NCBI RefSeq assembly: GCF_001274635.1
Contig: NZ_LBGV01000001.1
Coordinates: 806,001-870,000 of the forward strand
Direction: 5' to 3'
Length of the DNA stretch: 64,000 nucleotides
From: Persicobacter sp. CCB-QB2
Lineage (GTDB): Bacteria > Bacteroidota > Bacteroidia > Cytophagales > Cyclobacteriaceae
Shown here in pieces: positions 1 to 64,000 of the stretch. The notes below the pieces were generated by a model. That model made no database searches and was not told where the DNA came from. It worked only from the letters and a program-made list of their open reading frames with translations. Numbering within the stretch: the first letter of the stretch is position 1; the number at the start of each line of letters is the position of its first letter. The translations under genes were made by a program, and so were the position numbers.

Positions 1-275
1 TCAGTACCAGTGGGAGCTTTATGATGAAAATGATTTTCGGCCTGATGAAATTGTCTCCCCTGACGCAGCCGGCAGAAAATGGCGCCTATCCGGAGCTGAT
101 GTGTGCAACGGAAGAAGACCTGGATCAGAAGGCTTTTTACGGTCCTACAGGACGCAGTAATTGGGTGGGGCCAGTGGGGGCGCATTATCTGGCTCCGCAT
201 GCAAAGGATAAAGCTGTTGCCAAAAAATTATGGGATTTATCCGAAAAGGAAACGGGAGTTCAATGGAATTTTTAA
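1..275 (+). CDS. short-chain dehydrogenase/reductase, C-terminal part
   Basis: The reading frame is open at the left edge of the window, so only the last ~90 residues are present. The tail contains an FYGPTGRSNWVGPVG stretch and ends in LWDLSEKETGVQWNF. An ending of the form LWxLSExxTG is typical of retinol-dehydrogenase-like or protochlorophyllide-reductase-like short-chain dehydrogenases, which are cytosolic NAD(P)-dependent oxidoreductases. The Rossmann fold and YxxxK catalytic site would lie upstream and cannot be seen, so the substrate is unknown. The internal ATG at 21 is not a likely start because the frame continues upstream. The next gene begins 25 bases downstream on the same strand. 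Confidence 0.7.
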   Translation, partial: STSGSFMMKMIFGLMKLSPLTQPAENGAYPELMCATEEDLDQKAFYGPTGRSNWVGPVGAHYLAPHAKDKAVAKKLWDLSEKETGVQWNF

Positions 276-300
276 ATTGAGACTTATAAAATATTTCAAA

Positions 301-810
301 ATGGATCTACTCAAAATATCGACAGATTGGGCCAAGGCCGAACTGGTTTCTACTTCCTTCTTCATTATTGCCGGGCTGGTCTTTGTGATGTGCAGCTTTG
401 GTTTCTGGCAGTTTGGTAAAACCGATCTGGCCAAAGCCTACATCATTCCGATATTGGTGGCCGGAGCGTTTTTAATGACGGTCGGATTTGGTCTGTTTTT
501 CACCAATAAAGGCCGGATCACCCAATTTGAAACCGCCTACAATGAGGATGTTTCTGCATTTGTTGCTTCGGAAATGGCGCGCACCGAAAGCACGCTGAAA
601 GAATACAAGACGGTGGTATTTACGGCTATTCCCTTCATTATCATGGCTTGTGGTCTGGCCATCTTTTTGGTGAATACGCCCGGCTGGCGGGCAGGCATGA
701 TTTCCACCATTGCGATGTTGTCGGTTATTTTGCTGATCGACGGACTGGCTTATGCCCGTATTGCCGACTATCAGCAGGAATTGATTAAAGTAGAACAAGA
801 ACTGAAATAA
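301..810 (+). CDS. four-helix integral membrane protein of unknown function
   Basis: The product is 169 residues and begins MDLLKISTDWAKAEL. The frame is open upstream to 103, but that part overlaps the end of the dehydrogenase and is not protein-like, so the ATG at 301 is chosen. Four hydrophobic segments lie at about residues 17-40, 48-70, 105-128 and 134-152. The first pair is joined by a short loop. A charged cytoplasmic-looking stretch separates the second and third, and an EQELK tail ends the protein. I do not recognise the family. The stop is four bases before the start of the AraC regulator, which suggests co-transcription with it and with the dehydrogenase. Confidence 0.75.
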   Translation: MDLLKISTDWAKAELVSTSFFIIAGLVFVMCSFGFWQFGKTDLAKAYIIPILVAGAFLMTVGFGLFFTNKGRITQFETAYNEDVSAFVASEMARTESTLKEYKTVVFTAIPFIIMACGLAIFLVNTPGWRAGMISTIAMLSVILLIDGLAYARIADYQQELIKVEQELK

Positions 811-814
811 GCAC

Positions 815-1726
815 ATGCAACATTTTGATTCGCTGTCGGCCTATCTGAAATATCTGGAACTGCCCCGCCCGGAGCATCCGATGTTCAGCATGTATACCGC
901 CCTGGGCGAAGGCTTTTTGCCCTGCCCCAAAGAAAGTTCGCCTCCCATCACGAACGATTGCTATTCGATCAGTTTCAAAAGGTTTGTGGCGGGAGATCTG
1001 AATTATGGCCGTACCCAATACGACTTTACCGATGGGGCCTTATTTTTCATCGCTCCCCGGCAGGTATTGCAGTGGAATAGCGGTGCCGTTTTCGATCAAA
1101 AGGGATTTTCGATCAACTTTCATGAAGATTTCCTGAAAGGAACAGAACTGGCCACCCAGATCAGAAAATACGGTTTCTTTTCTTATTCAGTCAATGAAGC
1201 CCTGCATCTTTCCCCAAAAGAGGAGCGACAGATGGAGCTCATCATCGAAAATATGGAGCTCGAATATCATAACAATCCCGATTCCTTCAGTAAAGAGCTC
1301 ATCATCGCGCATTTGAGTACCTTGTTGAAATATGCGCAGCGATTTTATGAAAGGCAATTCAATAGCCGCACCGAGCTTTCCAATGATTTACTGGATCGCT
1401 TCAATCAGGCATTGTCAACCTATTTTGATTCTGGTCGGGTGCAGGAAGAAGGAATTCCGGGCATTGAACAAATCGCCGAGGAGCTTTCGGTATCACAGCG
1501 TTATTTGAGCGATACGCTGAAAAAAGAAACGGGCAAAACCACCACCGAACATTTGCAGCTCTACCTGATCGAAGAAGCCAAGAATATCTTACTGGATCCG
1601 GGCAAAACCGTAGCCGAAGTCGCCTATGAATTAGGCTTCGAATACCCTCCTTATTTTTCAAGACTGTTCAAAAAGAAGGAAGGCATGAGCCCCACCGAAT
1701 ACCGCCAAAAGTACAGCATGAATTAA
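815..1726 (+). CDS. AraC-family transcriptional regulator
   Basis: A 303-residue cytosolic DNA-binding regulator. The N-terminal ~180 residues look like a cupin-type sensing domain. The C-terminal ~100 residues carry two helix-turn-helix units, the first around EQIAEELSVSQRYLSDTLKKETG and the second around VAEVAYELGFEYPPYFSRLFKKKEG. The protein ends MSPTEYRQKY, the usual AraC/XylS signature. Its start lies four bases after the membrane-protein stop, so it probably belongs to the transcription unit of the two genes before it and may control the adjacent dehydrogenase. That pairing is common for oxidoreductases but is inferred here. The ligand is unknown. Confidence 0.9.
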   Translation: MQHFDSLSAYLKYLELPRPEHPMFSMYTALGEGFLPCPKESSPPITNDCYSISFKRFVAGDLNYGRTQYDFTDGALFFIAPRQVLQWNSGAVFDQKGFSINFHEDFLKGTELATQIRKYGFFSYSVNEALHLSPKEERQMELIIENMELEYHNNPDSFSKELIIAHLSTLLKYAQRFYERQFNSRTELSNDLLDRFNQALSTYFDSGRVQEEGIPGIEQIAEELSVSQRYLSDTLKKETGKTTTEHLQLYLIEEAKNILLDPGKTVAEVAYELGFEYPPYFSRLFKKKEGMSPTEYRQKYSMN

Positions 1727-1739
1727 TCGGACAGTCCCA

Positions 1740-1905
1740 GCAGGTGCTTTTTTGGGGCCGTGCCTCGCAGGCTCAGCACCGGGCTGGCGGCAGTCGCTAT
1801 TTTGGCGCGCCGCCCACAATAAAACCGCCCAAGTTGGAGCTGGCCAAAATGAGCTCCAACAATGCCTTCATCCCTCGGCCGGGCTGCTTTGCGGGTCGAT
1901 ACAGA
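1740..1905 (-). repeat. REP-like GC-rich intergenic element, diverged copy
   Basis: Read on the minus strand, this has the same landmarks as the copies near 3.3 and 18.4 kb: AGCCCGG, then GAGGGATGAAGG, a variable middle, and AGCCCGGTGCTG near the other end, finishing in a run of C and A. The middle differs and carries its own hairpin (TTGGAGCT / AGCTCCAA). It fills most of the gap between the AraC gene and the Rpn gene and codes for nothing convincing. The rest of the 1727-2067 gap is AT-rich and shows nothing else. Confidence 0.6.
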
Positions 1906-2067
1906 TTATTCTTGAAAGAAAGCTGCCATTGGAAAAACGGAGGAGGGTGATGCAAAGCATTAACATATAATACCTTGGCTTTTATTAAGCAAAAACGAGG
2001 GATTACCTGTAATTATTAAAAGCCTTTGATATCCAGTTCTTTATAGGGGGTGTCAAGTACTTCTGTC

Positions 2068-2979
2068 TCATTTTTCACCTTTAAACTCCCGAACCTGCTC
2101 TATTGAAATATTCAATGCCTCGGCGATTTGCTCATCTGTGAGCAAGCCGGTTTTTAACAGTCCATGCACAGAATTTTTTAGGGTTTCCGTTCGGCCTTCT
2201 TCCCTGCCTTCTTCCCGCCCTTCAATCCTGCCTTCTAAACGACCTTCCTCCTTTGCTTCTTCCTTGGCAGTTTCCATCACATTATAAAGATCGCGGTAAT
2301 TTTTCAGGGAAGCTTCATAGGCTTTCTTTTCTATCGGACTGTATTTGGCCAGTTCTGCCAGATCAAAAAAACGATTAAAAACCCTTTCCTGTAATTCCAT
2401 CGGCCGGCTTTGCAATTGCTCCAGATTTCTCAACAGGTAAAGCCATTTGTCAAAATGGTTTTCAAGTTCATGTAATTCCTTGGTGAATTTGGGGGTTTCC
2501 AGATAAATAAAAGTCAGTTTATCGTAGAAGACTTTGCAGGTCTCTACTTCCATGAGTTGTACACGGTGCAGGATTTTTCCAGGCTCATCGTCTTCCTCTT
2601 CAAAGAGAAAATCCATAATGCCGATGGTATAAACACTTTTCAGACGGAACTTCCATTCTTTCCCCGGCTCGGCCTGTTCCTGTATAGGAAAGGTGGAATA
2701 ATAAAGACTTCGGTCCTTAAAGTATTTTTGTTTCGCCCTTTGTAGTTCAATGATGAATTTTTCCCCGTCCTGATTTTCACAGTATAAATCAAAGATCGCC
2801 TTTCTTTCTTCCGGGGTCCGGGGAAAATGTTCATTGGCCTGATAGCTGAGGTCCGCGATTTGGTCTTCTTCTGGCAGGAGCTGGTTGAGGAAATCAATGA
2901 GTAACTCCTTATTGGCTTCTTCTCCAAAAAGCTTTTTAAAGCCAAAGTCCGTAAAGGGGTTAATGAATTTGCTCAACAT
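2068..2979 (-). CDS. Rpn-family recombination-promoting nuclease / PD-(D/E)XK transposase-like protein
   Basis: A 303-residue protein opening MLSKFINPFTDFGFKKLFG, the hallmark of the Rpn / PF12784 family. The nuclease core is within the first ~130 residues, with AIFDLYCENQDGEKFIIELQ giving the D...ExQ pattern of a PD-(D/E)XK active site. It is followed by QEQAEPGKEWKFRLKSVY and a mixed helical region. The C-terminus has a run of EGR-type repeats (residues ~245-268), usual in this family. Members are multi-copy DNA endonucleases linked to RecA-independent recombination; they do not move themselves like classical insertion sequences. The gene stands alone between two REP-like elements. It appears intact. 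Confidence 0.88.
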   Translation of the reverse strand: MLSKFINPFTDFGFKKLFGEEANKELLIDFLNQLLPEEDQIADLSYQANEHFPRTPEERKAIFDLYCENQDGEKFIIELQRAKQKYFKDRSLYYSTFPIQEQAEPGKEWKFRLKSVYTIGIMDFLFEEEDDEPGKILHRVQLMEVETCKVFYDKLTFIYLETPKFTKELHELENHFDKWLYLLRNLEQLQSRPMELQERVFNRFFDLAELAKYSPIEKKAYEASLKNYRDLYNVMETAKEEAKEEGRLEGRIEGREEGREEGRTETLKNSVHGLLKTGLLTDEQIAEALNISIEQVREFKGEK

Positions 2980-3501
2980 GCCGGTTATCTTTTAAAAATG
3001 AAAAAGAAGACGCTTACGCCCTGATTGTTGGCACAAAGATAAGCAAAAATATAAGAGAAGGGAATGGGGTGTTTGGGGGTGCTCCATATTTTTCCTCTTG
3101 GCCAGGAGGTTGTCTATTAAGAGGTGGGAAATTTCTTGATGATGAAGACCATGGGCACAGCGCGTAAAGCGTGGTGGTAGCCGCTTTTCCAATAGGGTGT
3201 TTTTGTTTTATCATCGGTCAATGGGTTAAAAGGCAGGCTTCTAACTTAATTCCCGGGTATTTTTGGGTAGCTTAGCGGGCGAATAGCCCGGAAGGGGCAG
3301 GGATGAAGCGGGCTTGTTTGAACCACAGCGGCCCAAAAGGCCGATGGGGTGAGCCGCGCCAGCCCGGTGCTGCCGTCTAAGCGGCAGCAGTCCCCCAAAA
3401 GGAATTCTCCAGTATTTTAATGGGTATGGAAAGGGAGCCTGGGAATGCTTTGCTAGTAGAGCAGGGGCATACTATTCTGAAATAAGGTTGACTCAGCTGA
3501 T
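2980..3501. other. intergenic stretch with a REP-like element
   Basis: About 520 bases separate the start of the Rpn gene and the end of the sigma-factor gene. The right half holds a REP-like element, listed separately. The left half has low-quality minus-strand frames that I read as chance. No clear promoter was recognised. Confidence 0.5.
3269..3400 (+). repeat. REP-like GC-rich intergenic element, copy 2
   Basis: A 132-base sequence almost identical to the one near 18.4 kb. It starts AGCTTAGCGGGCGAATAGCC, contains GGGGCAGGGATGAAGCGGG, GCGGCCCAAAAGGCCG (a palindrome) and AGCCCGGTGCTGCCGT, and ends CAGCAGTCCCCCAAAA. Several short palindromes suggest a structured RNA or a protein-binding repeat. 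No coding potential is seen. Confidence 0.8.
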
Positions 3502-4041
3502 TCAGGAAATGCTATAGCCATGTAGCAGCATTTTTTCTCTGATATTTTTCAAAGCCATTCCCAAAAGGTTGTATACGGTTTTGGGGCTGATCTCCAATAT
3601 TTCAGCAATTTCCTGCACTCCAAGTCCGTCAAATTTGGCCAGACGGAAGACCATCTGTTGTTGCGGGGCCAGGTTGTTCACCATCATTTCCAATACCTGT
3701 TGAAGGTCGGCATATTGCACCTGATCGTTGCCATCATCTCCAATGATCGGTAAGTCTTCTGCTATGCTGAGGCTTTCTGATTTTCTGGATGATTTTTCCA
3801 ATAGGTTAAGTACGCTATTCTTTACGGCACGGTATAAATAGGGCTCAATAGAAGTTTTGATGTTTTGACTTTTTCGATTTTTCCAAAGATTAAGAAAAAC
3901 ATCTCCTACTATATCTTCAGCTTCTGTTTCTGAAAGTTTCATGGCTTTGGCAAATCCGACCAACCGATCATGATACTTAATAAACAGATCACTGAATTCT
4001 TCTTTATTGTTAAAGGAGGCATGCTTAGAAAATAGTTCCAT
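3502..4041 (-). CDS. ECF-type RNA polymerase sigma-70 factor
   Basis: A 179-residue sigma factor with the two ECF domains. Region 2 is at about residues 18-85 (LFIKYHDRLVGFAKAM ... AEDIVGDVFLNLW ... EPYLYRAVKNSVLNLL). Region 4 is at about 120-175 (LAPQQQMVFRLAKFDGLGVQEIAEIL ... SPKTVYNLLGMALKNIRE). It is transcribed away from the FecR gene across a ~230-base shared upstream region. In Bacteroidota such factors pair with a FecR anti-sigma and a SusC carrying an STN domain. Those genes come next on the other strand, so this factor probably switches on the SusC/SusD/phosphodiesterase operon when the receptor is occupied. Confidence 0.93.
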   Translation of the reverse strand: MELFSKHASFNNKEEFSDLFIKYHDRLVGFAKAMKLSETEAEDIVGDVFLNLWKNRKSQNIKTSIEPYLYRAVKNSVLNLLEKSSRKSESLSIAEDLPIIGDDGNDQVQYADLQQVLEMMVNNLAPQQQMVFRLAKFDGLGVQEIAEILEISPKTVYNLLGMALKNIREKMLLHGYSIS

Positions 4042-4062
4042 TGCTTTGATTCAGGTATAAAA

Positions 4063-4070
4063 CAAAGGTA
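4063..4070 (-). promoter_or_regulatory. possible Bacteroidota -7 promoter box for the sigma-factor gene
   Basis: On the minus strand this reads TACCTTTG, matching the Bacteroidota -7 consensus TAnnTTTG, and lies about 22 bases before the sigma-factor ATG. A TTTG is present further upstream but not at the usual ~19-base spacing, so the match rests on one box. Confidence 0.35.
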
Positions 4071-4271
4071 GTATGTGCGGTTTTCGCTAAGTGAAGTTTA
4101 AGTTCAAAGCTATGTTATACCGAAATGAGAGAGCGGTTAAGGCAGTAAAGTGGGCTTAATATTGGTGGTGATTTTGGTGGGCTGTGTTATCCATTTGTGA
4201 ATGTTGAAATTCATATGGGAATTTATGGGGTGTTGTCTGTCTATATGATCAGAATCGATTTATTATATAAA

Positions 4272-5300
4272 ATGAATGAACTGATCGGGAAATATTTTTT
4301 AAATGAACTGACATCCGGAGAGCAGGGACAATTAGCGGAATGGCGGAGCGCACATCCGGATAATGAAGCTTATTTTCAGGATATCGCCCGTCTGCAGGAA
4401 TGTAAAGTCAGCCGGGAGGTGAATCTGAATGCTTTTATAAGGGTGAATCAGCTCAATGAAAAAATCCGGGACTATGAGTATGGGCGGAGTATTGAAAGAA
4501 AACGGAAGGCATACCAATATTCAGGTGCGGCGGCGCTTTTAATTTTGGTGCTATTCGGAGGGGTGATGTACGGGCTTATGGGGACTTTTGTTCCAGAGAA
4601 GGACCGTTCAGTTGTGACTTTAACCAGTAGTCGGGCCGTTACCGGAGAGAAAAGGCCTCCGATCATTTTCAAAACGAATCAGCCTTATAAGCGGGTGAGT
4701 TTACCGGATGGTAGTGAGGTGACTTTGAGGGCTGGCGCGGAACTGAAGTGGATGTGGGATTTTCATCAACAGTATCGGACCGTTAGGCTGAAGGGCGAGG
4801 CTTTTTTCGATATTAAGCGGGATGAGGCACACCCTTTCCGTTTATATGCCAATGATAGCCGGACAGAGGTTCTGGGTACTTCCTTTAATGTGGAGCAGTC
4901 AGAGGAAGCGGTTAGGTTGTGCTTGTTTAGCGGTAAAGTGAAATTCGGGCAGGTTTCTGTTAAAGAGGAGGTTGTGCTGCAGCCCGGGCAGGCTGTGAGT
5001 TTTTCTGAAAAGGAAGGGCAGATGGTATTGGGTGATTTTGATGCGGAGGCTGTGTCAGACTGGACCCGGGGGATTCTTCGGTTTGATCAATGTTCTATGC
5101 CGGAGATGGTGCAGAAACTGAATAAGCATTACAACAGTGATTACAGGCTTAGCAGTAATGAAGATTTTTCGAAATTAAAATTTACGGGAGTATTTACAGA
5201 TGTTCCGGTAGCGGAAGTGATGGATATGATGGGGCAGGTGCTTCACATAAAGACGGTCCATCATGGTGAAGAAAAAATAATAACAAAGTTGTGGGAGTAG
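4272..5300 (+). CDS. FecR-family anti-sigma factor
   Basis: About 342 residues, starting MNELIGKYFLNELTSGEQ, the normal opening of Bacteroidota FecR proteins. The frame is open to an ATG at 4197 and another at 4245, but those extensions match nothing in the family. The N-terminal cytoplasmic domain (about 1-85) would bind the sigma factor. A single membrane helix lies near residues 78-100 (AAALLILVLFGGVMYGLM). The periplasmic FecR domain follows (RVSLPDGSEVTLRAGAELKW ... GEAFFDIKRDEAHPF), then a C-terminal STN-like domain (MPEMVQKLNKHYNSDYRL). It relays a signal from the STN domain of the downstream SusC to the divergent sigma factor. Confidence 0.92.
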   Translation: MNELIGKYFLNELTSGEQGQLAEWRSAHPDNEAYFQDIARLQECKVSREVNLNAFIRVNQLNEKIRDYEYGRSIERKRKAYQYSGAAALLILVLFGGVMYGLMGTFVPEKDRSVVTLTSSRAVTGEKRPPIIFKTNQPYKRVSLPDGSEVTLRAGAELKWMWDFHQQYRTVRLKGEAFFDIKRDEAHPFRLYANDSRTEVLGTSFNVEQSEEAVRLCLFSGKVKFGQVSVKEEVVLQPGQAVSFSEKEGQMVLGDFDAEAVSDWTRGILRFDQCSMPEMVQKLNKHYNSDYRLSSNEDFSKLKFTGVFTDVPVAEVMDMMGQVLHIKTVHHGEEKIITKLWE

Positions 5301-5343
5301 ATCGGCAAACCTTTCCCACAACCGTATAAACCAAACCAAAAAT

Positions 5344-8300
5344 ATGACAATTTTTACAAAAAGCAAGGCGGCCGGCATTCTGATGCTGGCGGCAGGGGCA
5401 TTCTTTGTCCCAACTTCAGGGCATGCAGCACCTGAACGGCCTGTAATTCAGTTGGAAACTGGAGAGCGCATCGCGCTGAAAAACTTGTTTAAGCAGATTG
5501 AGAAAAGCACGGATTACCGCTTTGTTTTTTCTCAGGAGGTGGATGTGCTGCAGACGGTGGAAGTAAAGAATACTTCCCTTAGTATTGATGAGCTGCAAAA
5601 AGTACTTAGGGAACAGTTGGGGTTGAATTGTAATCAGCAAGGGAATAATATTCTGATTACGCCCGGCACGCAAAAGCAAAAGCTGACGCAAAATGTAAAA
5701 GTTAAAGGGGTGGTGCTGGATAATTATGGCGAGCCTATTATCGGTGCTACGATTGTATTGAAAGGAACACAGCAGGGAGGGATTACCGATATTGAAGGTA
5801 AATTTAGTCTGAACCTGGAAGGAGTAACGGCGGAGGATCGTTTGGAAGTCAGCTTTTTGGGCTATGAAGATAGTGAGGTGAAGCTGGGGAATCAGTCGGA
5901 TTTTCGTATTGTGCTGAAGGAGTTCTTCGCTGAGTTGAATGAAGTTGTGGTGGTAGGCTATGGCGAGATGGAGAAGAAGGATGTTACCGGTGCGGTGGCC
6001 TCAGTAAGTGGAGAAAGCCTGAATGATATGGCTACGGCTAATTTTTTGGATGCCGCACAGGGTAAGGTGGCCGGTTTGGATGTGAACATTGGAAGTGCTG
6101 CTCCGGGGCAGCAGATGGACATCGTGATTCGTGGGAACAGTTCGATCACCGCCTCCAACGCACCGGTAGTGGTGGTGGACGGAATGCCGATTGAAGGCGG
6201 ACTGAATGAGATTAACCCTAACGATATTAAATCTATGGAGGTGCTCAAGGACGCCTCTTCCACAGCGATCTATGGTTCTCGTGGAGCAAATGGGGTGATT
6301 TTGATTACCACCAAAAGAGGAAAGTCCGGCCAGACGCGCGTATCGGTGGATTCTTATCTGGGGGTGACTTCCGTTTCCAACAAGCTGAACCTGATGAATG
6401 GGGAGGAATTTGCGGAGATGAAAAGGGAAGCTTATCGTACGGCGGGCAACCTGATGCCGGATGATCAACTTTTCGATCCGATAGCCTATAATAATTTACA
6501 GCAAGGGAATTATACTGACTGGCAGGACTTAATGTACCATAATGGCTTACAACAGAATCATCAGATCAGCATCGTAGGAGGGAATGATAAATTAAGAACG
6601 GCTGTCAGTGGTGGCTTTTATGAGGAGCAGGGGATTATTGATAACTACGATTTCAACCGAATCAATTTGCGCACCAATATTGATTATGATGCTTTTGATT
6701 GGTTGACGGTGAGAACGTCCACGATGTTCTCCTCCTCAACTCAGAATACCGGACCCGGAGGTCAGAATATTTTTGATAATATTGTTCGTCTGAATCCGCT
6801 GGGAGACGCTTACGATGAGGATGGGAATATCCTTTTTCGTCCAACGACTGATGAGGGTCAGCGTTCGAATCCTTTATCGGATATTGAAAATATCACCAAT
6901 GAGATAAAGAACAACCGTTTCTTGTCTAACCTTTATGCGGAGGCCAAAATATTACCTTGGTTATCTTACCGGGTGAATTTGGGTTTGGATTATTTATATG
7001 AAAATTCCGGTGCTTTTTATGGTAGTGAGTCTTCGCGTCAGCAGGGCGGAAATAACCGTGCGGAGGTGGTGAATCGCAGGAAGATGGGCTATATGGTGGA
7101 TAATATTTTATCGGCTAAAAAGACCTGGGACGATCATAAGTTGAATGTGACCCTGATGACGGGAATGCAGGGAGAGAACAGCACTTATGCACACATCTAT
7201 GCCAATCGCATTCCTAATGATGATTTTCTGTGGCATAATATCGGATCAGCAGAGGAGATCGAATCTGTTGGTTCTGACTATGCTGACTGGATGCTGTTGT
7301 CTTATATGGCGCGTGTAAATTATACCTTCAAGGACCGTTATATCTTTACGGTGAGTTCACGTCGGGATGGCTCCAGTCGTTTCGGAGATGGCTATAAGTA
7401 CGGCTTGTTTCCTTCGGCGGCTTTTGCCTGGAGAATTAAGGAAGAAAGTTTTATGCAATCGGCAGAATGGCTGGATGATCTGAAGTTGCGCGTGAGTTAT
7501 GGTGCAGCGGGTAACACCGGCATTCCTCCCTATCAGTCTTTGGGCAGTTTGCACAGCTCCAACTATGTTTATGGCGATCGTGGGGCTTCTGGTTTCCGAT
7601 TTCAGGATTTGGCTAATCCGGATTTGCGTTGGGAAAAAACTGCTTCTTTTAATGTGGGTGTTGATCACTCGCTGTGGAGCGGAAGAATTAGCGGAAGTAT
7701 TGAATATTATAATTCTTTGACTACTGATTTGTTGTTGGAGCGCCGATTGCCAGCCTCAACCGGTTATGAATCGGTATTGCAAAATGTGGGAAGCGTGAGA
7801 AATTCCGGTATTGAATTTAACCTGAATACGGTGAACGTAGTGACCAAGGATTTTCGCTGGAATTCCAATTTAAACTTTTCATACAATAAAAATCAGGTAG
7901 TTGATCTTTACGGCACCGGTCTGGATGATGTGGGGAATGCCTGGTTTATTGGTCAGCCGATCAATGTGATTTATGATCATCGTAAATTGGGCATCTGGCA
8001 GTTGGAAGAGCAGGAAGAGGCCCTAGCAAAAGGTTTTCAGCCCGGAGAACTGAAAGTGACAGAGGGGCGGGAGATTATCGGTTACCGTGATCCGCAGTGG
8101 ATTGCCGGTATGACCAATAGTTTTAGCTATAAAGGTTGGGAATTCAGCTTCTTGTTAACCGGGAAATTTGGTTATGAAATTTACAGTGGTCTGCATTCTT
8201 CTGCCGGTCGCCTGGACGGAAGATACAATAATTTCCGACAGGATTACTGGACGCCGGACAATCCGACCAATGCCTACCCAAGACCCGATGCCGCCACTCA

Positions 8301-8550
8301 GGGCCCTAAATTTGGTAGTTCCAATAATGTGTTCAGAGGAGATTTTATCCGATTGAAGAATGTGACCCTGGCTTATAACTTCAATGCAAAGCAGTTGGAG
8401 CGAATCGGTTTGAAGAATCTTAGAATTTATGCACAGGCCAAAAACCCGGCCATTTGGACAGAATACGAAGGTTATGATCCTGAATTCGGTACCAGCACTG
8501 CTTACCCGGCGGTCTCTACTTACTTAATGGGAATCAATTTAAGCTTTTAA
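5344..8550 (+). CDS. SusC/RagA-family TonB-dependent outer-membrane transporter with STN signalling domain
   Basis: A 1068-residue outer-membrane protein. A signal peptide occupies about residues 1-28. An STN domain (about 45-105, FKQIEKSTDYRFVFSQEV) is the periplasmic signalling module that contacts FecR. A carboxypeptidase-regulatory-like domain follows (about 118-205). Next come the SusC box NEVVVVGYG and the plug domain with LKDASSTAIYGSRGANGVIL, and then the beta-barrel to a C-terminal phenylalanine (GINLSF). It starts 43 bases after FecR and is followed by its SusD partner. With SusD it should import an oligomeric ligand using TonB energy. The two phosphodiesterase genes downstream suggest a glycerophosphodiester-containing ligand such as teichoic-acid or phospholipid headgroup material. 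That substrate is inferred. Confidence 0.95.
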   Translation: MTIFTKSKAAGILMLAAGAFFVPTSGHAAPERPVIQLETGERIALKNLFKQIEKSTDYRFVFSQEVDVLQTVEVKNTSLSIDELQKVLREQLGLNCNQQGNNILITPGTQKQKLTQNVKVKGVVLDNYGEPIIGATIVLKGTQQGGITDIEGKFSLNLEGVTAEDRLEVSFLGYEDSEVKLGNQSDFRIVLKEFFAELNEVVVVGYGEMEKKDVTGAVASVSGESLNDMATANFLDAAQGKVAGLDVNIGSAAPGQQMDIVIRGNSSITASNAPVVVVDGMPIEGGLNEINPNDIKSMEVLKDASSTAIYGSRGANGVILITTKRGKSGQTRVSVDSYLGVTSVSNKLNLMNGEEFAEMKREAYRTAGNLMPDDQLFDPIAYNNLQQGNYTDWQDLMYHNGLQQNHQISIVGGNDKLRTAVSGGFYEEQGIIDNYDFNRINLRTNIDYDAFDWLTVRTSTMFSSSTQNTGPGGQNIFDNIVRLNPLGDAYDEDGNILFRPTTDEGQRSNPLSDIENITNEIKNNRFLSNLYAEAKILPWLSYRVNLGLDYLYENSGAFYGSESSRQQGGNNRAEVVNRRKMGYMVDNILSAKKTWDDHKLNVTLMTGMQGENSTYAHIYANRIPNDDFLWHNIGSAEEIESVGSDYADWMLLSYMARVNYTFKDRYIFTVSSRRDGSSRFGDGYKYGLFPSAAFAWRIKEESFMQSAEWLDDLKLRVSYGAAGNTGIPPYQSLGSLHSSNYVYGDRGASGFRFQDLANPDLRWEKTASFNVGVDHSLWSGRISGSIEYYNSLTTDLLLERRLPASTGYESVLQNVGSVRNSGIEFNLNTVNVVTKDFRWNSNLNFSYNKNQVVDLYGTGLDDVGNAWFIGQPINVIYDHRKLGIWQLEEQEEALAKGFQPGELKVTEGREIIGYRDPQWIAGMTNSFSYKGWEFSFLLTGKFGYEIYSGLHSSAGRLDGRYNNFRQDYWTPDNPTNAYPRPDAATQGPKFGSSNNVFRGDFIRLKNVTLAYNFNAKQLERIGLKNLRIYAQAKNPAIWTEYEGYDPEFGTSTAYPAVSTYLMGINLSF

Positions 8551-8570
8551 TTATTGATTAAATTTTTGTC

Positions 8571-10139
8571 ATGAAAAAGGTAAATTTATTATATATCCTA
8601 CTATTCCTTTCCTTCAGTGCCTGTACTGGCTGGCTGGAGGAAATTCCAAAGTCATCCATTACCGGTGATAAGCATTTTTCCACCTATAGTGGAATCCTGG
8701 ACGGCCTTGCCGGCACCTATGATGGCTTAAGGTCGATTTACGGGCAACAGGAAGGTTTTATGGTCACTACTCCAGGGACGGATATTTTCACCCACGGGAG
8801 TGAGGGAGGCTCCGAAATGGATACTTATGATGCGCGTTTGAATCCGCAGATGGGGAATTTCCGACACATCTGGAATACTATGTACGATAATATTAATCAT
8901 TGTAATGCGATGATTGAGCGCTCAGCTTTGTTAACTGATGCGACAGCAGAGCAGATTGAGCAAGTGCAGGCGGAAGCATATGTGATACGCGCCATGTGCT
9001 ATTGGTGGCTGACCCAGCAGTACGGGGACGTGCCCTTCAGAATAACGGAAACCAAAGAGATTTCCACAGAGGCTACCCGTGAATCGGTTGAAGTGATTTT
9101 GAATCAAATGGTGAAAGACCTGGAGTGGGCGATAGGCGTTTTGCCTTCCCATTCCGCTCAGGAATTGGGGAAATTCACCAAGGGGGCTGCGCAGCATCTG
9201 TTGGCGAAGATTCATTTGATTATGGCTTATCAATATCAGCAGACGGCCTCCTATGTGGCAGCTGAGGAACTTGCAAAAGCGGTAATCAATTCGGGAGAAT
9301 ACCATTTAGAAGAATATGCCGCTATTTTCGATTACGATAATCAGCGCAATGGGGAGGTCGTGTTTGCCGTTCAATTTATCAATAATCCGCAGTTTAACCG
9401 TAGCGGTAACCGTGGCCATTTATACTTTACTCCGGTATATGATAAATTCCCCGGCTTGATGCGTGATTTGCATCAGGGAGGTCGTCCATGGAGTCGTTTT
9501 GCGCCCACGAAGTTTTATAGGGAATTGTTTGATGCGAATGATGCTCGTTTTGATGTCACTTTCCGTCGTATGTGGTATTATAATACCGAGGCCGGCTTGC
9601 CGGATGGGAAAGCCATCGGCGATGAGGCTGAATGGGATTATCTGGATGGAAGCACCGATGTGATAGCGCCGAATGAAGGCCTGATGCACTGGGGTATAAA
9701 AAAGCATGATGACCATACCCGTGCAAGCTTCCAGGACACGAACGGCTTCCGTGATTATTTTGTCTTCCGCCTGGGCGAAACCTATCTGATTTTGGCGGAG
9801 GCGCTTTCTGAGCAGGGGAAAACAGCTGAAGCGGCTGAAGTACTGAAACAACTGAGAGCTTTCCGTACCGTGGAGGGAGGAAGTATTCCGGAGGTGCAGG
9901 CCTGGGATATTGACCTGGATTATATTCTAGATGAAAGAGCACGTGAATTGGGTGGAGAAATGCACCGTTGGATGGACTTGGTCAGAACAGATCGTTTGAT
10001 TACCAATGTGAAAAAACATAACGAAAATGCGGCGCAATTCATTCAGGATTACCACGCCCTGCGCCCGATTCCACAAACTGAAATAGATTTGGTAACCACA
10101 GAAGGTTACGAGCAAAATCCGGGTTACCCGAAAAACTAA
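8571..10139 (+). CDS. RagB/SusD-family surface nutrient-binding lipoprotein
   Basis: A 522-residue lipoprotein. The signal peptide ends at the lipobox LSFSAC (Cys around 18). The family's tetratricopeptide-like fold is indicated by repeated helical segments, including ENIN-type helices such as HIWNTMYDNINHCNAMIE and AYVIRAMCYWWLTQQYGDVPF. The C-terminal part has the SusD signature LGETYLILAEALSEQGKTAEA, ILDERARELGGEMHRWMDLVR and LRPIPQTEIDL. It caps the SusC barrel on the cell surface and captures ligand. Only 20 bases separate it from susC and two bases from the next gene, so all are one operon. Confidence 0.95.
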   Translation: MKKVNLLYILLFLSFSACTGWLEEIPKSSITGDKHFSTYSGILDGLAGTYDGLRSIYGQQEGFMVTTPGTDIFTHGSEGGSEMDTYDARLNPQMGNFRHIWNTMYDNINHCNAMIERSALLTDATAEQIEQVQAEAYVIRAMCYWWLTQQYGDVPFRITETKEISTEATRESVEVILNQMVKDLEWAIGVLPSHSAQELGKFTKGAAQHLLAKIHLIMAYQYQQTASYVAAEELAKAVINSGEYHLEEYAAIFDYDNQRNGEVVFAVQFINNPQFNRSGNRGHLYFTPVYDKFPGLMRDLHQGGRPWSRFAPTKFYRELFDANDARFDVTFRRMWYYNTEAGLPDGKAIGDEAEWDYLDGSTDVIAPNEGLMHWGIKKHDDHTRASFQDTNGFRDYFVFRLGETYLILAEALSEQGKTAEAAEVLKQLRAFRTVEGGSIPEVQAWDIDLDYILDERARELGGEMHRWMDLVRTDRLITNVKKHNENAAQFIQDYHALRPIPQTEIDLVTTEGYEQNPGYPKN

Positions 10140-10141
10140 TC

Positions 10142-11119
10142 ATGAAAAAAATTCTTTTATCTCTTGTAGTTGCCGGCTTGTTTTTTCAGGCCTGTGACTC
10201 TCAAAAGGCGAGTGTTCAGGAGCAAACCTCGCCCAAAAATGCAGAAAATAAGAAAGCCGTCGCAAAGGCTGAGGCTTTGAAAAAGTACCAGGCGGCATTC
10301 GATCGGTTAAATCAAAAACCTGTATGTGAACAGGGGCTTGATCAAGTGCGTGAAATATTCGGAAATCCGGAAGGCCGGGTGTTGGTCGCCGCCCACCGTG
10401 GAGACCATATGGAAATGCCGGAAAACTCCCTGCCTTCCTTTGAGCATTCCGTGAAATACGGCACCGACATTATTGAGTTGGATATCAGAAACTCAAAAGA
10501 AGATTCTCTGATGGTGATCCATGATGGTACCGTGAACCGAACCACCAATGGGGAGGGGAAGGTGTCAGAGATGAGCTATGAACAGTTACGCGCTTTAAAG
10601 CTGATTGATGAATTTACAGGTAAGAACACGGATTTGTATATTCCCACCCTTTATGAATCCCTGAAAGCCATGAAGGGGAAGATCGTGATTGATTTGGATA
10701 TCAAATGTGATAACATTGAAGCAATTCATGCCACAGTGGGAGCTTTGGAAATGTTTGATCAGTGTTTGTTCTTCTGCGATGAAGCAGACATGGATTATGT
10801 GCTGGGCAGAACACCGGAGGCACTGGTGATGCCTCGTGCCCGTTCCATGGAAAGTCTGGAACACTTGATGGAAAAGTACAATCCGGCTATTATTCATATT
10901 GATGATTCCAATTTTGAGGTGAGTGAGGCAGTACGGTATATCAAATCTATGAGAGCGGACTGTCGGGTTTGGGCCAATGCTTTGGGCAAGTATGACCGTG
11001 CGGCTATTGAGGGGAATGATGCGGGCATTTTGAAGCTGATGGAGCAGGGGATAGATGTAGTACAAACCGACTTGCCACGTTATGTGCAGTATTTGGTATG
11101 TAAGGAAGCCTCTTATTAA
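10142..11119 (+). CDS. glycerophosphodiester phosphodiesterase lipoprotein
   Basis: A 325-residue GDPD-family enzyme with a lipoprotein signal (VAGLFFQAC, Cys about 18), so it is probably membrane-anchored outside the cytoplasm. The TIM-barrel motifs are clear: VAAHRGD near residue 83, ENSLPSFEHSVKYGTDIIELDIR with catalytic and metal-binding Glu/Asp, and VIHDGTVNRTTNGEG carrying the second His. Enzymes of this family hydrolyse glycerophosphodiesters to glycerol-3-phosphate and an alcohol. Its position directly after SusD makes it the processing enzyme for what the SusCD pair binds. A second, related enzyme follows immediately. Confidence 0.93.
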   Translation: MKKILLSLVVAGLFFQACDSQKASVQEQTSPKNAENKKAVAKAEALKKYQAAFDRLNQKPVCEQGLDQVREIFGNPEGRVLVAAHRGDHMEMPENSLPSFEHSVKYGTDIIELDIRNSKEDSLMVIHDGTVNRTTNGEGKVSEMSYEQLRALKLIDEFTGKNTDLYIPTLYESLKAMKGKIVIDLDIKCDNIEAIHATVGALEMFDQCLFFCDEADMDYVLGRTPEALVMPRARSMESLEHLMEKYNPAIIHIDDSNFEVSEAVRYIKSMRADCRVWANALGKYDRAAIEGNDAGILKLMEQGIDVVQTDLPRYVQYLVCKEASY

Positions 11120-11121
11120 AG

Positions 11122-12029
11122 ATGAAAATTAAGCTGACTCGATTTTTATTGATCCTTTCCCTTCTTGTTTTTCAAGGGGGAAGGTTTTTTCTCAGGCGAT
11201 TCAACCCATCCTGGAGAAATTTCATAAGACGGGAGAGGGGCAAGTGATGGTCATGGCGCACCGGCAGGACTGGAACCATTTTCCGGAAAATTCTCTGGAA
11301 GCCCTAGAAGGAAGCATTGCGCAGGGAGTGGACATCGTGGAAATTGATATTCGCAAAACCAAAGATGGCCAACTGATCGTGATGCATGATCATACCGTAG
11401 ATCGTACCACCAATGGGCAAGGTGCAATAGCAGAGCTTGACTGGCTAGAAATTGAAAAATTACAACTTCGAGATAAGGAGGGAAATCTTACCTCCTACAA
11501 AGTACCGACCTTCAAGGAATATATGCAGGCGGCTAATGGGAAGATCATGGTAAATCTGGATATCAAGATTGACCCATTAGAAAATTTTTCTGCCATGTAT
11601 CAGGTGCTGGAAGCCACTGAAACCCTGGATCAGACTTTCTGGGTCTTTGATGCGTCCTATCAGGCGGTGAAAGATACTCTGCAAAAATACCCCGGGGCCA
11701 TCATGTGTCCAAAGATTGGTTCTCATCAGCAAGACCCCGTGGGGGAATACTATGCCTATGTGGACAATATGGAATTACAAACGCTTTTCTTTCGCTTCAA
11801 AACGGAGCAGGATACTTTATGGACCGTCGTGGAGGATGCTTTGAATCGGGGGATCAAAACCTATTGCCATACGCTTTGGGAAGGGAGTTCTGCTGCCGGA
11901 CATTCCGATTATAAAAGCAAGGATGATCCGGATTTCAGTTGGGGTTGGCTGATCGACCAGGGCATGGAGATTATCATGACAGATGAAACGGAAGCGTTGA
12001 TCAGGTATTTAGAAATAAGGAATCAATAG
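11122..12029 (+). CDS. second glycerophosphodiester phosphodiesterase, reading frame broken after the signal peptide
   Basis: The signal peptide MKIKLTRFLLILSLLVFQGG starts three bases after the previous stop. The mature enzyme (SQAIQPILEKF, then MAHRQDWNHFPENSLEALEGS, IVEIDIRKTKDGQLIVMHDHTVDRTTNGQG) continues in a different frame. Adding one G to the five-G run at 11176-11180 joins them as LVFQGGKVFSQAIQP, a sensible signal-peptidase site, and gives ~302 residues. The catalytic GDPD motifs (HR, ENS, EIDIR, HDHTVDRTTNG) are all present, so the enzyme should be active if the break is a sequence error. Otherwise a GTG at 11244 could give a cytoplasmic form. It lacks a lipobox, unlike its neighbour, so it is probably a soluble periplasmic enzyme. 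Confidence 0.85.
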
Positions 12030-12673
12030 ATGGGGATTTGATAGTTTCTGTTTGAATTGTTGGAGAAGGTGGCCTGTTGGCTGCCTTTTTTTATGAGAAA
12101 GGTTTCTTATCAGTGGAGATAACTTTTTTCGACAACCTTGAAAGCCTTTGTTGATTGTTATTGTAGGGAATTTGATACAAACAGCTGCAATAGGCTTTAA
12201 ATTTGGGCTATTTTGGGGTGCTGTATTTTCTTTAGTTGTTATATTTTGAGGTTGGTTATTAATCTCTTAAGTGATGTTCTTCTGCGTTTTTCACGATATT
12301 GTAATGCATACTTTCGTTAATTGAGTTTTAATATTTTGTAGTGTAGGATAGTGGTTTTTATGTTTTATTCTTTAGGCCGGTTTTTCCGCAACTTTGTTTA
12401 ATGAGCCCGGCGTGGTTTTCAATTTAGCTATGTTTAATGGCTGGGTTGAAAGTTGTTTTAGAAATCCTCATCTTCTGGTACTTTATGTATTGCTTTTTAT
12501 TTATTGACCAACAAATTCAGCGCAGAAAGCTGTTTGTTGACTGAGGAGTGTTACTATAGGTTTGTGTATTTTATCTGTTTATTATTGTAATAACTGATTA
12601 ATGGTTTTGATGCGAGATGCTTTTATTTTATAATTGCATGAAAATATTTTATTGTAAATAATTATTTATTTTT
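12030..12673. other. AT-rich intergenic stretch
   Basis: The terminator of the phosphodiesterase operon lies near the left end. The remaining ~580 bases are AT-rich with no coding frame and no copy of the dispersed repeats. They presumably hold the promoter of the lipoprotein operon to the right. Confidence 0.5.
12066..12092 (+). terminator. rho-independent terminator after the phosphodiesterase operon
   Basis: An imperfect hairpin, AAGGTGGCC / GGCTGCCTT with a short loop, is followed by a run of seven T. It lies about 37 bases after the second phosphodiesterase stop. Confidence 0.6.
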
Positions 12674-14332
12674 ATGAATTTATCGCGATTGATTTTGCTG
12701 CTGTCAGTTGGTTTTTTGATCTTATTTACTGCATGTAAGCCGGATGATCCGGTTGAGGATCAGGGCTCTTCTATCGAGGATGTTATTGGGGATGGGAAGG
12801 TGGAGAGTTACAGGTTGAGTGCTGATGGTTTATCTTTGGAAATTGTTTTTGAGAATGGGCAAACGGCCACAATCAACTTTCCGGAATCCATTCAAGGAGA
12901 AGATGGGCAAGATGGAGTGGGAATTGAAGATATAACTTTTGATCCTTTAACAAATGAATTGAAGATTTTCTTAACTAATGGGGTGGAGTACATTTTCGTA
13001 TTGGAAATAAATGGTGAAGGAGGGATGGATCCCATTTTTTCGGATGTGAATGGAAAATATTTTGTAAAGGACTTGAAGGTCGGGGCCCTGGACTTAGTAA
13101 ATATTACCTACACTAATGATTTTCAGGTCAAGGACATTCGGAAATATGATGTAGTGGATGGTCAAAAAGTCAAATCAAGTGAAATAATAAAACAATTTAA
13201 TGCTCAGGGGCAAATTAGCCAAGTTACGAATCGAGAGTTTGTGACCAAAAGTGGACCTGATTATTATAACCCGTATTATAGCGGTAGCATTAATTATTGT
13301 TGTGAAGCTTACTCTTTGGAATACCAGGGTAGCTATTATTTGAATGGGGATGTTTTGGGAATATATAGATATCAAAGTGATGATCAATTTGTGTATGCAA
13401 GTTATAATTATTATTCTTATTACTATGGTGATTATGAGGTTGATGTGATCAAAGTGTTTGAGGTGAGTGAAGATGATTATAATAATGGAGAATGGGCGGA
13501 TAAAAATCAGTTTTATCTAAAAGTAGCTGAGAATTTCGGTGTGTTTTATGAAAGGGAATTGGTTGAATTCGTGAATAAGGACGGGGTTTCTTCGGTGGTT
13601 TTGGTTTATTTGGTTAGGCAAGGGGTAATTCGGGCAGAAAATCCAGAGCTTGGGAGTTTGAAGTTGGAGCAGAATTCATTTATGTCTTACCTAAGCAATG
13701 GTAAGTTAGATAAGGTTTATGCTAGTGATACGGATGATCTTGCCGACGCCAAAGAATATAGTCAGCATTTTTATAATACTGCAGGAGAATTAATCAAGGT
13801 AGAGTACTATCATAAAAATGCTCAGGGAGAGTTTGTAAAGGATCCGGCATACACCACTTTAGAATATTCAGGAGGGGTAGTTGTTGCTATGTATCGCCAT
13901 GAGGGAGGGGAATCTCAAATGGAAGGCAAAGTATATTATGATGATGAGGAGGAGCGCAATCCTGTGGATATTTGGTTTTGGGAGCCAGCCAAATATGATT
14001 ACGATTTCGTGTTTGATTTTGAAACTGGTGATTATGTTTGGGATAAAATTATAATTGAAGAAGCGGGTTTAAAACATCAAGTTACGGTCGAGTATAATTA
14101 TGAGATGAAAAACTTTTTTGGAAATTCTATAGAAGCATTAGCTCCTGAATTGCGCGATTTTAAAATAAATAGAGCGGTAAGAAGAATTTCTGATCCAAAT
14201 GGATTGAATTCAAGTACTATGGACTATCAGCATTTTAATATCGGGGGGTATCCGGAGACTGTCACTCTGCGATTGAACGAGGCAGGAGAGTTTATACTTT
14301 TTGAAGCTGCTATAGATTATCATAAAAAATAG
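12674..14332 (+). CDS. surface lipoprotein of unknown function
   Basis: A 552-residue lipoprotein. The signal peptide ends at the lipobox ILFTAC (Cys about 20), followed by KPDDP, a charged linker favouring surface export. An N-terminal domain (about 30-120) contains a short collagen-like GEDGQDGVG segment between two beta-rich repeats (YRLSADGLSLEIVFENGQ and ITFDPLTNELKIFLTNG). That layout resembles the leading domain of several Bacteroidota surface glycan proteins. The remainder is rich in Tyr, Asp and beta-strand patterns and matches nothing I recognise. It is followed 12 bases later by a terminator hairpin and then by a TonB receptor, so it may be a surface partner of that receptor. Confidence 0.75.
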   Translation: MNLSRLILLLSVGFLILFTACKPDDPVEDQGSSIEDVIGDGKVESYRLSADGLSLEIVFENGQTATINFPESIQGEDGQDGVGIEDITFDPLTNELKIFLTNGVEYIFVLEINGEGGMDPIFSDVNGKYFVKDLKVGALDLVNITYTNDFQVKDIRKYDVVDGQKVKSSEIIKQFNAQGQISQVTNREFVTKSGPDYYNPYYSGSINYCCEAYSLEYQGSYYLNGDVLGIYRYQSDDQFVYASYNYYSYYYGDYEVDVIKVFEVSEDDYNNGEWADKNQFYLKVAENFGVFYERELVEFVNKDGVSSVVLVYLVRQGVIRAENPELGSLKLEQNSFMSYLSNGKLDKVYASDTDDLADAKEYSQHFYNTAGELIKVEYYHKNAQGEFVKDPAYTTLEYSGGVVVAMYRHEGGESQMEGKVYYDDEEERNPVDIWFWEPAKYDYDFVFDFETGDYVWDKIIIEEAGLKHQVTVEYNYEMKNFFGNSIEALAPELRDFKINRAVRRISDPNGLNSSTMDYQHFNIGGYPETVTLRLNEAGEFILFEAAIDYHKK

Positions 14333-14344
14333 AATTAACAATAA

Positions 14345-14368
14345 GTGAGGAGTTTCTCCTCACTTTTT
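14345..14368 (+). terminator. rho-independent terminator between lipoprotein and TonB receptor genes
   Basis: A perfect eight-pair hairpin GTGAGGAG / CTCCTCAC with a three-base loop is followed by five T, ending only three bases before the ATG of the next gene. It overlaps the region an in-frame GTG start would use and so argues for the ATG at 14372. It may act as a partial terminator lowering expression of the receptor relative to the lipoprotein. Confidence 0.75.
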
Positions 14369-14371
14369 CTT

Positions 14372-16624
14372 ATGAAGGGCAGATTTTTATTTTTGGTTTG
14401 TTTCATGAATGTTTTTCAAACTTGGGCTCAGGTAACGCTTCACTTAATTGATGGTCAGGGTCTTGATCCGATAGATGCTTCATTGATTCTTATTAATGAT
14501 CGACCTTATTTGTTGAATGAACAGGGGGCGGTAAAAGTTTTTTCTCCAAAATCAGTTGATAGTCTTTGTGTTGAAGTAAGTGGTTATCAGCCTCGATTGG
14601 TCATGCTTCCTGATGAGGGAGAAATGGTTTTAGAATTAATTCCTATTACTTATAATTTGAAGGAGTTTGTTTTGGAGGGCAATCACAATGAAGTTGTGGG
14701 GCAAGTTGAAATTTTTTCAACGGAAAGTTTGTCGAACCTTGCCCCACAATTTATGGGTGAGTTTAATATTGAAAGAAGCCTTCAAAGTCTTCCTGGGGTA
14801 ATGCAAACTGGGGATCATCAGAGTGGTATGTATATTCGTGGCGGGCATAGAAGCGAAAGTATGAGTTACTTAAATGATGTGCCTTTATTGTTTACCAATC
14901 ATTTTTTTGGGATTAGTGGTCCTCTGCATGCTCAAATGGTAGAGGCCGTATATTTGTATAAGGATTACTTCCCCATGGCATATGATGGTGTAAGTTCCGG
15001 ATTTTTAAATATTGATACATTTCAGGCTGTTGATGACAGGCAAGAGGTTTCAGCAGGGGTGGGAATTATTTCTTCAGATATTTATTTGAAAATACCTTTG
15101 ATCAATGATCGATTGAATTTAAGTGTTGGTGGGCGACGGACTTATTATGATCTAATTGCCAATTTTTATAATCAACAAAATAGCAATCATATTCATTTAC
15201 CTGATTATCGATTTTATGATTTTGATATTAATCTAAGTTGGAATATTAAAACCGATCAATTTTTCCATATTAATTATTTAAATAGTCGGGATGATTTATT
15301 TGCTGATTTTGGTTCCCGAATTCTTTCTGGTCAATGGTCCGGGCACCATTTTAGTGCGCAGTGGTTGAAATCATATAGTAATCAAAGGACATTAACTTTT
15401 ATCACAGGTTTTAATTTAAATAAATTTAACCACACTTTTGATTTCCTTGGAAAAGAAAGGGTGGAAATGGAGAATGGATTGGATTTTGTAAGTCATAAAA
15501 TTAAGTATGAGGAGATTTTAAATCGGTTTTGGAAGTATGAAGCTGGGATTGATTTCGTAACTGAGGGAGGTGTTCAGAACCTAAAATCGACAAGCGATGA
15601 AATAGAGGATGGTGATGATGTCAGGGCCTATGAAGCATTGGGAATTAGGCTGGATGCTTATTTGGAATCTACCTTATTGATTACAAATTGGCTCAATACA
15701 GATTTGGCTTTGCGTTATGGGTGGTTTGCCACCAAAGAGAAAGCGTATAATTTACCAAGTATTAGATTTAGAACTACTTTGGATGCAAGTGACCGGATCC
15801 AGTTTTACCTTTCCTATATGCAGTCTTGGCAGCACAGGCATGTGATTCCGGGAGTAGGGATGGATTTACCGATGGATCAATGGTTTTTTTCAGATAAATT
15901 CATTAATCCGATTTTTGCTCAGCATTATAATTTTTCTTTTAAGTATCAGTGGTTGAAGTGTTTAAGGTCTTCTTTGAATTTTTTCTTTATTGATAAGCAT
16001 AATATTTCGGATACTAAGTCTGGTTTGTATGCCGGAGGGATTCGATGGCAAGATGCAGTAGCCCAAGGAGATGAGGTTAATTATGGTTTAGAAAGTCAGC
16101 AGGATTTGCATATAGCGAATTTGGAATTAAAACTTAGCTACACTTATTTGTTCTCCGAAAGGAAAATTGAGGGTATTAATCAAGGGCATTCCTATAGGAA
16201 TGGTTATAGTCCTCAGCATCAGTTAAATATTAATGGGCAGTATCAGTTGAATAAGAATTGGTCTTTTGGTGCCTTATGGTTCCTTTCCACTGGCCAAAAA
16301 ATCACCTTGCCTGAATCATTTACGTTAATTCAGGGGCTACCGGGCGGCCACCCCTCTTATGATTTTGTTCCAATATATGGAGAAAGAAATAATTTTGATT
16401 TACCTATCTCTCATCGTCTAGATATTAGTATTGATTATTCTAAAAAGAGGAGATGGGGTGATTATACTATATCACTTAGTGTTTTTAATGTTTATAATCA
16501 GGCTAATCCATATTTCATTAATTTGGAGTTAATTACTTTTGAAGATCGACCATCAGTAGTGGGAGCAAAAACAGAAAGTTTATTACCGATAATGCCTTCT
16601 TTATCGTATCGTGTTAAATTTTGA
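14372..16624 (+). CDS. TonB-dependent receptor
   Basis: About 750 residues. The signal peptide MKGRFLFLVCFMNVFQTWAQ is followed by a degenerate carboxypeptidase-regulatory-like domain (about 21-95), then a plug domain with RSLQSLPGVMQTGDHQSGMY and IRGGHRSESMSYLNDVPLL. The rest is a 22-strand-type barrel rich in aromatic residues, ending SLSYRVKF. It lacks the SusC box and has no SusD neighbour. Receptors of this type followed by a DUF4249 lipoprotein, as here, are a recurrent Bacteroidota pair of unknown substrate. The stop overlaps the next gene's start region. A GTG start at 14345 is rejected because it falls in a terminator hairpin. Confidence 0.88.
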   Translation: MKGRFLFLVCFMNVFQTWAQVTLHLIDGQGLDPIDASLILINDRPYLLNEQGAVKVFSPKSVDSLCVEVSGYQPRLVMLPDEGEMVLELIPITYNLKEFVLEGNHNEVVGQVEIFSTESLSNLAPQFMGEFNIERSLQSLPGVMQTGDHQSGMYIRGGHRSESMSYLNDVPLLFTNHFFGISGPLHAQMVEAVYLYKDYFPMAYDGVSSGFLNIDTFQAVDDRQEVSAGVGIISSDIYLKIPLINDRLNLSVGGRRTYYDLIANFYNQQNSNHIHLPDYRFYDFDINLSWNIKTDQFFHINYLNSRDDLFADFGSRILSGQWSGHHFSAQWLKSYSNQRTLTFITGFNLNKFNHTFDFLGKERVEMENGLDFVSHKIKYEEILNRFWKYEAGIDFVTEGGVQNLKSTSDEIEDGDDVRAYEALGIRLDAYLESTLLITNWLNTDLALRYGWFATKEKAYNLPSIRFRTTLDASDRIQFYLSYMQSWQHRHVIPGVGMDLPMDQWFFSDKFINPIFAQHYNFSFKYQWLKCLRSSLNFFFIDKHNISDTKSGLYAGGIRWQDAVAQGDEVNYGLESQQDLHIANLELKLSYTYLFSERKIEGINQGHSYRNGYSPQHQLNINGQYQLNKNWSFGALWFLSTGQKITLPESFTLIQGLPGGHPSYDFVPIYGERNNFDLPISHRLDISIDYSKKRRWGDYTISLSVFNVYNQANPYFINLELITFEDRPSVVGAKTESLLPIMPSLSYRVKF

Positions 16625-16625
16625 T

Positions 16626-17411
16626 ATGGGGAAAAAATTTGTAATCATTATTTTAGTTGTTTTCTTAGGTTGTAAGCCAGTGGATAGCTGGTATATGATT
16701 CCGATCGAAGGATATGCTCCGTATTTTGTAGAAGCTTATATGGAGCATGGATCCCCATTGGAGTTTACTTTATTTGAAAGCCAGCCATTAAAAGATTCTT
16801 TATTATTAAAACCGGTCTGGAATGCGAATGCTTTATTAATGGATGAGTTGGGGAACCAATATGAGTTAGAAAATTTGTTTTATCGCAGAGGGGAAGATGG
16901 AAGGGTGGTTAATTATGTTTATGTTGATAGTATTGATTGGGAAGCTCAGGCATTTGAATTACAATTTACATTGACCGATGGGACAATTTTGGCTAGTCAA
17001 ACCAGAGCAATTAAGCCCCCCGATTTGATTGCTTTTGGTAATGATGTAAGTCGGCTCTGGCTAAGCTTTAACCATCAGGATGATGATGATTATTATCGTT
17101 TGGTAACGGATTATTATATCAATGGAGAGCGTAATTATCAAAAATCTCAAACTTACGAACTGTTGAAACAAGGAGAGGAGAGTTGGACTATAGCATTTAA
17201 TCATCCTACCACCATAGAATATGACTCCATGGTGGTTCATTATTATAAATATACTGAAGATGCTTATCGGTTTTTCGAGTCAGTACGAAAGGCCAAAGTA
17301 GGAATTGTTGATCCTACGAGCCCGGCAGTTCCTATTCTTTCTAATATTGAGGGAGGTTCGGGTATATTCTCCTACGTTTGGCATGATACCATCCATATTA
17401 GGCGTAATTGA
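16626..17411 (+). CDS. DUF4249-type lipoprotein
   Basis: About 261 residues. The signal peptide MGKKFVIIILVVFLGC gives a lipidated Cys near residue 16. The body has the DUF4249 pattern: an early VEAYMEHGSPLEFTLFESQPLKDS strand pair, a NALLMDELGNQYELENL segment corresponding to the family's variable loop domain, and a C-terminal Ig-like half ending IEGGSGIFSYVWHDTIHI. The start lies one base after the TonB receptor stop, so the two are translationally close. Proteins of this family are outer-membrane lipoproteins found with TonB receptors and are thought to act as binding partners; the ligand is unknown. Confidence 0.75.
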   Translation: MGKKFVIIILVVFLGCKPVDSWYMIPIEGYAPYFVEAYMEHGSPLEFTLFESQPLKDSLLLKPVWNANALLMDELGNQYELENLFYRRGEDGRVVNYVYVDSIDWEAQAFELQFTLTDGTILASQTRAIKPPDLIAFGNDVSRLWLSFNHQDDDDYYRLVTDYYINGERNYQKSQTYELLKQGEESWTIAFNHPTTIEYDSMVVHYYKYTEDAYRFFESVRKAKVGIVDPTSPAVPILSNIEGGSGIFSYVWHDTIHIRRN

Positions 17412-17777
17412 GCAGAGGATTTAACCCAAATTATTCACCGCTAGATTGATGGGGGCTTAAGAGGTTTGTTTTTTAGTGTTTTATAGTTAGCTGGCTGTTT
17501 TTTTCTTCATAGCCCAAATTTGGGCGAGTTTCCTTTCTCCTCATTCATCTACTTTGTTGAAAAAACATAAAATAGGAGACTATTCCCTTTTTTCCGCCTT
17601 GCAGCTAACCGAGGGTTTAAGTATGTATGATTTGGGTTAAATCCGCCTCCACCCTGAATGGCGAGGTTTTTATTGCCAATTCACGGCTCTGTGGTATCCA
17701 TAATTTTGAGCCAGTTATGATTTGCTTTATGGCAGGTCGTCATTGGTTGATGGCCTGCTTAGATCTGTTGAGGTGGC
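17412..17777. other. intergenic stretch holding an M1 repeat
   Basis: The first 229 bases after the DUF4249 stop are an M1 element, listed separately. The remaining ~135 bases before the end of the minus-strand membrane gene show no feature. Confidence 0.5.
17421..17640 (+). repeat. M1 dispersed element, full copy with terminal inverted repeats
   Basis: A 220-base non-coding element. The left end GGATTTAACCCAAAT (from 17418) is a perfect inverted match to the right end ATTTGGGTTAAATCC, with TTAA at both borders. Inside are the palindrome AGCCCAAATTTGGGC, a CTTTCTCCTCATTCATC block, an AAATAGGAGACTATTCC block and TTTTTTCCGCCTTGCAGCTA. It starts 10 bases after a stop codon. Confidence 0.85.
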
Positions 17778-18146
17778 TTAATGCTGTCCCTGTACCTTAT
17801 TTTTAGGTTTTTTTTTCAAGACGAGTAAAATGACCATTAGTCCTCCGCCAGCAATCGCTATTCCAGGTAGGGCGGCCATCATTGCGGTGGCTGAGAAAAA
17901 TAATTCATAGGATTCCTCATTCGGGGCACCAGTAGGGTATGCCGCTGTAATTTTCCCGATGCTCAACAACCAGCTAACGCCCACTAGAAAGAAGCCTGTG
18001 ATCCACCATTTTCTCCGCACGCTTTTGGGGTAATTTGTTTTTCTGAATATTAAACGGGAAACAAAGGTAAGCGCGATTCCGCCGACGATGCTGATGAGGA
18101 AAGCAAATGCGGCGATTAAAAAAGTAAATACCCCTATCATTAGCAA
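17778..18146 (-). CDS. small integral membrane protein of unknown function
   Basis: A 122-residue protein with four hydrophobic segments at about 4-32 (TFLIAAFAFLISIVGGIALTF), 46-66 (WWITGFFLVGVSWLLSIG), 80-97 and 95-112 (LPGIAIAGGGLMVILLVL), the last two nearly continuous. It has a positively charged loop (RKTNYPKSVRRKW) and tail (KKKPKNK). I do not recognise a family. It stands alone on the minus strand between an M1 repeat and a REP-like element, in good codon context, and is probably real. Confidence 0.65.
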   Translation of the reverse strand: MLMIGVFTFLIAAFAFLISIVGGIALTFVSRLIFRKTNYPKSVRRKWWITGFFLVGVSWLLSIGKITAAYPTGAPNEESYELFFSATAMMAALPGIAIAGGGLMVILLVLKKKPKNKVQGQH

Positions 18147-18374
18147 GTGATTAAGTATTGGAAAGAAAAATTTTGATAAAAGTATGCATTTTAAGTGAAA
18201 TATTATGATTTTTTCTGTTGCTTTCTTTAGTTGTTCATGAATAGAATAACCTAATGGAGTTGGAATAATAGAGCGGCCTGCTTCGGTTTGCCTTCACCTT
18301 GAAATTCAGTATGTACCTCTGGAGTTCAGGAGAAGTGAGGGTAGGAGGCTTGCTTCGTGTAAGATGGGTTATAT

Positions 18375-18507
18375 AGCTCAGCGGGCGATTAGCCCGGAGG
18401 GGGCAGGGATGAAGCGGGCTTGTTTGAACCACAGCGGCCCAAAAGGCCGATGGGGTGAGCCGCGCGAGCCCGGTGCTGCCGTCTAAGCGGCAGCAGTCCC
18501 CCAAAAA
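18375..18507 (+). repeat. REP-like GC-rich intergenic element, copy 3
   Basis: Almost base-for-base the same as the copy near 3.3 kb, from AGCTCAGCGGGCGATTAGCC to CAGCAGTCCCCCAAAA. The two copies differ at only a handful of positions, although they lie 15 kb apart in unrelated gene contexts. Confidence 0.8.
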
Positions 18508-18544
18508 AATGTTGTATCATGATTTTAGTTTAGAGGCCCGATAA

Positions 18545-18586
18545 GGGAAAAAGAAAAAGTGGCTCCCCAAAAGGTTTCCACTTTTA
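18545..18586 (-). terminator. terminator of the TonB receptor/phytase unit
   Basis: On the minus strand AAAGTGG and CCACTTT form a stem around a 15-base loop, followed by a T-rich tail (TTCTTTTTCCC). It lies about 45 bases after the phytase stop. Confidence 0.55.
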
Positions 18587-18630
18587 TTGATTTTACATTT
18601 CGTATAACAAATGGTGGGTATGCCTTTGTT

Positions 18631-19781
18631 TTATTGCACGGGAGGTAGTAGGCCCATCGCCTCCTCGATTTTCTCCCAGGAAATGATTTTAAAGTTTTGC
18701 GCCACAAGGCTGTCACCTTCAAAATTGAAGCCGTCTTGCACCACTAAGGCGCCTTTTGGGAAGTCCGGACCCAGGGCCACTGGGGTGACTTCCAGTCCAT
18801 CCGTTTCTTCCACGCCATCCACTTTGCCGTCGACAAGCGCAAAGCTGCCCAAATAGGTTTTGCTTTCCAGCTCAAAGAGGGCATAGGAGAAATTGCCCTG
18901 TGAGCTTGCGATTAAATAGCCACCAGTGGCACCTGTTGGGTAGATGGTGATGCCTTCAATATCCGCTACAATGTTTTCATTTTCCGCTACCCGGGCAGTG
19001 GTCATCTCTTCCATGGTGGTGGCTGCTGAGGCCTTTGCGTCTACAATCCAGATGGTGCTTGCTTCCTCTCCTATATAAAGTTTGTCAGTACGGTCGTCGG
19101 CCACCATCCCTTCCGGCTGGGAAGAGACTTTCATACTTCTTACCAGACTTTGTTTGAATTTGTCCCCTTCCAGATGTAGTTCATATTGCTCAATGACACC
19201 GTTTTTCCCATTGATAAAAGCATAAAGTTGCTGGTTTTGCTGATCCTGATAAAGGCAGAATCCATAGGCGTCGTCAATGGCTTTGCTTACCAGTTGCGGG
19301 CGATCATATAAAGATATTAATTTTCCTGCTTCTAATTTCATCCAACTGATGCTGTTGTCATTTCGATTAGAAGCAGCTACGATGTCCAGGGTGTCATTTC
19401 CTATCACCACTTCCTGTCGGATGTCAACATTATTGACTTTTCCAATCGGGTATTCCCAAGAATTTCTCCTTGTAAATTAAAGACATATAGTCCTTTTTTC
19501 TTATGCGTTCCGATGATCAGGCTTTCTGATGGGTTTTGGTGATTGATCCAAATGGCCGGATCATCTGCACTGTCCATATCTGCCGGCGCATTAACAGGTG
19601 CGGTTTGATGATTCACCGGAATGCTTACCTTAATTTTTTCTTGTAATTGATAGGCCACTCGCATGCCCTCATCTGATTGACGTGGGTCTTTTGGGAGGGT
19701 GGTGGCTTGTTGATTTTCTTTTTGGTTTTTGCAAGCTGAAAAGCTCAGTAAAATCAAAAGACTTGTTAAAATGTTTTTCAT
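18631..19781 (-). CDS. beta-propeller phytase lipoprotein, with one apparent frame break
   Basis: About 383 residues after correction. The lipoprotein signal is MKNILTSLLILLSFSAC. Beta-propeller phytase motifs appear in order: DSADDPAIWINHQNPSESLIIGTHKKKGLYVF, then NNVDIR, DIVAASNRN, YGFCLYQD, NGVIEQYEL, SQPEGMVADD, LYIGEE, DIEGITIY, ASSQGNFSYALF, DGLEVTPVALGPDFP and ALVVQDG. These supply the family's calcium- and phosphate-binding acidic residues. The frame changes at the GGG at 19448-19450. One more G gives GNTPIGKVNNVD, the expected family sequence, so a sequence error is likely. The enzyme removes phosphate from phytate outside the cell. It follows a TonB receptor by about 60 bases, probably in the same operon. 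Confidence 0.9.
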
Positions 19782-19840
19782 AATTAATAAAAAAACAGGA
19801 GGCCTCTTCATGCCTCCTGTTGGTATTGGTTGGCTTTAAT

Positions 19841-22558
19841 TTAATACAAATCCATTTTCAAACCGACGGAGAAACGGGTGTTATAGTATTCTTCCTGGAA
19901 GGTGAAATTCTGACTTCCCTGATAATATCTCAATGGTTGATTCAAAAGATTATTGACTTCCACAAATACACGGGCCTTTTGCGATAAATTGATATTAGCA
20001 TTGGCATCTAAATAGAATACCTGATCATAATAAATGTCTTCGAATTGTTCACCACCCACCTCGTCGATAAAATCCGAAGTATAGTTAAAGGAAACGCCTA
20101 AAGAGAAATATTTTGAATCATACAATAAAGAAGCATTCATACTGTGTTCTGCGGTTCCCACTAATGGTAAAGTTTCGCCTTCGCGGTCTTCCAGATTAAA
20201 ATTATTTGTTGAAGATTGGGTGAAGGTATAGTTGGCAAAAACCGACATATTATTTAAAGGAGCAGGAAGGAAATTTAGCTGACGCTGTAAGCCCAGTTCA
20301 AGACCGTAGATGTTAGCGTCTCCGGCGTTTACGGGTTGGAATACATCATGTTCAATTCCATTGAAAGTTTCCTTACTTCTTTTTGTAACGATATAATTTT
20401 TCAAATCTTTTGTGAATACCCCACCGGAAATTAAACCGATATTTTGGAAATAATATTCCAACATGAGGTCAAAGTTCATAGATGTGGTGGCTTCCAAATT
20501 GGAGTTTCCGATGGCGATCTCCTCATCACCGGTGAAAATCTGGCGGTAAGGTACCAGGTCAAAATAGTTTGGGCGCGCCAGGGAGTTGGTCCAGGCCAAA
20601 CGGATATTGGCATTATTATTCGGCGAATATTTTAGATGAACCGCAGGCAGGATGTTGATGTAGTGATCAGTTTCCGTGGAGGTTGGGTCCAGCGTGCCTT
20701 CTTCATCATCGTAAATGAATCCGCTGTATTCCAGGGAAGTTTGTTCCATTCTTAAACCGAAAAGGCCGGAGAGTTTGGATCCAAATTGTTGATCCAACAT
20801 GATATAGCCAGCATTGATTTGCTCTTTTGCGGAGAAGTTACCCGCCATTTCTTCTAGCTCCATTTCTCCTTCAAAGGAGCCGTTTTGGAAATTGATGTTG
20901 CCTAAATATTCCGCTGAAACGAAATTCCCCATGGCGTAAGGACCGGCTAAAAAGTTGCTTTTTGAAATGTCTTCATACTGTAGGGTATTAAAGAATACTC
21001 CTTCATCCAATGGCTCATAAGCATAGAAATCATTATTTCTACTTTTATCCTTTAATTTGATTTTACCACCAAATTTTAGTTGGTTGGAAAAGGCACCTTC
21101 GGCTTTTAAGGGTAAAAGGAAATTGATGCGCAGACTAAAATCTTCCTCTTCGGTCCTTTGGGTTTCATTCGATAAATCATCGATTTCCCAATCACTGGTG
21201 ATTACCGGAAAGAAATCGGAGGGGACCGGCGTATTGGTACTCCCGTTGAACTGAATGGGGTTGCCGGGCTCTAATTCGTAAGAAATGTAGCGTTCGTTCG
21301 GGCGATTTTCTGAGGCTTTGGCATAAGTAGCCGCCCAGTCCATATGCAATTTACCGAACAGATGATCTCCGTAAAGTGCGAGGTTCCTTACACGCTGATC
21401 TTCCAGTCTTTGGTTTTTATCGTTTTGTCCCCCTTTGGTTTCTCTTTTTACGCTACCCAAAGTGTAGTCGCCGGATTCCGCATCATACTCATCCACTTTA
21501 TATTGTAATTTATAACGGTTCTCCCAGTCGTTACGGTGGTTGTACATGCCCTTGAGGAATAAAGTGTGGTTCGCATTGATTTTATAATCCAAACTCAAAG
21601 AGTAAGACTGACGCAAACGCTGCAAATAATACTGACGGTTTTGGAATTCTTTCAATGAGCCATCTTCCTCCCATTCAGCTTCAAAGTTATCAGAACCCAG
21701 CATATGGTTCAATACTGAGGCAGAGGCGATCACGCCGAATTTATCATTCGCAAATCGATTACCAAGGACCAACCCGCCATTGATCATGGGCTTGTTGGCG
21801 ATGAAGTTGTAGCCGGAACCTAAAGTAATGGCCGCACGCGGTGCACTAGGGGCAGAACGTGTAACTAAATTGACCGAACCGCCAATGGCATCGCCATCCA
21901 TATCCGGGGTAATGGCTTTGGACACCTCAACCGCCTGTACCATATCCGAAGGGATTAAATCCAATTGTATCGAGCGGTTTTCCGCTTCCGCCGAGGGGAT
22001 GCGTTCCCCATTGATGGTGACGGAGTTTAATTGGGGTGAAGTACCGCGGATATTGGCGAATCGTGCTTCGCCCTGGTCATATTGTACATAGATGCCCGGG
22101 ATTCTTTTCATCGCGTCCCCGATATTGGAGTCCGGGAAGCGCCCTACCTGGTCAGCAGAAATGACATTCATAATATTCATGGCATTTTTCTGCTGGTTTA
22201 AGGCATTGATCTGCGCATTTTTATTACCGGTAATCACGACTTCGTTCAGGCTCTGGCTGGCAGATAGATTGGTTTGAAGATGAACCGTTTTCCCTTTTTC
22301 GATTTTTACAGTTTGTTTAATTATCGGATAACCGATGCTGGATATCGAAATTTCTTGTTCTCCTTCTGGTAATTTAACCAGTTTAAATTGTCCGTCAATA
22401 TCAGTAGAGGTGCCAAAGGAAGTGTTTTCTATAAAAACCAGTGCGCCCGGCATGGCCAGATTTTGTTCATCCAGGATGCGTCCGGTGAGGTTGCCTTGTG
22501 CGTTTGAAATGATGGTGAATAGGAACATTCCAATTGCCAATAGTAGTAGTTTTTTCAT
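19841..22558 (-). CDS. TonB-dependent receptor linked to phytase
   Basis: About 905 residues, starting MKKLLLLAIGMFLFTIISNAQ (signal peptide). An upstream in-frame ATG would add nine residues ahead of that signal and is not used. A carboxypeptidase-regulatory-like domain (about 22-105) is followed by the plug domain (VGRFPDSNIGDAMKRIPGIYVQ ... NIRGTSPQLNSVTINGERIPS ... VSKAITPDMDGDAIGGSVNLVTR) and a barrel ending FSVGLKMDLY. This subfamily (TIGR01782-like) is common in marine Bacteroidota and usually lacks a SusD partner. With the phytase directly downstream it probably imports phosphorylated inositols or a phytate-derived product. The pairing is visible, while the substrate is inferred. Confidence 0.93.
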   Translation of the reverse strand: MKKLLLLAIGMFLFTIISNAQGNLTGRILDEQNLAMPGALVFIENTSFGTSTDIDGQFKLVKLPEGEQEISISSIGYPIIKQTVKIEKGKTVHLQTNLSASQSLNEVVITGNKNAQINALNQQKNAMNIMNVISADQVGRFPDSNIGDAMKRIPGIYVQYDQGEARFANIRGTSPQLNSVTINGERIPSAEAENRSIQLDLIPSDMVQAVEVSKAITPDMDGDAIGGSVNLVTRSAPSAPRAAITLGSGYNFIANKPMINGGLVLGNRFANDKFGVIASASVLNHMLGSDNFEAEWEEDGSLKEFQNRQYYLQRLRQSYSLSLDYKINANHTLFLKGMYNHRNDWENRYKLQYKVDEYDAESGDYTLGSVKRETKGGQNDKNQRLEDQRVRNLALYGDHLFGKLHMDWAATYAKASENRPNERYISYELEPGNPIQFNGSTNTPVPSDFFPVITSDWEIDDLSNETQRTEEEDFSLRINFLLPLKAEGAFSNQLKFGGKIKLKDKSRNNDFYAYEPLDEGVFFNTLQYEDISKSNFLAGPYAMGNFVSAEYLGNINFQNGSFEGEMELEEMAGNFSAKEQINAGYIMLDQQFGSKLSGLFGLRMEQTSLEYSGFIYDDEEGTLDPTSTETDHYINILPAVHLKYSPNNNANIRLAWTNSLARPNYFDLVPYRQIFTGDEEIAIGNSNLEATTSMNFDLMLEYYFQNIGLISGGVFTKDLKNYIVTKRSKETFNGIEHDVFQPVNAGDANIYGLELGLQRQLNFLPAPLNNMSVFANYTFTQSSTNNFNLEDREGETLPLVGTAEHSMNASLLYDSKYFSLGVSFNYTSDFIDEVGGEQFEDIYYDQVFYLDANANINLSQKARVFVEVNNLLNQPLRYYQGSQNFTFQEEYYNTRFSVGLKMDLY

Positions 22559-22877
22559 CTTTATAGTAAGGTTTTGATGCCTCAAAGATGGTGTGGCGGG
22601 CTTGAAAATGTTTACTGATAGTGGTTAAGAATGTATGGTGTTTATGTTTTGTATAAATCACGCTTGAGACAATCTGGGGAGATGAAATGTTGTTTTTTGG
22701 ATAGAATGGTCAGAAATAAAACTTAATATTAGTTTAAAATAAGATTGGGTTTGTGTGAGTGTTATCAATTAAGGTACTGATGCAGGGCTTTTAGTTTTCG
22801 CAGTTAATTTATTTCAATGTTTGTTGATTTTTGTTTATCTCGCTCTTTCTGTTATTTCGTTTTTTATTTCAATAATC
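22559..22877. promoter_or_regulatory. divergent intergenic region between TonB receptor and cyclase genes
   Basis: This 319-base AT-rich gap contains the start regions of both divergent genes. I see no repeat, no RNA structure and no clear TAnnTTTG box close to either start. Confidence 0.3.
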
Positions 22878-23639
22878 ATGCAGCAGATAGTCGACCTCAC
22901 TAAACCGATCAAAGAGTATCCGGATGACCCATGGTTCATGAAGGTGAAGATTAAACATAAGCCTCATCATAAAGCCAAGTGGCTGATTCGGCTTTTTGGC
23001 TTGCCTTTTAAATTATTTCCCAAAAGCTTTGTAGGCTGGGCCGATGATACCATAGAAAAAATGGGGGTACATGCCACTACGCATATTGATGCGCCCTGGC
23101 ATTACACGCCAAGCCTGAATGGCGAGAAAGCCAAAACCATTGAACAGATTCCTTTGGATATTTGCCATGGGGAAGGCCTGGTGATCGACATGTGCCATAA
23201 GCCAGATTTTGATCCTATTACAGCAGCGGATATTCAAAGTTTTTTGACGGAAAACGATTTGGAATTGAAGCCCGGAATGATTGTTCTGATTAAAACGGGG
23301 AGGGACAAATTGATCGGGACGAAAGATTACCCACATAGGGGTACGGGCATGTCTGCTGAAGCGACCCGATTTTTGATTGAGGCGGGCGTAAAGGTGATGG
23401 GCATTGATAGTTGGGGTTGGGATATCCCCCTAAAATATCAGATCAAAAAGGCCAAGCAGGATCAGAATGATCAGTTATTCTGGGAAGCTCATTTAGTGGG
23501 ACAGCAGCAAGAATATTGGCATATGGAGCAGCTGGTGAATCTTGATGCACTCCCACTTTCTGGATTTAAGGTAGGCGTTTTTCCCTTGAAAATTGTCGGG
23601 GCTTCGGCTGCGCCGGCAAGGGTAGTGGCGTTTTTGTAG
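22878..23639 (+). CDS. cyclase-family protein (kynurenine-formamidase-like metal hydrolase)
   Basis: About 253 residues, starting MQQIVDLTKPIKEYPDDP. The frame runs further up to 22821, but the extension is a hydrophobic AT-rich stretch unlike the family, so the ATG at 22878 is chosen. The HxxxHxD metal motif is present as HATTHIDAPWHY (about residues 62-73), with a later TGMSAEATRFLIEAGVKVMGIDSWGWD matching the family core. Members hydrolyse amide or ester bonds of small molecules in the cytosol; the substrate here is unknown. A decayed copy of this gene lies at 26380-26550, part of a tandem duplication. Confidence 0.88.
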   Translation: MQQIVDLTKPIKEYPDDPWFMKVKIKHKPHHKAKWLIRLFGLPFKLFPKSFVGWADDTIEKMGVHATTHIDAPWHYTPSLNGEKAKTIEQIPLDICHGEGLVIDMCHKPDFDPITAADIQSFLTENDLELKPGMIVLIKTGRDKLIGTKDYPHRGTGMSAEATRFLIEAGVKVMGIDSWGWDIPLKYQIKKAKQDQNDQLFWEAHLVGQQQEYWHMEQLVNLDALPLSGFKVGVFPLKIVGASAAPARVVAFL

Positions 23640-23661
23640 GAGGCTTAGACTGGAGGAAGGG

Positions 23662-23685
23662 CAGCTACTCATTTGTAAGTAGCTG
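23662..23685. terminator. bidirectional terminator between convergent genes
   Basis: A perfect stem CAGCTACT / AGTAGCTG with an eight-base loop lies between the ends of the cyclase and the unknown minus-strand gene. T-rich sequence follows on the plus side. Confidence 0.55.
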
Positions 23686-24567
23686 CTTTGAGGTTTTAAT
23701 ATCCGGCGTTATAGGTGTCAATGGCCCGATCTATATTTTTATAGTTCCCGATTTGGAAGGTCCAGCCCACCGCGATCATGCCAGCACCGATAAACACACC
23801 GGCGGGAATTTTTACATCAACAGATTCTCCCTGACTCGGGACGCTACCATCCGTGGAGGTGTCCATGTTCGAAAGTCCAGAGGCAATCATGATACCAGCA
23901 CCGAGGGTGTTGATCACGATTGTTGCTATATTATTGGCTTGGTATTTTTTTAGAGGTTGTAGGGCGGCGGGATCACTCTGCATTTCTTTCTTTAGGTTGG
24001 AGTAATTGGCTTTTAGTAAAGGCTCAAAACCATGATTAAAATACTTCACCTTAGTTTTATTCACCACTGTGCCTCCGGTCCACATTCCTGTGTGTGGATT
24101 GTAGTTTGGAGCTGTGTGCGCATTTACCTCCTTTGTGAAAACGTTTATTTTTCCAGATTTGGTCATTTTAAGATATCGGTGATTACCAGAATTCCCGATG
24201 AGTAATTCATTGGCGAATATTTCATTAAAATGACCATAAAATATTACCTCATTTGAACTGCGCTCTTTCCCGTCTATAAACAGTTTTCTTTTGCCCAATA
24301 CGGGTTTTTCTAAAGAAATCCTATGGGCTTTGATGACTTGAAGTTCCCGATTTACCCAAAATGCCCGCATATTATCTTTTTTGTCAGGAAATGAGGGTTC
24401 TTTTTTTTCTTTCAAGCTTCGTTTTCTACTGCTGTTTAAGATATCACTTACGGAAGTGAATCGAAGATCAATGTATTCACCTTTATAAGTGATGGCAATT
24501 AGATCTTCAGTGGAAATAAATAACTCCTCATCCGCTTTTTGAATTAGGATTTCTTCAATTTGAATAG

Positions 24568-24575
24568 ATAAAATT
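24568..24575. repeat. left target-site duplication of the IS256-family element
   Basis: ATAAAATT directly precedes the left inverted repeat and recurs directly after the right one at 25940-25947. Eight bases is the usual duplication length for the IS256 family. Confidence 0.9.
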
Positions 24576-25939
24576 GAGTTATGCCCGAAACTGGTGTTTG
24601 GGGGTTGAAAAATAGCGGCAAAATTGGTTGATTTAAATGCGAATAAAAAACTAACCAAAAATTTGCCACCATGAGCGAAATTAATCAAATCCCACCTATT
24701 ACAGAAGCAACTCACGATCTATTAACTGAAACTATTCGAGCGGGAGCCAAAGAAATCATACGCCTTGCGGTTGAGGCGGAGTTGGAGGAATATTTAAAGC
24801 AATTCCGCGACCTTAAAACTGATGATGGAAAAGCCGCAGTAGTCCGAAACGGTCATTTGCCGGAACGAGAAGTTCAGACAGGTATTGGCCCGGTAACGGT
24901 CAGAGTTCCAAAGATTCGTTCCAAAACAGGAGCCCCGGTTTCATTCCAATCGGTTCTGGTTCCGCCATATGTTCGAAAATCGAAATCACTGGAGGCTGCG
25001 ATACCCTGGCTTTACCTCAAGGGTATTTCAACGGGAGAAATGAATGATGCCTTAGAGGCCCTCTTAGGCCCCGGAGCCAGCGGTTTGTCTTCTAGCACTA
25101 TTTCCCGTTTAAAAACAGAGTGGGGCAAGGAATACGATGTCTGGCGAAAAGCCTCTTTAGAAGATAGAGAGTGGGCTTACATTTGGGTTGATGGCATCTA
25201 CAGTGGCCTGAGGAAAGAAGATGATAAACTTTGTGCGTTGGTCGTTATTGGAGTTGACGGTCAGGGAAGGAAGCATTTTTTAGCCATAGAAGATGGGGTC
25301 AGGGAGTCTAAACAAAGCTGGAAAGAGGTATTACTCGAATTGAAGCACCGCGGTATGAATGCTCCTAAACTAGCGGTTGGCGATGGTGCTCTGGGCTTTT
25401 GGGCAGCACTGGAGGAAGAATTCCCTAAAACAAAGGCGCAACGCTGCTGGATGCATAAAACCGGCAATGTTTTGAATTGCTTACCCAAATCGGCTCAACA
25501 AAAGGCTAAGGACAAAATCCATCAAATATGGATGGCCGAAACCAAAGACGAAGCAGATAAAGCATTCAACTTATTCATAGACACTTATGAAGCAAAGTAT
25601 CCAAAAGCTACAATTTGTTTACAAAAAGACCGTGATGAATTGCTGAATTTTTACGACTTTCCCGCCGAACATTGGCAAAGCATCCGAACCACGAACCCGA
25701 TAGAGTCCGCTTTTGGGACGATCAGACATCGTACGAAGCGATCAAAGGGTTGCCTGGATCGGGACGGAATGCTCCATATGATATTCAAACTCGGCATGTG
25801 TGCGGAGAAAAACTGGAATCGAATACGGGGCTATAAAACCATTGAAAAAGTAATCAGAGAAGTTAAATTTAAAGACGGCGAAGAGATCAAACAAGCCGCT
25901 TAACTTCGACCTCCTGAACACCACTTTTGGGCATAGCTC
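24576..25939 (+). mobile_element. IS256-family insertion sequence, complete
   Basis: A 1364-base element. Its left end GAGTTATGCCCGAAACTGG and the reverse complement of its right end, GAGCTATGCCCAAAAGTGG, form imperfect inverted repeats. It is flanked by the 8-base duplication ATAAAATT on both sides and contains one full transposase gene. It sits inside the minus-strand unknown gene and appears fully intact, so it is probably recent and possibly active. A truncated copy of its left end is at 63449-63589. Confidence 0.95.
24671..25903 (+). CDS. IS256-family transposase
   Basis: A 410-residue DDE transposase. The N-terminal DNA-binding part (about 1-150) includes VRNGHLPEREVQTGIGPVTV and VPKIRSKTG. 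The catalytic core has an Asp in YIWVDGIYSGL, a second Asp in LAVGDGALGFW and the Glu in TTNPIESAFGTIRHRTKRSKG, with the family's RCWMHKTGNVLNCLPK between them. Length and motif order match complete IS256 transposases. The start ATG lies 95 bases inside the left end of the element. Confidence 0.96.
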   Translation: MSEINQIPPITEATHDLLTETIRAGAKEIIRLAVEAELEEYLKQFRDLKTDDGKAAVVRNGHLPEREVQTGIGPVTVRVPKIRSKTGAPVSFQSVLVPPYVRKSKSLEAAIPWLYLKGISTGEMNDALEALLGPGASGLSSSTISRLKTEWGKEYDVWRKASLEDREWAYIWVDGIYSGLRKEDDKLCALVVIGVDGQGRKHFLAIEDGVRESKQSWKEVLLELKHRGMNAPKLAVGDGALGFWAALEEEFPKTKAQRCWMHKTGNVLNCLPKSAQQKAKDKIHQIWMAETKDEADKAFNLFIDTYEAKYPKATICLQKDRDELLNFYDFPAEHWQSIRTTNPIESAFGTIRHRTKRSKGCLDRDGMLHMIFKLGMCAEKNWNRIRGYKTIEKVIREVKFKDGEEIKQAA

Positions 25940-25947
25940 ATAAAATT
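25940..25947. repeat. right target-site duplication of the IS256-family element
   Basis: ATAAAATT, identical to the copy at the left border of the element. Confidence 0.9.
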
Positions 25948-26259
25948 TTGCAGGATATACTTTCTTCATTGAAAAAGAATAGCTTGTCTTGAGAAAAGCC
26001 GGATTGAGCAATGAATGAAAGCAATAATAGGATAGCGGTTTTTAGCTTCAAGGTGATTAGTGTAAGTAGGTTGAGTCTAAATATCTATATAAATTATAGT
26101 GAATAAAATATATTTTTTTATTAAAAATGTTTAAATATCAATTATTCAAGAGAATAAAAACATCCTTCGGGTGTCGGAGGAAGTAGATGTGCCTGTTTTA
26201 TCTTAAATTTTTTCCATTCCAAAAATCTTTTTCCTTTGCCCCGAAATTAAAATAATACA

Positions 26260-26379
26260 ATCGCAGAAATAGGACAGGATATTCAGCAGGCTAAGGCATT
26301 ATTAGAAGCGGGGGAGTTAGTGGCAATCCCCACGGAGACCATGTATGGGCTCGCAGCTAATGGTTTAAATGCGAAAGCA
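26260..26379 (+). pseudogene. 5' stub of threonylcarbamoyl-AMP synthase, duplicated copy
   Basis: About 120 bases match the first ~40 codons of the intact gene at 27809, including IGQDIQQAKALLEAGELVAIPTE in translation. The start codon is ATC instead of ATG, and the preceding promoter-like box reads TTCCTTTG where the intact gene has TACCTTTG. About 180 bases of matching upstream sequence precede it. It ends abruptly where the decayed cyclase copy begins, so this is the junction of a tandem duplication. Confidence 0.85.
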
Positions 26380-26550
26380 TATAAAAGTGAAGATTTAATA
26401 TAAGGCTCATTGTAAAGCCAAATGGCTAATTCGACTTTTCTGCTTCCCCTTTAAATTATTCCCCCAAAACCAGAAGGGTGGAGGAGATGATACCATTGAA
26501 AATTGCGAGTGGCTTCAGCCGTTCCGGTAATGGCATTGGCGTTTTTGAAA
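26380..26550 (+). pseudogene. decayed remnant of the cyclase gene, duplicated copy
   Basis: The left part matches the intact cyclase around its KVKIKHKPHHKAKWLIRLF region. A middle piece matches the DDTIEKM region, and the right end matches the last codons (ASAAPARVVAFL region). Most of the ~760-base gene is missing between these, through several internal deletions. It directly follows the threonylcarbamoyl-AMP synthase stub and precedes the second copy of the unknown gene, the same order as in the first unit. Confidence 0.8.
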
Positions 26551-26604
26551 TTGCTATAAAATGAAAAGACCGTTATTGATTTGAAATTAGCGGTCACTGA
26601 GAAT

Positions 26605-27600
26605 TTAATAGCCGGCGTTATAAGTATCAACCGCTTTATCAATATTTTTGGAATTCCCGATTTGGAAGGTCCAGCCCACCGCGATCAAACCAGCACCGAT
26701 AAACACACCTGCCGGAATTTTTACATCAACAGATTCACCTTGACTTGGGGTCCCTCCATTTGAGGAGGTGCCCGTGTCTGAGAGAAAGGAGGCGAGCATT
26801 ACTCCGGCCCCAAGGGTATTGATCAGAATGGTTAGCGTATTATTGGAGCGGTATTTTTTTAGGTGGCCTAAGGCTTCGGGGTCATCTTCCATTACGCTTA
26901 GGAGGTTGATCGATTTGACGGGCTGTATAGGCCCAAGCCCCTGATTAAAGTATTGTACTTTCCTCCGACCCATGTACATCGTTCCTCCTCCCATCATTTG
27001 ACCGTTGGGTCCCATGGTTGGGGCTGAAGGAGCATAGTCGGCTACTTCCTTTTCAAAAATATTGATTTTACCGAGTTTCACCAATTCCAAGTACCGGTGT
27101 TGAGCCCGGCTACCTGTAAGAGATTCGTTGGCATATATTTGATTGTACTCCCCATAAAATAATACCTCGTCGGAATCCAGGCGATTGCCATCGATATACA
27201 GTTTATTTCGGCCAATTAATGGATCTTTAAATTCTATTCTTTCTGCAGGAATGATCTGTCGGTTACGGTTTACCCAGAAAGCAGGATATTGGCGCATTGC
27301 CGTTTTTAATGGATTATCAACTTGACTGGATTTTTTGTAGACTTCCAATTCCATCATGATTTCCTGTACAGATGCAGACTGTAAGTCAAAGAGCTTGCCT
27401 TTGTATAAAAAGGAATTGAGGTTCTGTAGAGGGGCTACGGTTTCTTGTCCCCTGGCTATTAGGTGAATGGTGTCTTGGTCAATTTTGATGATTTCACAGT
27501 TTAAGGTATGTCCGGTCTTGGAATATAGGACATCCTGCGCCATTAATGAAGTTGTAAGAAATAACAAGAGCGCTAAGAAAAAAATAAATGGACGGTTCAT
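26605..27600 (-). CDS. secreted or membrane-anchored protein of unknown function, intact paralogue
   Basis: About 331 residues, starting MNRPFIFFLALLLFLTTSLMAQ, a signal peptide; an upstream ATG would only lengthen the N-terminus ahead of it. The mature part begins with a repeated beta motif (TGHTLNCEIIKIDQDTIHLI) often seen in Bacteroidota secreted proteins. It has a FWVNRNRQIIPAERIEF segment and a Met/Gly-rich loop (GPNGQMMGGGTMYMG). Two hydrophobic stretches come near the end, NTLTILINTLGAGVMLASFL and VFIGAGLIAVGWTFQI. It ends DKAVDTYNAGY, matching the disrupted copy at 23696-26051. The last two hydrophobic segments could anchor it in the inner membrane. No function can be assigned. Confidence 0.82.
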   Translation of the reverse strand: MNRPFIFFLALLLFLTTSLMAQDVLYSKTGHTLNCEIIKIDQDTIHLIARGQETVAPLQNLNSFLYKGKLFDLQSASVQEIMMELEVYKKSSQVDNPLKTAMRQYPAFWVNRNRQIIPAERIEFKDPLIGRNKLYIDGNRLDSDEVLFYGEYNQIYANESLTGSRAQHRYLELVKLGKINIFEKEVADYAPSAPTMGPNGQMMGGGTMYMGRRKVQYFNQGLGPIQPVKSINLLSVMEDDPEALGHLKKYRSNNTLTILINTLGAGVMLASFLSDTGTSSNGGTPSQGESVDVKIPAGVFIGAGLIAVGWTFQIGNSKNIDKAVDTYNAGY

Positions 27601-27779
27601 CGCTATAGCTATAAGTAGGTAAGGCCGCAATATAAGATTTTTTAATAGTTGAATAAATATATTTTTTTATTAAAAATGTTTAAATATCAATTATTCATGT
27701 GAATAAAAATATCCTCCGGGTGGCGGCGGAAGCAGATGTGTCTGTTTTATCTTAAATTTTTTCCATTCCAAAAAACTTT

Positions 27780-27787
27780 TACCTTTG
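27780..27787 (+). promoter_or_regulatory. possible Bacteroidota -7 promoter box for the threonylcarbamoyl-AMP synthase gene
   Basis: TACCTTTG matches the TAnnTTTG consensus about 21 bases before the ATG. The duplicated stub has lost the first two bases of the box (TTCCTTTG), in keeping with decay there. Confidence 0.45.
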
Positions 27788-27808
27788 CCCCGAAATTAAA
27801 ATAATACA

Positions 27809-28771
27809 ATGGCAGAAATAGGACAGGACATTCAGCAGGCTAAGGCATTATTGGAAGCAGGGGAGTTAGTGGCAATCCCCACAGAGACCGTATATGGGCT
27901 CGCAGCCAATGGTTTAAATGCAAAGGCCGCCGCAAAGATTTTTGAAGCCAAGAATCGTCCCTCCTTCGATCCATTGATTTGCCACACCAACTCCATGGAA
28001 AAGGTGGAAAGTTTCACTACTAACATTCCAAAGAAAGCTTACGCCCTGGCGGAAAAATTTTGGCCGGGTCCTATGACCATGCTTTTGGATCGAGCGCCGG
28101 TGGTTCCGGATCTTACTGTGAGCGGACTCGGAAGAGTAGGGGTGCGTATTCCCGATCATGAATTGACCCTGAGTCTTTTAGAACAGTTGGATTTTCCATT
28201 GGCAGCGCCTTCGGCCAATCCTTTTGGTTACATCTCCCCAACCACTGCCGCTCATGTCAATGATCAATTAGGGGAAAAAATAAATTATATCATTGACGGA
28301 GGTCATAGTGAAGTCGGGATTGAATCCACTATTATTGGGTTCGAAAACGATGAGGCGATCATTTACCGCCTTGGAGGTTTGTCTGTAGAGGAAATTGAGG
28401 ATGTTGTTGGTCCGGTAAAGATCAATGCTCATAGTTCTTCCAATCCGGCAGCCCCTGGCATGTTGAAGAGTCATTATGCTCCTTCCTGTCCTGTAATTTT
28501 AGGGGAGGAATTGAAAGCGATGGCCCAGCAATATGCAGGTAAAAAAGTGGGTGTTTTGGGCTTTGATTATGGTCTGGAAAATATCCCTGCAGAGGATCAA
28601 TTCGTGCTTTCGGTCAGAGGTGATCTGAATGAAGCCGCCACCCGTCTGTTTATGGGTTTACGCTATCTGGATGGTCAAAATCTGGATTTAATAATTACGA
28701 CTTTGGTGCCTGATGAAGGCTTAGGACGGGGTATTAACGACCGTCTGAAGCGTTCGGCAGCCAAAGGATAA
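27809..28771 (+). CDS. tsaC: L-threonylcarbamoyladenylate synthase (TsaC/Sua5 type)
   Basis: A 320-residue protein making threonylcarbamoyl-AMP for the t6A modification of tRNAs that read ANN codons. The YrdC-like domain covers about residues 5-190 with VAIPTETVYGLAANGLNAKAA, KNRPSFDPLICH, KFWPGPMTMLL, VGVRIPDHE, APSANPFGYISPTTAAHV and GIESTIIGF. The C-terminal Sua5 domain follows a linker with AAPGMLKSHYAPSCPV and ends GRGINDRLKRSA. The extra domain makes it the longer Sua5 form. It lies in the second unit of a tandem duplication whose first unit keeps only a stub, so this is the functional copy. Phosphoglycerate kinase follows 54 bases downstream. Confidence 0.95.
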   Translation: MAEIGQDIQQAKALLEAGELVAIPTETVYGLAANGLNAKAAAKIFEAKNRPSFDPLICHTNSMEKVESFTTNIPKKAYALAEKFWPGPMTMLLDRAPVVPDLTVSGLGRVGVRIPDHELTLSLLEQLDFPLAAPSANPFGYISPTTAAHVNDQLGEKINYIIDGGHSEVGIESTIIGFENDEAIIYRLGGLSVEEIEDVVGPVKINAHSSSNPAAPGMLKSHYAPSCPVILGEELKAMAQQYAGKKVGVLGFDYGLENIPAEDQFVLSVRGDLNEAATRLFMGLRYLDGQNLDLIITTLVPDEGLGRGINDRLKRSAAKG

Positions 28772-28825
28772 ATAAGGAAACATAAATCGGTGCTCACTGT
28801 GAGTACCAAATTTGAAAATAACACT

Positions 28826-30013
28826 ATGAAAACAGTAGACAATTTCAACTTCGCTGGCAAAAAAGCCGTTGTTCGTGTTGACTTGAACGTTCCATTGAAC
28901 GAAGATTTAACTGTACGTGATTACACTCGTATCAACGCTGTAGTTCCTACCGTACAAAAAATCGTTAAAGATGGCGGTTCTGCGATCTTGATGTCCCATA
29001 TGGGTCGTCCAAAAGATGGTTTCGAAGATAAATTTTCTTTGAAGCACATCGTTGCTGACTTGTCTGAGAAATTGGGTATCGATGTAAAATTCGGTGGTGA
29101 CTGTATCGGTGCTGAAGCTGATGAAATGGCAGCTAACCTACAAGCAGGTGAAGTAATGTTGTTGGATAACCTTCGTTTCTACAAAGAAGAGAAAAAAGGT
29201 GACGAAGCATTTGCTCAGAAATTGGCATCTCGTGGTGATGTATGGGTGATGGATGCCTTCGGTACTGCGCACCGTGCGCACGCTTCTACTGCTGTTATTG
29301 CTAAATTCGTTGCGGATAAAGTAGCGGGTTACACTATGGGTCGTGAGATCGAAGCTTCTCGCAAAATCTTGGAAGAAGGAGAGAAGCCTGTAACTGCGAT
29401 CATGGGTGGTGCGAAGGTTTCTGATAAAATCTTGATCATCGAAAAAATGATCGACGTTTGTGATAACATCATCGTTGGTGGTGGTATGGCTTACACTTTC
29501 TTCAAAGCAATGGGTGGAACTATCGGTTCTTCACTATGCGAGGAAGATAAATTAGAATTGGCATTGAGCCTGATCGAAAAAGCAAAAGCTAAAGGTGTGA
29601 AAATGTTGTTGCCAGTAGATTCATTGGCGAACACTGGTTTCTCTAACGATGGCGTTTGTATCGAAGTAGACAATATGGCGATTCCTGATGGTCACATGGG
29701 ATTGGATATCGGTCCTAAGGCAGCAGTTGAATTCGCTGACGTAGTAAAAGCTTCTAAAACTGTTCTTTGGAATGGCCCAATGGGTGTTTCTGAGTTCGAT
29801 AACTTCGCTAAAGGTACTGTAGCAATCGCTAACGCTGTTGCTGAAGCTACTGAGGCAGGTGCTTTCTCTTTGATCGGTGGTGGTGACTCTGCAGCTGCAG
29901 TGAACACACTAGGTTTCGGAGACCGCGTTTCTTACATCTCTACTGGTGGTGGTGCAATGTTGGAAATGATGGAAGGTAAAGTATTGCCGGGTATCGCTGC
30001 TTTGGAAGACTAA
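28826..30013 (+). CDS. pgk: phosphoglycerate kinase
   Basis: About 395 residues. This cytosolic glycolytic enzyme transfers phosphate from 1,3-bisphosphoglycerate to ADP. Motifs are RVDLNVPLNEDLTVRDYTRI near the N-terminus, LMSHMGRPKDG, LLDNLRFYKEEKKGD, DAFGTAHRAHAST, AIMGGAKVSDKI, LWNGPMGVSEFDNFAKGT and the nucleotide-binding SLIGGGDSAAAV. The ATG at 28826 gives the usual N-terminus (MKTVDNFNFAGKKAVVRVDLN); an in-frame ATG 36 bases upstream is not used. Codon choice is strongly biased to GGT, CGT, AAC and ATC, unlike most neighbours, as expected for a highly expressed gene. A terminator follows. Confidence 0.98.
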   Translation: MKTVDNFNFAGKKAVVRVDLNVPLNEDLTVRDYTRINAVVPTVQKIVKDGGSAILMSHMGRPKDGFEDKFSLKHIVADLSEKLGIDVKFGGDCIGAEADEMAANLQAGEVMLLDNLRFYKEEKKGDEAFAQKLASRGDVWVMDAFGTAHRAHASTAVIAKFVADKVAGYTMGREIEASRKILEEGEKPVTAIMGGAKVSDKILIIEKMIDVCDNIIVGGGMAYTFFKAMGGTIGSSLCEEDKLELALSLIEKAKAKGVKMLLPVDSLANTGFSNDGVCIEVDNMAIPDGHMGLDIGPKAAVEFADVVKASKTVLWNGPMGVSEFDNFAKGTVAIANAVAEATEAGAFSLIGGGDSAAAVNTLGFGDRVSYISTGGGAMLEMMEGKVLPGIAALED

Positions 30014-30060
30014 TTCAAGCACAAACAGTAGAAATCTTCGGATTTCGATATGAATATAAG

Positions 30061-30092
30061 ACAGCAGGGTGGTCACTCTGCTGTTTTTTTTT
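30061..30092 (+). terminator. rho-independent terminator of pgk
   Basis: ACAGCAG and CTGCTGT form a stem around a nine-base loop, followed by a run of nine T. It lies about 48 bases after the pgk stop. Confidence 0.85.
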
Positions 30093-30159
30093 GACTTTTT
30101 TTAAATCCAATTTTTCAACAATAGTTCTGGTAGTTTGGTATAAATGATTTTTTATCATT

Positions 30160-30322
30160 TTGTTCCGACTGGCTTGGCTGTTTTTCAGTAACCCAAAATT
30201 GGGTAAGCTTGGCTTCTCCTTATTCACCTGCTTCCTCAGAGAAACTCGAAATAGGAAACTATTCCTTCATTTTTTCCTCCTTACAGCTATACGAGGATTT
30301 AAGTATAAATAATCCGGCTTAG
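30160..30322 (+). repeat. M1 dispersed element, left end diverged
   Basis: The right ~160 bases match other M1 copies: the palindromic block is ACCCAAAATTGGGT, followed by GGCTTCTCCTTATTCACC, GAAATAGGAAACTATTCC, a TTTTTTCC block and the end TAAATAATCCGGCTTAG. By analogy the left end should lie near 30100, but that part is too diverged to place. Confidence 0.7.
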
Positions 30323-30477
30323 TTAATGGGGAAGCTGGTGGAGTCGGACGATCTTTGTTTCGCTGACAAGGCGCCGGAAGCTTTTGATAAAAATGGACTT
30401 TTGGGGGGATGTTTTTGCCCAATCAGGGATGTGCATTTGATAGTGTGCGTTCTGATTACGCTGAGATTAAAAGGAAT

Positions 30478-30505
30478 AAAAAAAGCCTTCTTTATCGGAA
30501 GGCCT
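30478..30505 (-). terminator. terminator reading leftwards, downstream of the small lipoprotein gene
   Basis: On the minus strand GCCTTCC and GAAGGC pair around a six-base loop, followed by a run of seven T. It lies beyond the M2 repeat that separates it from the lipoprotein stop. This suggests the repeat inserted between the gene and its terminator. Confidence 0.65.
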
Positions 30506-30507
30506 TT

Positions 30508-30668
30508 AGAGGGTGTTTAATAGCTCACCTCCGGCTGCAAATTAGAATTATTGGAAGTGGTTTTGTGTAATTTTTCAACAATAGCGATGCTATTCTCTCA
30601 AAATAATTCTATACCGCTTCTGAATATTTCAGAATTTCCCTTCGAATTTTGGTTTTTAAACACGCTAT
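30508..30668 (-). repeat. M2 dispersed element, full-length copy
   Basis: 161 bases. The reverse complement matches the 46.3 kb copy through CCAAAATTCGAAG, an AGCATCGCTATTGTTGA block, a CTTCCAATAATTC block and TTGCAGCCGGA. Its ends AGAGGGTGTTTAATAGC and TTTTTAAACACGCTAT are slightly decayed versions of the 17-base inverted repeats. It starts 11 bases after the stop of the minus-strand gene to its right. Confidence 0.8.
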
Positions 30669-30679
30669 TGTGTTCACTA

Positions 30680-30979
30680 TTAAAATTCCAGGCACATTAA
30701 GGTTTTCATGGCTTCAAGCGAAGCGATGTAAGTATCATAATCCATACCTTCAGCTTCTAGTTGTGCTTCAAATTCAGGACAGCTTCTTAAGTTCTTAGTG
30801 ATAGAAACCATTTCCGTGATTTCATCACATCCGAAATCTTCTGAATCTATCATTTCTTCTGCTAAAGCTTCTAATTTGGCCATTGAGGCATCGCATGAAA
30901 CTTCCTCTTCTTTGTCTTTGCTACAGGAAGTGAATAATACAGCTGCTGAGAATGCAGCCAATAGCATCATCTTTTTCAT
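30680..30979 (-). CDS. small lipoprotein with conserved cysteines, unknown function
   Basis: About 99 residues. The signal peptide MKKMMLLAAFSAAVLFTSC ends in a lipobox, with the lipidated Cys near 19; an in-frame ATG two codons upstream is also possible. The mature protein is strongly acidic, with three further Cys (SCDAS, FGCDEI, RSCPEF) and one near the C-terminus (LMCLEF). Its spacing of acidic helices and the pattern CxxI...L.SCPEF...L resemble the gene at 35094-35384, suggesting a small paralogous family. It probably sits in the outer or inner membrane facing the periplasm. No function can be assigned. Confidence 0.7.
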   Translation of the reverse strand: MKKMMLLAAFSAAVLFTSCSKDKEEEVSCDASMAKLEALAEEMIDSEDFGCDEITEMVSITKNLRSCPEFEAQLEAEGMDYDTYIASLEAMKTLMCLEF

Positions 30980-31251
30980 TGTCATTAAAAATAGGTTGCT
31001 GATTAAAAAAATCTATACGAAAATAGGAAGTGAAAATAAAAATTCAAATTTTATATATAAATAGTTATAAAGCTAATATTGATCTTTCTGTGTATTAGGT
31101 TGTTATCAGGGAGATGGTCTGGGGTGTTTGGTGGCTAATTAATTTATCTTGAAGGGTTCTTTTCAAGCGTTTTTAGAAATTGGATTGAAGCCACTCCGGC
31201 TTATTATTGTTCCTTAGAATTTTGTGTTTTGAGAAGGAATAAACTGATTAT

Positions 31252-32157
31252 ATGCAATATAAAATCCATATACCAAAAGCCTGCGCTGAAAAATGGGAAC
31301 AAATGACGCCCACAGAAAAGGGGAGGTACTGTAAAAAGTGCCAAAAGGAAATTTATGACTTTACGCATTTGTCGAACCGGCAATTGATGGAGAAGCTGGA
31401 AAATGGAGCCTCCCTTTGTGCGAAATACCGTCTTGATCAGCTGGGTGTGGATTTGAAATCCCGAGTAAATTTCGGCTATCGGCCTTAATGTTAAGCCTTA
31501 TGGGCTTTTTGAGTTTGAGGCCTTCTGTCACAGCAACTACAAATGTGCATATTCCCACAAGTGAACGGGCGGAGTTTAACCCGGATTATTCAGGCATAAA
31601 TCCTCGTTTAGCTGTAAGGCGGAAAAAATAAAGGAATAGTTTCTTATTTCAAGTTTTTTCCAACGAAACAGATGAATGAGGAGAAAGCAAGTTTGCCCAA
31701 ATTTGGGCTATTATAAATTAAAGAAAACAAACATTAAAGAGCTGAAAATAAGTCGCTTGCACTTAGTTAATAAATTTAGCGGTGAATTATTCGGGTTAAG
31801 CAGGTGCAATCCGGCAAAAAGCCGAAACAGCAGGAAAAAGTTTTGGTCAGGGGAGTGGTTAGTGATGCTGAGGGAGCGCTGTATGGAGTGAATATTCACC
31901 AGAAAGGAGCATCTGTGGGAGTTTTTTCAGATCGTGAGGGGGAATTTGAAATAGAGTTGATTATAGGGGGCGAGCACATAAATGTGCTGGAGTTTAGCTT
32001 TGTGGGGTACAAAAATGTGGAACTGAGAATAAAGTCCCACACTACAAAGGTTGAAGTGCTCCTGGAACCCGAGATTTGCGTGTTGGGAGAAGTAGAAGTA
32101 ATCACTGGAAAGCGAAATGTTTTTCAACGTTTCGGTAACTTGTTTAGAAGAAGATAG
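31252..32157 (+). pseudogene. zinc-ribbon-like/carboxypeptidase-regulatory-domain membrane protein split by an M1 repeat
   Basis: The N-terminal part (MQYKIHIPKACAEKWEQMTPTEKGRYCKKCQKEIYDF) is a Cys-containing cytoplasmic domain known from Bacteroidota proteins. A hydrophobic segment (LMLSLMGFLSLRPSV) follows. After the M1 element the C-terminal part is a carboxypeptidase-regulatory-like domain (VRGVVSDAEGALYGVNIHQKGASVGVF ... FSFVGYKNVELRI). Two breaks separate them. One is a missing C in the CCC at 31460-31462; restoring it gives LKSPSKFRLSALMLSLMG. The other is the repeat at 31576-31799. Removing the repeat with one TTAA copy restores ERAEFKQVQSGKKPKQQ in frame. The first break may be a sequence error, and the second is a real insertion. 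Confidence 0.82.
31576..31799 (-). repeat. M1 dispersed element inserted in a coding gene
   Basis: 224 bases, reading on the minus strand relative to the 17.4 kb copy. The left end TTAACCCGGATTATTCA pairs with the right end TGAATTATTCGGGTTAA. It carries the GCCCAAATTTGGGC palindrome and the CTCCTCATTCATCTG and CGCCTTACAGCTA blocks. The host gene is restored in frame if the element and one TTAA are removed, which makes this copy the best evidence that M1 is a mobile unit. Confidence 0.9.
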
Positions 32158-32243
32158 AAAGTCTTCAGAAGAAAAAATAAGGCTAAAAAAAGTCGACCAT
32201 TATGGTAGACCTCCATCATTTGGGTTAATATTAAAAGCTATAT

Positions 32244-32435
32244 ATGAGGACTATTCCTGTGTTTGATGGGCTCAATAAGATTATGGGAGAGGAGTCATAC
32301 TTCATAGGTCCGTCAAATGCTTTCTTTCTTCCAAAAGAAATCTATTGGAATCTGACGGGAACTTTGTCACCGTTATCGGTTTCCGATTTATTGTCTTTGG
32401 ATGTCCCTACCATTGGTTATGTGTCTGTTAAATAG
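32244..32435 (+). CDS. short hypothetical protein, doubtful
   Basis: A 63-residue frame starting ATG and ending before the GAF sensor gene. It has no signal peptide, membrane helix or recognisable motif. Codon use is not clearly protein-like. It could be a remnant of a larger gene or chance. It is listed because it fills most of the 400-base gap between the split gene and the sensor. Confidence 0.2.
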   Translation: MRTIPVFDGLNKIMGEESYFIGPSNAFFLPKEIYWNLTGTLSPLSVSDLLSLDVPTIGYVSVK

Positions 32436-32569
32436 AGGTTAGTTGGCTTGTGGTGGTTTCGAAATGGGATATGTATTTTGTTTTGGTAATATATTGCCAT
32501 ATCAAGAACTGTTTTTTTGCTATTGAATGAAGCGTAGAAAAATGATAGTATTGGGCTTTTAATTAAGCT

Positions 32570-34441
32570 ATGAAGACCCAACATCAACAACAAACAATTT
32601 TTCGATTTTTATTATTTTCCTCGCTGATACTCCTTGGTGGAATTTTGGTATTAGTTTCTTTTTTGTCCTATAGGTATAATTATCAATCGGCCCTGGAAGA
32701 GCGGGTATTTCAAAAATTAAATCAGTCTGGGGATATTTTGTCCAATAAGGTAGCGGATCACTTTGAAGAAATTCAACAATCGGCTAAGGTGATCGCCAAT
32801 GACTATTTAATAAGAGAGGCTTTATTAAAAAACAGGAGCTTTTCAGCGGAAGATTGGAGCAGTATAATGATTGCCTATCAGGAGGCCCTTGGCTACGCTC
32901 AAGTGTCGGTTTATGATGCCGAAACTAAATGGAGACATACCGATGAAGACTTTTTGGGAGAGGAGATCAATGACTTAAGAAAAACGCCAAAATGGTTGAA
33001 TGCCTTTTTGTCCTCCCAAAATGAAGGGATGTTCCGGGTGTTGACCTCTTATCAGGATAAAAATGAGTTGATTATTCGCTATGATTTGAAAATTACTCAT
33101 AATGGGAAATTGCTGGGAGTCGTAGGGATAAATGCTCCCTGGCATGGAATAAAAGAATATTTATATCAATTTCGTCCGATGGAGGAGGGGGAGGTGATGC
33201 TTTTAACCTCAAAAGGTAAAAAGCGAATTGCCAACCCGGATTCACCATTCAAGACAGAATTGATCAGCCAGCAGGAAGGGTTAGCAGAAGTTGCGGATGA
33301 ATTGTTAGAAGTAAAAAATGGGCTTTATTCATTTAAATCAAATCATATAGCTTATCATGCAGGCGTCAAAGAGGTGCTGAATACGGGTTGGATAATACTG
33401 AATGTGATGAATGAAAAACATATGATGGCCTCGGTATATCGGTCTACTTTTTTGATGGTGGCTTTCGTATTGGCAGCATTACTATTAGTGGTTCTGTTTT
33501 ATGTTTTTATTTTTCGTCAGGTGACGGCTAATATTCCCTTAATTGGGCAGGCTTTTGAGGCATTGGCGGTAGGCGATGTTAGTTTTACTAACGACAGAAA
33601 TCATCGTTTTCAGGAGTTTTCTACTTTGTGGAAGAGCTATGAGGATTTAAGGAAATCCATGGTGGATATTACGGGCTTTACTAAGGGTATTGAAGAGGGC
33701 GATTTTCATCAAGAGTTTGCTGTCAGAGGAGAGGCAGATGATCTGGGCGCTTCCTTGATTCAGATGGCTAATCAATTGCGTACCTTAGATGCGGAGCAAC
33801 AGGAGCGTTTGTGGATTAACCAGGGCGTTAATGAGGTATCTGCCTTTTTATTACAAAATCAATCTGATATACTCGGTAAATTACCTGAATTATTATCTAA
33901 AATTTGTCGTTATATTGGAGCCAATCAGTCCTGCATTTACCTGAAGGAGGGGGAGGAGCATCCAATAATGCAATTACATGCAACTTATGCCTATGGGAGG
34001 TTAAAGCACATTTCCAATAAGATCCTTCCCGGCGAAGGGTTGATTGGTCAGGTTTGGTTAGAAAATGAAATCACTGAATTGACGGATGTTCCGGCTCAAT
34101 ATGTTAACATTACTTCCGGTTTGGGGGAAGCAACTCCGGGTCACATCATTATTCTGCCAATGGAATTTAATGAACAGGTTGTGGGCATTATTGAATTTGC
34201 TTCTTTTCAGCAGATGCCGGAAAAGGTAAAAACCATGATGGACAGGGTTTGTACACAAATGGCTTCCACTTTATTCATGTATCAAAATGCAAGATATACG
34301 GAGGATTTACTGAAAGCCTCTCAGGAGCAGGAAGAGCAATTGAGAGCACAAGAGGAGGAGTTAAGGCAGAATATGGAGGAAATGATGGCGACACAGGAGC
34401 AGTTGCGCAGACAAGCAGAGGATGCAGAATCTATGGCTTAA
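32570..34441 (+). CDS. membrane sensor with periplasmic Cache-like domain, HAMP-like and GAF domains, no output domain
   Basis: A 623-residue protein. The first membrane helix is at about 13-32 (FLLFSSLILLGGILVLVSFL). A periplasmic sensing region of ~260 residues with Cache-like features follows (YAQVSVYDAETKW, ELIIRYDLKITHNGKLLGVVGIN). A second membrane helix is at about 292-315, then a HAMP-like linker and helical region. The GAF domain spans about 420-570 (LPELLSKICRYIGANQSCIYL ... LPGEGLIGQVWL ... IILPMEFNEQVVGIIEFASF). A Glu/Gln-rich coiled coil closes it (EQEEQLRAQEEELRQNMEEM). No kinase, cyclase or methyl-accepting domain follows. In related Bacteroidota proteins a similar coiled coil often leads into a PAS or kinase domain, so this may be a partner subunit or a truncated gene. 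Confidence 0.8.
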   Translation: MKTQHQQQTIFRFLLFSSLILLGGILVLVSFLSYRYNYQSALEERVFQKLNQSGDILSNKVADHFEEIQQSAKVIANDYLIREALLKNRSFSAEDWSSIMIAYQEALGYAQVSVYDAETKWRHTDEDFLGEEINDLRKTPKWLNAFLSSQNEGMFRVLTSYQDKNELIIRYDLKITHNGKLLGVVGINAPWHGIKEYLYQFRPMEEGEVMLLTSKGKKRIANPDSPFKTELISQQEGLAEVADELLEVKNGLYSFKSNHIAYHAGVKEVLNTGWIILNVMNEKHMMASVYRSTFLMVAFVLAALLLVVLFYVFIFRQVTANIPLIGQAFEALAVGDVSFTNDRNHRFQEFSTLWKSYEDLRKSMVDITGFTKGIEEGDFHQEFAVRGEADDLGASLIQMANQLRTLDAEQQERLWINQGVNEVSAFLLQNQSDILGKLPELLSKICRYIGANQSCIYLKEGEEHPIMQLHATYAYGRLKHISNKILPGEGLIGQVWLENEITELTDVPAQYVNITSGLGEATPGHIIILPMEFNEQVVGIIEFASFQQMPEKVKTMMDRVCTQMASTLFMYQNARYTEDLLKASQEQEEQLRAQEEELRQNMEEMMATQEQLRRQAEDAESMA

Positions 34442-34507
34442 AATGGATGTTATGCTGACTGCTATGGCCGGAGGAAAAAGGAGTTGATAAAATTCTTTTG
34501 GGAAAGA

Positions 34508-35052
34508 TTATTTCTTAATAGGCGCTTCTTGCATGACCGCCAAGCGGATCGGTACCCGATAATCTGACCATTCTCCCAGGTTTAAACTTTCTTCAGGAAT
34601 AGGGTGCTCTGTTTTGGAAATCGACTCATAAAGTTGGGCAATTTCAATGATGATTTTTTCTATCTCCGGGATAGGTGTATTGGATGGGGCCTTCAGACGA
34701 AATACCACTTCCTCGGGACTTTCCGCATATCGGGGCTGCGTCCAAAGTTACGATAATGGAGTAGGGCGATTTTTCGAAGCGACTCTTCAGTTAAAGGAGT
34801 GCCTTTATAAAGCCAGGTCTGTTGTTCATAGTCCAGTTGTATTTCAATTCGTAGGATGCAGCCATTAATGTTACAAGGATCCCGATAGATACGAACCTTT
34901 GTCGCATTCCTTGTTTTTTCTATGGATTCATGTTCGCACAGCCAATCCGTCAGTTCGCCATAAGTTTTAATTTCTTCCGGCAATAGCGAGAAGGACTCCT
35001 GACAAGCCCACAGGAATAAAAAGAGGCTAATGTATTTTATCTTATAGAACAT
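34508..35052 (-). CDS. lipoprotein of unknown function, with one apparent frame break
   Basis: About 181 residues after correction. The signal peptide MFYKIKYISLFLFLWAC gives a lipidated Cys near 17. The mature part has a CEHESIEKTRNATKVRIYRDPCNINGC segment with three Cys, and a C-terminal region TPIPEIEKIIIEIAQLYESI. The frame changes at the GGGG at 34732-34735; a fifth base gives RSPRYAESPEEVVFRLKAP in one frame. I do not recognise the family. It lies convergent to the sensor gene and upstream of another small lipoprotein in the same direction, 41 bases apart. Confidence 0.75.
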
Positions 35053-35093
35053 AGCCTCAATTTATTAAAACAAAACGTCAAATGACGCGACTT

Positions 35094-35384
35094 TTAAGAA
35101 CAGTTTTTTGCTTTTACTAAAGCTCCTAATTCAAAAAAGGAGTCCTTGGATAAGTCTTGCTCCTTTAAAAGTTCTAAAAATACAGGATGATCCTCTAACT
35201 TTTTGCTGGTCTCCAGAAGCTGTTGAATCTGTTCGCAATCCGTAGTATTTAATCGGAATTGTTCAACGGCAGTCTGAAACTCCGTTATCAATGCATCTTG
35301 CTGGTCAATAGCCAAATTTTCCTCACCTGTACAGGCTGAAAAAGTTAAGCATAAAAATAAAAAAGAGATATGGCGCTTAATCAT
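35094..35384 (-). CDS. small lipoprotein, unknown function
   Basis: About 96 residues, starting MIKRHISFLFLCLTFSAC with a lipobox Cys near 18. The frame extends 11 codons further, but that part precedes the signal peptide and is not used. The acidic, helical mature protein has two Cys (TTDCEQI and AKNCS). Its pattern CxQI..LLETSKKL..HPVFLELLKEQDLSKDSF resembles the lipoprotein at 30680-30979. It is part of a run of minus-strand genes with the beta-lactamase upstream. No function can be assigned. Confidence 0.7.
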   Translation of the reverse strand: MIKRHISFLFLCLTFSACTGEENLAIDQQDALITEFQTAVEQFRLNTTDCEQIQQLLETSKKLEDHPVFLELLKEQDLSKDSFFELGALVKAKNCS

Positions 35385-35461
35385 GAGTATCAGTTTAAAA
35401 ATAGTATGAATATGCAAGCAAATCTCTGGTTTTATTCGCTTAAAAATACTGATGAAAAAGA

Positions 35462-36195
35462 TTATTTTTTGTGATTCTTCAGTAGGTCCAAACTATGCAA
35501 TATCAAATCCATTCCTCCGCTTCGACCATGTCCGGGAATGACTATTTTTGCCATGGGAAAGGTCTTTTCTACCTTTTTTAGGGTTTCCGGCCAGGCTTTT
35601 AAATTTGCATCTTCGGTATTGCCCATATTTTGTGATGCCATACTTTTAACCAGACAGCCCCGAAAAGGATTTTTTCCTCCGGAAGGTAAACCACAATATT
35701 ATCTTCGGTATGGCCACCACCCAAATAGCGGCAGTTCACCTTGCTGCCTTCAAAATCGAAATTCAAGGCCTTTTTGAATTTTCGCTGACTTTGGGCTTTT
35801 CCAGTGTTTTTACAAATAGAACTTGTTTTGCTTCCGCTAATGGTCTCGACTCCTTTCCCTTGCAGGTAGGGCATGCCCGCCATACAATCTGCATGGTAAT
35901 GCCCGATGATCAATGTCGTGACCTGAGCATTTAATTCAGAGGTAATATAGTCGTATAACTCAATAGTGGTCGGTTCGTCAGCAGGAGTATCCACCAACAG
36001 GGCCTTGCCGTTTTTTATCACCAAAAGTCCATTCGAGGCCACCCTTCCAAAACCTTCAAATTCATGAAAGCTGACATGTATATAAGTATGTTCATTGATA
36101 GGACTCAAAAACACATGATCGCTGATTTTAATATTTTGCGTAAAAGCGGGAAGGCCGAAAAAAAGCAAAAGTAGGAAAGTCGCAAAAGTACGCAT
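35462..36195 (-). CDS. subclass B1 metallo-beta-lactamase, with one apparent frame break
   Basis: About 244 residues after correction, the usual B1 length. The signal peptide is MRTFATFLLLLFFGLPAFTQ, giving a periplasmic enzyme. Zinc ligands: HYHAD (HxHxD motif) within TLIIGHYHADCMAGMPYLQ, the His of GGGHTEDNIVVYLP, the Cys of LFGGCLVKSMASQNMGNTED and the His of IVIPGHGRSGG. The last two lie beyond a frame break at the CCCC at 35658-35661 (GGGG on the coding strand); a fifth base joins the frames. All six B1 ligands are then present, so hydrolysis of penicillins, cephalosporins and carbapenems is expected from the family. It is apparently chromosomal, with no integron or insertion sequence adjacent. 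Confidence 0.9.
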
Positions 36196-36671
36196 AGGAG
36201 TGGTAGGTATTGATTTTTATAATAAGTGGAATGCAATTAACCACCAAAGGCGGGGAGAAAGAACTAATTTCTCCAGATTTTAAGAAGAAAATACAGATGA
36301 GTTTGTAATAGATAAAAATTAGCATAGCCGAAAGAAATTAGGTTGGCAGGTAACCCTCTGGCTAAGAGTAGTTACAACGTCAGGAGGTGGTTGCTTCTCA
36401 AAGAGGTTAATTGCAGGGATTGGTCTTAAGGGTTTCGCATTGTACACTCTTAGCTGTTTTATCATTTTTTCGGATGCGAGACCATGATCCTTTGTAGTGA
36501 TGTTTCGCGGTTGCCGTGATGAAATTTGTGGTTGCTTTTAGAAGTTGGGCTTGTTCGATTTAGCTCAATGGATGGGGAGTCTTATCGATTAAGAGAGACA
36601 ATGAATCTTACACAACAGGCATATTTTATTGAAAACAACCATGGGCTTTTAGCCTATTTATTTTACTTTTA
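36196..36671. other. intergenic stretch without recognised features
   Basis: About 475 bases between the beta-lactamase start and the RHS fragment. The left part should hold the beta-lactamase promoter, but no good TAnnTTTG box stands out. The right part may contain further decayed RHS sequence, though no frame supports it. Confidence 0.4.
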
Positions 36672-37001
36672 ATGGTACCCTTTTCGGTTGGAGATTACAC
36701 CTCCGGAAATATTGTGGCCAATTACGATGGTAATAAAAATCAAAAGGAAATTCCTTTGTATGGAAGTGGCCCTTTAGGAATTCGCTTTGTGGATGACATC
36801 ACCGGAAATAATAGCACCAATGTCTTTGAGTATAAAGACCATTTAGGCCCCGTTCGTGCCCACGCCTTTTGCAATGGCGAAAGCATGGTTCATGACCAGT
36901 GGCGGGTTTATTACCCCTTTGGTCTGCAAATGGCCAGGGACTTAGATGCTAAGCACAAAAGCCGATTTGGCTATCAGGGAGATTTCCCCCACTGGTCGTA
37001 G
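36672..37001 (+). pseudogene. fragment of an RHS/YD-repeat protein
   Basis: A 109-codon frame with VFEYKDHLGPVRAHAF, WRVYYPFGLQMARDL and KSRFGYQGDFP. These match the conserved RHS-associated core of Bacteroidota (DHLGNVR ... YYPFGM ... GYQGEF). In intact genes this core comes near the end of a protein of over a thousand residues and is followed by a variable toxin tip. Here there is no upstream repeat region, and the frame stops where the repeated DUF1703 leader sequence begins. It is therefore an orphan piece left by rearrangement. Confidence 0.75.
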
Positions 37002-37292
37002 TCTTCGCCTGCTGAACTTCAAAGTCTTGTAGGGATGTAGCGCGGCGACTACGACCCAGTCCACGAAATTTGGTGGTTGGTTTTCGGTGCTCGAAAGTTA
37101 TACGGTAACACTAAGATCAGAGAAGGATTATTTGTTCAGCAAATTTCACTTACCCCTCTGTTCGAAGCATCGCGCTTCAAACAAATCCAACAAAAACAAA
37201 ATCAAAACCTACAAAATAGCGATCGACAACAGCGGGTCACCATTTTTTATCCCTTGAGGAAAATGCTTAACTTGCATTAAATCAAGGAAAGC
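36992..37292 (+). repeat. repeated leader upstream of AAA-ATPase/DUF1703 gene, copy 1
   Basis: About 300 bases closely related to 63591-63897. Shared blocks include GTAGGGATGTAGCGCGG, GACTACGACCCAGTCCACG, TCAGCAAATTTCACTTACCC, CTTCAAACAAATCCAACAAA, GCGATCGACAACAGCGGG and TTTTTTATCCCTTGAGGAAA. Both copies end just before the ATG of a DUF1703 gene. A shorter, decayed third copy lies at 63112-63210. Confidence 0.8.
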
Positions 37293-38981
37293 ATGAAAGA
37301 CTTAGCCATCGGCGTATCAGATTTTCAGGAGATCATTAACGCAAACGCGTATTATGTGGATAAAACCCTTTTTATCGAGGAGTTATTGCATAAGAATAAA
37401 ACTAAAGCCGTTTTATTACCGCGTCCGCGCCGTTTTGGGAAGACGCTCAATATGAGCATGCTGAGTTATTTTTTCGATATTGATCATGCAGAGGAGTATC
37501 GGGAATTGTTTTCCGGCTTGGCCATTGAGCAGTCGGAGGAATGGAAGCATCAGGGAAAATATCCGGTGATTTTTCTGACGTTTAAGGATTTGAAGATGGG
37601 GACTTTTGAGCTTGCCGTGTCCAAATTGAAGAAAGAATTAGGGAGGGATGTGGTCAGAAAATATGGCTATTTGTTTACCTCTGATCAATTGGATGAATTT
37701 GATAAGGAATATTTGTTGAACTTCCGAAAAGGAGCGGTGGATATTTTTGATCTCGAGGATTATTTACGGGAGATCAGTAAAATGTTGGCGAAACACCACG
37801 GCATTCCTCCCATCCTCCTGATCGATGAATACGATGCGCCCATACATGCGGCTTTCGAATATGGCTACTTGCCGGAGATGGTCGGTTTCATGCGGAATTT
37901 TCTATCTGCCGGGTTTAAAGACAAAGATCTCATTACCAAAGGGGTGATTACCGGCATTCTGCGTGTTGCGAAAGAGGATATCTTTTCCGGTTTAAATAAT
38001 CTGGCGACTTATTCTATTTTGGATTACGAGTTTGCGGATAAGTTCGGGCTTACACAGCCAGAGGTCAATCAATTGTTAGATGATGCGGGTTATGGGACAG
38101 ATCGCCAAAATGTAGCCGATTGGTACAATGGATATACTTTTGGTCAGGTTGAGAAAATCTACAATCCATGGTCTATCCTGAATTTTGTCTCCCGCCATGA
38201 GGAAGGGCTCAAACCCTATTGGGTGAATACTTCCTCCAACAAGCTGATTCAGGAGACTTTGCCCAAAATTGATGCGCCTACACAGGAGTTGCTTTTTGAT
38301 TTGTTGCAGGGTACATCCGTGCGTGCCCGACTGTCGGACTTTACCATTTTTGAAGATTTATACAGCGGCGACTCCAAAGTAGTTTTAGGATTATTGATAT
38401 TTAGTGGTTATCTCACCACGGACGGTACTGCGCTGGATCCGGGCCGACTGGAATATAAACTTCGGGTACCCAATGAGGAGATTCGCATCATGTATGAAAC
38501 GATGTTGGCAAGATATCTGAAAGCGAGTGAGAAGGTAACGGACAATGAATTGTTGATGGCCTTGCTGCAGCAAAAGCCCAAAACTTTTGCAGATGCCTTG
38601 AAAAGATATTTATTGCACTCCTTTAGTTTTTTCGATATCGGTACCAAAGGCTTTTTGCCTGAAAAAATCTACCATGCTTTTATGCTGGGACTGATGGCGC
38701 ATTTGAGTCAGGAGTTTCATGTTAAATCTAATCGGGAAAGTGGTTTAGGTAGGGCAGACCTGATCATTTACCCTAAAGATCCGAATAACTCAAAAGGTTG
38801 GGTGTTGGAATTCAAAAAGAAGACGCTTGATGATCCCGAAAGCCTGGAAGAACTGGCACAATCCGCTCTGGAGCAGATTCATGAGCAGCAGTATGTGGCT
38901 GAATTAAACGGTCATGGAAAAACCGATATTATGTGCATGGGCATTGCTTTTGACGGGAAGCAGGCGGCTTGTGCATTTTGA
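37293..38981 (+). CDS. AAA-ATPase-like / DUF1703 PD-(D/E)XK nuclease family protein
   Basis: A 562-residue protein. The N-terminal AAA-ATPase-like domain (about 1-290) begins with the family signature KDLAIGVSDFQEIINANAYYVDKTLFIEELL. It has a degenerate P-loop region, RPRRFGKTLNMSML, and a Walker-B-like ILLIDEYDAPIH. The C-terminal PD-(D/E)XK-like domain (about 400-555) contains RESGLGRADLIIYPK and WVLEFKKK, the D...ExK catalytic pattern. Members are widespread and multi-copy in Bacteroidota; their role is unsettled. A second copy begins at 63898 behind the same repeated leader. An M1 repeat lies directly after the stop. Confidence 0.92.
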   Translation: MKDLAIGVSDFQEIINANAYYVDKTLFIEELLHKNKTKAVLLPRPRRFGKTLNMSMLSYFFDIDHAEEYRELFSGLAIEQSEEWKHQGKYPVIFLTFKDLKMGTFELAVSKLKKELGRDVVRKYGYLFTSDQLDEFDKEYLLNFRKGAVDIFDLEDYLREISKMLAKHHGIPPILLIDEYDAPIHAAFEYGYLPEMVGFMRNFLSAGFKDKDLITKGVITGILRVAKEDIFSGLNNLATYSILDYEFADKFGLTQPEVNQLLDDAGYGTDRQNVADWYNGYTFGQVEKIYNPWSILNFVSRHEEGLKPYWVNTSSNKLIQETLPKIDAPTQELLFDLLQGTSVRARLSDFTIFEDLYSGDSKVVLGLLIFSGYLTTDGTALDPGRLEYKLRVPNEEIRIMYETMLARYLKASEKVTDNELLMALLQQKPKTFADALKRYLLHSFSFFDIGTKGFLPEKIYHAFMLGLMAHLSQEFHVKSNRESGLGRADLIIYPKDPNNSKGWVLEFKKKTLDDPESLEELAQSALEQIHEQQYVAELNGHGKTDIMCMGIAFDGKQAACAF

Positions 38982-38989
38982 TTGACGCA

Positions 38990-39124
38990 GTAGTTTTTCC
39001 AGGTATTAGCCCAAATTTGGGCGAGCTTGCTTTCCTCTGCTTCCTTGGAAAAAAATGAAATAGAGCACTATTCCTTTATTTTTTCTGCCTTGCAGAGTAG
39101 TTAAGCATGAATAATCCGGCTTAA
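38990..39124 (+). repeat. M1 dispersed element, left end missing
   Basis: From AGCCCAAATTTGGGCGAGC to the end GCATGAATAATCCGGCTTAA it matches other M1 copies closely. The ~85 bases normally to the left of the palindrome are absent, because the DUF1703 coding sequence ends just before it. Confidence 0.75.
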
Positions 39125-39302
39125 GCTTCTCATTTATTTAATTTATATCTCACTATAAGTTTATCTGCGAAATTGGAATTTTGAAGTTTAGCACGGCCTT
39201 TTTGTGTAGTTTACAATCAGGCCCTTGAAGTATTAGTTTTTTTTCTGTTGCCGGTTTTCCGGGGAGGATTATTTTATACAGTGTGGGCTTTTGGGTGAAT
39301 TT

Positions 39303-39455
39303 AGCAGCGCGGAACCCTTGGGCCAGGGATGGAGGCGGAGGCGTTAGCCGGTTGTGGAGCTCTTTTTTGGAGGGGTGACTTTTGTAATTATCAGGGTAGC
39401 GGTCCCCAAAAAAAGCGACCGCCGTGAGCCCGGTGCGCAGTTGCGCAGGCCCTAA
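39303..39455 (+). repeat. REP-like GC-rich intergenic element, diverged copy 4
   Basis: Landmarks CCAGGGATGGAGGCGG, a variable middle with GGAGCTCTTTTTTGGAGGG, GCGGTCCCCAAAAAAAGCG and GTGAGCCCGGTGCGCAG follow the order of the other copies. Only the two conserved cores are alignable by eye. Confidence 0.55.
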
Positions 39456-39904
39456 ATACCGATATCAGTCATTCAACACCTATTATTGAACAATTAATCG
39501 TTTCTTTTTCATTTTTTCTTGATAAAAAACGAAACAAAAAATCAAGGCTGTGATCCCTGTCGGCGGGACAAAGAACCTGCTGACGGAATCCATCAAGGCG
39601 ACATTTGCAGAGTACGCGAGACTGGTAAAGTATTGCGGAAATGTCGCTGTGATGCCTTCTTGTCGCCAGCAGAACCATTGTCTATCCGCCCATTGATCAA
39701 GGCCGGAGGGTTGATGTGGAAGATTTTATATCATAATGTCAATACTGTAAAAGGTAGTGAGCTAACTCATAAACAAGCGCTCAAATCAAATAGACCCCCA
39801 TTGGGAACTAGATCATTCCTATAATTTGCCCATTTGTAGTTTTATGAAAAAGCCGTGTATAGTAAATCGCTTTAACTTATTTATGATAAGTCCATTGCAT
39901 TCGT

Positions 39905-40052
39905 GTCGATTGATTTTTTGATCGCCCGAATTTAGGTGAGCTAGCTTCCTTCTCATTCCTCTGAATCCTCGGGAAAAACTCGAAATAATGAATTTCTTCC
40001 TATTTCCCGCCCTACAGCTAAATGGGGATTTAAGCCTGATTAATCCGCTTAA
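39905..40052 (+). repeat. M1 dispersed element, diverged
   Basis: Matches M1 from the palindrome-like block GCCCGAATTTAGGTGAGC through CTTCCTTCTCATTCCTC, AAAACTCGAAATAATGAA, TTTCCCGCCCTACAGCTA and the end CTGATTAATCCGCTTAA. The left third is not alignable. Confidence 0.65.
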
Positions 40053-40135
40053 ATCCCCCTCTTGTGGCTAAAGGCTCAGCAGAAGATTAATCAATTGAAA
40101 GATTCTGCTGAGACATTAATAAGCGTTATCCGTCT

Positions 40136-40880
40136 TTACCTCACCGGTTTTACATCCCCTAATCCTTTCTGAATGAGGTTTTGTAGATGTTGTTCTACGG
40201 TGGGGATGCAATCCGCCAGGTCCGACAATTGGTCGATCACATAATATTCATTTTGAATATCATCTTTTCGGAAGGGGTTGTTAAATATGACATCAATATC
40301 AAAGGGGATTTTTTTGGATGCATCACTTACCGAAAATCGGGATTCCTGCGGGGAGGAGATGATGCCGGCACCGTAAATTTTTGCTTTCCCCGCTTGGTAA
40401 ATCAGACCAAACTCCACGGTGAACCAATACAATCTCTGAAGCAGGGCGGTGGCTTTCTCGTTATGGGTATATTTCAGGGCCATTTTCGCATAGGCCTGAA
40501 TGAAATCAGAATATTCCGGCAGAATGAGTAGGGGAATATGTCCAAAAATATCATGAAACATATCAGGCTCCTCAATGTATTTTAACTGATCCATCCGCCG
40601 GAGCCAGGTGGAGGCGGGGAATTTTTTTTCACTAAGAAGCTGAAAGAATTCTTCTACGGGAATTAAGCCTGCCACCACATGAATTTCCCAACCAGTCGAA
40701 TCTCCCAGTCTTTGATTTAAGTCGGTGAAGCGGGGATGCGTTCGGCTTCAAAGCCAATTAAATCGAGGGCCTTAATATATTCCTTACAAGCCAGTTGGGG
40801 ATCTGTTCCAGCTGCTCCTCAAAAAGGATCTGCCACACGCGGTGGTCTTCCGCGGTATATTGGTCATACTGTTGCTGCAT
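40136..40880 (-). CDS. phhA: phenylalanine 4-monooxygenase, with two apparent frame breaks
   Basis: About 248 residues after correction. The enzyme hydroxylates phenylalanine to tyrosine using a pterin and iron. The start MQQQYDQYTAEDHRVW is typical of bacterial enzymes. The iron ligands are visible: the two His of EPDMFHDIFGHIPLL and the Glu of YWFTVEFGLIYQ. The frame breaks at the GGGG at 40797-40800 and at the GGGG at 40732-40735. A fifth base in each gives LEQIPQLACKEYIKALDLIGFEAERIPRFTDLNQRLGD in one frame. It is divergent from the tyrosine-degradation operon that starts 239 bases away and supplies that pathway. Confidence 0.9.
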
Positions 40881-41119
40881 TTTGGGTCTTGTTGTTTGTT
40901 GTTATTTACGAATCCGGGCTTTGAGCCGTCTTTCTACGTATGCAATAATAGGCCAGTTTCCTAAATTCGGAGACAGGTAAAATTATTGAAATTAAAAAAG
41001 AGGACTCAAAAAAGGACTTCAATTTTCTAAAAACATAAAATCGAACCGATTTATTATAATTTATTTAAATTTCATTAAATTAACAAAAGCGATCAAACGC
41101 ATAAACCCAAATATAGCCC

Positions 41120-41809
41120 ATGAACAAAGTTTTTGATGATGCCACCACCGCACTGCAGGATGTGCAGGATGGCATGACCCTTATGCTGGGAGGCTTTGGT
41201 CTCTGTGGTATTCCGGAAAATGGAATTGCCGCATTGGTAGCCAAAGGTGTCCGGAATTTAACCTGTATCTCTAATAATGCCGGAGTGGATGACTTCGGTA
41301 TCGGCCTGATGCTTCAGCAAAGACAGGTCAGGAAGATGATTTCCTCCTATGTAGGAGAAAATGCGGAATTCGAAAGACAATTATTAAGCGGCGAATTGGA
41401 AGTAGAGCTTATTCCACAAGGCTCTTTGGCGGAAAGATGCCGGGCCGGAGGCGCAGGTATTCCGGCTTTTTTCACGCCGGCTGGTTATGGAACCGAAGTG
41501 CAGGATCGAAAGGAAGTCCGATGGTTTAATGGGAAAGCGCATATTTTAGAATATGCATTAACGGCTGATTTTGCTTTGGTGAAGGCCTGGAAAGGGGATA
41601 CTGATGGGAATTTGATTTTTAAAGGAACGGCAAGAAACTTTAACCCGCCTATGGCGATGGCGGGAAAGATTACGGTAGCGGAAGTGGAGGAACTGGTGCC
41701 GGCAGGAGCGCTGGATCCGAACCATGTTCATACAGCGGGAATCTTTGTGCAACGCATTTTTCAGGGGGAGGCTTATGAAAAGCGCATCGAAAAACGCACC
41801 ACTCGTTAG
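41120..41809 (+). CDS. scoA: 3-oxoacid CoA-transferase subunit A
   Basis: A 229-residue alpha subunit of succinyl-CoA:3-ketoacid CoA transferase. It has the glycine-rich CoA motif [15 protein letters not shown] near the N-terminus, then [17 protein letters not shown] and a [25 protein letters not shown] region. It starts ~240 bases from the divergent phenylalanine hydroxylase and is followed 29 bases later by the beta subunit. With the tyrosine genes downstream it should activate the acetoacetate released by fumarylacetoacetase, using succinyl-CoA, to acetoacetyl-CoA. Confidence 0.95.
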
Positions 41810-41838
41810 TAAAAATTGTTCCATCAAATTAGAAAATC

Positions 41839-42492
41839 ATGCTTGATAAATATGGTATAGCACAACGGATTGCGCAGGAATTACAGGACGGCTATTATGT
41901 CAACCTGGGGATTGGGATTCCGACGTTGGTGGCCAATTATATTCCGGAGGGCATCAAGGTGACCCTGCAATCAGAAAATGGCTTATTAGGAATGGGACCC
42001 TTTCCCGAGGAGCAGGCAGTGGATGCCGATGTGATCAATGCCGGCAAACAAACGATTACCACTTTGCCGGGATCCGCCTTTTTTGATTCTGCCACCAGTT
42101 TTGCCATGATTCGTGGAGGACATGTGGACTTGACAGTTCTGGGGGCCATGGAGGTTTCCGAAAACGGCGACATTGCCAACTGGAAGATTCCTGGTAAAAT
42201 GGTAAAAGGAATGGGAGGCGCCATGGATTTGGTGGCTTCGGCGGAGAATATTATTGTGGCCATGATGCACACCAATAAAGCCGGCGAATCCAAATTATTG
42301 AAAAAATGCAGTTTGCCGATTACCGGAGTGAATTGTGTGAAGAAAATTGTTACCAATCTGGCCTTTTTGGAGGTAAGCCATCAGGGCTTTAAGCTTTTAG
42401 AGCGAGCCCCTGGTGTGAGTGTAGAAGAAATACAGGCTGCTACCGAAGGACAGTTAATTGTGGAGGGAGAAATTCCCGAAATGCAGTTATAA
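41839..42492 (+). CDS. scoB: 3-oxoacid CoA-transferase subunit B
   Basis: A 217-residue beta subunit. The catalytic glutamate lies in [12 protein letters not shown] (residue about 48), and the motif [27 protein letters not shown] is typical. The start [31 protein letters not shown] matches the family. It lies between scoA and homogentisate dioxygenase in the tyrosine-degradation operon. Confidence 0.95.
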
Positions 42493-42619
42493 TATAAAAC
42501 GCACGTTTAAATCTAACTGTCGGCGGATGTTTTTGTCGACAGATTTTAAAACAGATAAAACAATCAACCAACATTTCCGGAACCCCTAATTCTGGAGGTG
42601 TGAACAAACAACAGAGGAA

Positions 42620-43775
42620 ATGCCACTATATCACAAACTTGGGAAAATCCCTCAAAAGCGGCACACCACTTTTGAAAAAGCCAGCGGGGGATATTATTAT
42701 GAACAGCTTTTTGGGACCGAAGGCTTTTCGGGCATGTCGTCCCTGCTGTACCATATGCACAGGCCCACGCAGATTTCAGCCATTGGAGAAAGTATGGATA
42801 TTCGGCCGAAAGTAGCGGTGCAGCATAATATTGAACCCCGAAAGTTAGTAGGTTTTCGATTACCTCCCGAACATGATTTTCTGGACAGTAGAAAAGTGAT
42901 GCTGCTTAATAATGATCTGTCCATTGCTTTAGCGGCTCCGCTATCCTCTATGGAGGAATATTTCTATAAGAATGCGGATGCCGATGAAATGATCTTTGTC
43001 CATAAAGGCAGTGGAGTACTGAAAACGCTGATGGGGGAAATCTCTTTTGAATATGGAGATTATTTGATTATTCCGCGGGAATGATCTATCAGATTCAATT
43101 TGATAGCCCTGAAAACCGCCTGTTGATACTCGAATCACATTCTCCGATTTATGCGCCCAAACGTTATCGTAATGAATTTGGTCAGTTTTTAGAGTCCTCT
43201 CCTTATTGTGAGAGAGATTTGAAATTGCCCACTTTTATGGCGCCAAAAGAGGAAAAAGGGGCTTTTACCATTAAAATCAAAAAGGAAGGGCTTTTGCATG
43301 AAGTGGTGTATGCTACTCATCCTTTTGATGTGGTCGGTTGGGATGGTTATCTTTTCCCTTATGCTTTTAATATTCACAATTTTGAGCCCATAACCGGCCG
43401 TATTCATCAGCCACCTCCGGTGCATCAGACGTTCGAAGGGAGAAATTTTGTGGTCTGCTCTTTCTGTCCGAGGCTTTATGATTATCATCCGCAGGCAGTA
43501 CCTGCCCCTTATAATCATAGTAATATTGATTCGGATGAGGTCCTCTATTATGTTGAAGGCGACTTTATGAGCCGGAATGATATCGATCAGGGCTATATTA
43601 CCCTGCATCCGGGGGGTATTCCTCATGGGCCGCATCCGGGGCGATGGAAAGGAGCCTTGGGAAAAAAGGTACGGAAGAGTTTGCGGTGATGATTGACCCT
43701 TTCCGTCCGCTACAGCTGACCGATACCGCCCTGGAGCTGGAGGATGAAGATTATTATAAATCCTGGTTGGAATAA
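42620..43775 (+). CDS. hmgA: homogentisate 1,2-dioxygenase, with two apparent frame breaks
   Basis: About 385 residues after correction, the length of bacterial homologues. The enzyme opens the ring of homogentisate to maleylacetoacetate with a non-haem iron. Visible segments are MPLYHKLGKIPQKRHTTFEK, YEQLFGTEGFSGMSSLLYH, EMIFVHKGSGVL, VVCSFCPRLYDYHPQAVPAPYNHSN, EVLYYVEGDFMSR, and the iron-site region LHPGGIPHGPHPGRW. Breaks: GGG at 43077-43079, where one more G gives IIPRGMIYQIQF, and the A run at 43662-43667, where one more A gives LGKKGTEEFAVMIDPFRPLQ and runs to the stop at 43773. Between scoB and hppD in the operon. Confidence 0.92.
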
Positions 43776-43822
43776 GATCCGATTAAACAAACAATAGAAC
43801 AAAACGCAATTTTTTTAAAATC

Positions 43823-44947
43823 ATGAATACCGAACCAAAAAATGTTCCCACCGCTGTGGAGGATTTTCTTCCCATTCAGGGAACAGATTATATTGAAATT
43901 TATGTGGGAAATGCCACCCAGGCGGCTCATTATTACCAAACCGCCTTTGGCTTTCAGCCTATTGCCCGCAGAGGGCTGGAAACAGGGAGTAAGGAATCTG
44001 CTTCTTACGTCCTGCAACAAGACAAAATTAGATTAGTCCTGACCAGCCCACTAAAAGGGGGAACCGAAATTGGAAAACATATTGATCAGCATGGTGATGG
44101 AGTAAAGGTGGTGGCCTTATGGGTGGATGATGCCCGGAAATCCTGGGAAGAAACGACCAAAAGAGGAGCGAAATCTTATATGGAGCCGGTGGTGGAGCAG
44201 GATGATCACGGCCGGGTGGTGCGTTCAGGAATACATACTTATGGGGAGACGGTGCATATTTTTGTGGAACGAAAAGATTATAAGGGTATTTTCCTTCCGG
44301 GATTTGAGTCCTGGAATCCGCATTATCAACCTACAGATATTGGTTTGAAATATGTGGATCATATGGTGGGGAATGTGGGCTGGAATCAGATGAATACCTG
44401 GGTGGATTTTTATGCCAATGTGATGGGGTTCAGTCAGCTGGTTTCTTTTGATGATAAGGATATTTCCACGGATTATACCGCTCTCATGAGTAAGGTGATG
44501 TCTAATGGAAATGGTCGTATCAAATTCCCGATCAATGAGCCGGCGGAAGGAAAGAAAAAATCTCAAATTGAAGAATACCTCGATTTCTACGGAGGGAGTG
44601 GAGTGCAACATATTGCCGTAGCGACTGACAATATCATTGAAACCGTGACTGCTTTACGTGACAGAGGGGTCGAATTTTTAAGGGTACCGACTACATATTA
44701 CGAGGATTTGCTCCAACGTGTGGGGAAAATTGAGGAAGATTTGGAACCTTTGAAAGAGTTGGGTATTTTGGTCGATCGTGATGAAGAGGGATATCTTTTG
44801 CAGATTTTCACCAAACCTATTGAGCCTCGTCCTACCTTGTTTTTTGAGATTATTCAAAGAAAAGGGGCGAAGTCTTTCGGGAAAGGGAATTTTAAGGCCT
44901 TATTTGAAGCTATTGAGCGAGAGCAGGCTAGCCGAGGGACACTTTGA
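43823..44947 (+). CDS. hppD: 4-hydroxyphenylpyruvate dioxygenase
   Basis: A 374-residue non-haem iron enzyme converting 4-hydroxyphenylpyruvate to homogentisate. It has two glyoxalase-fold halves. Iron ligands are the His of KYVDHMVGNV, the His of GGSGVQHIAVATDNI and the Glu of TLFFEIIQRKG. The C-terminal signature GAKSFGKGNFKALFEAIEREQ is present. It starts 47 bases after homogentisate dioxygenase and 43 bases before fumarylacetoacetase, so the pathway genes are tightly clustered. Confidence 0.97.
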   Translation: MNTEPKNVPTAVEDFLPIQGTDYIEIYVGNATQAAHYYQTAFGFQPIARRGLETGSKESASYVLQQDKIRLVLTSPLKGGTEIGKHIDQHGDGVKVVALWVDDARKSWEETTKRGAKSYMEPVVEQDDHGRVVRSGIHTYGETVHIFVERKDYKGIFLPGFESWNPHYQPTDIGLKYVDHMVGNVGWNQMNTWVDFYANVMGFSQLVSFDDKDISTDYTALMSKVMSNGNGRIKFPINEPAEGKKKSQIEEYLDFYGGSGVQHIAVATDNIIETVTALRDRGVEFLRVPTTYYEDLLQRVGKIEEDLEPLKELGILVDRDEEGYLLQIFTKPIEPRPTLFFEIIQRKGAKSFGKGNFKALFEAIEREQASRGTL

Positions 44948-44990
44948 TTTACAACCATAGAACCAACGATTTTTACTTTTTTAAAGAACT

Positions 44991-46259
44991 ATGACAGAAC
45001 ATTACCGGAAGATGAAATCCTGGGTCCCCGTGGATCCCGAATCAGGATATACCATCCATAACCTCCCTTTTGGTATTTTTTCAACCCCTGAGCTAAGTCG
45101 GCGAGTAGGGGTGGCCATCGGTGAATACATCATTGACATGAGAATGCTGGCCCGCCTGGAGTTTTTGGAAGCGCTGGAAATTGATACCACCGTTTTCAAC
45201 CGCCCTTATTTAAATGATTTTATTGAATGCGGAAGAGATGTCTGGACTAAAACCCGCCAGATATTAATTTCACTTTTAAAAGATACGGATGATGATTCTC
45301 CATTAAAACCTCATTTTGAACGGGTATTCTTGCCCCGAAGAAGGGCGCTAATGCATACGCCGATTAAATGTGGTGATTATACTGACTTTTATTCTTCCCT
45401 GGAGCACGCTACCAATGTGGGCAAAATGTTCCGTCCGGATAATCCGCTGATGCCGAATTGGCGACATATGCCGGTGGGTTATCACGGCAGGGCCTCTTCG
45501 ATTGTCACTTCCGGTAGTGAAATCATGCGTCCGAAAGGACAGGTTTTACCCAAAGGAGAGGAGCAACCTATTTTCTCCCCTAGCCGGGCATTGGATTTTG
45601 AGCTGGAAATGGCTTTTGTGGTGGGGAAAAAAACAAAAATGGGAGAAAGCATTTCTGTAGATCAGGCCAGAGAGCATATCTTTGGAATGGTTTTGTTCAA
45701 TGACTGGTCTGCCCGAGATATTCAGAAGTGGGAATATCAGCCGCTAGGTCCCTTTTTAGGGAAATCTTTCGCTTCCTCCATGTCGCCCTGGGTGATCACC
45801 ATGGATGCATTGGAACCTTTCCGTTGTGCAGGACCAAAGCAGGAACCAGAGGTATTGGATTATCTAAAAGAGAGAGGGCATCATCACTATGATGTGAACC
45901 TGTCAGTGGAGATTCGCCCTGGGCGTTATGCCGAACTGGAAACTGTTTCCAGATCGAATGCGAAGCATTTGTATTGGAGCATCTCCCAACAATTGGCCCA
46001 TCAAACAGTCAATGGCTGTAATGTGAATGTGGGGGATATCATGGCTTCGGGCACTATTTCCGGCCCTACGCCGGATTCCTGTGGTTCTCTTTTGGAATTA
46101 ACCAAAGGCGGGCAGGAGCCCATCACTTTTCAGGATGGACAAGAACGGACCTATCTGCAGGATGATGATGTGGTCATCTTAAGAGGATTTTGTGAAAAGG
46201 ATGGTATTAAAGTAAGTTTTGGGCATGTTCGAGGGATCGTCACACCAACAAAGCAATAA
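44991..46259 (+). CDS. fahA: fumarylacetoacetase
   Basis: A 422-residue hydrolase cleaving fumarylacetoacetate to fumarate and acetoacetate, the last step of tyrosine breakdown. The N-terminal FAH domain (NLPFGIFSTPE) is followed by the catalytic domain with DFYSSLEHATNVGKMFRP (metal Asp and catalytic His), DFELEMAFVVGK, LFNDWSARDIQKWEYQPLGPFLGKSFA and MASGTISGPTPDSCGS. The length matches the eukaryotic-type enzyme. A terminator lies 23 bases after the stop. A maleylacetoacetate isomerase gene is not seen nearby. Confidence 0.97.
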   Translation: MTEHYRKMKSWVPVDPESGYTIHNLPFGIFSTPELSRRVGVAIGEYIIDMRMLARLEFLEALEIDTTVFNRPYLNDFIECGRDVWTKTRQILISLLKDTDDDSPLKPHFERVFLPRRRALMHTPIKCGDYTDFYSSLEHATNVGKMFRPDNPLMPNWRHMPVGYHGRASSIVTSGSEIMRPKGQVLPKGEEQPIFSPSRALDFELEMAFVVGKKTKMGESISVDQAREHIFGMVLFNDWSARDIQKWEYQPLGPFLGKSFASSMSPWVITMDALEPFRCAGPKQEPEVLDYLKERGHHHYDVNLSVEIRPGRYAELETVSRSNAKHLYWSISQQLAHQTVNGCNVNVGDIMASGTISGPTPDSCGSLLELTKGGQEPITFQDGQERTYLQDDDVVILRGFCEKDGIKVSFGHVRGIVTPTKQ

Positions 46260-46281
46260 TACTGAATTCAAAATAAGTTGA

Positions 46282-46315
46282 GAGGCAGTTCTTTCTGAGG
46301 ATTGCCTCCTTTTTT
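46282..46315 (+). terminator. terminator of the tyrosine-degradation operon
   Basis: GAGGCA and TGCCTC form a stem around a 15-base loop and are followed by a T run, directly before the M2 repeat. Confidence 0.65.
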
Positions 46316-46477
46316 AGAGCGTGTTTAAAAGCCAAAATTCGCAGCGAAAATTTGATTATTGCAGAGGGGATACCCGATTATTTTGAGCAAATAGCATCGC
46401 TATTGTTGAGCAATTATCCAAAATCGCTTCCAATAATTCGAATTTGCAGCCGGATGGTGTGCTTTTAAACACGCTCT
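46316..46477 (+). repeat. M2 dispersed element, full copy with terminal inverted repeats
   Basis: 162 bases bounded by perfect 17-base inverted repeats AGAGCGTGTTTAAAAGC / GCTTTTAAACACGCTCT. Internal blocks include ATAGCATCGCTATTG (a palindrome) and GCTTCCAATAATTCGAATTT. No coding sequence. Confidence 0.88.
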
Positions 46478-46633
46478 TATCTTTTATTGCGCATTTGTCT
46501 ATTGGCAAAAGCAGGAAAATTCGGGAATATTTTCTATTTTAAAAGAATGTTCTGATCCTGTTCGAGAAGCCAAGCCATTAATATGGATTATGCTTTATTT
46601 TATCGTACAGGGAATTCCCACTACTAAACCCAA

Positions 46634-47524
46634 ATGATCCCCTTGAAAACTTTTTCTCCCATAACCGGACAGACTGCTGCCTTTCATAAACTCATGCTTT
46701 CTGCTGTTGCCCCTCGTCCTATTGCGTTTGTAAGTACCGTTGATGAAGAAGGCAAGGTTAATTTAAGCCCCTTTTCTTTTTTCAATGCCTTTAGTTCCAA
46801 TCCTCCTATTTTGGTGTTTTCCCCGGCGCGACGAGTACGGGATAATACCACAAAGCATACTTTAGAGAATGTGTTAAAGGTACCCGAGTGCGTGATTCAC
46901 ATTGTGGATTTTGCTATTGTAGAACAGATGTCTTTAAGCTCTACGGAGTATGAGGAAGGGGTGAATGAATTTATAAAAAGCGGTTTAACCGAACAGCCCT
47001 CGGAAGAGGTGAAGCCTCCCCGGGTTATGGAGGCGCCTGTGGCCTTTGAATGTAAAGTGAGGGAAGTGATTTCCCTGGGCGATAATGGGGGCGCCGGAAA
47101 TATGGTGGTTTGTGAAGTGTTGAAAATGCACGTGAGGGAAAATATCCTGCGTAGCGGAACGATAGACCCGGTTTTATTAGATCCGGTGGCGCGTATGGGC
47201 GGAAACTGGTACGCCCGCCTGACGGAAGAATCATTGTTTGAAATCCCCAAACCTTTAAGTCGAAAAGGTATAGGGGTAGATCAGTTACCGGAGGCCATTC
47301 GGGAGTCCAATGTCCTGACAGGGAATAATTTGGCACGGTTGGCCAATGTGGAAGAAATGCCCGTATCACAATTGGCCTTTTTGGAAAAATATGCCAAAAC
47401 CATTGAAAAGATTAAAGGGAAACATCATGGGGAAGAGCGACAAGACGTTATTCACTCTTTGGCGAAAAAGCTTTTGGAAAGGGGAGATGTGGAGGAAGCC
47501 TGGCAAGTGTTGCTGGCTGATTAA
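46634..47524 (+). CDS. flavin reductase-family FMN-binding protein
   Basis: A 296-residue protein with the split-barrel flavin reductase domain at about residues 15-190: LMLSAVAPRPIAFVSTVDEEGKVNLSPFSFFNAFSSNPPILVFSP is the FMN-binding signature. A C-terminal extension of ~90 residues is helical (LAFLEKYAKTIEKIKGKHH). This longer form is common in Bacteroidota next to tyrosine-degradation genes. Its substrate is unknown; it may supply reduced flavin or act directly on a pathway metabolite. It is separated from fahA by a terminator and an M2 repeat, so it may now be transcribed independently. Confidence 0.88.
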   Translation: MIPLKTFSPITGQTAAFHKLMLSAVAPRPIAFVSTVDEEGKVNLSPFSFFNAFSSNPPILVFSPARRVRDNTTKHTLENVLKVPECVIHIVDFAIVEQMSLSSTEYEEGVNEFIKSGLTEQPSEEVKPPRVMEAPVAFECKVREVISLGDNGGAGNMVVCEVLKMHVRENILRSGTIDPVLLDPVARMGGNWYARLTEESLFEIPKPLSRKGIGVDQLPEAIRESNVLTGNNLARLANVEEMPVSQLAFLEKYAKTIEKIKGKHHGEERQDVIHSLAKKLLERGDVEEAWQVLLAD

Positions 47525-47577
47525 TGCTAATACTCATCAATTCTTTCCTACTCCCTTTTAGTAAAGCTTAATGATCT

Positions 47578-47604
47578 AATCAGTGCTGCGGTGCTGATTT
47601 TTTT
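47578..47604 (+). terminator. terminator after the flavin reductase gene
   Basis: AATCAG and CTGATT pair across a ten-base partly paired loop and are followed by seven T. Confidence 0.6.
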
Positions 47605-47629
47605 ATGGGTTAAATTTCACCTGAATGAT

Positions 47630-47852
47630 TTAGCCTGAATTATTCACGAAAAATCCATTAGCCAAGCGCAAGTGGTTTAATTTCAGTTCTTAGTAACTTG
47701 TTTTCTTTGAATTATAATAGTCCAAATTTGGGCAAGATTGCTTTCTCCTCCATCATCTGTTTTCTTAGGAAAAATTCAAATTAAGGAAACTTCTTGCATT
47801 TTTTCCGCCTTGCTCTTAAATGAGGATTTCGGCATCCATCATTCTGATTTTC
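47630..47852 (+). repeat. M1 dispersed element, full length with decayed ends
   Basis: About 223 bases. The left end TTAGCCTGAATTATTCACG and the right end CATCATTCTGATTTTC are degenerate forms of the M1 ends. The core GTCCAAATTTGGGCAAG, the CTTTCTCCTCCATCATCTG block and the TTTTTCCGCCTTGC block are well kept. Its length equals the intact copies. Confidence 0.78.
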
Positions 47853-47988
47853 ACAAAAGGAATAAATTTGGTCGAAGGTGGACTATAGAAAGAAAGTTTT
47901 TTTAAATGTCCAAATACTGACATTTCAGTGCCCTGAAAAGAAAAGAAAATGGTTCTAACTATAATTGTTTTACCAAATTGTTTGAACC

Positions 47989-49362
47989 ATGGAAAGCCTG
48001 ATTAAGAATGAGGAATTTATCCAATCCATCAGAGGAACCTGTTTATTTTCCGGTGATTTGGAATATGAACAGGAACGTGCACTTTACAATGCGATGATTG
48101 ATAAGCATCCGGCCATGATAGTGAAATGCGAGGATGTGGCCGATGTGATCACAACAGTGAATTATGCGCGCGAGGAGGGACTGCTGCTTGCCGTGAGATG
48201 CGGTGGGCATAATGGGGCTGGTTTTGGATCCTGTGATGGTGGGGTGCTCTTGGATTTGAAACATTTGGATGGCCGATGGATTGACCCGGAAACTGGCATA
48301 GTGAAAGTGGAGGGAGGTTGTACATGGGGAGATGTAGATCATCTCTGTCATGCTTTTGGTCGGGCAGTACCCTCCGGTATTATCTCCACCACCGGTGTAG
48401 GTGGCCTTACTTTAGGAGGAGGGCATGGGTATCTGACCCGAAAATTCGGATTGACGATAGATAATCTGGTAGAGGCAGAAGTGGTACTGGCCAACGGGGA
48501 GTTGGTTGTTGCTAATGAAAATAAAAATGCGGACTTGTTCTGGGCCATTCGCGGTGGGGGTGGAAATTTTGGGGTGGTGACTTCTTTTACTTTTCAGTCC
48601 CGGGAGGTGAAGGAAATTTACGGAGGCGTAAGTTTCTTTGAGTTGGAACGTTCGGCGGAAATTTTGGACTGGTATTTACCCATGATTGAAAATGCGGAGG
48701 AAGATTTGTATGGTTTTTATGCTTTCCTGAGAGTACCTCCGGCACCTCCTTTTCCTGAACATTTACATACTAAAAATTTGTGCGGAATTGTCTGGTGTTA
48801 TACCGGCAACCTTCAAAGAGGGGAGCAGCGGTTACATGAATTGATGCATGAATCCAATCCGGTTTTTACCCATTTGGGTGCAATGCCTTTCCCTGCGATT
48901 CAAACCATGTTTGATGCCCTTTACCCCAAAGGACATCAATGGTATTGGCGCGGAGATTTTTTCACCGAAATTACCCCTCAGGCCAGAGAAGAATTTGTGA
49001 AATGGGGATCTCAGGTGCCCACCATTCACTCCACCATGCATATTTATCCTATTAACGGAGCGGTGCAGCATAAGAAACCTCAGGATACGGCTTTTAGCCA
49101 TCGGGAAGCGAAATATTCAGTGGTTTATGTGGGTGTGGATCCTGATCCAGCTAATAAAGATTTGATTACGGATTGGTGTAAAAACTACCATGAAGCCTGT
49201 CACCCCTATTCGTCGGGCGGGGCTTATCTGAATTTTATGATGGAGGAAGGCGAGGACCGAATCAGGTCAACCTATCGGGCCAATTATGATAAGTTGGTGG
49301 AGGTGAAACGGAAATATGATCCGCAAAACTTATTCCGGGTGAATCAGAATATTAAGCCCTAG
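47989..49362 (+). CDS. FAD-linked oxidase, berberine-bridge-enzyme-like
   Basis: A 457-residue flavoprotein. The FAD-binding PCMH domain covers about residues 35-210: AVRCGGHNGAGFGSCDGGVLLDL, where the His of GGHN is the usual covalent flavin attachment site, then TTGVGGLTLGGGHGYLTRKFGLTIDNLV and AIRGGGGNFGVVTSF. The cysteine used for a second covalent bond in some members is not present at the expected place. The C-terminal BBE domain is at the end (SGGAYLNFMMEEGEDRI ... KYDPQNLFRVNQNIKP). There is no signal peptide. Such enzymes oxidise sugars or aromatic alcohols; the substrate is unknown here. Confidence 0.92.
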   Translation: MESLIKNEEFIQSIRGTCLFSGDLEYEQERALYNAMIDKHPAMIVKCEDVADVITTVNYAREEGLLLAVRCGGHNGAGFGSCDGGVLLDLKHLDGRWIDPETGIVKVEGGCTWGDVDHLCHAFGRAVPSGIISTTGVGGLTLGGGHGYLTRKFGLTIDNLVEAEVVLANGELVVANENKNADLFWAIRGGGGNFGVVTSFTFQSREVKEIYGGVSFFELERSAEILDWYLPMIENAEEDLYGFYAFLRVPPAPPFPEHLHTKNLCGIVWCYTGNLQRGEQRLHELMHESNPVFTHLGAMPFPAIQTMFDALYPKGHQWYWRGDFFTEITPQAREEFVKWGSQVPTIHSTMHIYPINGAVQHKKPQDTAFSHREAKYSVVYVGVDPDPANKDLITDWCKNYHEACHPYSSGGAYLNFMMEEGEDRIRSTYRANYDKLVEVKRKYDPQNLFRVNQNIKP

Positions 49363-49468
49363 ATACTTGTTTTGTCTCAGCAGATTTCGAAGCAGATCTG
49401 CTGAATGTGAATTTCAATAATTCGGATTTGCTTTGGATGGTGGGGCGTTAAATACATTATAAATTAAA

Positions 49469-49498
49469 AAGGGACCCTTGGTACAGGCGCCCCTTTTT
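49469..49498. terminator. bidirectional terminator, duplicated copy
   Basis: AAAGGGACCC ... GGCGCCCCTTTTTT forms an imperfect stem with T-rich ends; the same structure recurs at 51631-51663. It can stop the oxidase transcript on the plus strand. Confidence 0.55.
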
Positions 49499-49620
49499 TC
49501 TGCTTTATGTTCTTTTTTTGAGGGAAAGCGTCAGGATAAATGCTGCTACGGCTTATTCTCCGAATTTGTCCGGGTGGCAGGTTGTATTGGCAATGAGTTC
49601 CGCGACCCGCTCTCCCTCAG
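49480..49620 (-). pseudogene. 3' stub of the hotdog thioesterase gene
   Basis: About 110 coding bases plus the adjoining terminator closely match the end of the intact gene at 51676-52143, including the sequence for its C-terminal AVATFILTLSLKK region with substitutions and small gaps. The similarity stops near CTCTCCCTCAG. The stub is the product of a partial duplication flanking the unknown membrane protein gene. Confidence 0.82.
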
Positions 49621-49667
49621 TTGGATTTAGTTGATCTGGATTAGGTATTTTTTTGTTTAAATATTTA

Positions 49668-49675
49668 TACATTTG
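49668..49675 (+). promoter_or_regulatory. possible -7 promoter box for the unknown membrane protein gene
   Basis: TACATTTG matches TAnnTTTG and lies 23 bases before the TTG start. A TTTG upstream is only 12 bases away, closer than the usual spacing. Confidence 0.3.
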
Positions 49676-49698
49676 GCGCAATTATAAATTGTGTTACT

Positions 49699-51369
49699 TT
49701 GAAGAAGTTTTTAGAATTTGTCTATGGGCTATTTTTGCCCCCTATATATTGGGTTCATCTTTGGTTTAGAAATCTATCCATAGGGAAAAAAATATTTCGT
49801 ACTATTCTCCTTTTGGTCAATCCAATAAGCTATTTGTTTTTGATATGGATGTATTGGGGTTATTGGGAGCTTTACTATAGCCTAAAAAACAATGAAAAGG
49901 GGTTGGTGACTGAGCAACCCATGGAGCCCAGTCGGAAAGTGGCTAAATCAGCAAGACCAATAAAAGCATACTCGCGACCAACAAAGGCAGAGGAATTCCA
50001 AAAATGGGAACATCTGCCATTAGATTTGTCATGGAGGGGAGGGACTAGTGCTGTTGCTTCCGGCGATCTTCAGAAATTCTATGCTTTCTTAGGGGAATCG
50101 GTCCTATGGCCTTTCCAGGAAAGCTGTGAATTTCCTGATCAACCATTTTTAATGAATGATATACAGTTGGATTTATCCGGAAGAAGTTTAGATCTCGGTT
50201 TGGATGCGATCAATCACCGATTTGGTTTGTATGAGGCCGGGGATAGTCTGATTAGTTATGACTTGGTGAAGAATTTCGAGACATTGATAGGTTTACCTGT
50301 TTTTTTAAAAGATCAACATCTGAAATTTCGCGTTTACAATCCGGAAATGATTCGTTGGGTACAGCAAAATCTGATTCCAGAGCCACATCAGCGACTTCAG
50401 TCTTGCACCATGCAATCCTTGTATGAGCTTCATTTTCAGCGATATTTCAGGCTGACGATGGATAGCTATCTATGGTTAAAAAAGCGAGGTATTAACGAGG
50501 ATGTCGCTTTTTATAATGATGCATTTGTCATCGATGATGCTCAATATTTTGCCGTACCCATGTGGGAGGATGCGGACCGTCAGGATTTAGAAAATTATCT
50601 CGGAGATTACTTCATTAAAGAGGAGTATTCAGAAGGGTATTACTATGGCCCAATTATGGCGCTGGGTGGTTGGCTGAGGCGTTTCATTGATGGCTCAGCG
50701 CCGGATCTTTTTAATCTTTATTATGAGGTGATGAAAAGGTTTGATCAAGAGTGGTTCGATCAAAGATTGAGTGCATATGATTTAATAAATGACCAAATTT
50801 TCCTATCGCCCAGGGGGTATTATGGGGCGTTTTTAAACCTGGATTTTGAGCCCGCCAGATCAGTGGTAGAATGGAATGAAGCAGTTGTTGTCTCCTCAGA
50901 CTTTTTTCCAAATGCTTCATTGGTCAAGGATACTGTTCAACAGCATATCCTGAAAAAAATAATAAACAGGGGATCGGTCTCCTTTAATATTTTAGATTTT
51001 GATGAAAATAATCACTCCCTTTTTCTGGGCGATATTTATGAATTAGGGGACGATTATCAAATTCGAACTTTTGGTTTTGAAGATAGGGCCTCCAAAGAAA
51101 TTCATGGATTCGGACTTTTGAGTAAGGGAGGTGAATTTTCACATGAAATTATTCCCCTCTGGTGTAATAAGAATAAAAGAGGCAGAAAAGCTGCCGAAGC
51201 ACATGAAAAATGGTTTTATGCTACTTTTGCCGAAAAAAGTCCTCAATTAGAGGTGGTGCGCTGGAGTTGGCGAGATGCAAAGGCCTTTAGTAAACGGAAG
51301 GAAAAAGACGCTTCAATGGAAAAATATTCGCTTAAGGAGGCTAATACGGTATTTCAATCCTACATTTAG
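49699..51369 (+). CDS. large protein of unknown function with N-terminal membrane hairpin
   Basis: A 556-residue protein with a TTG start (MKKFLEFVYGLFLPPIYWVHLWF); no better start exists downstream before the hydrophobic region. Two membrane helices lie at about 5-25 and 33-55 (TILLLVNPISYLFLIWMYWGYW). A Lys/Arg/Pro-rich linker (residues ~70-95) leads to a ~450-residue soluble part rich in aromatic residues, with no motif I recognise. The gene is flanked on both sides by copies of the thioesterase 3' end plus terminator, and a short M2 derivative follows its stop. This suggests it arrived by or was affected by a local duplication. Confidence 0.7.
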   Translation: MKKFLEFVYGLFLPPIYWVHLWFRNLSIGKKIFRTILLLVNPISYLFLIWMYWGYWELYYSLKNNEKGLVTEQPMEPSRKVAKSARPIKAYSRPTKAEEFQKWEHLPLDLSWRGGTSAVASGDLQKFYAFLGESVLWPFQESCEFPDQPFLMNDIQLDLSGRSLDLGLDAINHRFGLYEAGDSLISYDLVKNFETLIGLPVFLKDQHLKFRVYNPEMIRWVQQNLIPEPHQRLQSCTMQSLYELHFQRYFRLTMDSYLWLKKRGINEDVAFYNDAFVIDDAQYFAVPMWEDADRQDLENYLGDYFIKEEYSEGYYYGPIMALGGWLRRFIDGSAPDLFNLYYEVMKRFDQEWFDQRLSAYDLINDQIFLSPRGYYGAFLNLDFEPARSVVEWNEAVVVSSDFFPNASLVKDTVQQHILKKIINRGSVSFNILDFDENNHSLFLGDIYELGDDYQIRTFGFEDRASKEIHGFGLLSKGGEFSHEIIPLWCNKNKRGRKAAEAHEKWFYATFAEKSPQLEVVRWSWRDAKAFSKRKEKDASMEKYSLKEANTVFQSYI

Positions 51370-51377
51370 CGCGAATA

Positions 51378-51434
51378 AGAGCGTATTTAAAAGCCAAAAT
51401 TCGCATCTGGATGGTGCGCTTTTAAACCCGCTCT
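51378..51434 (+). repeat. M2 dispersed element, internal deletion derivative
   Basis: 57 bases: the left end AGAGCGTATTTAAAAGCC, the block AAAATTCGCA, then directly GGATGGTGCGCTTTTAAACC and CGCTCT. About 105 internal bases of the full element are missing while both ends are kept. Confidence 0.8.
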
Positions 51435-51630
51435 AAAACCATTGGAGTGAAATCTATTTAGTGAACGAGTAGCTTTCTTTTAGTCATGTCGGCCCGTAAC
51501 TCGAATAAATTTAAGGTATAGATGGGGCTGGTATATTGTCGTAGGAAGGAATTATCTGTAACTCAGGTTGTTTTTACTATGGCGATGTTTGGCTTATACG
51601 GAGGAGATGAGTTGGTGAAATTTTCGAATA

Positions 51631-51663
51631 ATAAAGGGACGCTTGGTACAGGCGCCCCTTTTT
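51631..51663. terminator. bidirectional terminator between convergent genes
   Basis: AAAGGGACGC and GCGCCCCTTT form a near-perfect stem with a GTACAGG-type loop, followed by seven T on the plus side. It serves the unknown membrane protein gene on the plus strand and the thioesterase on the minus strand. Confidence 0.65.
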
Positions 51664-51675
51664 TTCTGCTTTATA

Positions 51676-52143
51676 TTATGTTCTTTTTTTGAGGGAAAGT
51701 GTCAGGATAAATGTTGCCACTGCTTCCTCTCCGAATTTGTCCGGGCAGTAGGCGGTAATGGCGATGGGTTCCGTGACCCGCTCTCCATCAGACATAGTGG
51801 ATTGTACCATCTTTTGGATTTTTGCCCCTTCTGTACATCGAAAGGTTACATCCGCTTCTGGGCGTTTTAGGAAATCAGCTTTGAAATCTTTAAACACTAA
51901 ATCGATGGGCAAGTCCATTTGCTTGATCATGGAGAAGGCCAGTAAGCCTCCTGCAATATCAGCCCCAACGGTTAGGGTGCCGATATACATGGATTGAAGG
52001 TGGTTTTTGGTACGATCGTTCAGGGGAATTTTGACCGCTATTTCTTCTGCCGAAATTTTTAAAATCTCAGGCTCACAAAAGCCGATCATCGGTACTTCCG
52101 TTTTGCCAAATTCTTTCAGCATGGCATTGGCGAGGTTTTGCAT
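51676..52143 (-). CDS. hotdog-fold thioesterase-like protein (DUF4442)
   Basis: A 155-residue cytosolic protein with the hotdog fold of the DUF4442/YiiD-C group: an N-terminal helix region, VKIPLNDRTKNHLQSMYIGTLTVGADIAGGLLAFSMIK (central helix and active-site region) and VFKDFKADFLKRPEADVTFRC strands. Relatives hydrolyse or bind acyl-CoA thioesters. It is transcribed towards the unknown membrane protein gene. Its 3' end is duplicated at 49480-49620. Confidence 0.85.
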   Translation of the reverse strand: MQNLANAMLKEFGKTEVPMIGFCEPEILKISAEEIAVKIPLNDRTKNHLQSMYIGTLTVGADIAGGLLAFSMIKQMDLPIDLVFKDFKADFLKRPEADVTFRCTEGAKIQKMVQSTMSDGERVTEPIAITAYCPDKFGEEAVATFILTLSLKKRT

Positions 52144-52488
52144 CTGTTTTGGGTTTTGAAGTCGAATAAAAATTCAACTGTTGGAAAATTATTTTGGGTT
52201 ATTAGAAGATAGTCATTTTTAATAGATTAGAAAAGGGACAGTAGGCTGGCTTTATAAAAAATCGGGATTAAAGGGGACTTATAATTTGAATGAATGCAAC
52301 AATATTTCATAATTACTTTTGTGGGATTTGGGCAAGCTCATTGGGATGTAGTATATTCGCGCTATTGTTAAAAAAAATGACGGCTTGGGGGTCTGAGATT
52401 TGAGGTGTTCTGATTTTTTTCGGAATCCGGGGTTCATGGGGGTAGTTTTTCAACCTTGGTGACCGCCCGCCTGATTAATTTTCTTTTT
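52144..52488. promoter_or_regulatory. divergent intergenic region between thioesterase and C1 peptidase
   Basis: A 345-base AT-rich gap. TACTTTTG at 52314-52321 fits the Bacteroidota -7 consensus on the plus strand, which would give the peptidase a ~160-base leader. No repeat is present. Confidence 0.3.
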
Positions 52489-53700
52489 ATGAGTAGATTT
52501 TTGAAAAACGCATTGGCGACAGTGGCATTAGGTGCTTCTGTAAGTTTTGCTGCGCAGGCGCAGGAAGTTAAGACTAACAAAGAGAATGGTGGTTATGAAT
52601 TCACTACCATCAAAGATTTGGAAGGTGGAGAAGTGAAGAACCAGTGGAGAACTGGTACGTGTTGGTCATTTTCGGCTTTGTCTTATTTTAACGCTGAAGT
52701 AAAACGCGTTTCAGGTCAGGAAGTAAATCTTTCTGAAATGTGGATCGTGCGTAATGCCTACTTCATGAAAGCGGAAAAATATATCCGCATGCATGGAAAA
52801 ACCAACTTTGGTGAGGGTGGAGCTTTCCACGATATTCCTTATGTAATGTCAAGCTATGGTATCGTGCCGGAGTCGGTTTACGAAGGAAATATCGAAGGTC
52901 AGGGAGAGCGTCGTCATCATGCAGAATTAGAAAGCTTGTTGAAAAGCATGTGTGATACTTTCATTGAGAATAAATCGGGTAAATTGTCTCCAGCCTGGAG
53001 AGATGCCATCAATGGCGTATTGGATGCTTATTTCGGTGTTCGTCCTGAAACTTTTGAAGTGGATGGCAAAGAGTTTACGCCTGAATCTTATTTGGCATCT
53101 TTGAAATTGCCATTGAATGAGTATGTTTCGATCACTTCTTATACGCACCACCCATTCTATGAGCAATTCATCATTGCTATTCCTGATAACTGGGCTTGGA
53201 AATCCTCTTACAATGTAACGATGGATGAGATGTTGGCCATTGCAGAAGGTGCAATTGATAAGGGTTATTCTTTTGCTTGGGGAGCGGACGTTTCAGAGGC
53301 AGGTTTCAGCTACCGTGACGGATTGGCGATTGTACCGGGTGACGGAATCAAGGTAGAGAAGCGTGGTCGTGATAACCGTAACTTCTCTGATGCAGGAGCT
53401 GAAAAGTCTTCCAACGCATTTGACCGCCCAATGGAAGAGAAAGAAATTACACAAGAATTGCGTCAGGCAGCTTACGATAACTATGAAACTACTGATGACC
53501 ACGGTATGCACATCACTGGTTTGGTAAAAGATCAGAACGGATCAAAATACTTCATCGTAAAGAACTCTTGGGGTAAAACCAACGACTGTGACGGTTACTT
53601 CTACTGTTCTGAAGCGTACTTCAAGTACAAGACAATGAACTACGTATTGCACAAAGATGCCTTGTCAAAAGACATGAAAAAGAAATTGGGAATTAAATAA
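52489..53700 (+). CDS. pepC: C1-family cysteine peptidase (bleomycin hydrolase/aminopeptidase C type)
   Basis: About 403 residues. The signal peptide MSRFLKNALATVALGASVSFAAQAQ means it is exported, unlike cytosolic PepC. An 11-codon upstream extension to a TTG lacks support. The catalytic Cys is in RTGTCWSFSALSYF, the His in DDHGMHITGLVKD, and the Asn in FIVKNSWGKTNDCDGYFYCSE. Exported C1 peptidases of this kind are common in Bacteroidota. Codon use is strongly biased (GGT, CGT, AAC, ATC), as in pgk, pointing to high expression. A strong terminator follows. Confidence 0.93.
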   Translation: MSRFLKNALATVALGASVSFAAQAQEVKTNKENGGYEFTTIKDLEGGEVKNQWRTGTCWSFSALSYFNAEVKRVSGQEVNLSEMWIVRNAYFMKAEKYIRMHGKTNFGEGGAFHDIPYVMSSYGIVPESVYEGNIEGQGERRHHAELESLLKSMCDTFIENKSGKLSPAWRDAINGVLDAYFGVRPETFEVDGKEFTPESYLASLKLPLNEYVSITSYTHHPFYEQFIIAIPDNWAWKSSYNVTMDEMLAIAEGAIDKGYSFAWGADVSEAGFSYRDGLAIVPGDGIKVEKRGRDNRNFSDAGAEKSSNAFDRPMEEKEITQELRQAAYDNYETTDDHGMHITGLVKDQNGSKYFIVKNSWGKTNDCDGYFYCSEAYFKYKTMNYVLHKDALSKDMKKKLGIK

Positions 53701-53723
53701 TCCCCAAGAACTTTAAATAAATC

Positions 53724-53758
53724 ATCCCGCTGGTCTTCGGATCAGCGGGATTTTTTTT
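53724..53758 (+). terminator. rho-independent terminator of the C1 peptidase gene
   Basis: A perfect nine-pair stem ATCCCGCTG / CAGCGGGAT with a ten-base loop is followed by eight T. Confidence 0.92.
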
Positions 53759-53765
53759 GTCAATT

Positions 53766-53987
53766 TTAACCCCGATTATTCATGCTTAAATCCTCGTTTA
53801 GCTGCCAGGCGGAAAAAATGAAGGGATAGTTTTCTATTTCGAGTTTTTTCCACGAAGCAGATAAATGAGGAGGAAGCAAGCCAAGCCCAATTTGGGCTAT
53901 CAGAAATTTGCTAGGCTAAATGACAACAAATTGATGAGTAGTCTCTTACGGTGGATTCTGAAACTAGTGGTGAATAATCAGGGTTAA
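53766..53987 (-). repeat. M1 dispersed element, full copy with terminal inverted repeats
   Basis: 222 bases on the minus strand. Ends TTAACCCCGATTATTCA and TGAATAATCAGGGTTAA are inverted repeats with TTAA borders. Internal blocks CAGGCGGAAAAAATGAAGGG, GATAAATGAGGAGGAAGCAA and CCCAATTTGGGC match the other copies. Confidence 0.87.
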
Positions 53988-54440
53988 GCGGTCATATAGG
54001 TTAAGGGCTAATTCCTTTTCAGGAAATTTCATTAGCTTGAAATGGTAATATTGTAAGTTGTGATTGCAGGGGCTTCATGATAGGTGCCTCTTTCTAGGCG
54101 GAGGAATAACCAAAAGGAGTGTTGGATCTAGAGAGGTTGTTTGGTGAAATTCCCCAATGTTTTTTTTCTTTCCTTTTAAGTTCAAAAGGCTATTTATGCG
54201 TGCTGAAGCCGGATTACGTTTGATTTTTTTATGTTTTTTTAATACCTCATTTTCGCTTTTAATCCATCGGTATGGTGGGTAATTTTATCTAATTTTTTGC
54301 GGACAAGCTATTTTTTGTAGAATATCGCATATGCCTTGATGAAAAGAGGTTGATTTTTGCGAAAGTCGAATTTTTCAAACTCATATAGGCCTGTGTGAGT
54401 CTGGATCGGTAATTATTTTTTTATCACCTACTTATTAAAT

Positions 54441-55849
54441 ATGAAGAAGCGGTTTACCCCCCTATGGCGGCGATCTTTGTTTTGGGCGTTTGCTTTTTGT
54501 ACTTTTTCTAGATGTGCTTCCGATGTCCAGATACACCCTTATGAAGGTGTCCCCGAAGATTTGCGCTACATTCCCTTATTGCCAGACTACGAAATTATTA
54601 GTGGTCATGAATTTTTTTCCGATCCCCCAAGTTGGAGAGGAGGCAGTCAAATGCAATTTGCACTTTTGGAAAATCAAGATGAAACCCTTTTTGAGAATAT
54701 TTCCGTGGATTCCAATTCCGGAGTGATCAGCCTCAATGATTTTAATCGGTTGCTGCCGGGGAATATCAAATTGGTGTTCAGATGAAGCATCAGCAGCAAG
54801 GGGATTGGCAAGTTTTTCCTGAGGCCTATGCGGTTCGGATCGGGCAAGGCCCGGTAAGTGGCCTACAGTATTCTCCCTCTACTTATTCCATTTACGCCGA
54901 TGATGTGACTGATGCCACGGCCATGCCCGGTGTGCGTGGTGGTGGGCCTTATCAGTTTCGTTTCCCGGATCACTATAATGGCGCCTACCAAATTAATGAA
55001 ACAACAGGTGTAATTTCCCTAAAAGTTGCGGAAGAGGTATCACCGGATTTTGTGGAGGAAGAATTGCTTACTGTGATTGTTTCCAATGCCCTGGATACCA
55101 TCACCATTAGCCCGGCCATCACCATGGAACGCATCGGGGCGGATATGGGCCGGATGATCTTTCAGGCCAACCATAAGATTGCCGATCGCGCTCAGAATGG
55201 TTTGATTAATACGCATTCTTACACCTATACTGGTGATTATGCTACGGTGTTGAAATGGGAGGAAGAAGGGCAGCTAAAGGAAATGGATTACAGTACGACC
55301 CTTATAGGGGCAGAAGAAGCGGGTAATCCATTATGGCATTACTGCTGGTTTGGCCGAATGAAGCGGGACTCGAATGGTGAGGAAATCCAACTGGCCATGT
55401 CCAAGGCCAAGTCCAAAAATGAAGGGTTAAATTATTTGTTTACCGATGCGATAGACCTTTCGGCCTATCCCGGCGCGTTGACCACCTTTATCAAGGGTAC
55501 TATTTTTGCCAATGCGGCCTCCTGGACTACGGCAGAAAAGTACCATTCGCTCCGCCTGTTGGTGTGCAGGGCTTCGGAATTCAATGCAGAACAGCCGGAT
55601 CTCTCTGCCTGGTCCATTGTGGAGGAAAATATCATTCCCGATTTGCTCTTGGTGAATGGTTATAATGATGTCGCATTTCCGATTGATGCAGAACTTTATG
55701 AAGAGTATGGGACAACTTATGCGCTACCCGAAGCTTTTCAGGGGCAGGAAATTGTGTTGGCCTTGCAGTCCGTTCTGATGAACCCCTATGATGAAGCCCA
55801 TGACGCTCGTCCCGCGATTGAGAAATGGGAAATTCGCGCAAAGAAGTAA
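54441..55849 (+). CDS. surface lipoprotein with cadherin-like domains, one apparent frame break
   Basis: About 469 residues after correction. The signal peptide WAFAFCTFSRC carries a Cys near residue 28, a plausible lipobox. Two tandem beta domains each end in a TGVISL-type strand (VDSNSGVISLNDF and INETTGVISLKVAEEV), like cadherin or Ig repeats. The C-terminal half is a separate beta-rich region. The frame breaks at the GGGG at 54758-54761. A fifth G gives LLPGEYQIGVQMKHQQQGD, which parallels LPQGDYQLSVHVQND in the lipoprotein at 60703. Both lipoproteins come to 469 residues and bracket the same SusC/SusD pair. It probably binds ligand at the cell surface. Confidence 0.8.
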
Positions 55850-55869
55850 GCACTATAAAATAATTCAAG

Positions 55870-58800
55870 ATGAAAAACTACTATATCTACCGAGTAATCT
55901 GTGGACTCCTTTTGTGGTGCCTTACTTTAGGATCGGCGGAGGCCCAGAAGAAGTTTTATATGTTAGCCGGAGCAGTTACGGATGAAAGTGCTACTCCTCT
56001 AATCGGCGTTTCCATTAGGGTAGAAGGAACTTCCAATGGAACCATTACAGATATTGATGGAAAATTTAAACTTAGAGTTAAAGGAGAAGAGAAGCTTATT
56101 TTCAGTTATGTGGGCTATGAGGAGAAGGTAATTCCTATTTTGAGACGCTCCATTATGGAAGTGCAGCTGAGCCCGGATGTAGAGGAGCTGGAGGAAATTG
56201 TGGTGATTGGTTATGGGGAAGTGCAGGCCCGGGATGTGACCGGTTCGGTGCAACGCGTTGGTATGAAAGACCTGAAGGATTTCTCAGCGGGTTCTTTTGA
56301 GCAGGCTTTACAGGGCCGAATGGCCGGGGTGCAGATCACCGCGGCAGATGGTACGCCGGGAAATGTTTTTTCCATTCAGGTAAGGGGTGCCGGAACCATT
56401 ACCGGTGATGGTAATCCGCTATATGTCATTGACGGTTTTCCGATTGAGGATCCGGAATTTATGGAAGGGATTAACCCGGATGATATTGAAGATATTACCA
56501 TTTTGAAAGATGCCTCGGCGGCAGCGATATATGGTGCGCAGGGTTCTAATGGGGTGGTATTGATTACCACCAAATCCGGTACTAAGGGTTCTCCGAAAGT
56601 GATTTTCTCAGCCCGTTTTGGGGTTTCTGAAATCCCTCAGGAAAGACGTTACGAGACGCTTTCAGCTTATGAATTCGTGAGGTTGCAGAATGAAATCAAT
56701 GGAGGAACGTCCTCCTACGGATCAGAGGAATTATACCGTGACGTGCAGGCGGTGGATTGGCAGGATAAGATTTTCCGTCAAGGGCTATTGCAGGATTATA
56801 ATATGTCCATTGCGGGTGGGTCAGATTTGACAAAATTCCGTTTTTCCGCTGGCTACCGCGAGCAGGAGGGCACCTTAATTGAATCCGATTATCAACGATT
56901 TACCACTGCTCTGAAATTGGATCAGCAGGTGAAGCCCTGGATGGATATGGGCTTGAATTTCCGTTATGCCCATAGCCTTCAGAAAGGAATGAATATTACC
57001 GGGAATTCTGTCAATGTGGTGACACAGGCTTTAACCTACCGTCCGGTTTGGCCTATTGGTCAAAACCCGGGCTCAGATGATGAATATGAGCTGGAGGATG
57101 TTTCCAATGCCTTTTTTCCACCTAATAAAACTTTGGAAAATACGGATCGTGAGCGCGCTAATGATCAGTTTCTGGCCTCTGCTTTTCTTCGCTTGAAGCT
57201 GATGAAGGGGCTGGAATTCCGAACTGATTTTAACTACACCTTTTCCCTTCAGGAAAATAAATTGTTCTATAACCGAGGAACGAATCAGGCCGACCGGGGA
57301 ACTTCTGGAATCAGCGGTAGCATAGAAGATAGAAAAGGGCTGGATTGGCGTAATTCCAATCAGTTAACTTATAAATTTAAAAAGGGAGATCATAACTTGA
57401 ATTTGACTGCCGTTCAGGAATTTAGATATAATTCCTCCTTTGTGAACCGCATGGCTTCTAACCATTTTGCCACGGATGATTTCGGCTGGAATAATATGAA
57501 TTTGGGCGTGAGTCCACAGATGAATACCTCCAATTTTAATCGCAGTACCATGCTGGCCTCCTTGGGGCGTGTGATTTACGGATTTAAAGGCAAGTATAAT
57601 CTGACGGCTTCCATTCGGGCGGACGGCTCTTCCAAATTTCGGGCAAAAAATCGCTTTGGTTATTTCCCTTCCGCCGCTTTTTCCTGGCAGGCAGGGGATG
57701 AGCCCTTTATTGCGAATTTGAATGTATTTGACGATTTGAAATTCCGTGTTTCCTATGGAGAAACCGGTAATTCAAGAATTGGTGCTTTTGATGCTTTGTC
57801 GACCGTGGTGGTGACGAATGGTGCGTATTTTAATGGGCGATACCAATTGGGAGCAGGCCAAAACAGTTTGGCGAATTCGGATTTGAAATGGGAAACTTCC
57901 AGAACCCTGAATGTAGGGACGGACTTTGGCTTTTTCGAAAATCGCATTTATGCCAATGTGGATGCTTATTACAGAACGACAGATGACCTTTTGCTCAGAG
58001 CTAAGGTGAGCCCTTCTACCGGTTATACCCAATTGACGCAAAATATTGGTTCTATTGCCAACAAAGGGATCGAGTTGAATATCAGAACGATCAATATTGA
58101 AAAAGACCAATTTCGTTGGGAGACTAATTTCAATATTACCTTCAACCAGAATGAGGTGTTGAGTCTCAGCGATGGCGAGCAATACCGCTATTATGCCCCA
58201 AGTTTTGGAGGTGCTTTTTTCGCAGAGGAAAACTACTATGCCATGATCGTAGGCCAGCCTGTGGGACAGATGTATGGTTATGTGTATGATGGTTTATACC
58301 AAATGGATGACTTTTATCGGGACCCGAATTCCGGGCAGTTGGTGCCTAAGCCAGGGGTGCCTTATATCAAGGATGGGGCAGCGTGGTTGGTCCGGGGATG
58401 CCGAAGTATCGCAATATACACAGCGAAGTAGACGCTGATGGCAATTTGATAGATGATGTAATCGATGAAAACGACCGGACGGTGATTGGAAATCCTCATC
58501 CGATTCATTATGGTGGGTTGACCAATACTTTTAGATACAAAAATTTCGACCTGAGTATTTTCATGAATTGGTCTTTTGGAAATGATGTTTTGAACGCTAA
58601 CCGTTCCAAAGCAGGGATTGCCAATAAGCAACAGAACAGAAATTATATGGCGGAAGTAGGCAATAGATGGACACCGGATAATGCCATTGAGTCCGGGGTT
58701 TGGGGATCGGGAGCAACAGAATGGATGTCCACCTACAATGGTCGCCTGGCCAGCACCTATTTCGTGGAGGATGGTTCCTTCCTACGCATTCAGAATATTA

Positions 58801-59015
58801 CGCTAGGTTATAATCTTCCTAAGGATACGCTGAGAAAGCTGAAGATGAGTAGCCTCCGTATTGCCTTCTCTGTGGAGAATGCTTATGTCTTTACCAACTA
58901 TTCGGGTTATGATCCGGAAGTCTCGGTAAAGAATCACCCGATGTATTCGGGAATCGATTGGTCTGCCTATCCAAGGGCCAGATCATATAATTTGAGTTTG
59001 AATATGGGTTTTTAA
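55870..59015 (+). CDS. SusC/RagA-family TonB-dependent transporter, one apparent frame break
   Basis: About 1048 residues after correction. The signal peptide (to about 25, SAEAQ) is followed by a carboxypeptidase-regulatory-like domain (about 30-115), the SusC box EEIVVIGYGE, the plug with LKDASAAAIYGAQGSNGVVL and the barrel ending LNMGF. There is no STN domain, so unlike the first SusC it should not signal through FecR. The frame breaks at the GGGG at 58375-58378; a fifth G gives VPYIKDGGSVVGPGMPKYRN and continues through DRTVIGNPHP to the end. Twenty bases separate it from the preceding lipoprotein and ten from SusD. The ligand is unknown; no hydrolase is encoded in the operon. Confidence 0.92.
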
Positions 59016-59025
59016 ATGTTGAGTA

Positions 59026-60684
59026 ATGATGACTTTTAAAACTATAAATATTAAATCACTAGCTATCCTTTTTTTGATAGGATGCATGCCTTCCTGTAGC
59101 TTTTTGGATTTGGATCCGGTACGGGAATATGAGCGGAAAGATTTTTATGCCACTGCAGATCAGGCGATGATGGGCCTGGTCGGGGTTTATGGCAACCTTC
59201 GTCCGCTTTATCGTCGGAATTTATCCGTCAATCTTTCTTTGGGAACAGATGAAATTGTGCTGAACAAAGCCTCGGATAATACGCTGGGGGCACTGATTGC
59301 TCGCCATACCTTTAACCGCTACACGCCAGAGGTGAATGACATCTGGACGGATTCTTACCGCGGAATTTCCTTTGCCAATGACTTCATCTACAATATGGAA
59401 GGCCGGGGAGAGATTGACGGCCTGAGTGAATTGCAACGTAAAACATATTTGGGAGAAGGCCTGGCTTTGCGCGCATTGTTCTATTTTAATTTGGTGCGCC
59501 TTTATGAGCATGTACCCTTACGGCTGGAGCCCTTTACGGATTATGCCCTGACGCCCGAACAACTGCACATGCCCAATAGTCCGGCAGCAAAAGTTTATGA
59601 TCAGATTATAGATGACCTGGACGCTGCCATCGCCTTATTGCCGGAAAGTCCACGGAACCATGGTGCGGTAGGGAAGTTGGCGGCACATGGGTTACTCGCC
59701 CGGGTTTATTTGACGCTTGCAGGAGCTAGATTACAAGGGGGTAATGTGGGGGAAATGAAGTGTTATGAAATGGCGGTTTTTCACTGTAACCAGGTGATAT
59801 CTTCCGGCAAACACGAATTGTTGCCCAGTTATCGGACGGTATTCCTGAACCAGATTCAACAACGGAATATTGACAAGGAAATCCTCTGGGATGTGGTGTT
59901 CAAGGTAGAAGATATCCGGAATATGGGCGGTATGCTTGGACAGTGGCTGGGGCCGAAAATCCCCAATGTGAGTCCGTCATTACCGGCAGCAGATTCCCGG
60001 GGAAGTGTCACGCCTTGGTTGATAGATCTGTTTGATGCTGAGTTGGATAGTCGGTTCGATTGGAATATTGCGGCTTATAACATTAGCTATGATGATGAAT
60101 TCAAAACGTATAAGTACAACAATATCGGGGATCAGAATAATTTCGCCATAGGTAAGTGGAGGAGAGCCGGGCTGGATTTGGAAATGCCAGATGAAGATCA
60201 TGTGGTGTTTTATGAGGAAGGTTTTCTGGATCGAAATTCCACTTCTTTTGATTACCCCCTTGTTCGTTATTCGGATGTGCTTTTGATGAAAGCCGAAGCC
60301 CTGAACCAATGGAAAGGCATTAATCCCGAAGCCATTCAGGCTTTGGATGAGGTGAGGTTTCGGGCAGGATTGGTCAGCATCACTGAGGGCTTGGCCGAGA
60401 GGGGATTAGCGCTTTCTCCGGCTACTTTTTTGGAAGAAATCAAGGATGAGCGTGCCAGAGAGTTGTGCTTTGAGGGGCACCGTAGATTTGATCTGGTTCG
60501 TTGGGGAGAATTTACAAGGCGTATTCAGGAGACCTATCAATATTCTCAGGAAGTGCATGGAGAGAGTCGTCTGCACTTTATTGTTCCTGGCGAAAATGTG
60601 CTCCCTAAACATGAGGTTTTTCCGATTCCGGAAGATGAAATTAACCTTAACCGTAACATTGAACAACACCCTGATTGGCAGTAA
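59026..60684 (+). CDS. RagB/SusD-family surface nutrient-binding lipoprotein
   Basis: A 552-residue lipoprotein. The signal peptide LAILFLIGCMPSC ends in the lipobox. SusD features are KTYLGEGLALRALFYFNLVRLYEHVPL, the helical repeat region, VRYSDVLLMKAEALNQW, IKDERARELCFEGHRRFDLVRWGEF and the C-terminal VFPIPEDEINLN. It is the binding partner of the SusC encoded ten bases upstream and precedes a surface lipoprotein by 18 bases. Confidence 0.95.
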   Translation: MMTFKTINIKSLAILFLIGCMPSCSFLDLDPVREYERKDFYATADQAMMGLVGVYGNLRPLYRRNLSVNLSLGTDEIVLNKASDNTLGALIARHTFNRYTPEVNDIWTDSYRGISFANDFIYNMEGRGEIDGLSELQRKTYLGEGLALRALFYFNLVRLYEHVPLRLEPFTDYALTPEQLHMPNSPAAKVYDQIIDDLDAAIALLPESPRNHGAVGKLAAHGLLARVYLTLAGARLQGGNVGEMKCYEMAVFHCNQVISSGKHELLPSYRTVFLNQIQQRNIDKEILWDVVFKVEDIRNMGGMLGQWLGPKIPNVSPSLPAADSRGSVTPWLIDLFDAELDSRFDWNIAAYNISYDDEFKTYKYNNIGDQNNFAIGKWRRAGLDLEMPDEDHVVFYEEGFLDRNSTSFDYPLVRYSDVLLMKAEALNQWKGINPEAIQALDEVRFRAGLVSITEGLAERGLALSPATFLEEIKDERARELCFEGHRRFDLVRWGEFTRRIQETYQYSQEVHGESRLHFIVPGENVLPKHEVFPIPEDEINLNRNIEQHPDWQ

Positions 60685-60702
60685 TTTTTTAAAGACAAGA
60701 AG

Positions 60703-62112
60703 ATGAAATACTATAAATTGTTATGGCTCTTTTTGCCACTTTTGGCTTGTGAGGAATTCACCAATGAAATAGCTTTGGAAGAGCGGGTGAACTATGTGGG
60801 TTACCAGCATTATAAAATGAATATTTCTCCCAAAGAGGTGTGGACCTCGGGAGATCCGAAGGTGAGAGCGAGTGGGAATTTGTCCTATTTTTTGGATTCC
60901 GCAAGCATAAGTCCAACGGATACTATTGCCCTTTCGGACTATTTTGAGATTGATCAAAATACCGGGGTGGTACGCTTAAGTGGTCAGGATTCTCTGCCAC
61001 AGGGGGATTACCAGTTATCGGTGCATGTACAGAATGATTTGAACAGTTTTACCAATCCGGAGGCCATTCGATTACGGGTGTTGCCACCTACTTTTATTGA
61101 AATGTTGCCCGCACAGGAGGCTTATACCTTCTGGGTGGATACGCAATTGAAGCCGGAAGAGGATACGCTGTCAATTTTGACGATTGATCGAGGGGATCCA
61201 TTGAATGTGACCACCATTTTGCATCCGACAGATTCCTTTGCGCTGTCGGAAAATGGGCAAATCATCTTTACTCAAAAAGCATATACCGAAACCAAATATC
61301 AACTGCATTTGCAGGTGGTGAATGATGCGCTTGATACAGCGGAGACCCGATTTGAATTGGAGAGAGCAATCAAAATCATTCCGATTGCGGATGACATTCC
61401 TTTCAGTATCAGTCATTGGGCCGGGGCAAATGTGTTTTTCTTTAATGGGTATAATTTCCCGGGGGATGAGCTTTTTGATCCATTCCTGGTGAATGATTTT
61501 AATGAGATTCATTTGGCGCACATGCGTACTATGCAGATTTATCCGGCAACACCACTGGAAATAAAAGCAGGCAATAGTCTATGGGGATTTGCTTTGGAAA
61601 GTAAGCTCAACCATGTTTTTGACAGCAAAAGGGTGCTCAAATATATTAACAATAAGGTAGGTACCACTTTTGGTGATTTCTATGAACATTTGATGTTTAC
61701 GGATCTTATTCCCTCGGAAAGATTGACGAGCATTGGTCTGCAGGCCCAGTTTTATTCCAATGGCGCGATAGTACCCGATCAGCAATATATGGAAGGCTAC
61801 TGGGTGACCGAAGCACAATTTCAGCAATTGTTGTCCGTAGACTTAGCCGAAAGAAGAGCCATTGTGGACGGCTGGGACGCATTCTTTTCTTCCATTGAAA
61901 GCAGTGAAGAGGATAACGTAAATCCGGAATTTAAACTGCATAATATTGACGTAGCTTCTTCGGAGGAATGGCTTTCTCTGATTCAGGGCGATGCCGCAGG
62001 TGGCCGATTGGTTTTCCGTTTTGTAGAGGCCAAGCCAGATGCTAACTCCGGATTGATGGGCGTGCACTATATTAATATTAAACGAATGGTGGAGCCAGTG
62101 CTGGAGCTGTAA
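60703..62112 (+). CDS. surface lipoprotein with cadherin-like domains
   Basis: A 469-residue lipoprotein, MKYYKLLWLFLPLLAC with lipidated Cys near 16. Its N-terminal half holds repeated beta domains (FEIDQNTGVVRLSGQDSLPQGDYQLSVHVQND and an ALSENGQIIFTQKAYTETKYQLHLQVVND unit). The C-terminal half (about 230-469) is a distinct domain beginning DDIPFSISHWAGANVFFFNGY. It resembles the lipoprotein at the head of the operon in the first half but not obviously in the second. Such SusD-linked lipoproteins usually bind the operon's glycan at the cell surface. A terminator follows the gene. Confidence 0.8.
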   Translation: MKYYKLLWLFLPLLACEEFTNEIALEERVNYVGYQHYKMNISPKEVWTSGDPKVRASGNLSYFLDSASISPTDTIALSDYFEIDQNTGVVRLSGQDSLPQGDYQLSVHVQNDLNSFTNPEAIRLRVLPPTFIEMLPAQEAYTFWVDTQLKPEEDTLSILTIDRGDPLNVTTILHPTDSFALSENGQIIFTQKAYTETKYQLHLQVVNDALDTAETRFELERAIKIIPIADDIPFSISHWAGANVFFFNGYNFPGDELFDPFLVNDFNEIHLAHMRTMQIYPATPLEIKAGNSLWGFALESKLNHVFDSKRVLKYINNKVGTTFGDFYEHLMFTDLIPSERLTSIGLQAQFYSNGAIVPDQQYMEGYWVTEAQFQQLLSVDLAERRAIVDGWDAFFSSIESSEEDNVNPEFKLHNIDVASSEEWLSLIQGDAAGGRLVFRFVEAKPDANSGLMGVHYINIKRMVEPVLEL

Positions 62113-62557
62113 GAGGTATTTGGAAAATAAAATTTGTATCGAATTCGAAGCATTGCAGAAGCGATATCCGGTTCTTTAGAAAGAAAAGCATCACAATTGT
62201 TGAACGCTTTTAGCAGATTTATCGAAATGAGCTTGCTTCAGTAATTGTTGGGAAAATACAAATAGTGGGTCGGGCGAGGTGGCAATAGAAATAGGCCACT
62301 TCACCACAGACTGCTTCTTCAAAGGGAGCAGTCTTTTTTTCTTCGGAATTATTCACCACAGCATATATTAAAGCAATATATTAGTCCTAATAGCAATTGA
62401 TTGCAGTTGATTTTCTTTGATTTTTTGTGGCCCCTATTGGGCTAAGCTTGCTTTCTTCTCCTTCATCGGCTTCGTTGGAAAAAAACTTGGAATAGGAAAA
62501 ATCTATTTATTTTTCACCAATGCAGCTAAACGAGAATTTAAGTAGGCATAATTCAGG
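62113..62557. other. intergenic stretch with terminator, M1 repeat and a possible M2 relic
   Basis: The left part (about 62128-62200) shows ATTCGAAG, TGCAGAAGCGATA and CACAATTGTTGAA in M2 order and may be a decayed M2 copy. The operon terminator and a full M1 element follow, reaching into the folA stop codon. Confidence 0.5.
62308..62340 (+). terminator. terminator of the second SusC/SusD operon
   Basis: AGACTGCT and AGCAGTCT form a perfect eight-pair stem with an 11-base loop and are followed by nine T. Confidence 0.88.
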
Positions 62558-62562
62558 TTATA
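62341..62562 (+). repeat. M1 dispersed element overlapping the end of folA
   Basis: About 222 bases from GGAATTATTCACC to CATAATTCAGGTTATA. Core blocks are GGCCCCTATTGGGCTAAGC, CTTTCTTCTCCTTCATCGG and CAATGCAGCTAAACGAG. Its right end supplies the TAA stop codon of the minus-strand dihydrofolate reductase gene. Confidence 0.78.
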
Positions 62563-63061
62563 TACGATCGTATATAGCAAATTCCATGGCGTGGGAGTGC
62601 TGTTCATCTGCGGGGAAAAATTCGCTTTTGGATTTATGCCATTGATGGAGGTTCAATGGCGGGAAGAAGGCATCCGCTTTCGAAAAATTTCCATGCACAT
62701 GGGTAAGGTAGAGCCTTTGCGTAATGGGCAGTGCAGCAGCATAGATTTGAGCCCCACCACCAATTAATACTTCCGGATAATGAGGTTGGAGGCTTTGGAT
62801 CGCAGTTTCTATTTTAGTGTGGGATTGAAATCCATTCAGCTTAAATTGGGGATCCCGGCTAATGATCAGGTTCTGAATCCCTGAAAGCTCCATATCCGGA
62901 GACAATGCCGTCTTCCGCCCCATAATCATTGGGCGGGAAGCGATCATGGATTTGAAAAAGGCGGTGTCTCTGGGCAGACTCCACGGTAATTTGTTATGCA
63001 CGCCAAGCTCGTGGTTTTGTCCTATAGCCGCGATAATGGAAATAGTGGGGAGTTTAGTCAT
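62558..63061 (-). CDS. folA: dihydrofolate reductase
   Basis: A 167-residue enzyme reducing dihydrofolate to tetrahydrofolate with NADPH. Motifs are ISIIAAIGQNHELGVHNKLPWSLPRDTAFFKSM (substrate pocket, with the acidic residue after LPWSLPR), MIMGRKTALSP, NLIISRDPQFKL and VLIGGGAQIYAAALPITQRLYLTHV. The ATG at 63061 gives the standard N-terminus; the frame continues 45 codons upstream into repeat sequence and is not used. The last codons lie against an M1 repeat. Decayed DUF1703 leader sequence lies just upstream of the start. Confidence 0.96.
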   Translation of the reverse strand: MTKLPTISIIAAIGQNHELGVHNKLPWSLPRDTAFFKSMIASRPMIMGRKTALSPDMELSGIQNLIISRDPQFKLNGFQSHTKIETAIQSLQPHYPEVLIGGGAQIYAAALPITQRLYLTHVHGNFSKADAFFPPLNLHQWHKSKSEFFPADEQHSHAMEFAIYDRI

Positions 63062-63111
63062 GCAAATAAGATGAGTATTTTTTTCGAAAAGGTCAAGATG
63101 GTCTCTACGGC

Positions 63112-63210
63112 CCATTCCAGGGAATTTTGCAGTTGGTCTTTTGATGTTCACAAGGCTCGCTGTAACACTAAGGTCTGAGAGGTATTTGATCAACAAAATT
63201 CATTCACCCC
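63112..63210 (+). repeat. repeated DUF1703 leader, decayed partial copy
   Basis: Shares CAGGGAATTTTGCAGTTGGT, CTTTTGATG, GTAACACTAAGGTCTGAGA and TTCATTCACCCC with the leaders near 37.1 and 63.7 kb, then diverges. No DUF1703 gene follows it. Confidence 0.65.
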
Positions 63211-63448
63211 AAAGGAGTGTTACAAAATAGCGATGGGTGAAAAACCATCGATACAGGTTCCCCTCTGTAACCCAAGCCTGAAGGGCTTGTATTATAAAGG
63301 AATAGAAGGGATGAATTTTAAGATGAGCATTTGGAGGAATTTCGATGTTATTTTGCTGAGCTGATGTGTTTCACTATAATTCGATTAACTCAACTAGCCT
63401 CGTTACGTGCTTTAATCCCTCCGCGATAGGAGAGCAGCAGTATTGAAC

Positions 63449-63589
63449 GAGATATGCCCGAAGAAAGTGGTGTTTAGGGGTTGAAAAATAGCGGCAAAAT
63501 TGGTTGATTTAAATGCCAATAAAAACCTAACCAAAAATTTGTCACCATGAGCGAAATTAATCAAATCCCACCTATTACGGAAGCAACAC
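63449..63589 (+). mobile_element. IS256-family element, truncated left end
   Basis: About 140 bases match the left end of the complete element at 24576, from GAGATATGCCCG through the leader to the first ~16 transposase codons (MSEINQIPPITEAT). The match stops where the DUF1703 leader begins at 63591. No right end or target duplication is seen, so this is a relic cut by a later rearrangement. Confidence 0.88.
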
Positions 63590-63590
63590 C

Positions 63591-63897
63591 CAATTGTCGT
63601 ACGTCTTCGCACACGGAACTTCGGAGTCTAGCAGGGATGTTGCGCAGTGACTACGATCCTGTCCACGGAATTTAGCAGTTGGTCTTTTGATGCTCGAAGG
63701 GTTTATCGTAACCCTTAGATCCGGAAAGGATTATTGGGTCAGCAAATTTCACTTACCCCCTCTGTTCAAAGCAACGCGCTTTAAACAAATCCAACAAAAA
63801 CGAAATCAAATCCGTCAAAGTGGTGATCGGCAACAGCGGGCCACTATTTTTTATCCCTTGGGGAAAAATGCTTAAATTGCCTTATAAAGCATGTAAC
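63591..63897 (+). repeat. repeated leader upstream of AAA-ATPase/DUF1703 gene, copy 2
   Basis: About 305 bases matching 36992-37292 along its full length. Shared blocks include GCAGGGATGTTGCGC, GACTACGATCCTGTCCACGG, TCAGCAAATTTCACTTACCC and CAAACAAATCCAACAAAAAC. It ends at the ATG of the next gene. Confidence 0.82.
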
Positions 63898-64000
63898 ATG
63901 AAAAGACTTCCCATCGGCCTATCCGATTTCAGACAAATCCGCAATGAAGATGCTTATTATATCGATAAGTCCCTCTTCATTGAGGAACTGATGCGAAATA
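63898..64000 (+). CDS. AAA-ATPase-like / DUF1703 protein, N-terminal part
   Basis: The first 34 residues, MKRLPIGLSDFRQIRNEDAY YIDKSLFIEELMR, match the opening of the protein at 37293 (GVSDFQEIINANAYYVDKTLFIEELL). The gene runs off the right edge of the window. It lies behind the same repeated leader as its paralogue. Confidence 0.88.
   Translation, partial: MKRLPIGLSDFRQIRNEDAYYIDKSLFIEELMRN

Follow-up and report, generated by a model that had tools for sequence, protein, structure and literature searches.

Two head-to-tail units of the same three genes, a cyclase-family gene, a gene here called unk, and the threonylcarbamoyl-AMP synthase gene tsaC, lie next to each other in Persicobacter sp. 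CCB-QB2 and have worn down to one working copy of each gene, while their surviving parts have diverged to very different extents. Judged from these sequence comparisons, one untouched duplication would not give such an uneven pattern. We propose, with about an even chance of being right, that the block was duplicated in tandem long ago, in a history complicated by recombination or by an older unk paralogy, and that a deletion at the joint, decay, and the insertion of an IS256-family element followed. The window, that is, the whole stretch of 64,000 nucleotides that was analysed, corresponds to positions 806001-870000 of contig 1 in this genome (G000), and the coordinates below are those of the window.

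22878-23639, plus strand: intact cyclase-family gene of unit 1 (PF04199, 113.7 bits against a cut-off of 23.1)
23696-26051, minus strand: unk1, split by an insertion element (aligned part 50% identical to unk2 in amino acids)
24568-24575 (left) and 25940-25947 (right), no strand: 8-bp target site duplication, direct repeat ATAAAATT on both sides
24576-25939, plus strand: IS256-family insertion element of 1364 bp (NF033543, 319.1 bits against a cut-off of 150)
26095-26259, no strand: tsaC upstream region of unit 1 (150/165 identical to that of unit 2; -7 promoter box altered)
26260-26379, plus strand: tsaC 5' stub of about 39 codons, no start codon (109/119 identical to tsaC)
26380-26550, plus strand: cyclase remnant of unit 2 (stop-containing 5' piece joined, after an internal loss, to the 3' end)
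26605-27600, minus strand: unk2, intact open frame of 331 aa
27645-27808, no strand: tsaC upstream region of unit 2, with TACCTTTG at 27780
27809-28771, plus strand: intact tsaC, threonylcarbamoyl-AMP synthase of the Sua5 type (TIGR00057, 179.3 against 123.2 bits)

In unit 1 the intact cyclase gene is followed by the interrupted unk1, convergent with it on the minus strand, and by the tsaC stub; in unit 2 the cyclase remnant is followed by intact unk2, intact tsaC, and then pgk, which was named from its sequence and conserved place. Gene order and orientation are thus the same in both units, as a single tandem duplication would leave them. Three direct repeats, identified by repeat search and blastn, align the units. 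The first, at 26096-26378 and 27645-27927 (92% over 283-284 nt, E 3e-116), comprises the tsaC upstream region and the stub, and the second, at 23583-23953 and 26493-26862 (371 nt, 74.5%, E 1e-64), is the cyclase 3' end running into the 3' part of unk. The third, at 22938-23059 and 26381-26502 (122 nt, 79%, E 2e-23), is the 5' part of the cyclase. The similarity between the units is far beyond chance. The initial annotation had described a decayed tandem duplication with the fragments in this order, similarity that can be aligned between the units, and one working copy of every gene kept in different units (cyclase in unit 1, unk and tsaC in unit 2). These descriptions were borne out, as was a duplicated and decayed block, but the simple one-event history was not.

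The tsaC product also matches PF01300 and PF03481, with both the catalytic and the Sua5 C-terminal domains above cut-off. For the cyclase, identity as an arylformamidase (KynB) was considered and rejected, as TIGR03035 scored 36.8 against 223.05 bits and only the wider PF04199 reached its cut-off; matches to the intact gene were found in 34 of the 390 family genomes, our own included (E<=1e-80), other genera among them. The unk2 product has an N-terminus that is signal-peptide-like by eye and matched nothing in Pfam or NCBIfam at E<=0.001. It is only about 50% identical to the unk1 product, and its fold, predicted from two sequences, was of low quality (mean pLDDT 41). Weak relatives of unk occurred in 16/390 family genomes (E<=0.001) and in 10/395 class genomes, our own counted in each, and a search of plasmids returned no match. 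Elsewhere in the window, a phytase-family gene (PF02333; 18631-19811, minus strand) that adjoins a TonB-dependent receptor gene is split over two frames (ORFs of 135 aa and 259 aa), through either a frameshift in the gene or an error in the sequence.

The interruption of unk1, which the initial annotation had left unnamed, is a complete IS256-family element with a transposase frame at 24671-25903 and imperfect terminal inverted repeats, which agree at 23 of their first 30 positions by visual count. IS256-family elements produce target duplications of 8-9 bp. The 3' part of unk1 ends at 24575 and its 5' part extends from about 25940 to 26051; from the frames and the 8-base target duplication, we infer that the gene was open before the insertion, with a probable TTG start codon, read by eye. 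The genome contains three full-length places of the element at 100, 100 and 96%, the unk1 insertion included, plus one partial match. This partial match, at 63449-63587 of the window (869449-869587 of contig 1 in G000), is 93% identical to the first 136 bases of the element.

A single duplication event would leave similar neutral divergence across the whole unit, and this was not found. Identity between the units was 91-92% for the tsaC upstream region and the stub, about 80% for the cyclase remnant, about 57% for the core of unk, and 58% for the spacer between cyclase and unk (31/53 identical, with 3 further columns gapped). Within unk it fell from 82% in the last 60 codons through 63, 57, 56, and 48% to 42% at the 5' end. 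The step in identity near 26095 is sharp, whereas the change inside unk is a gradient without a sharp break. The silent sites followed a similar course: the proportion that differed was 0.28 in the stub (7.5/27, start codon left out), 0.41 in the unk C-terminus, 0.44 in the cyclase remnant (27 codons), and 0.60-0.77 in four regions of the unk core (about 114/166). The last values are near saturation; as a scale, tsaC differs from that of a same-genus genome at 0.70 of silent sites.

In Fisher tests that took sites as independent, with half counts rounded and p values uncorrected for their number, the tsaC upstream region differed from the cyclase-unk spacer (p 4e-7) and from the adjoining 39 nt (p 4e-7), the stub from the unk core at silent sites (p 2e-4), the unk C-terminus from the core (p 0.005) and not from the stub (p 0.42), and the cyclase remnant from the stub and upstream region together (p 0.025). 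As far as such counts can date them, a common age would fit the stub, the cyclase remnant, and the unk C-terminus, and it appears that the unk core could not share it.

Upstream of tsaC, the doubled region that had been put at about 180 bases is indeed present twice, but over 165 nt (150 identical), and the similarity ends abruptly, with the next 39 nt matching at 21/39. As had been claimed, the stub lost both its start codon, with ATC at 26260 where tsaC has ATG, and its promoter box: TACCTTTG at 27780 upstream of tsaC has become TTCCTTTG at 26231 upstream of the stub, so that the TAnnTTTG box on the stub side lacks its A. The second of these losses holds on the basis of the Bacteroidetes -7 consensus, which a passage of PMC6847099 gives as TANNTTTG. 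The noncoding regions between unk and tsaC (26095-26259 and 27644-27808) differ by 9%, against 28% at the silent sites of the stub; being better kept, this region between divergently oriented genes may carry regulatory sites for both unk and tsaC. The well-kept stretch is also the upstream side of unk1, and its constraint may come from unk1. The upstream region is not a dispersed repeat, since a search of our own genome returned nothing beyond these two positions. All RNA families stayed below their gathering scores across the window, and folding of both upstream regions gave nothing usable.

The initial annotation had the stub truncated at birth in a single duplication, a view that neither the uneven noncoding and silent divergence nor the codon pattern of the stub supports. 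Among its 39 codons there are 10 differences from tsaC, nine of them at third positions and one at a first position (binomial P 0.011 at an even share). When a stub dead from birth was simulated against a constrained tsaC (5000 runs in each of nine settings), at least 9/10 third-position differences arose in 0.10-0.38% of runs, a test that was conceived post hoc and concerns 10 differences in one short sequence. This rarity suggests that the stub probably was coding for much of its life and once lay within a working copy. Polarised on the two same-genus genomes by hand count, eight differences fell on the stub side, one on the tsaC side, and one was unclear, and this 8 to 1 polarity is as for a decaying copy and would count against a once-coding stub. 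The polarity is unsure, because silent sites are near saturation and the stub letter was the commoner of the two at 3/10 sites in 108 tsaC rows (some genes perhaps twice). The stub does pass directly into the cyclase remnant at 26379/26380, which had been read as the duplication joint; if the stub once worked, that joint is probably a later deletion instead.

The cyclase remnant starts near cyclase codon 21 and has lost about 0.5 kb before its 3' end. Over the compared stretch it was 82% identical to its intact neighbour, against 55-70% to 20 orthologues (21 rows, one gene twice, from 32 cyclase loci after dropping those without an ungapped match over the stretch). The remnant is thus nearer to the intact cyclase of its own genome than to any orthologue, which points to a cyclase pair that arose within this lineage. 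Polarised on the same 20 orthologues, 12 of the 15 differences were derived in the remnant, none in the intact gene, and 3 were ambiguous. Third positions account for 9/15, and the remnant, unlike the stub, therefore gives no clear sign of coding constraint.

The initial annotation had expected related genomes to reveal a single-copy ancestor, and none was found at the 80 tsaC loci, the 32 cyclase loci, the weak unk loci, or in the three genomes, our own included, that make up a thin genus sample. The other two (G001 and G002) have tsaC followed by pgk, with 80% and 90% tsaC protein identity, and gave no unk match at E<=0.001 and no cyclase match at E<=1e-40. There tsaC is preceded by a 311-aa gene that by inspection looks like a potassium channel and whose best match in our genome lies at 1963403-1964305, about 1.1 Mb from tsaC; given this distance and the absence of the block from both genomes, the place appears rearranged. 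These two genomes are about 6.1 and 5.7 Mb in size and ours is 3.87 Mb at an estimated completeness of 91.5%; genome reduction is possible. An ORF starting at 36672 on the plus strand of the window has matches of ~60% identity upstream of tsaC, at two places in G002 and one in G001, and perhaps belongs to a repeated protein family.

At the best 80 of 123 related tsaC loci (flanks up to 10 kb, some limited by contig ends), pgk was downstream in 20, at a distance of at most 250 bases in 16 of them and of about 1.2 kb in the other 4, and a cyclase or unk match was near tsaC in none. Beside the cyclase, 0/32 loci from other genomes had an unk or tsaC match (flanks of about 1.5 kb), and the weak unk loci (L003-L005, L129-L137, and L139-L150; flanks up to about 1.5 kb) had no cyclase or tsaC match. 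Of the 33 other genomes with a cyclase match, the 13 that matched best were searched for tsaC, which lay on the same contig as the cyclase in 4 and on a different contig in 9; on one contig the two genes were about 20 kb apart in G012, where the stretch around them held no unk match, and at least 0.8 Mb apart in three. No relative with an intermediate stage was seen among the loci examined. With no unk or tsaC neighbour at 32 cyclase loci and no block in G001 or G002, the cyclase-unk-tsaC block apparently came together within this lineage.

In the history that we propose, an old tandem duplication of this block would have produced a second tsaC that was initially a coding gene. A later deletion, with its joint at 26379/26380, would then have reached from within that tsaC into the second cyclase and taken most of the former and the 5' end of the latter. 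The unk copies would be much older than their flanks or foreign to them, either because they already were separate paralogues or because recombination made the block a mosaic, by gene conversion of the tsaC ends or by replacement of one unk body. As the last step, the IS256-family element would have inserted into unk1. The arrangement, the uneven divergence, the codon pattern of the stub, and the insertion with its target duplication are direct observations, from which we infer the order of these events, the deletion joint in place of a birth joint, and the kind of recombination. Counting against this history are the gradual change of identity inside unk, the weak coding signal of the cyclase remnant, the constraint that unk1 may have put on the well-kept noncoding stretch, and the lack of an intermediate stage in any relative examined.

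Rather unlikely, in our judgment, is the model of the initial annotation, in which one tandem duplication with its joint between tsaC codon 40 and cyclase codon 21 was followed by decay and by fast divergence of unk. The order and the joint fit it exactly and without the extra deletion that our proposal needs, every gene retains one working copy, and the remnant and the stub both look like the faster-changing copies. Fast protein change alone does not raise silent divergence, so fast evolution of unk does not explain a core near saturation beside a stub at 0.28, nor does the model account for noncoding parts at 91% and 58% or for the third-position pattern of the stub.

We regard it as unlikely that two diverged haplotypes were joined, with one unit arriving by recombination from a related strain and the units being diverged alleles. 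The stub resembles an allele that kept its function during its divergence, and the absence of the block from both other genus genomes at a rearranged place would suit such an arrival. Even so, the unusual divergence of unk would still have to be accounted for, and no donor-like genome was found among those searched. A doubtful extension of this reading would make the stub what is left of a complete second tsaC that functioned until recently, with the diverged alleles of different strains joined head to tail; if true, an essential gene was for a time present in two copies and then lost one of them. An assembly artefact around an insertion element that has two further copies in the genome, at 100% and 96% identity, is very improbable, since matching 8-bp target repeats stand on both sides, as a true insertion gives, and the units differ in sequence and hence are not one unit assembled twice.

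The biology is ordinary genome decay, from which no special function follows and by which no new system is indicated. On a small scale it illustrates the wearing down of a duplicated block: from its codon pattern, a stub can be recognised as born truncated or as having lost its end later, and a mosaic history can lie behind a tidy gene order. Compared with known systems, the insertion element shares with the IS256 family (Mutator-type transposase) its family match, terminal inverted repeats, and 8-bp target duplication, without notable difference. The known arrangement of TsaC/Sua5 beside pgk recurs here with pgk downstream of tsaC, but among the loci examined, our own genome was alone in having the cyclase and unk upstream. 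Tandem gene duplication with differential loss is matched in the head-to-tail order, the truncated copies, and the single working copy per gene; the difference is that the parts here diverge too unevenly for a single untouched event.
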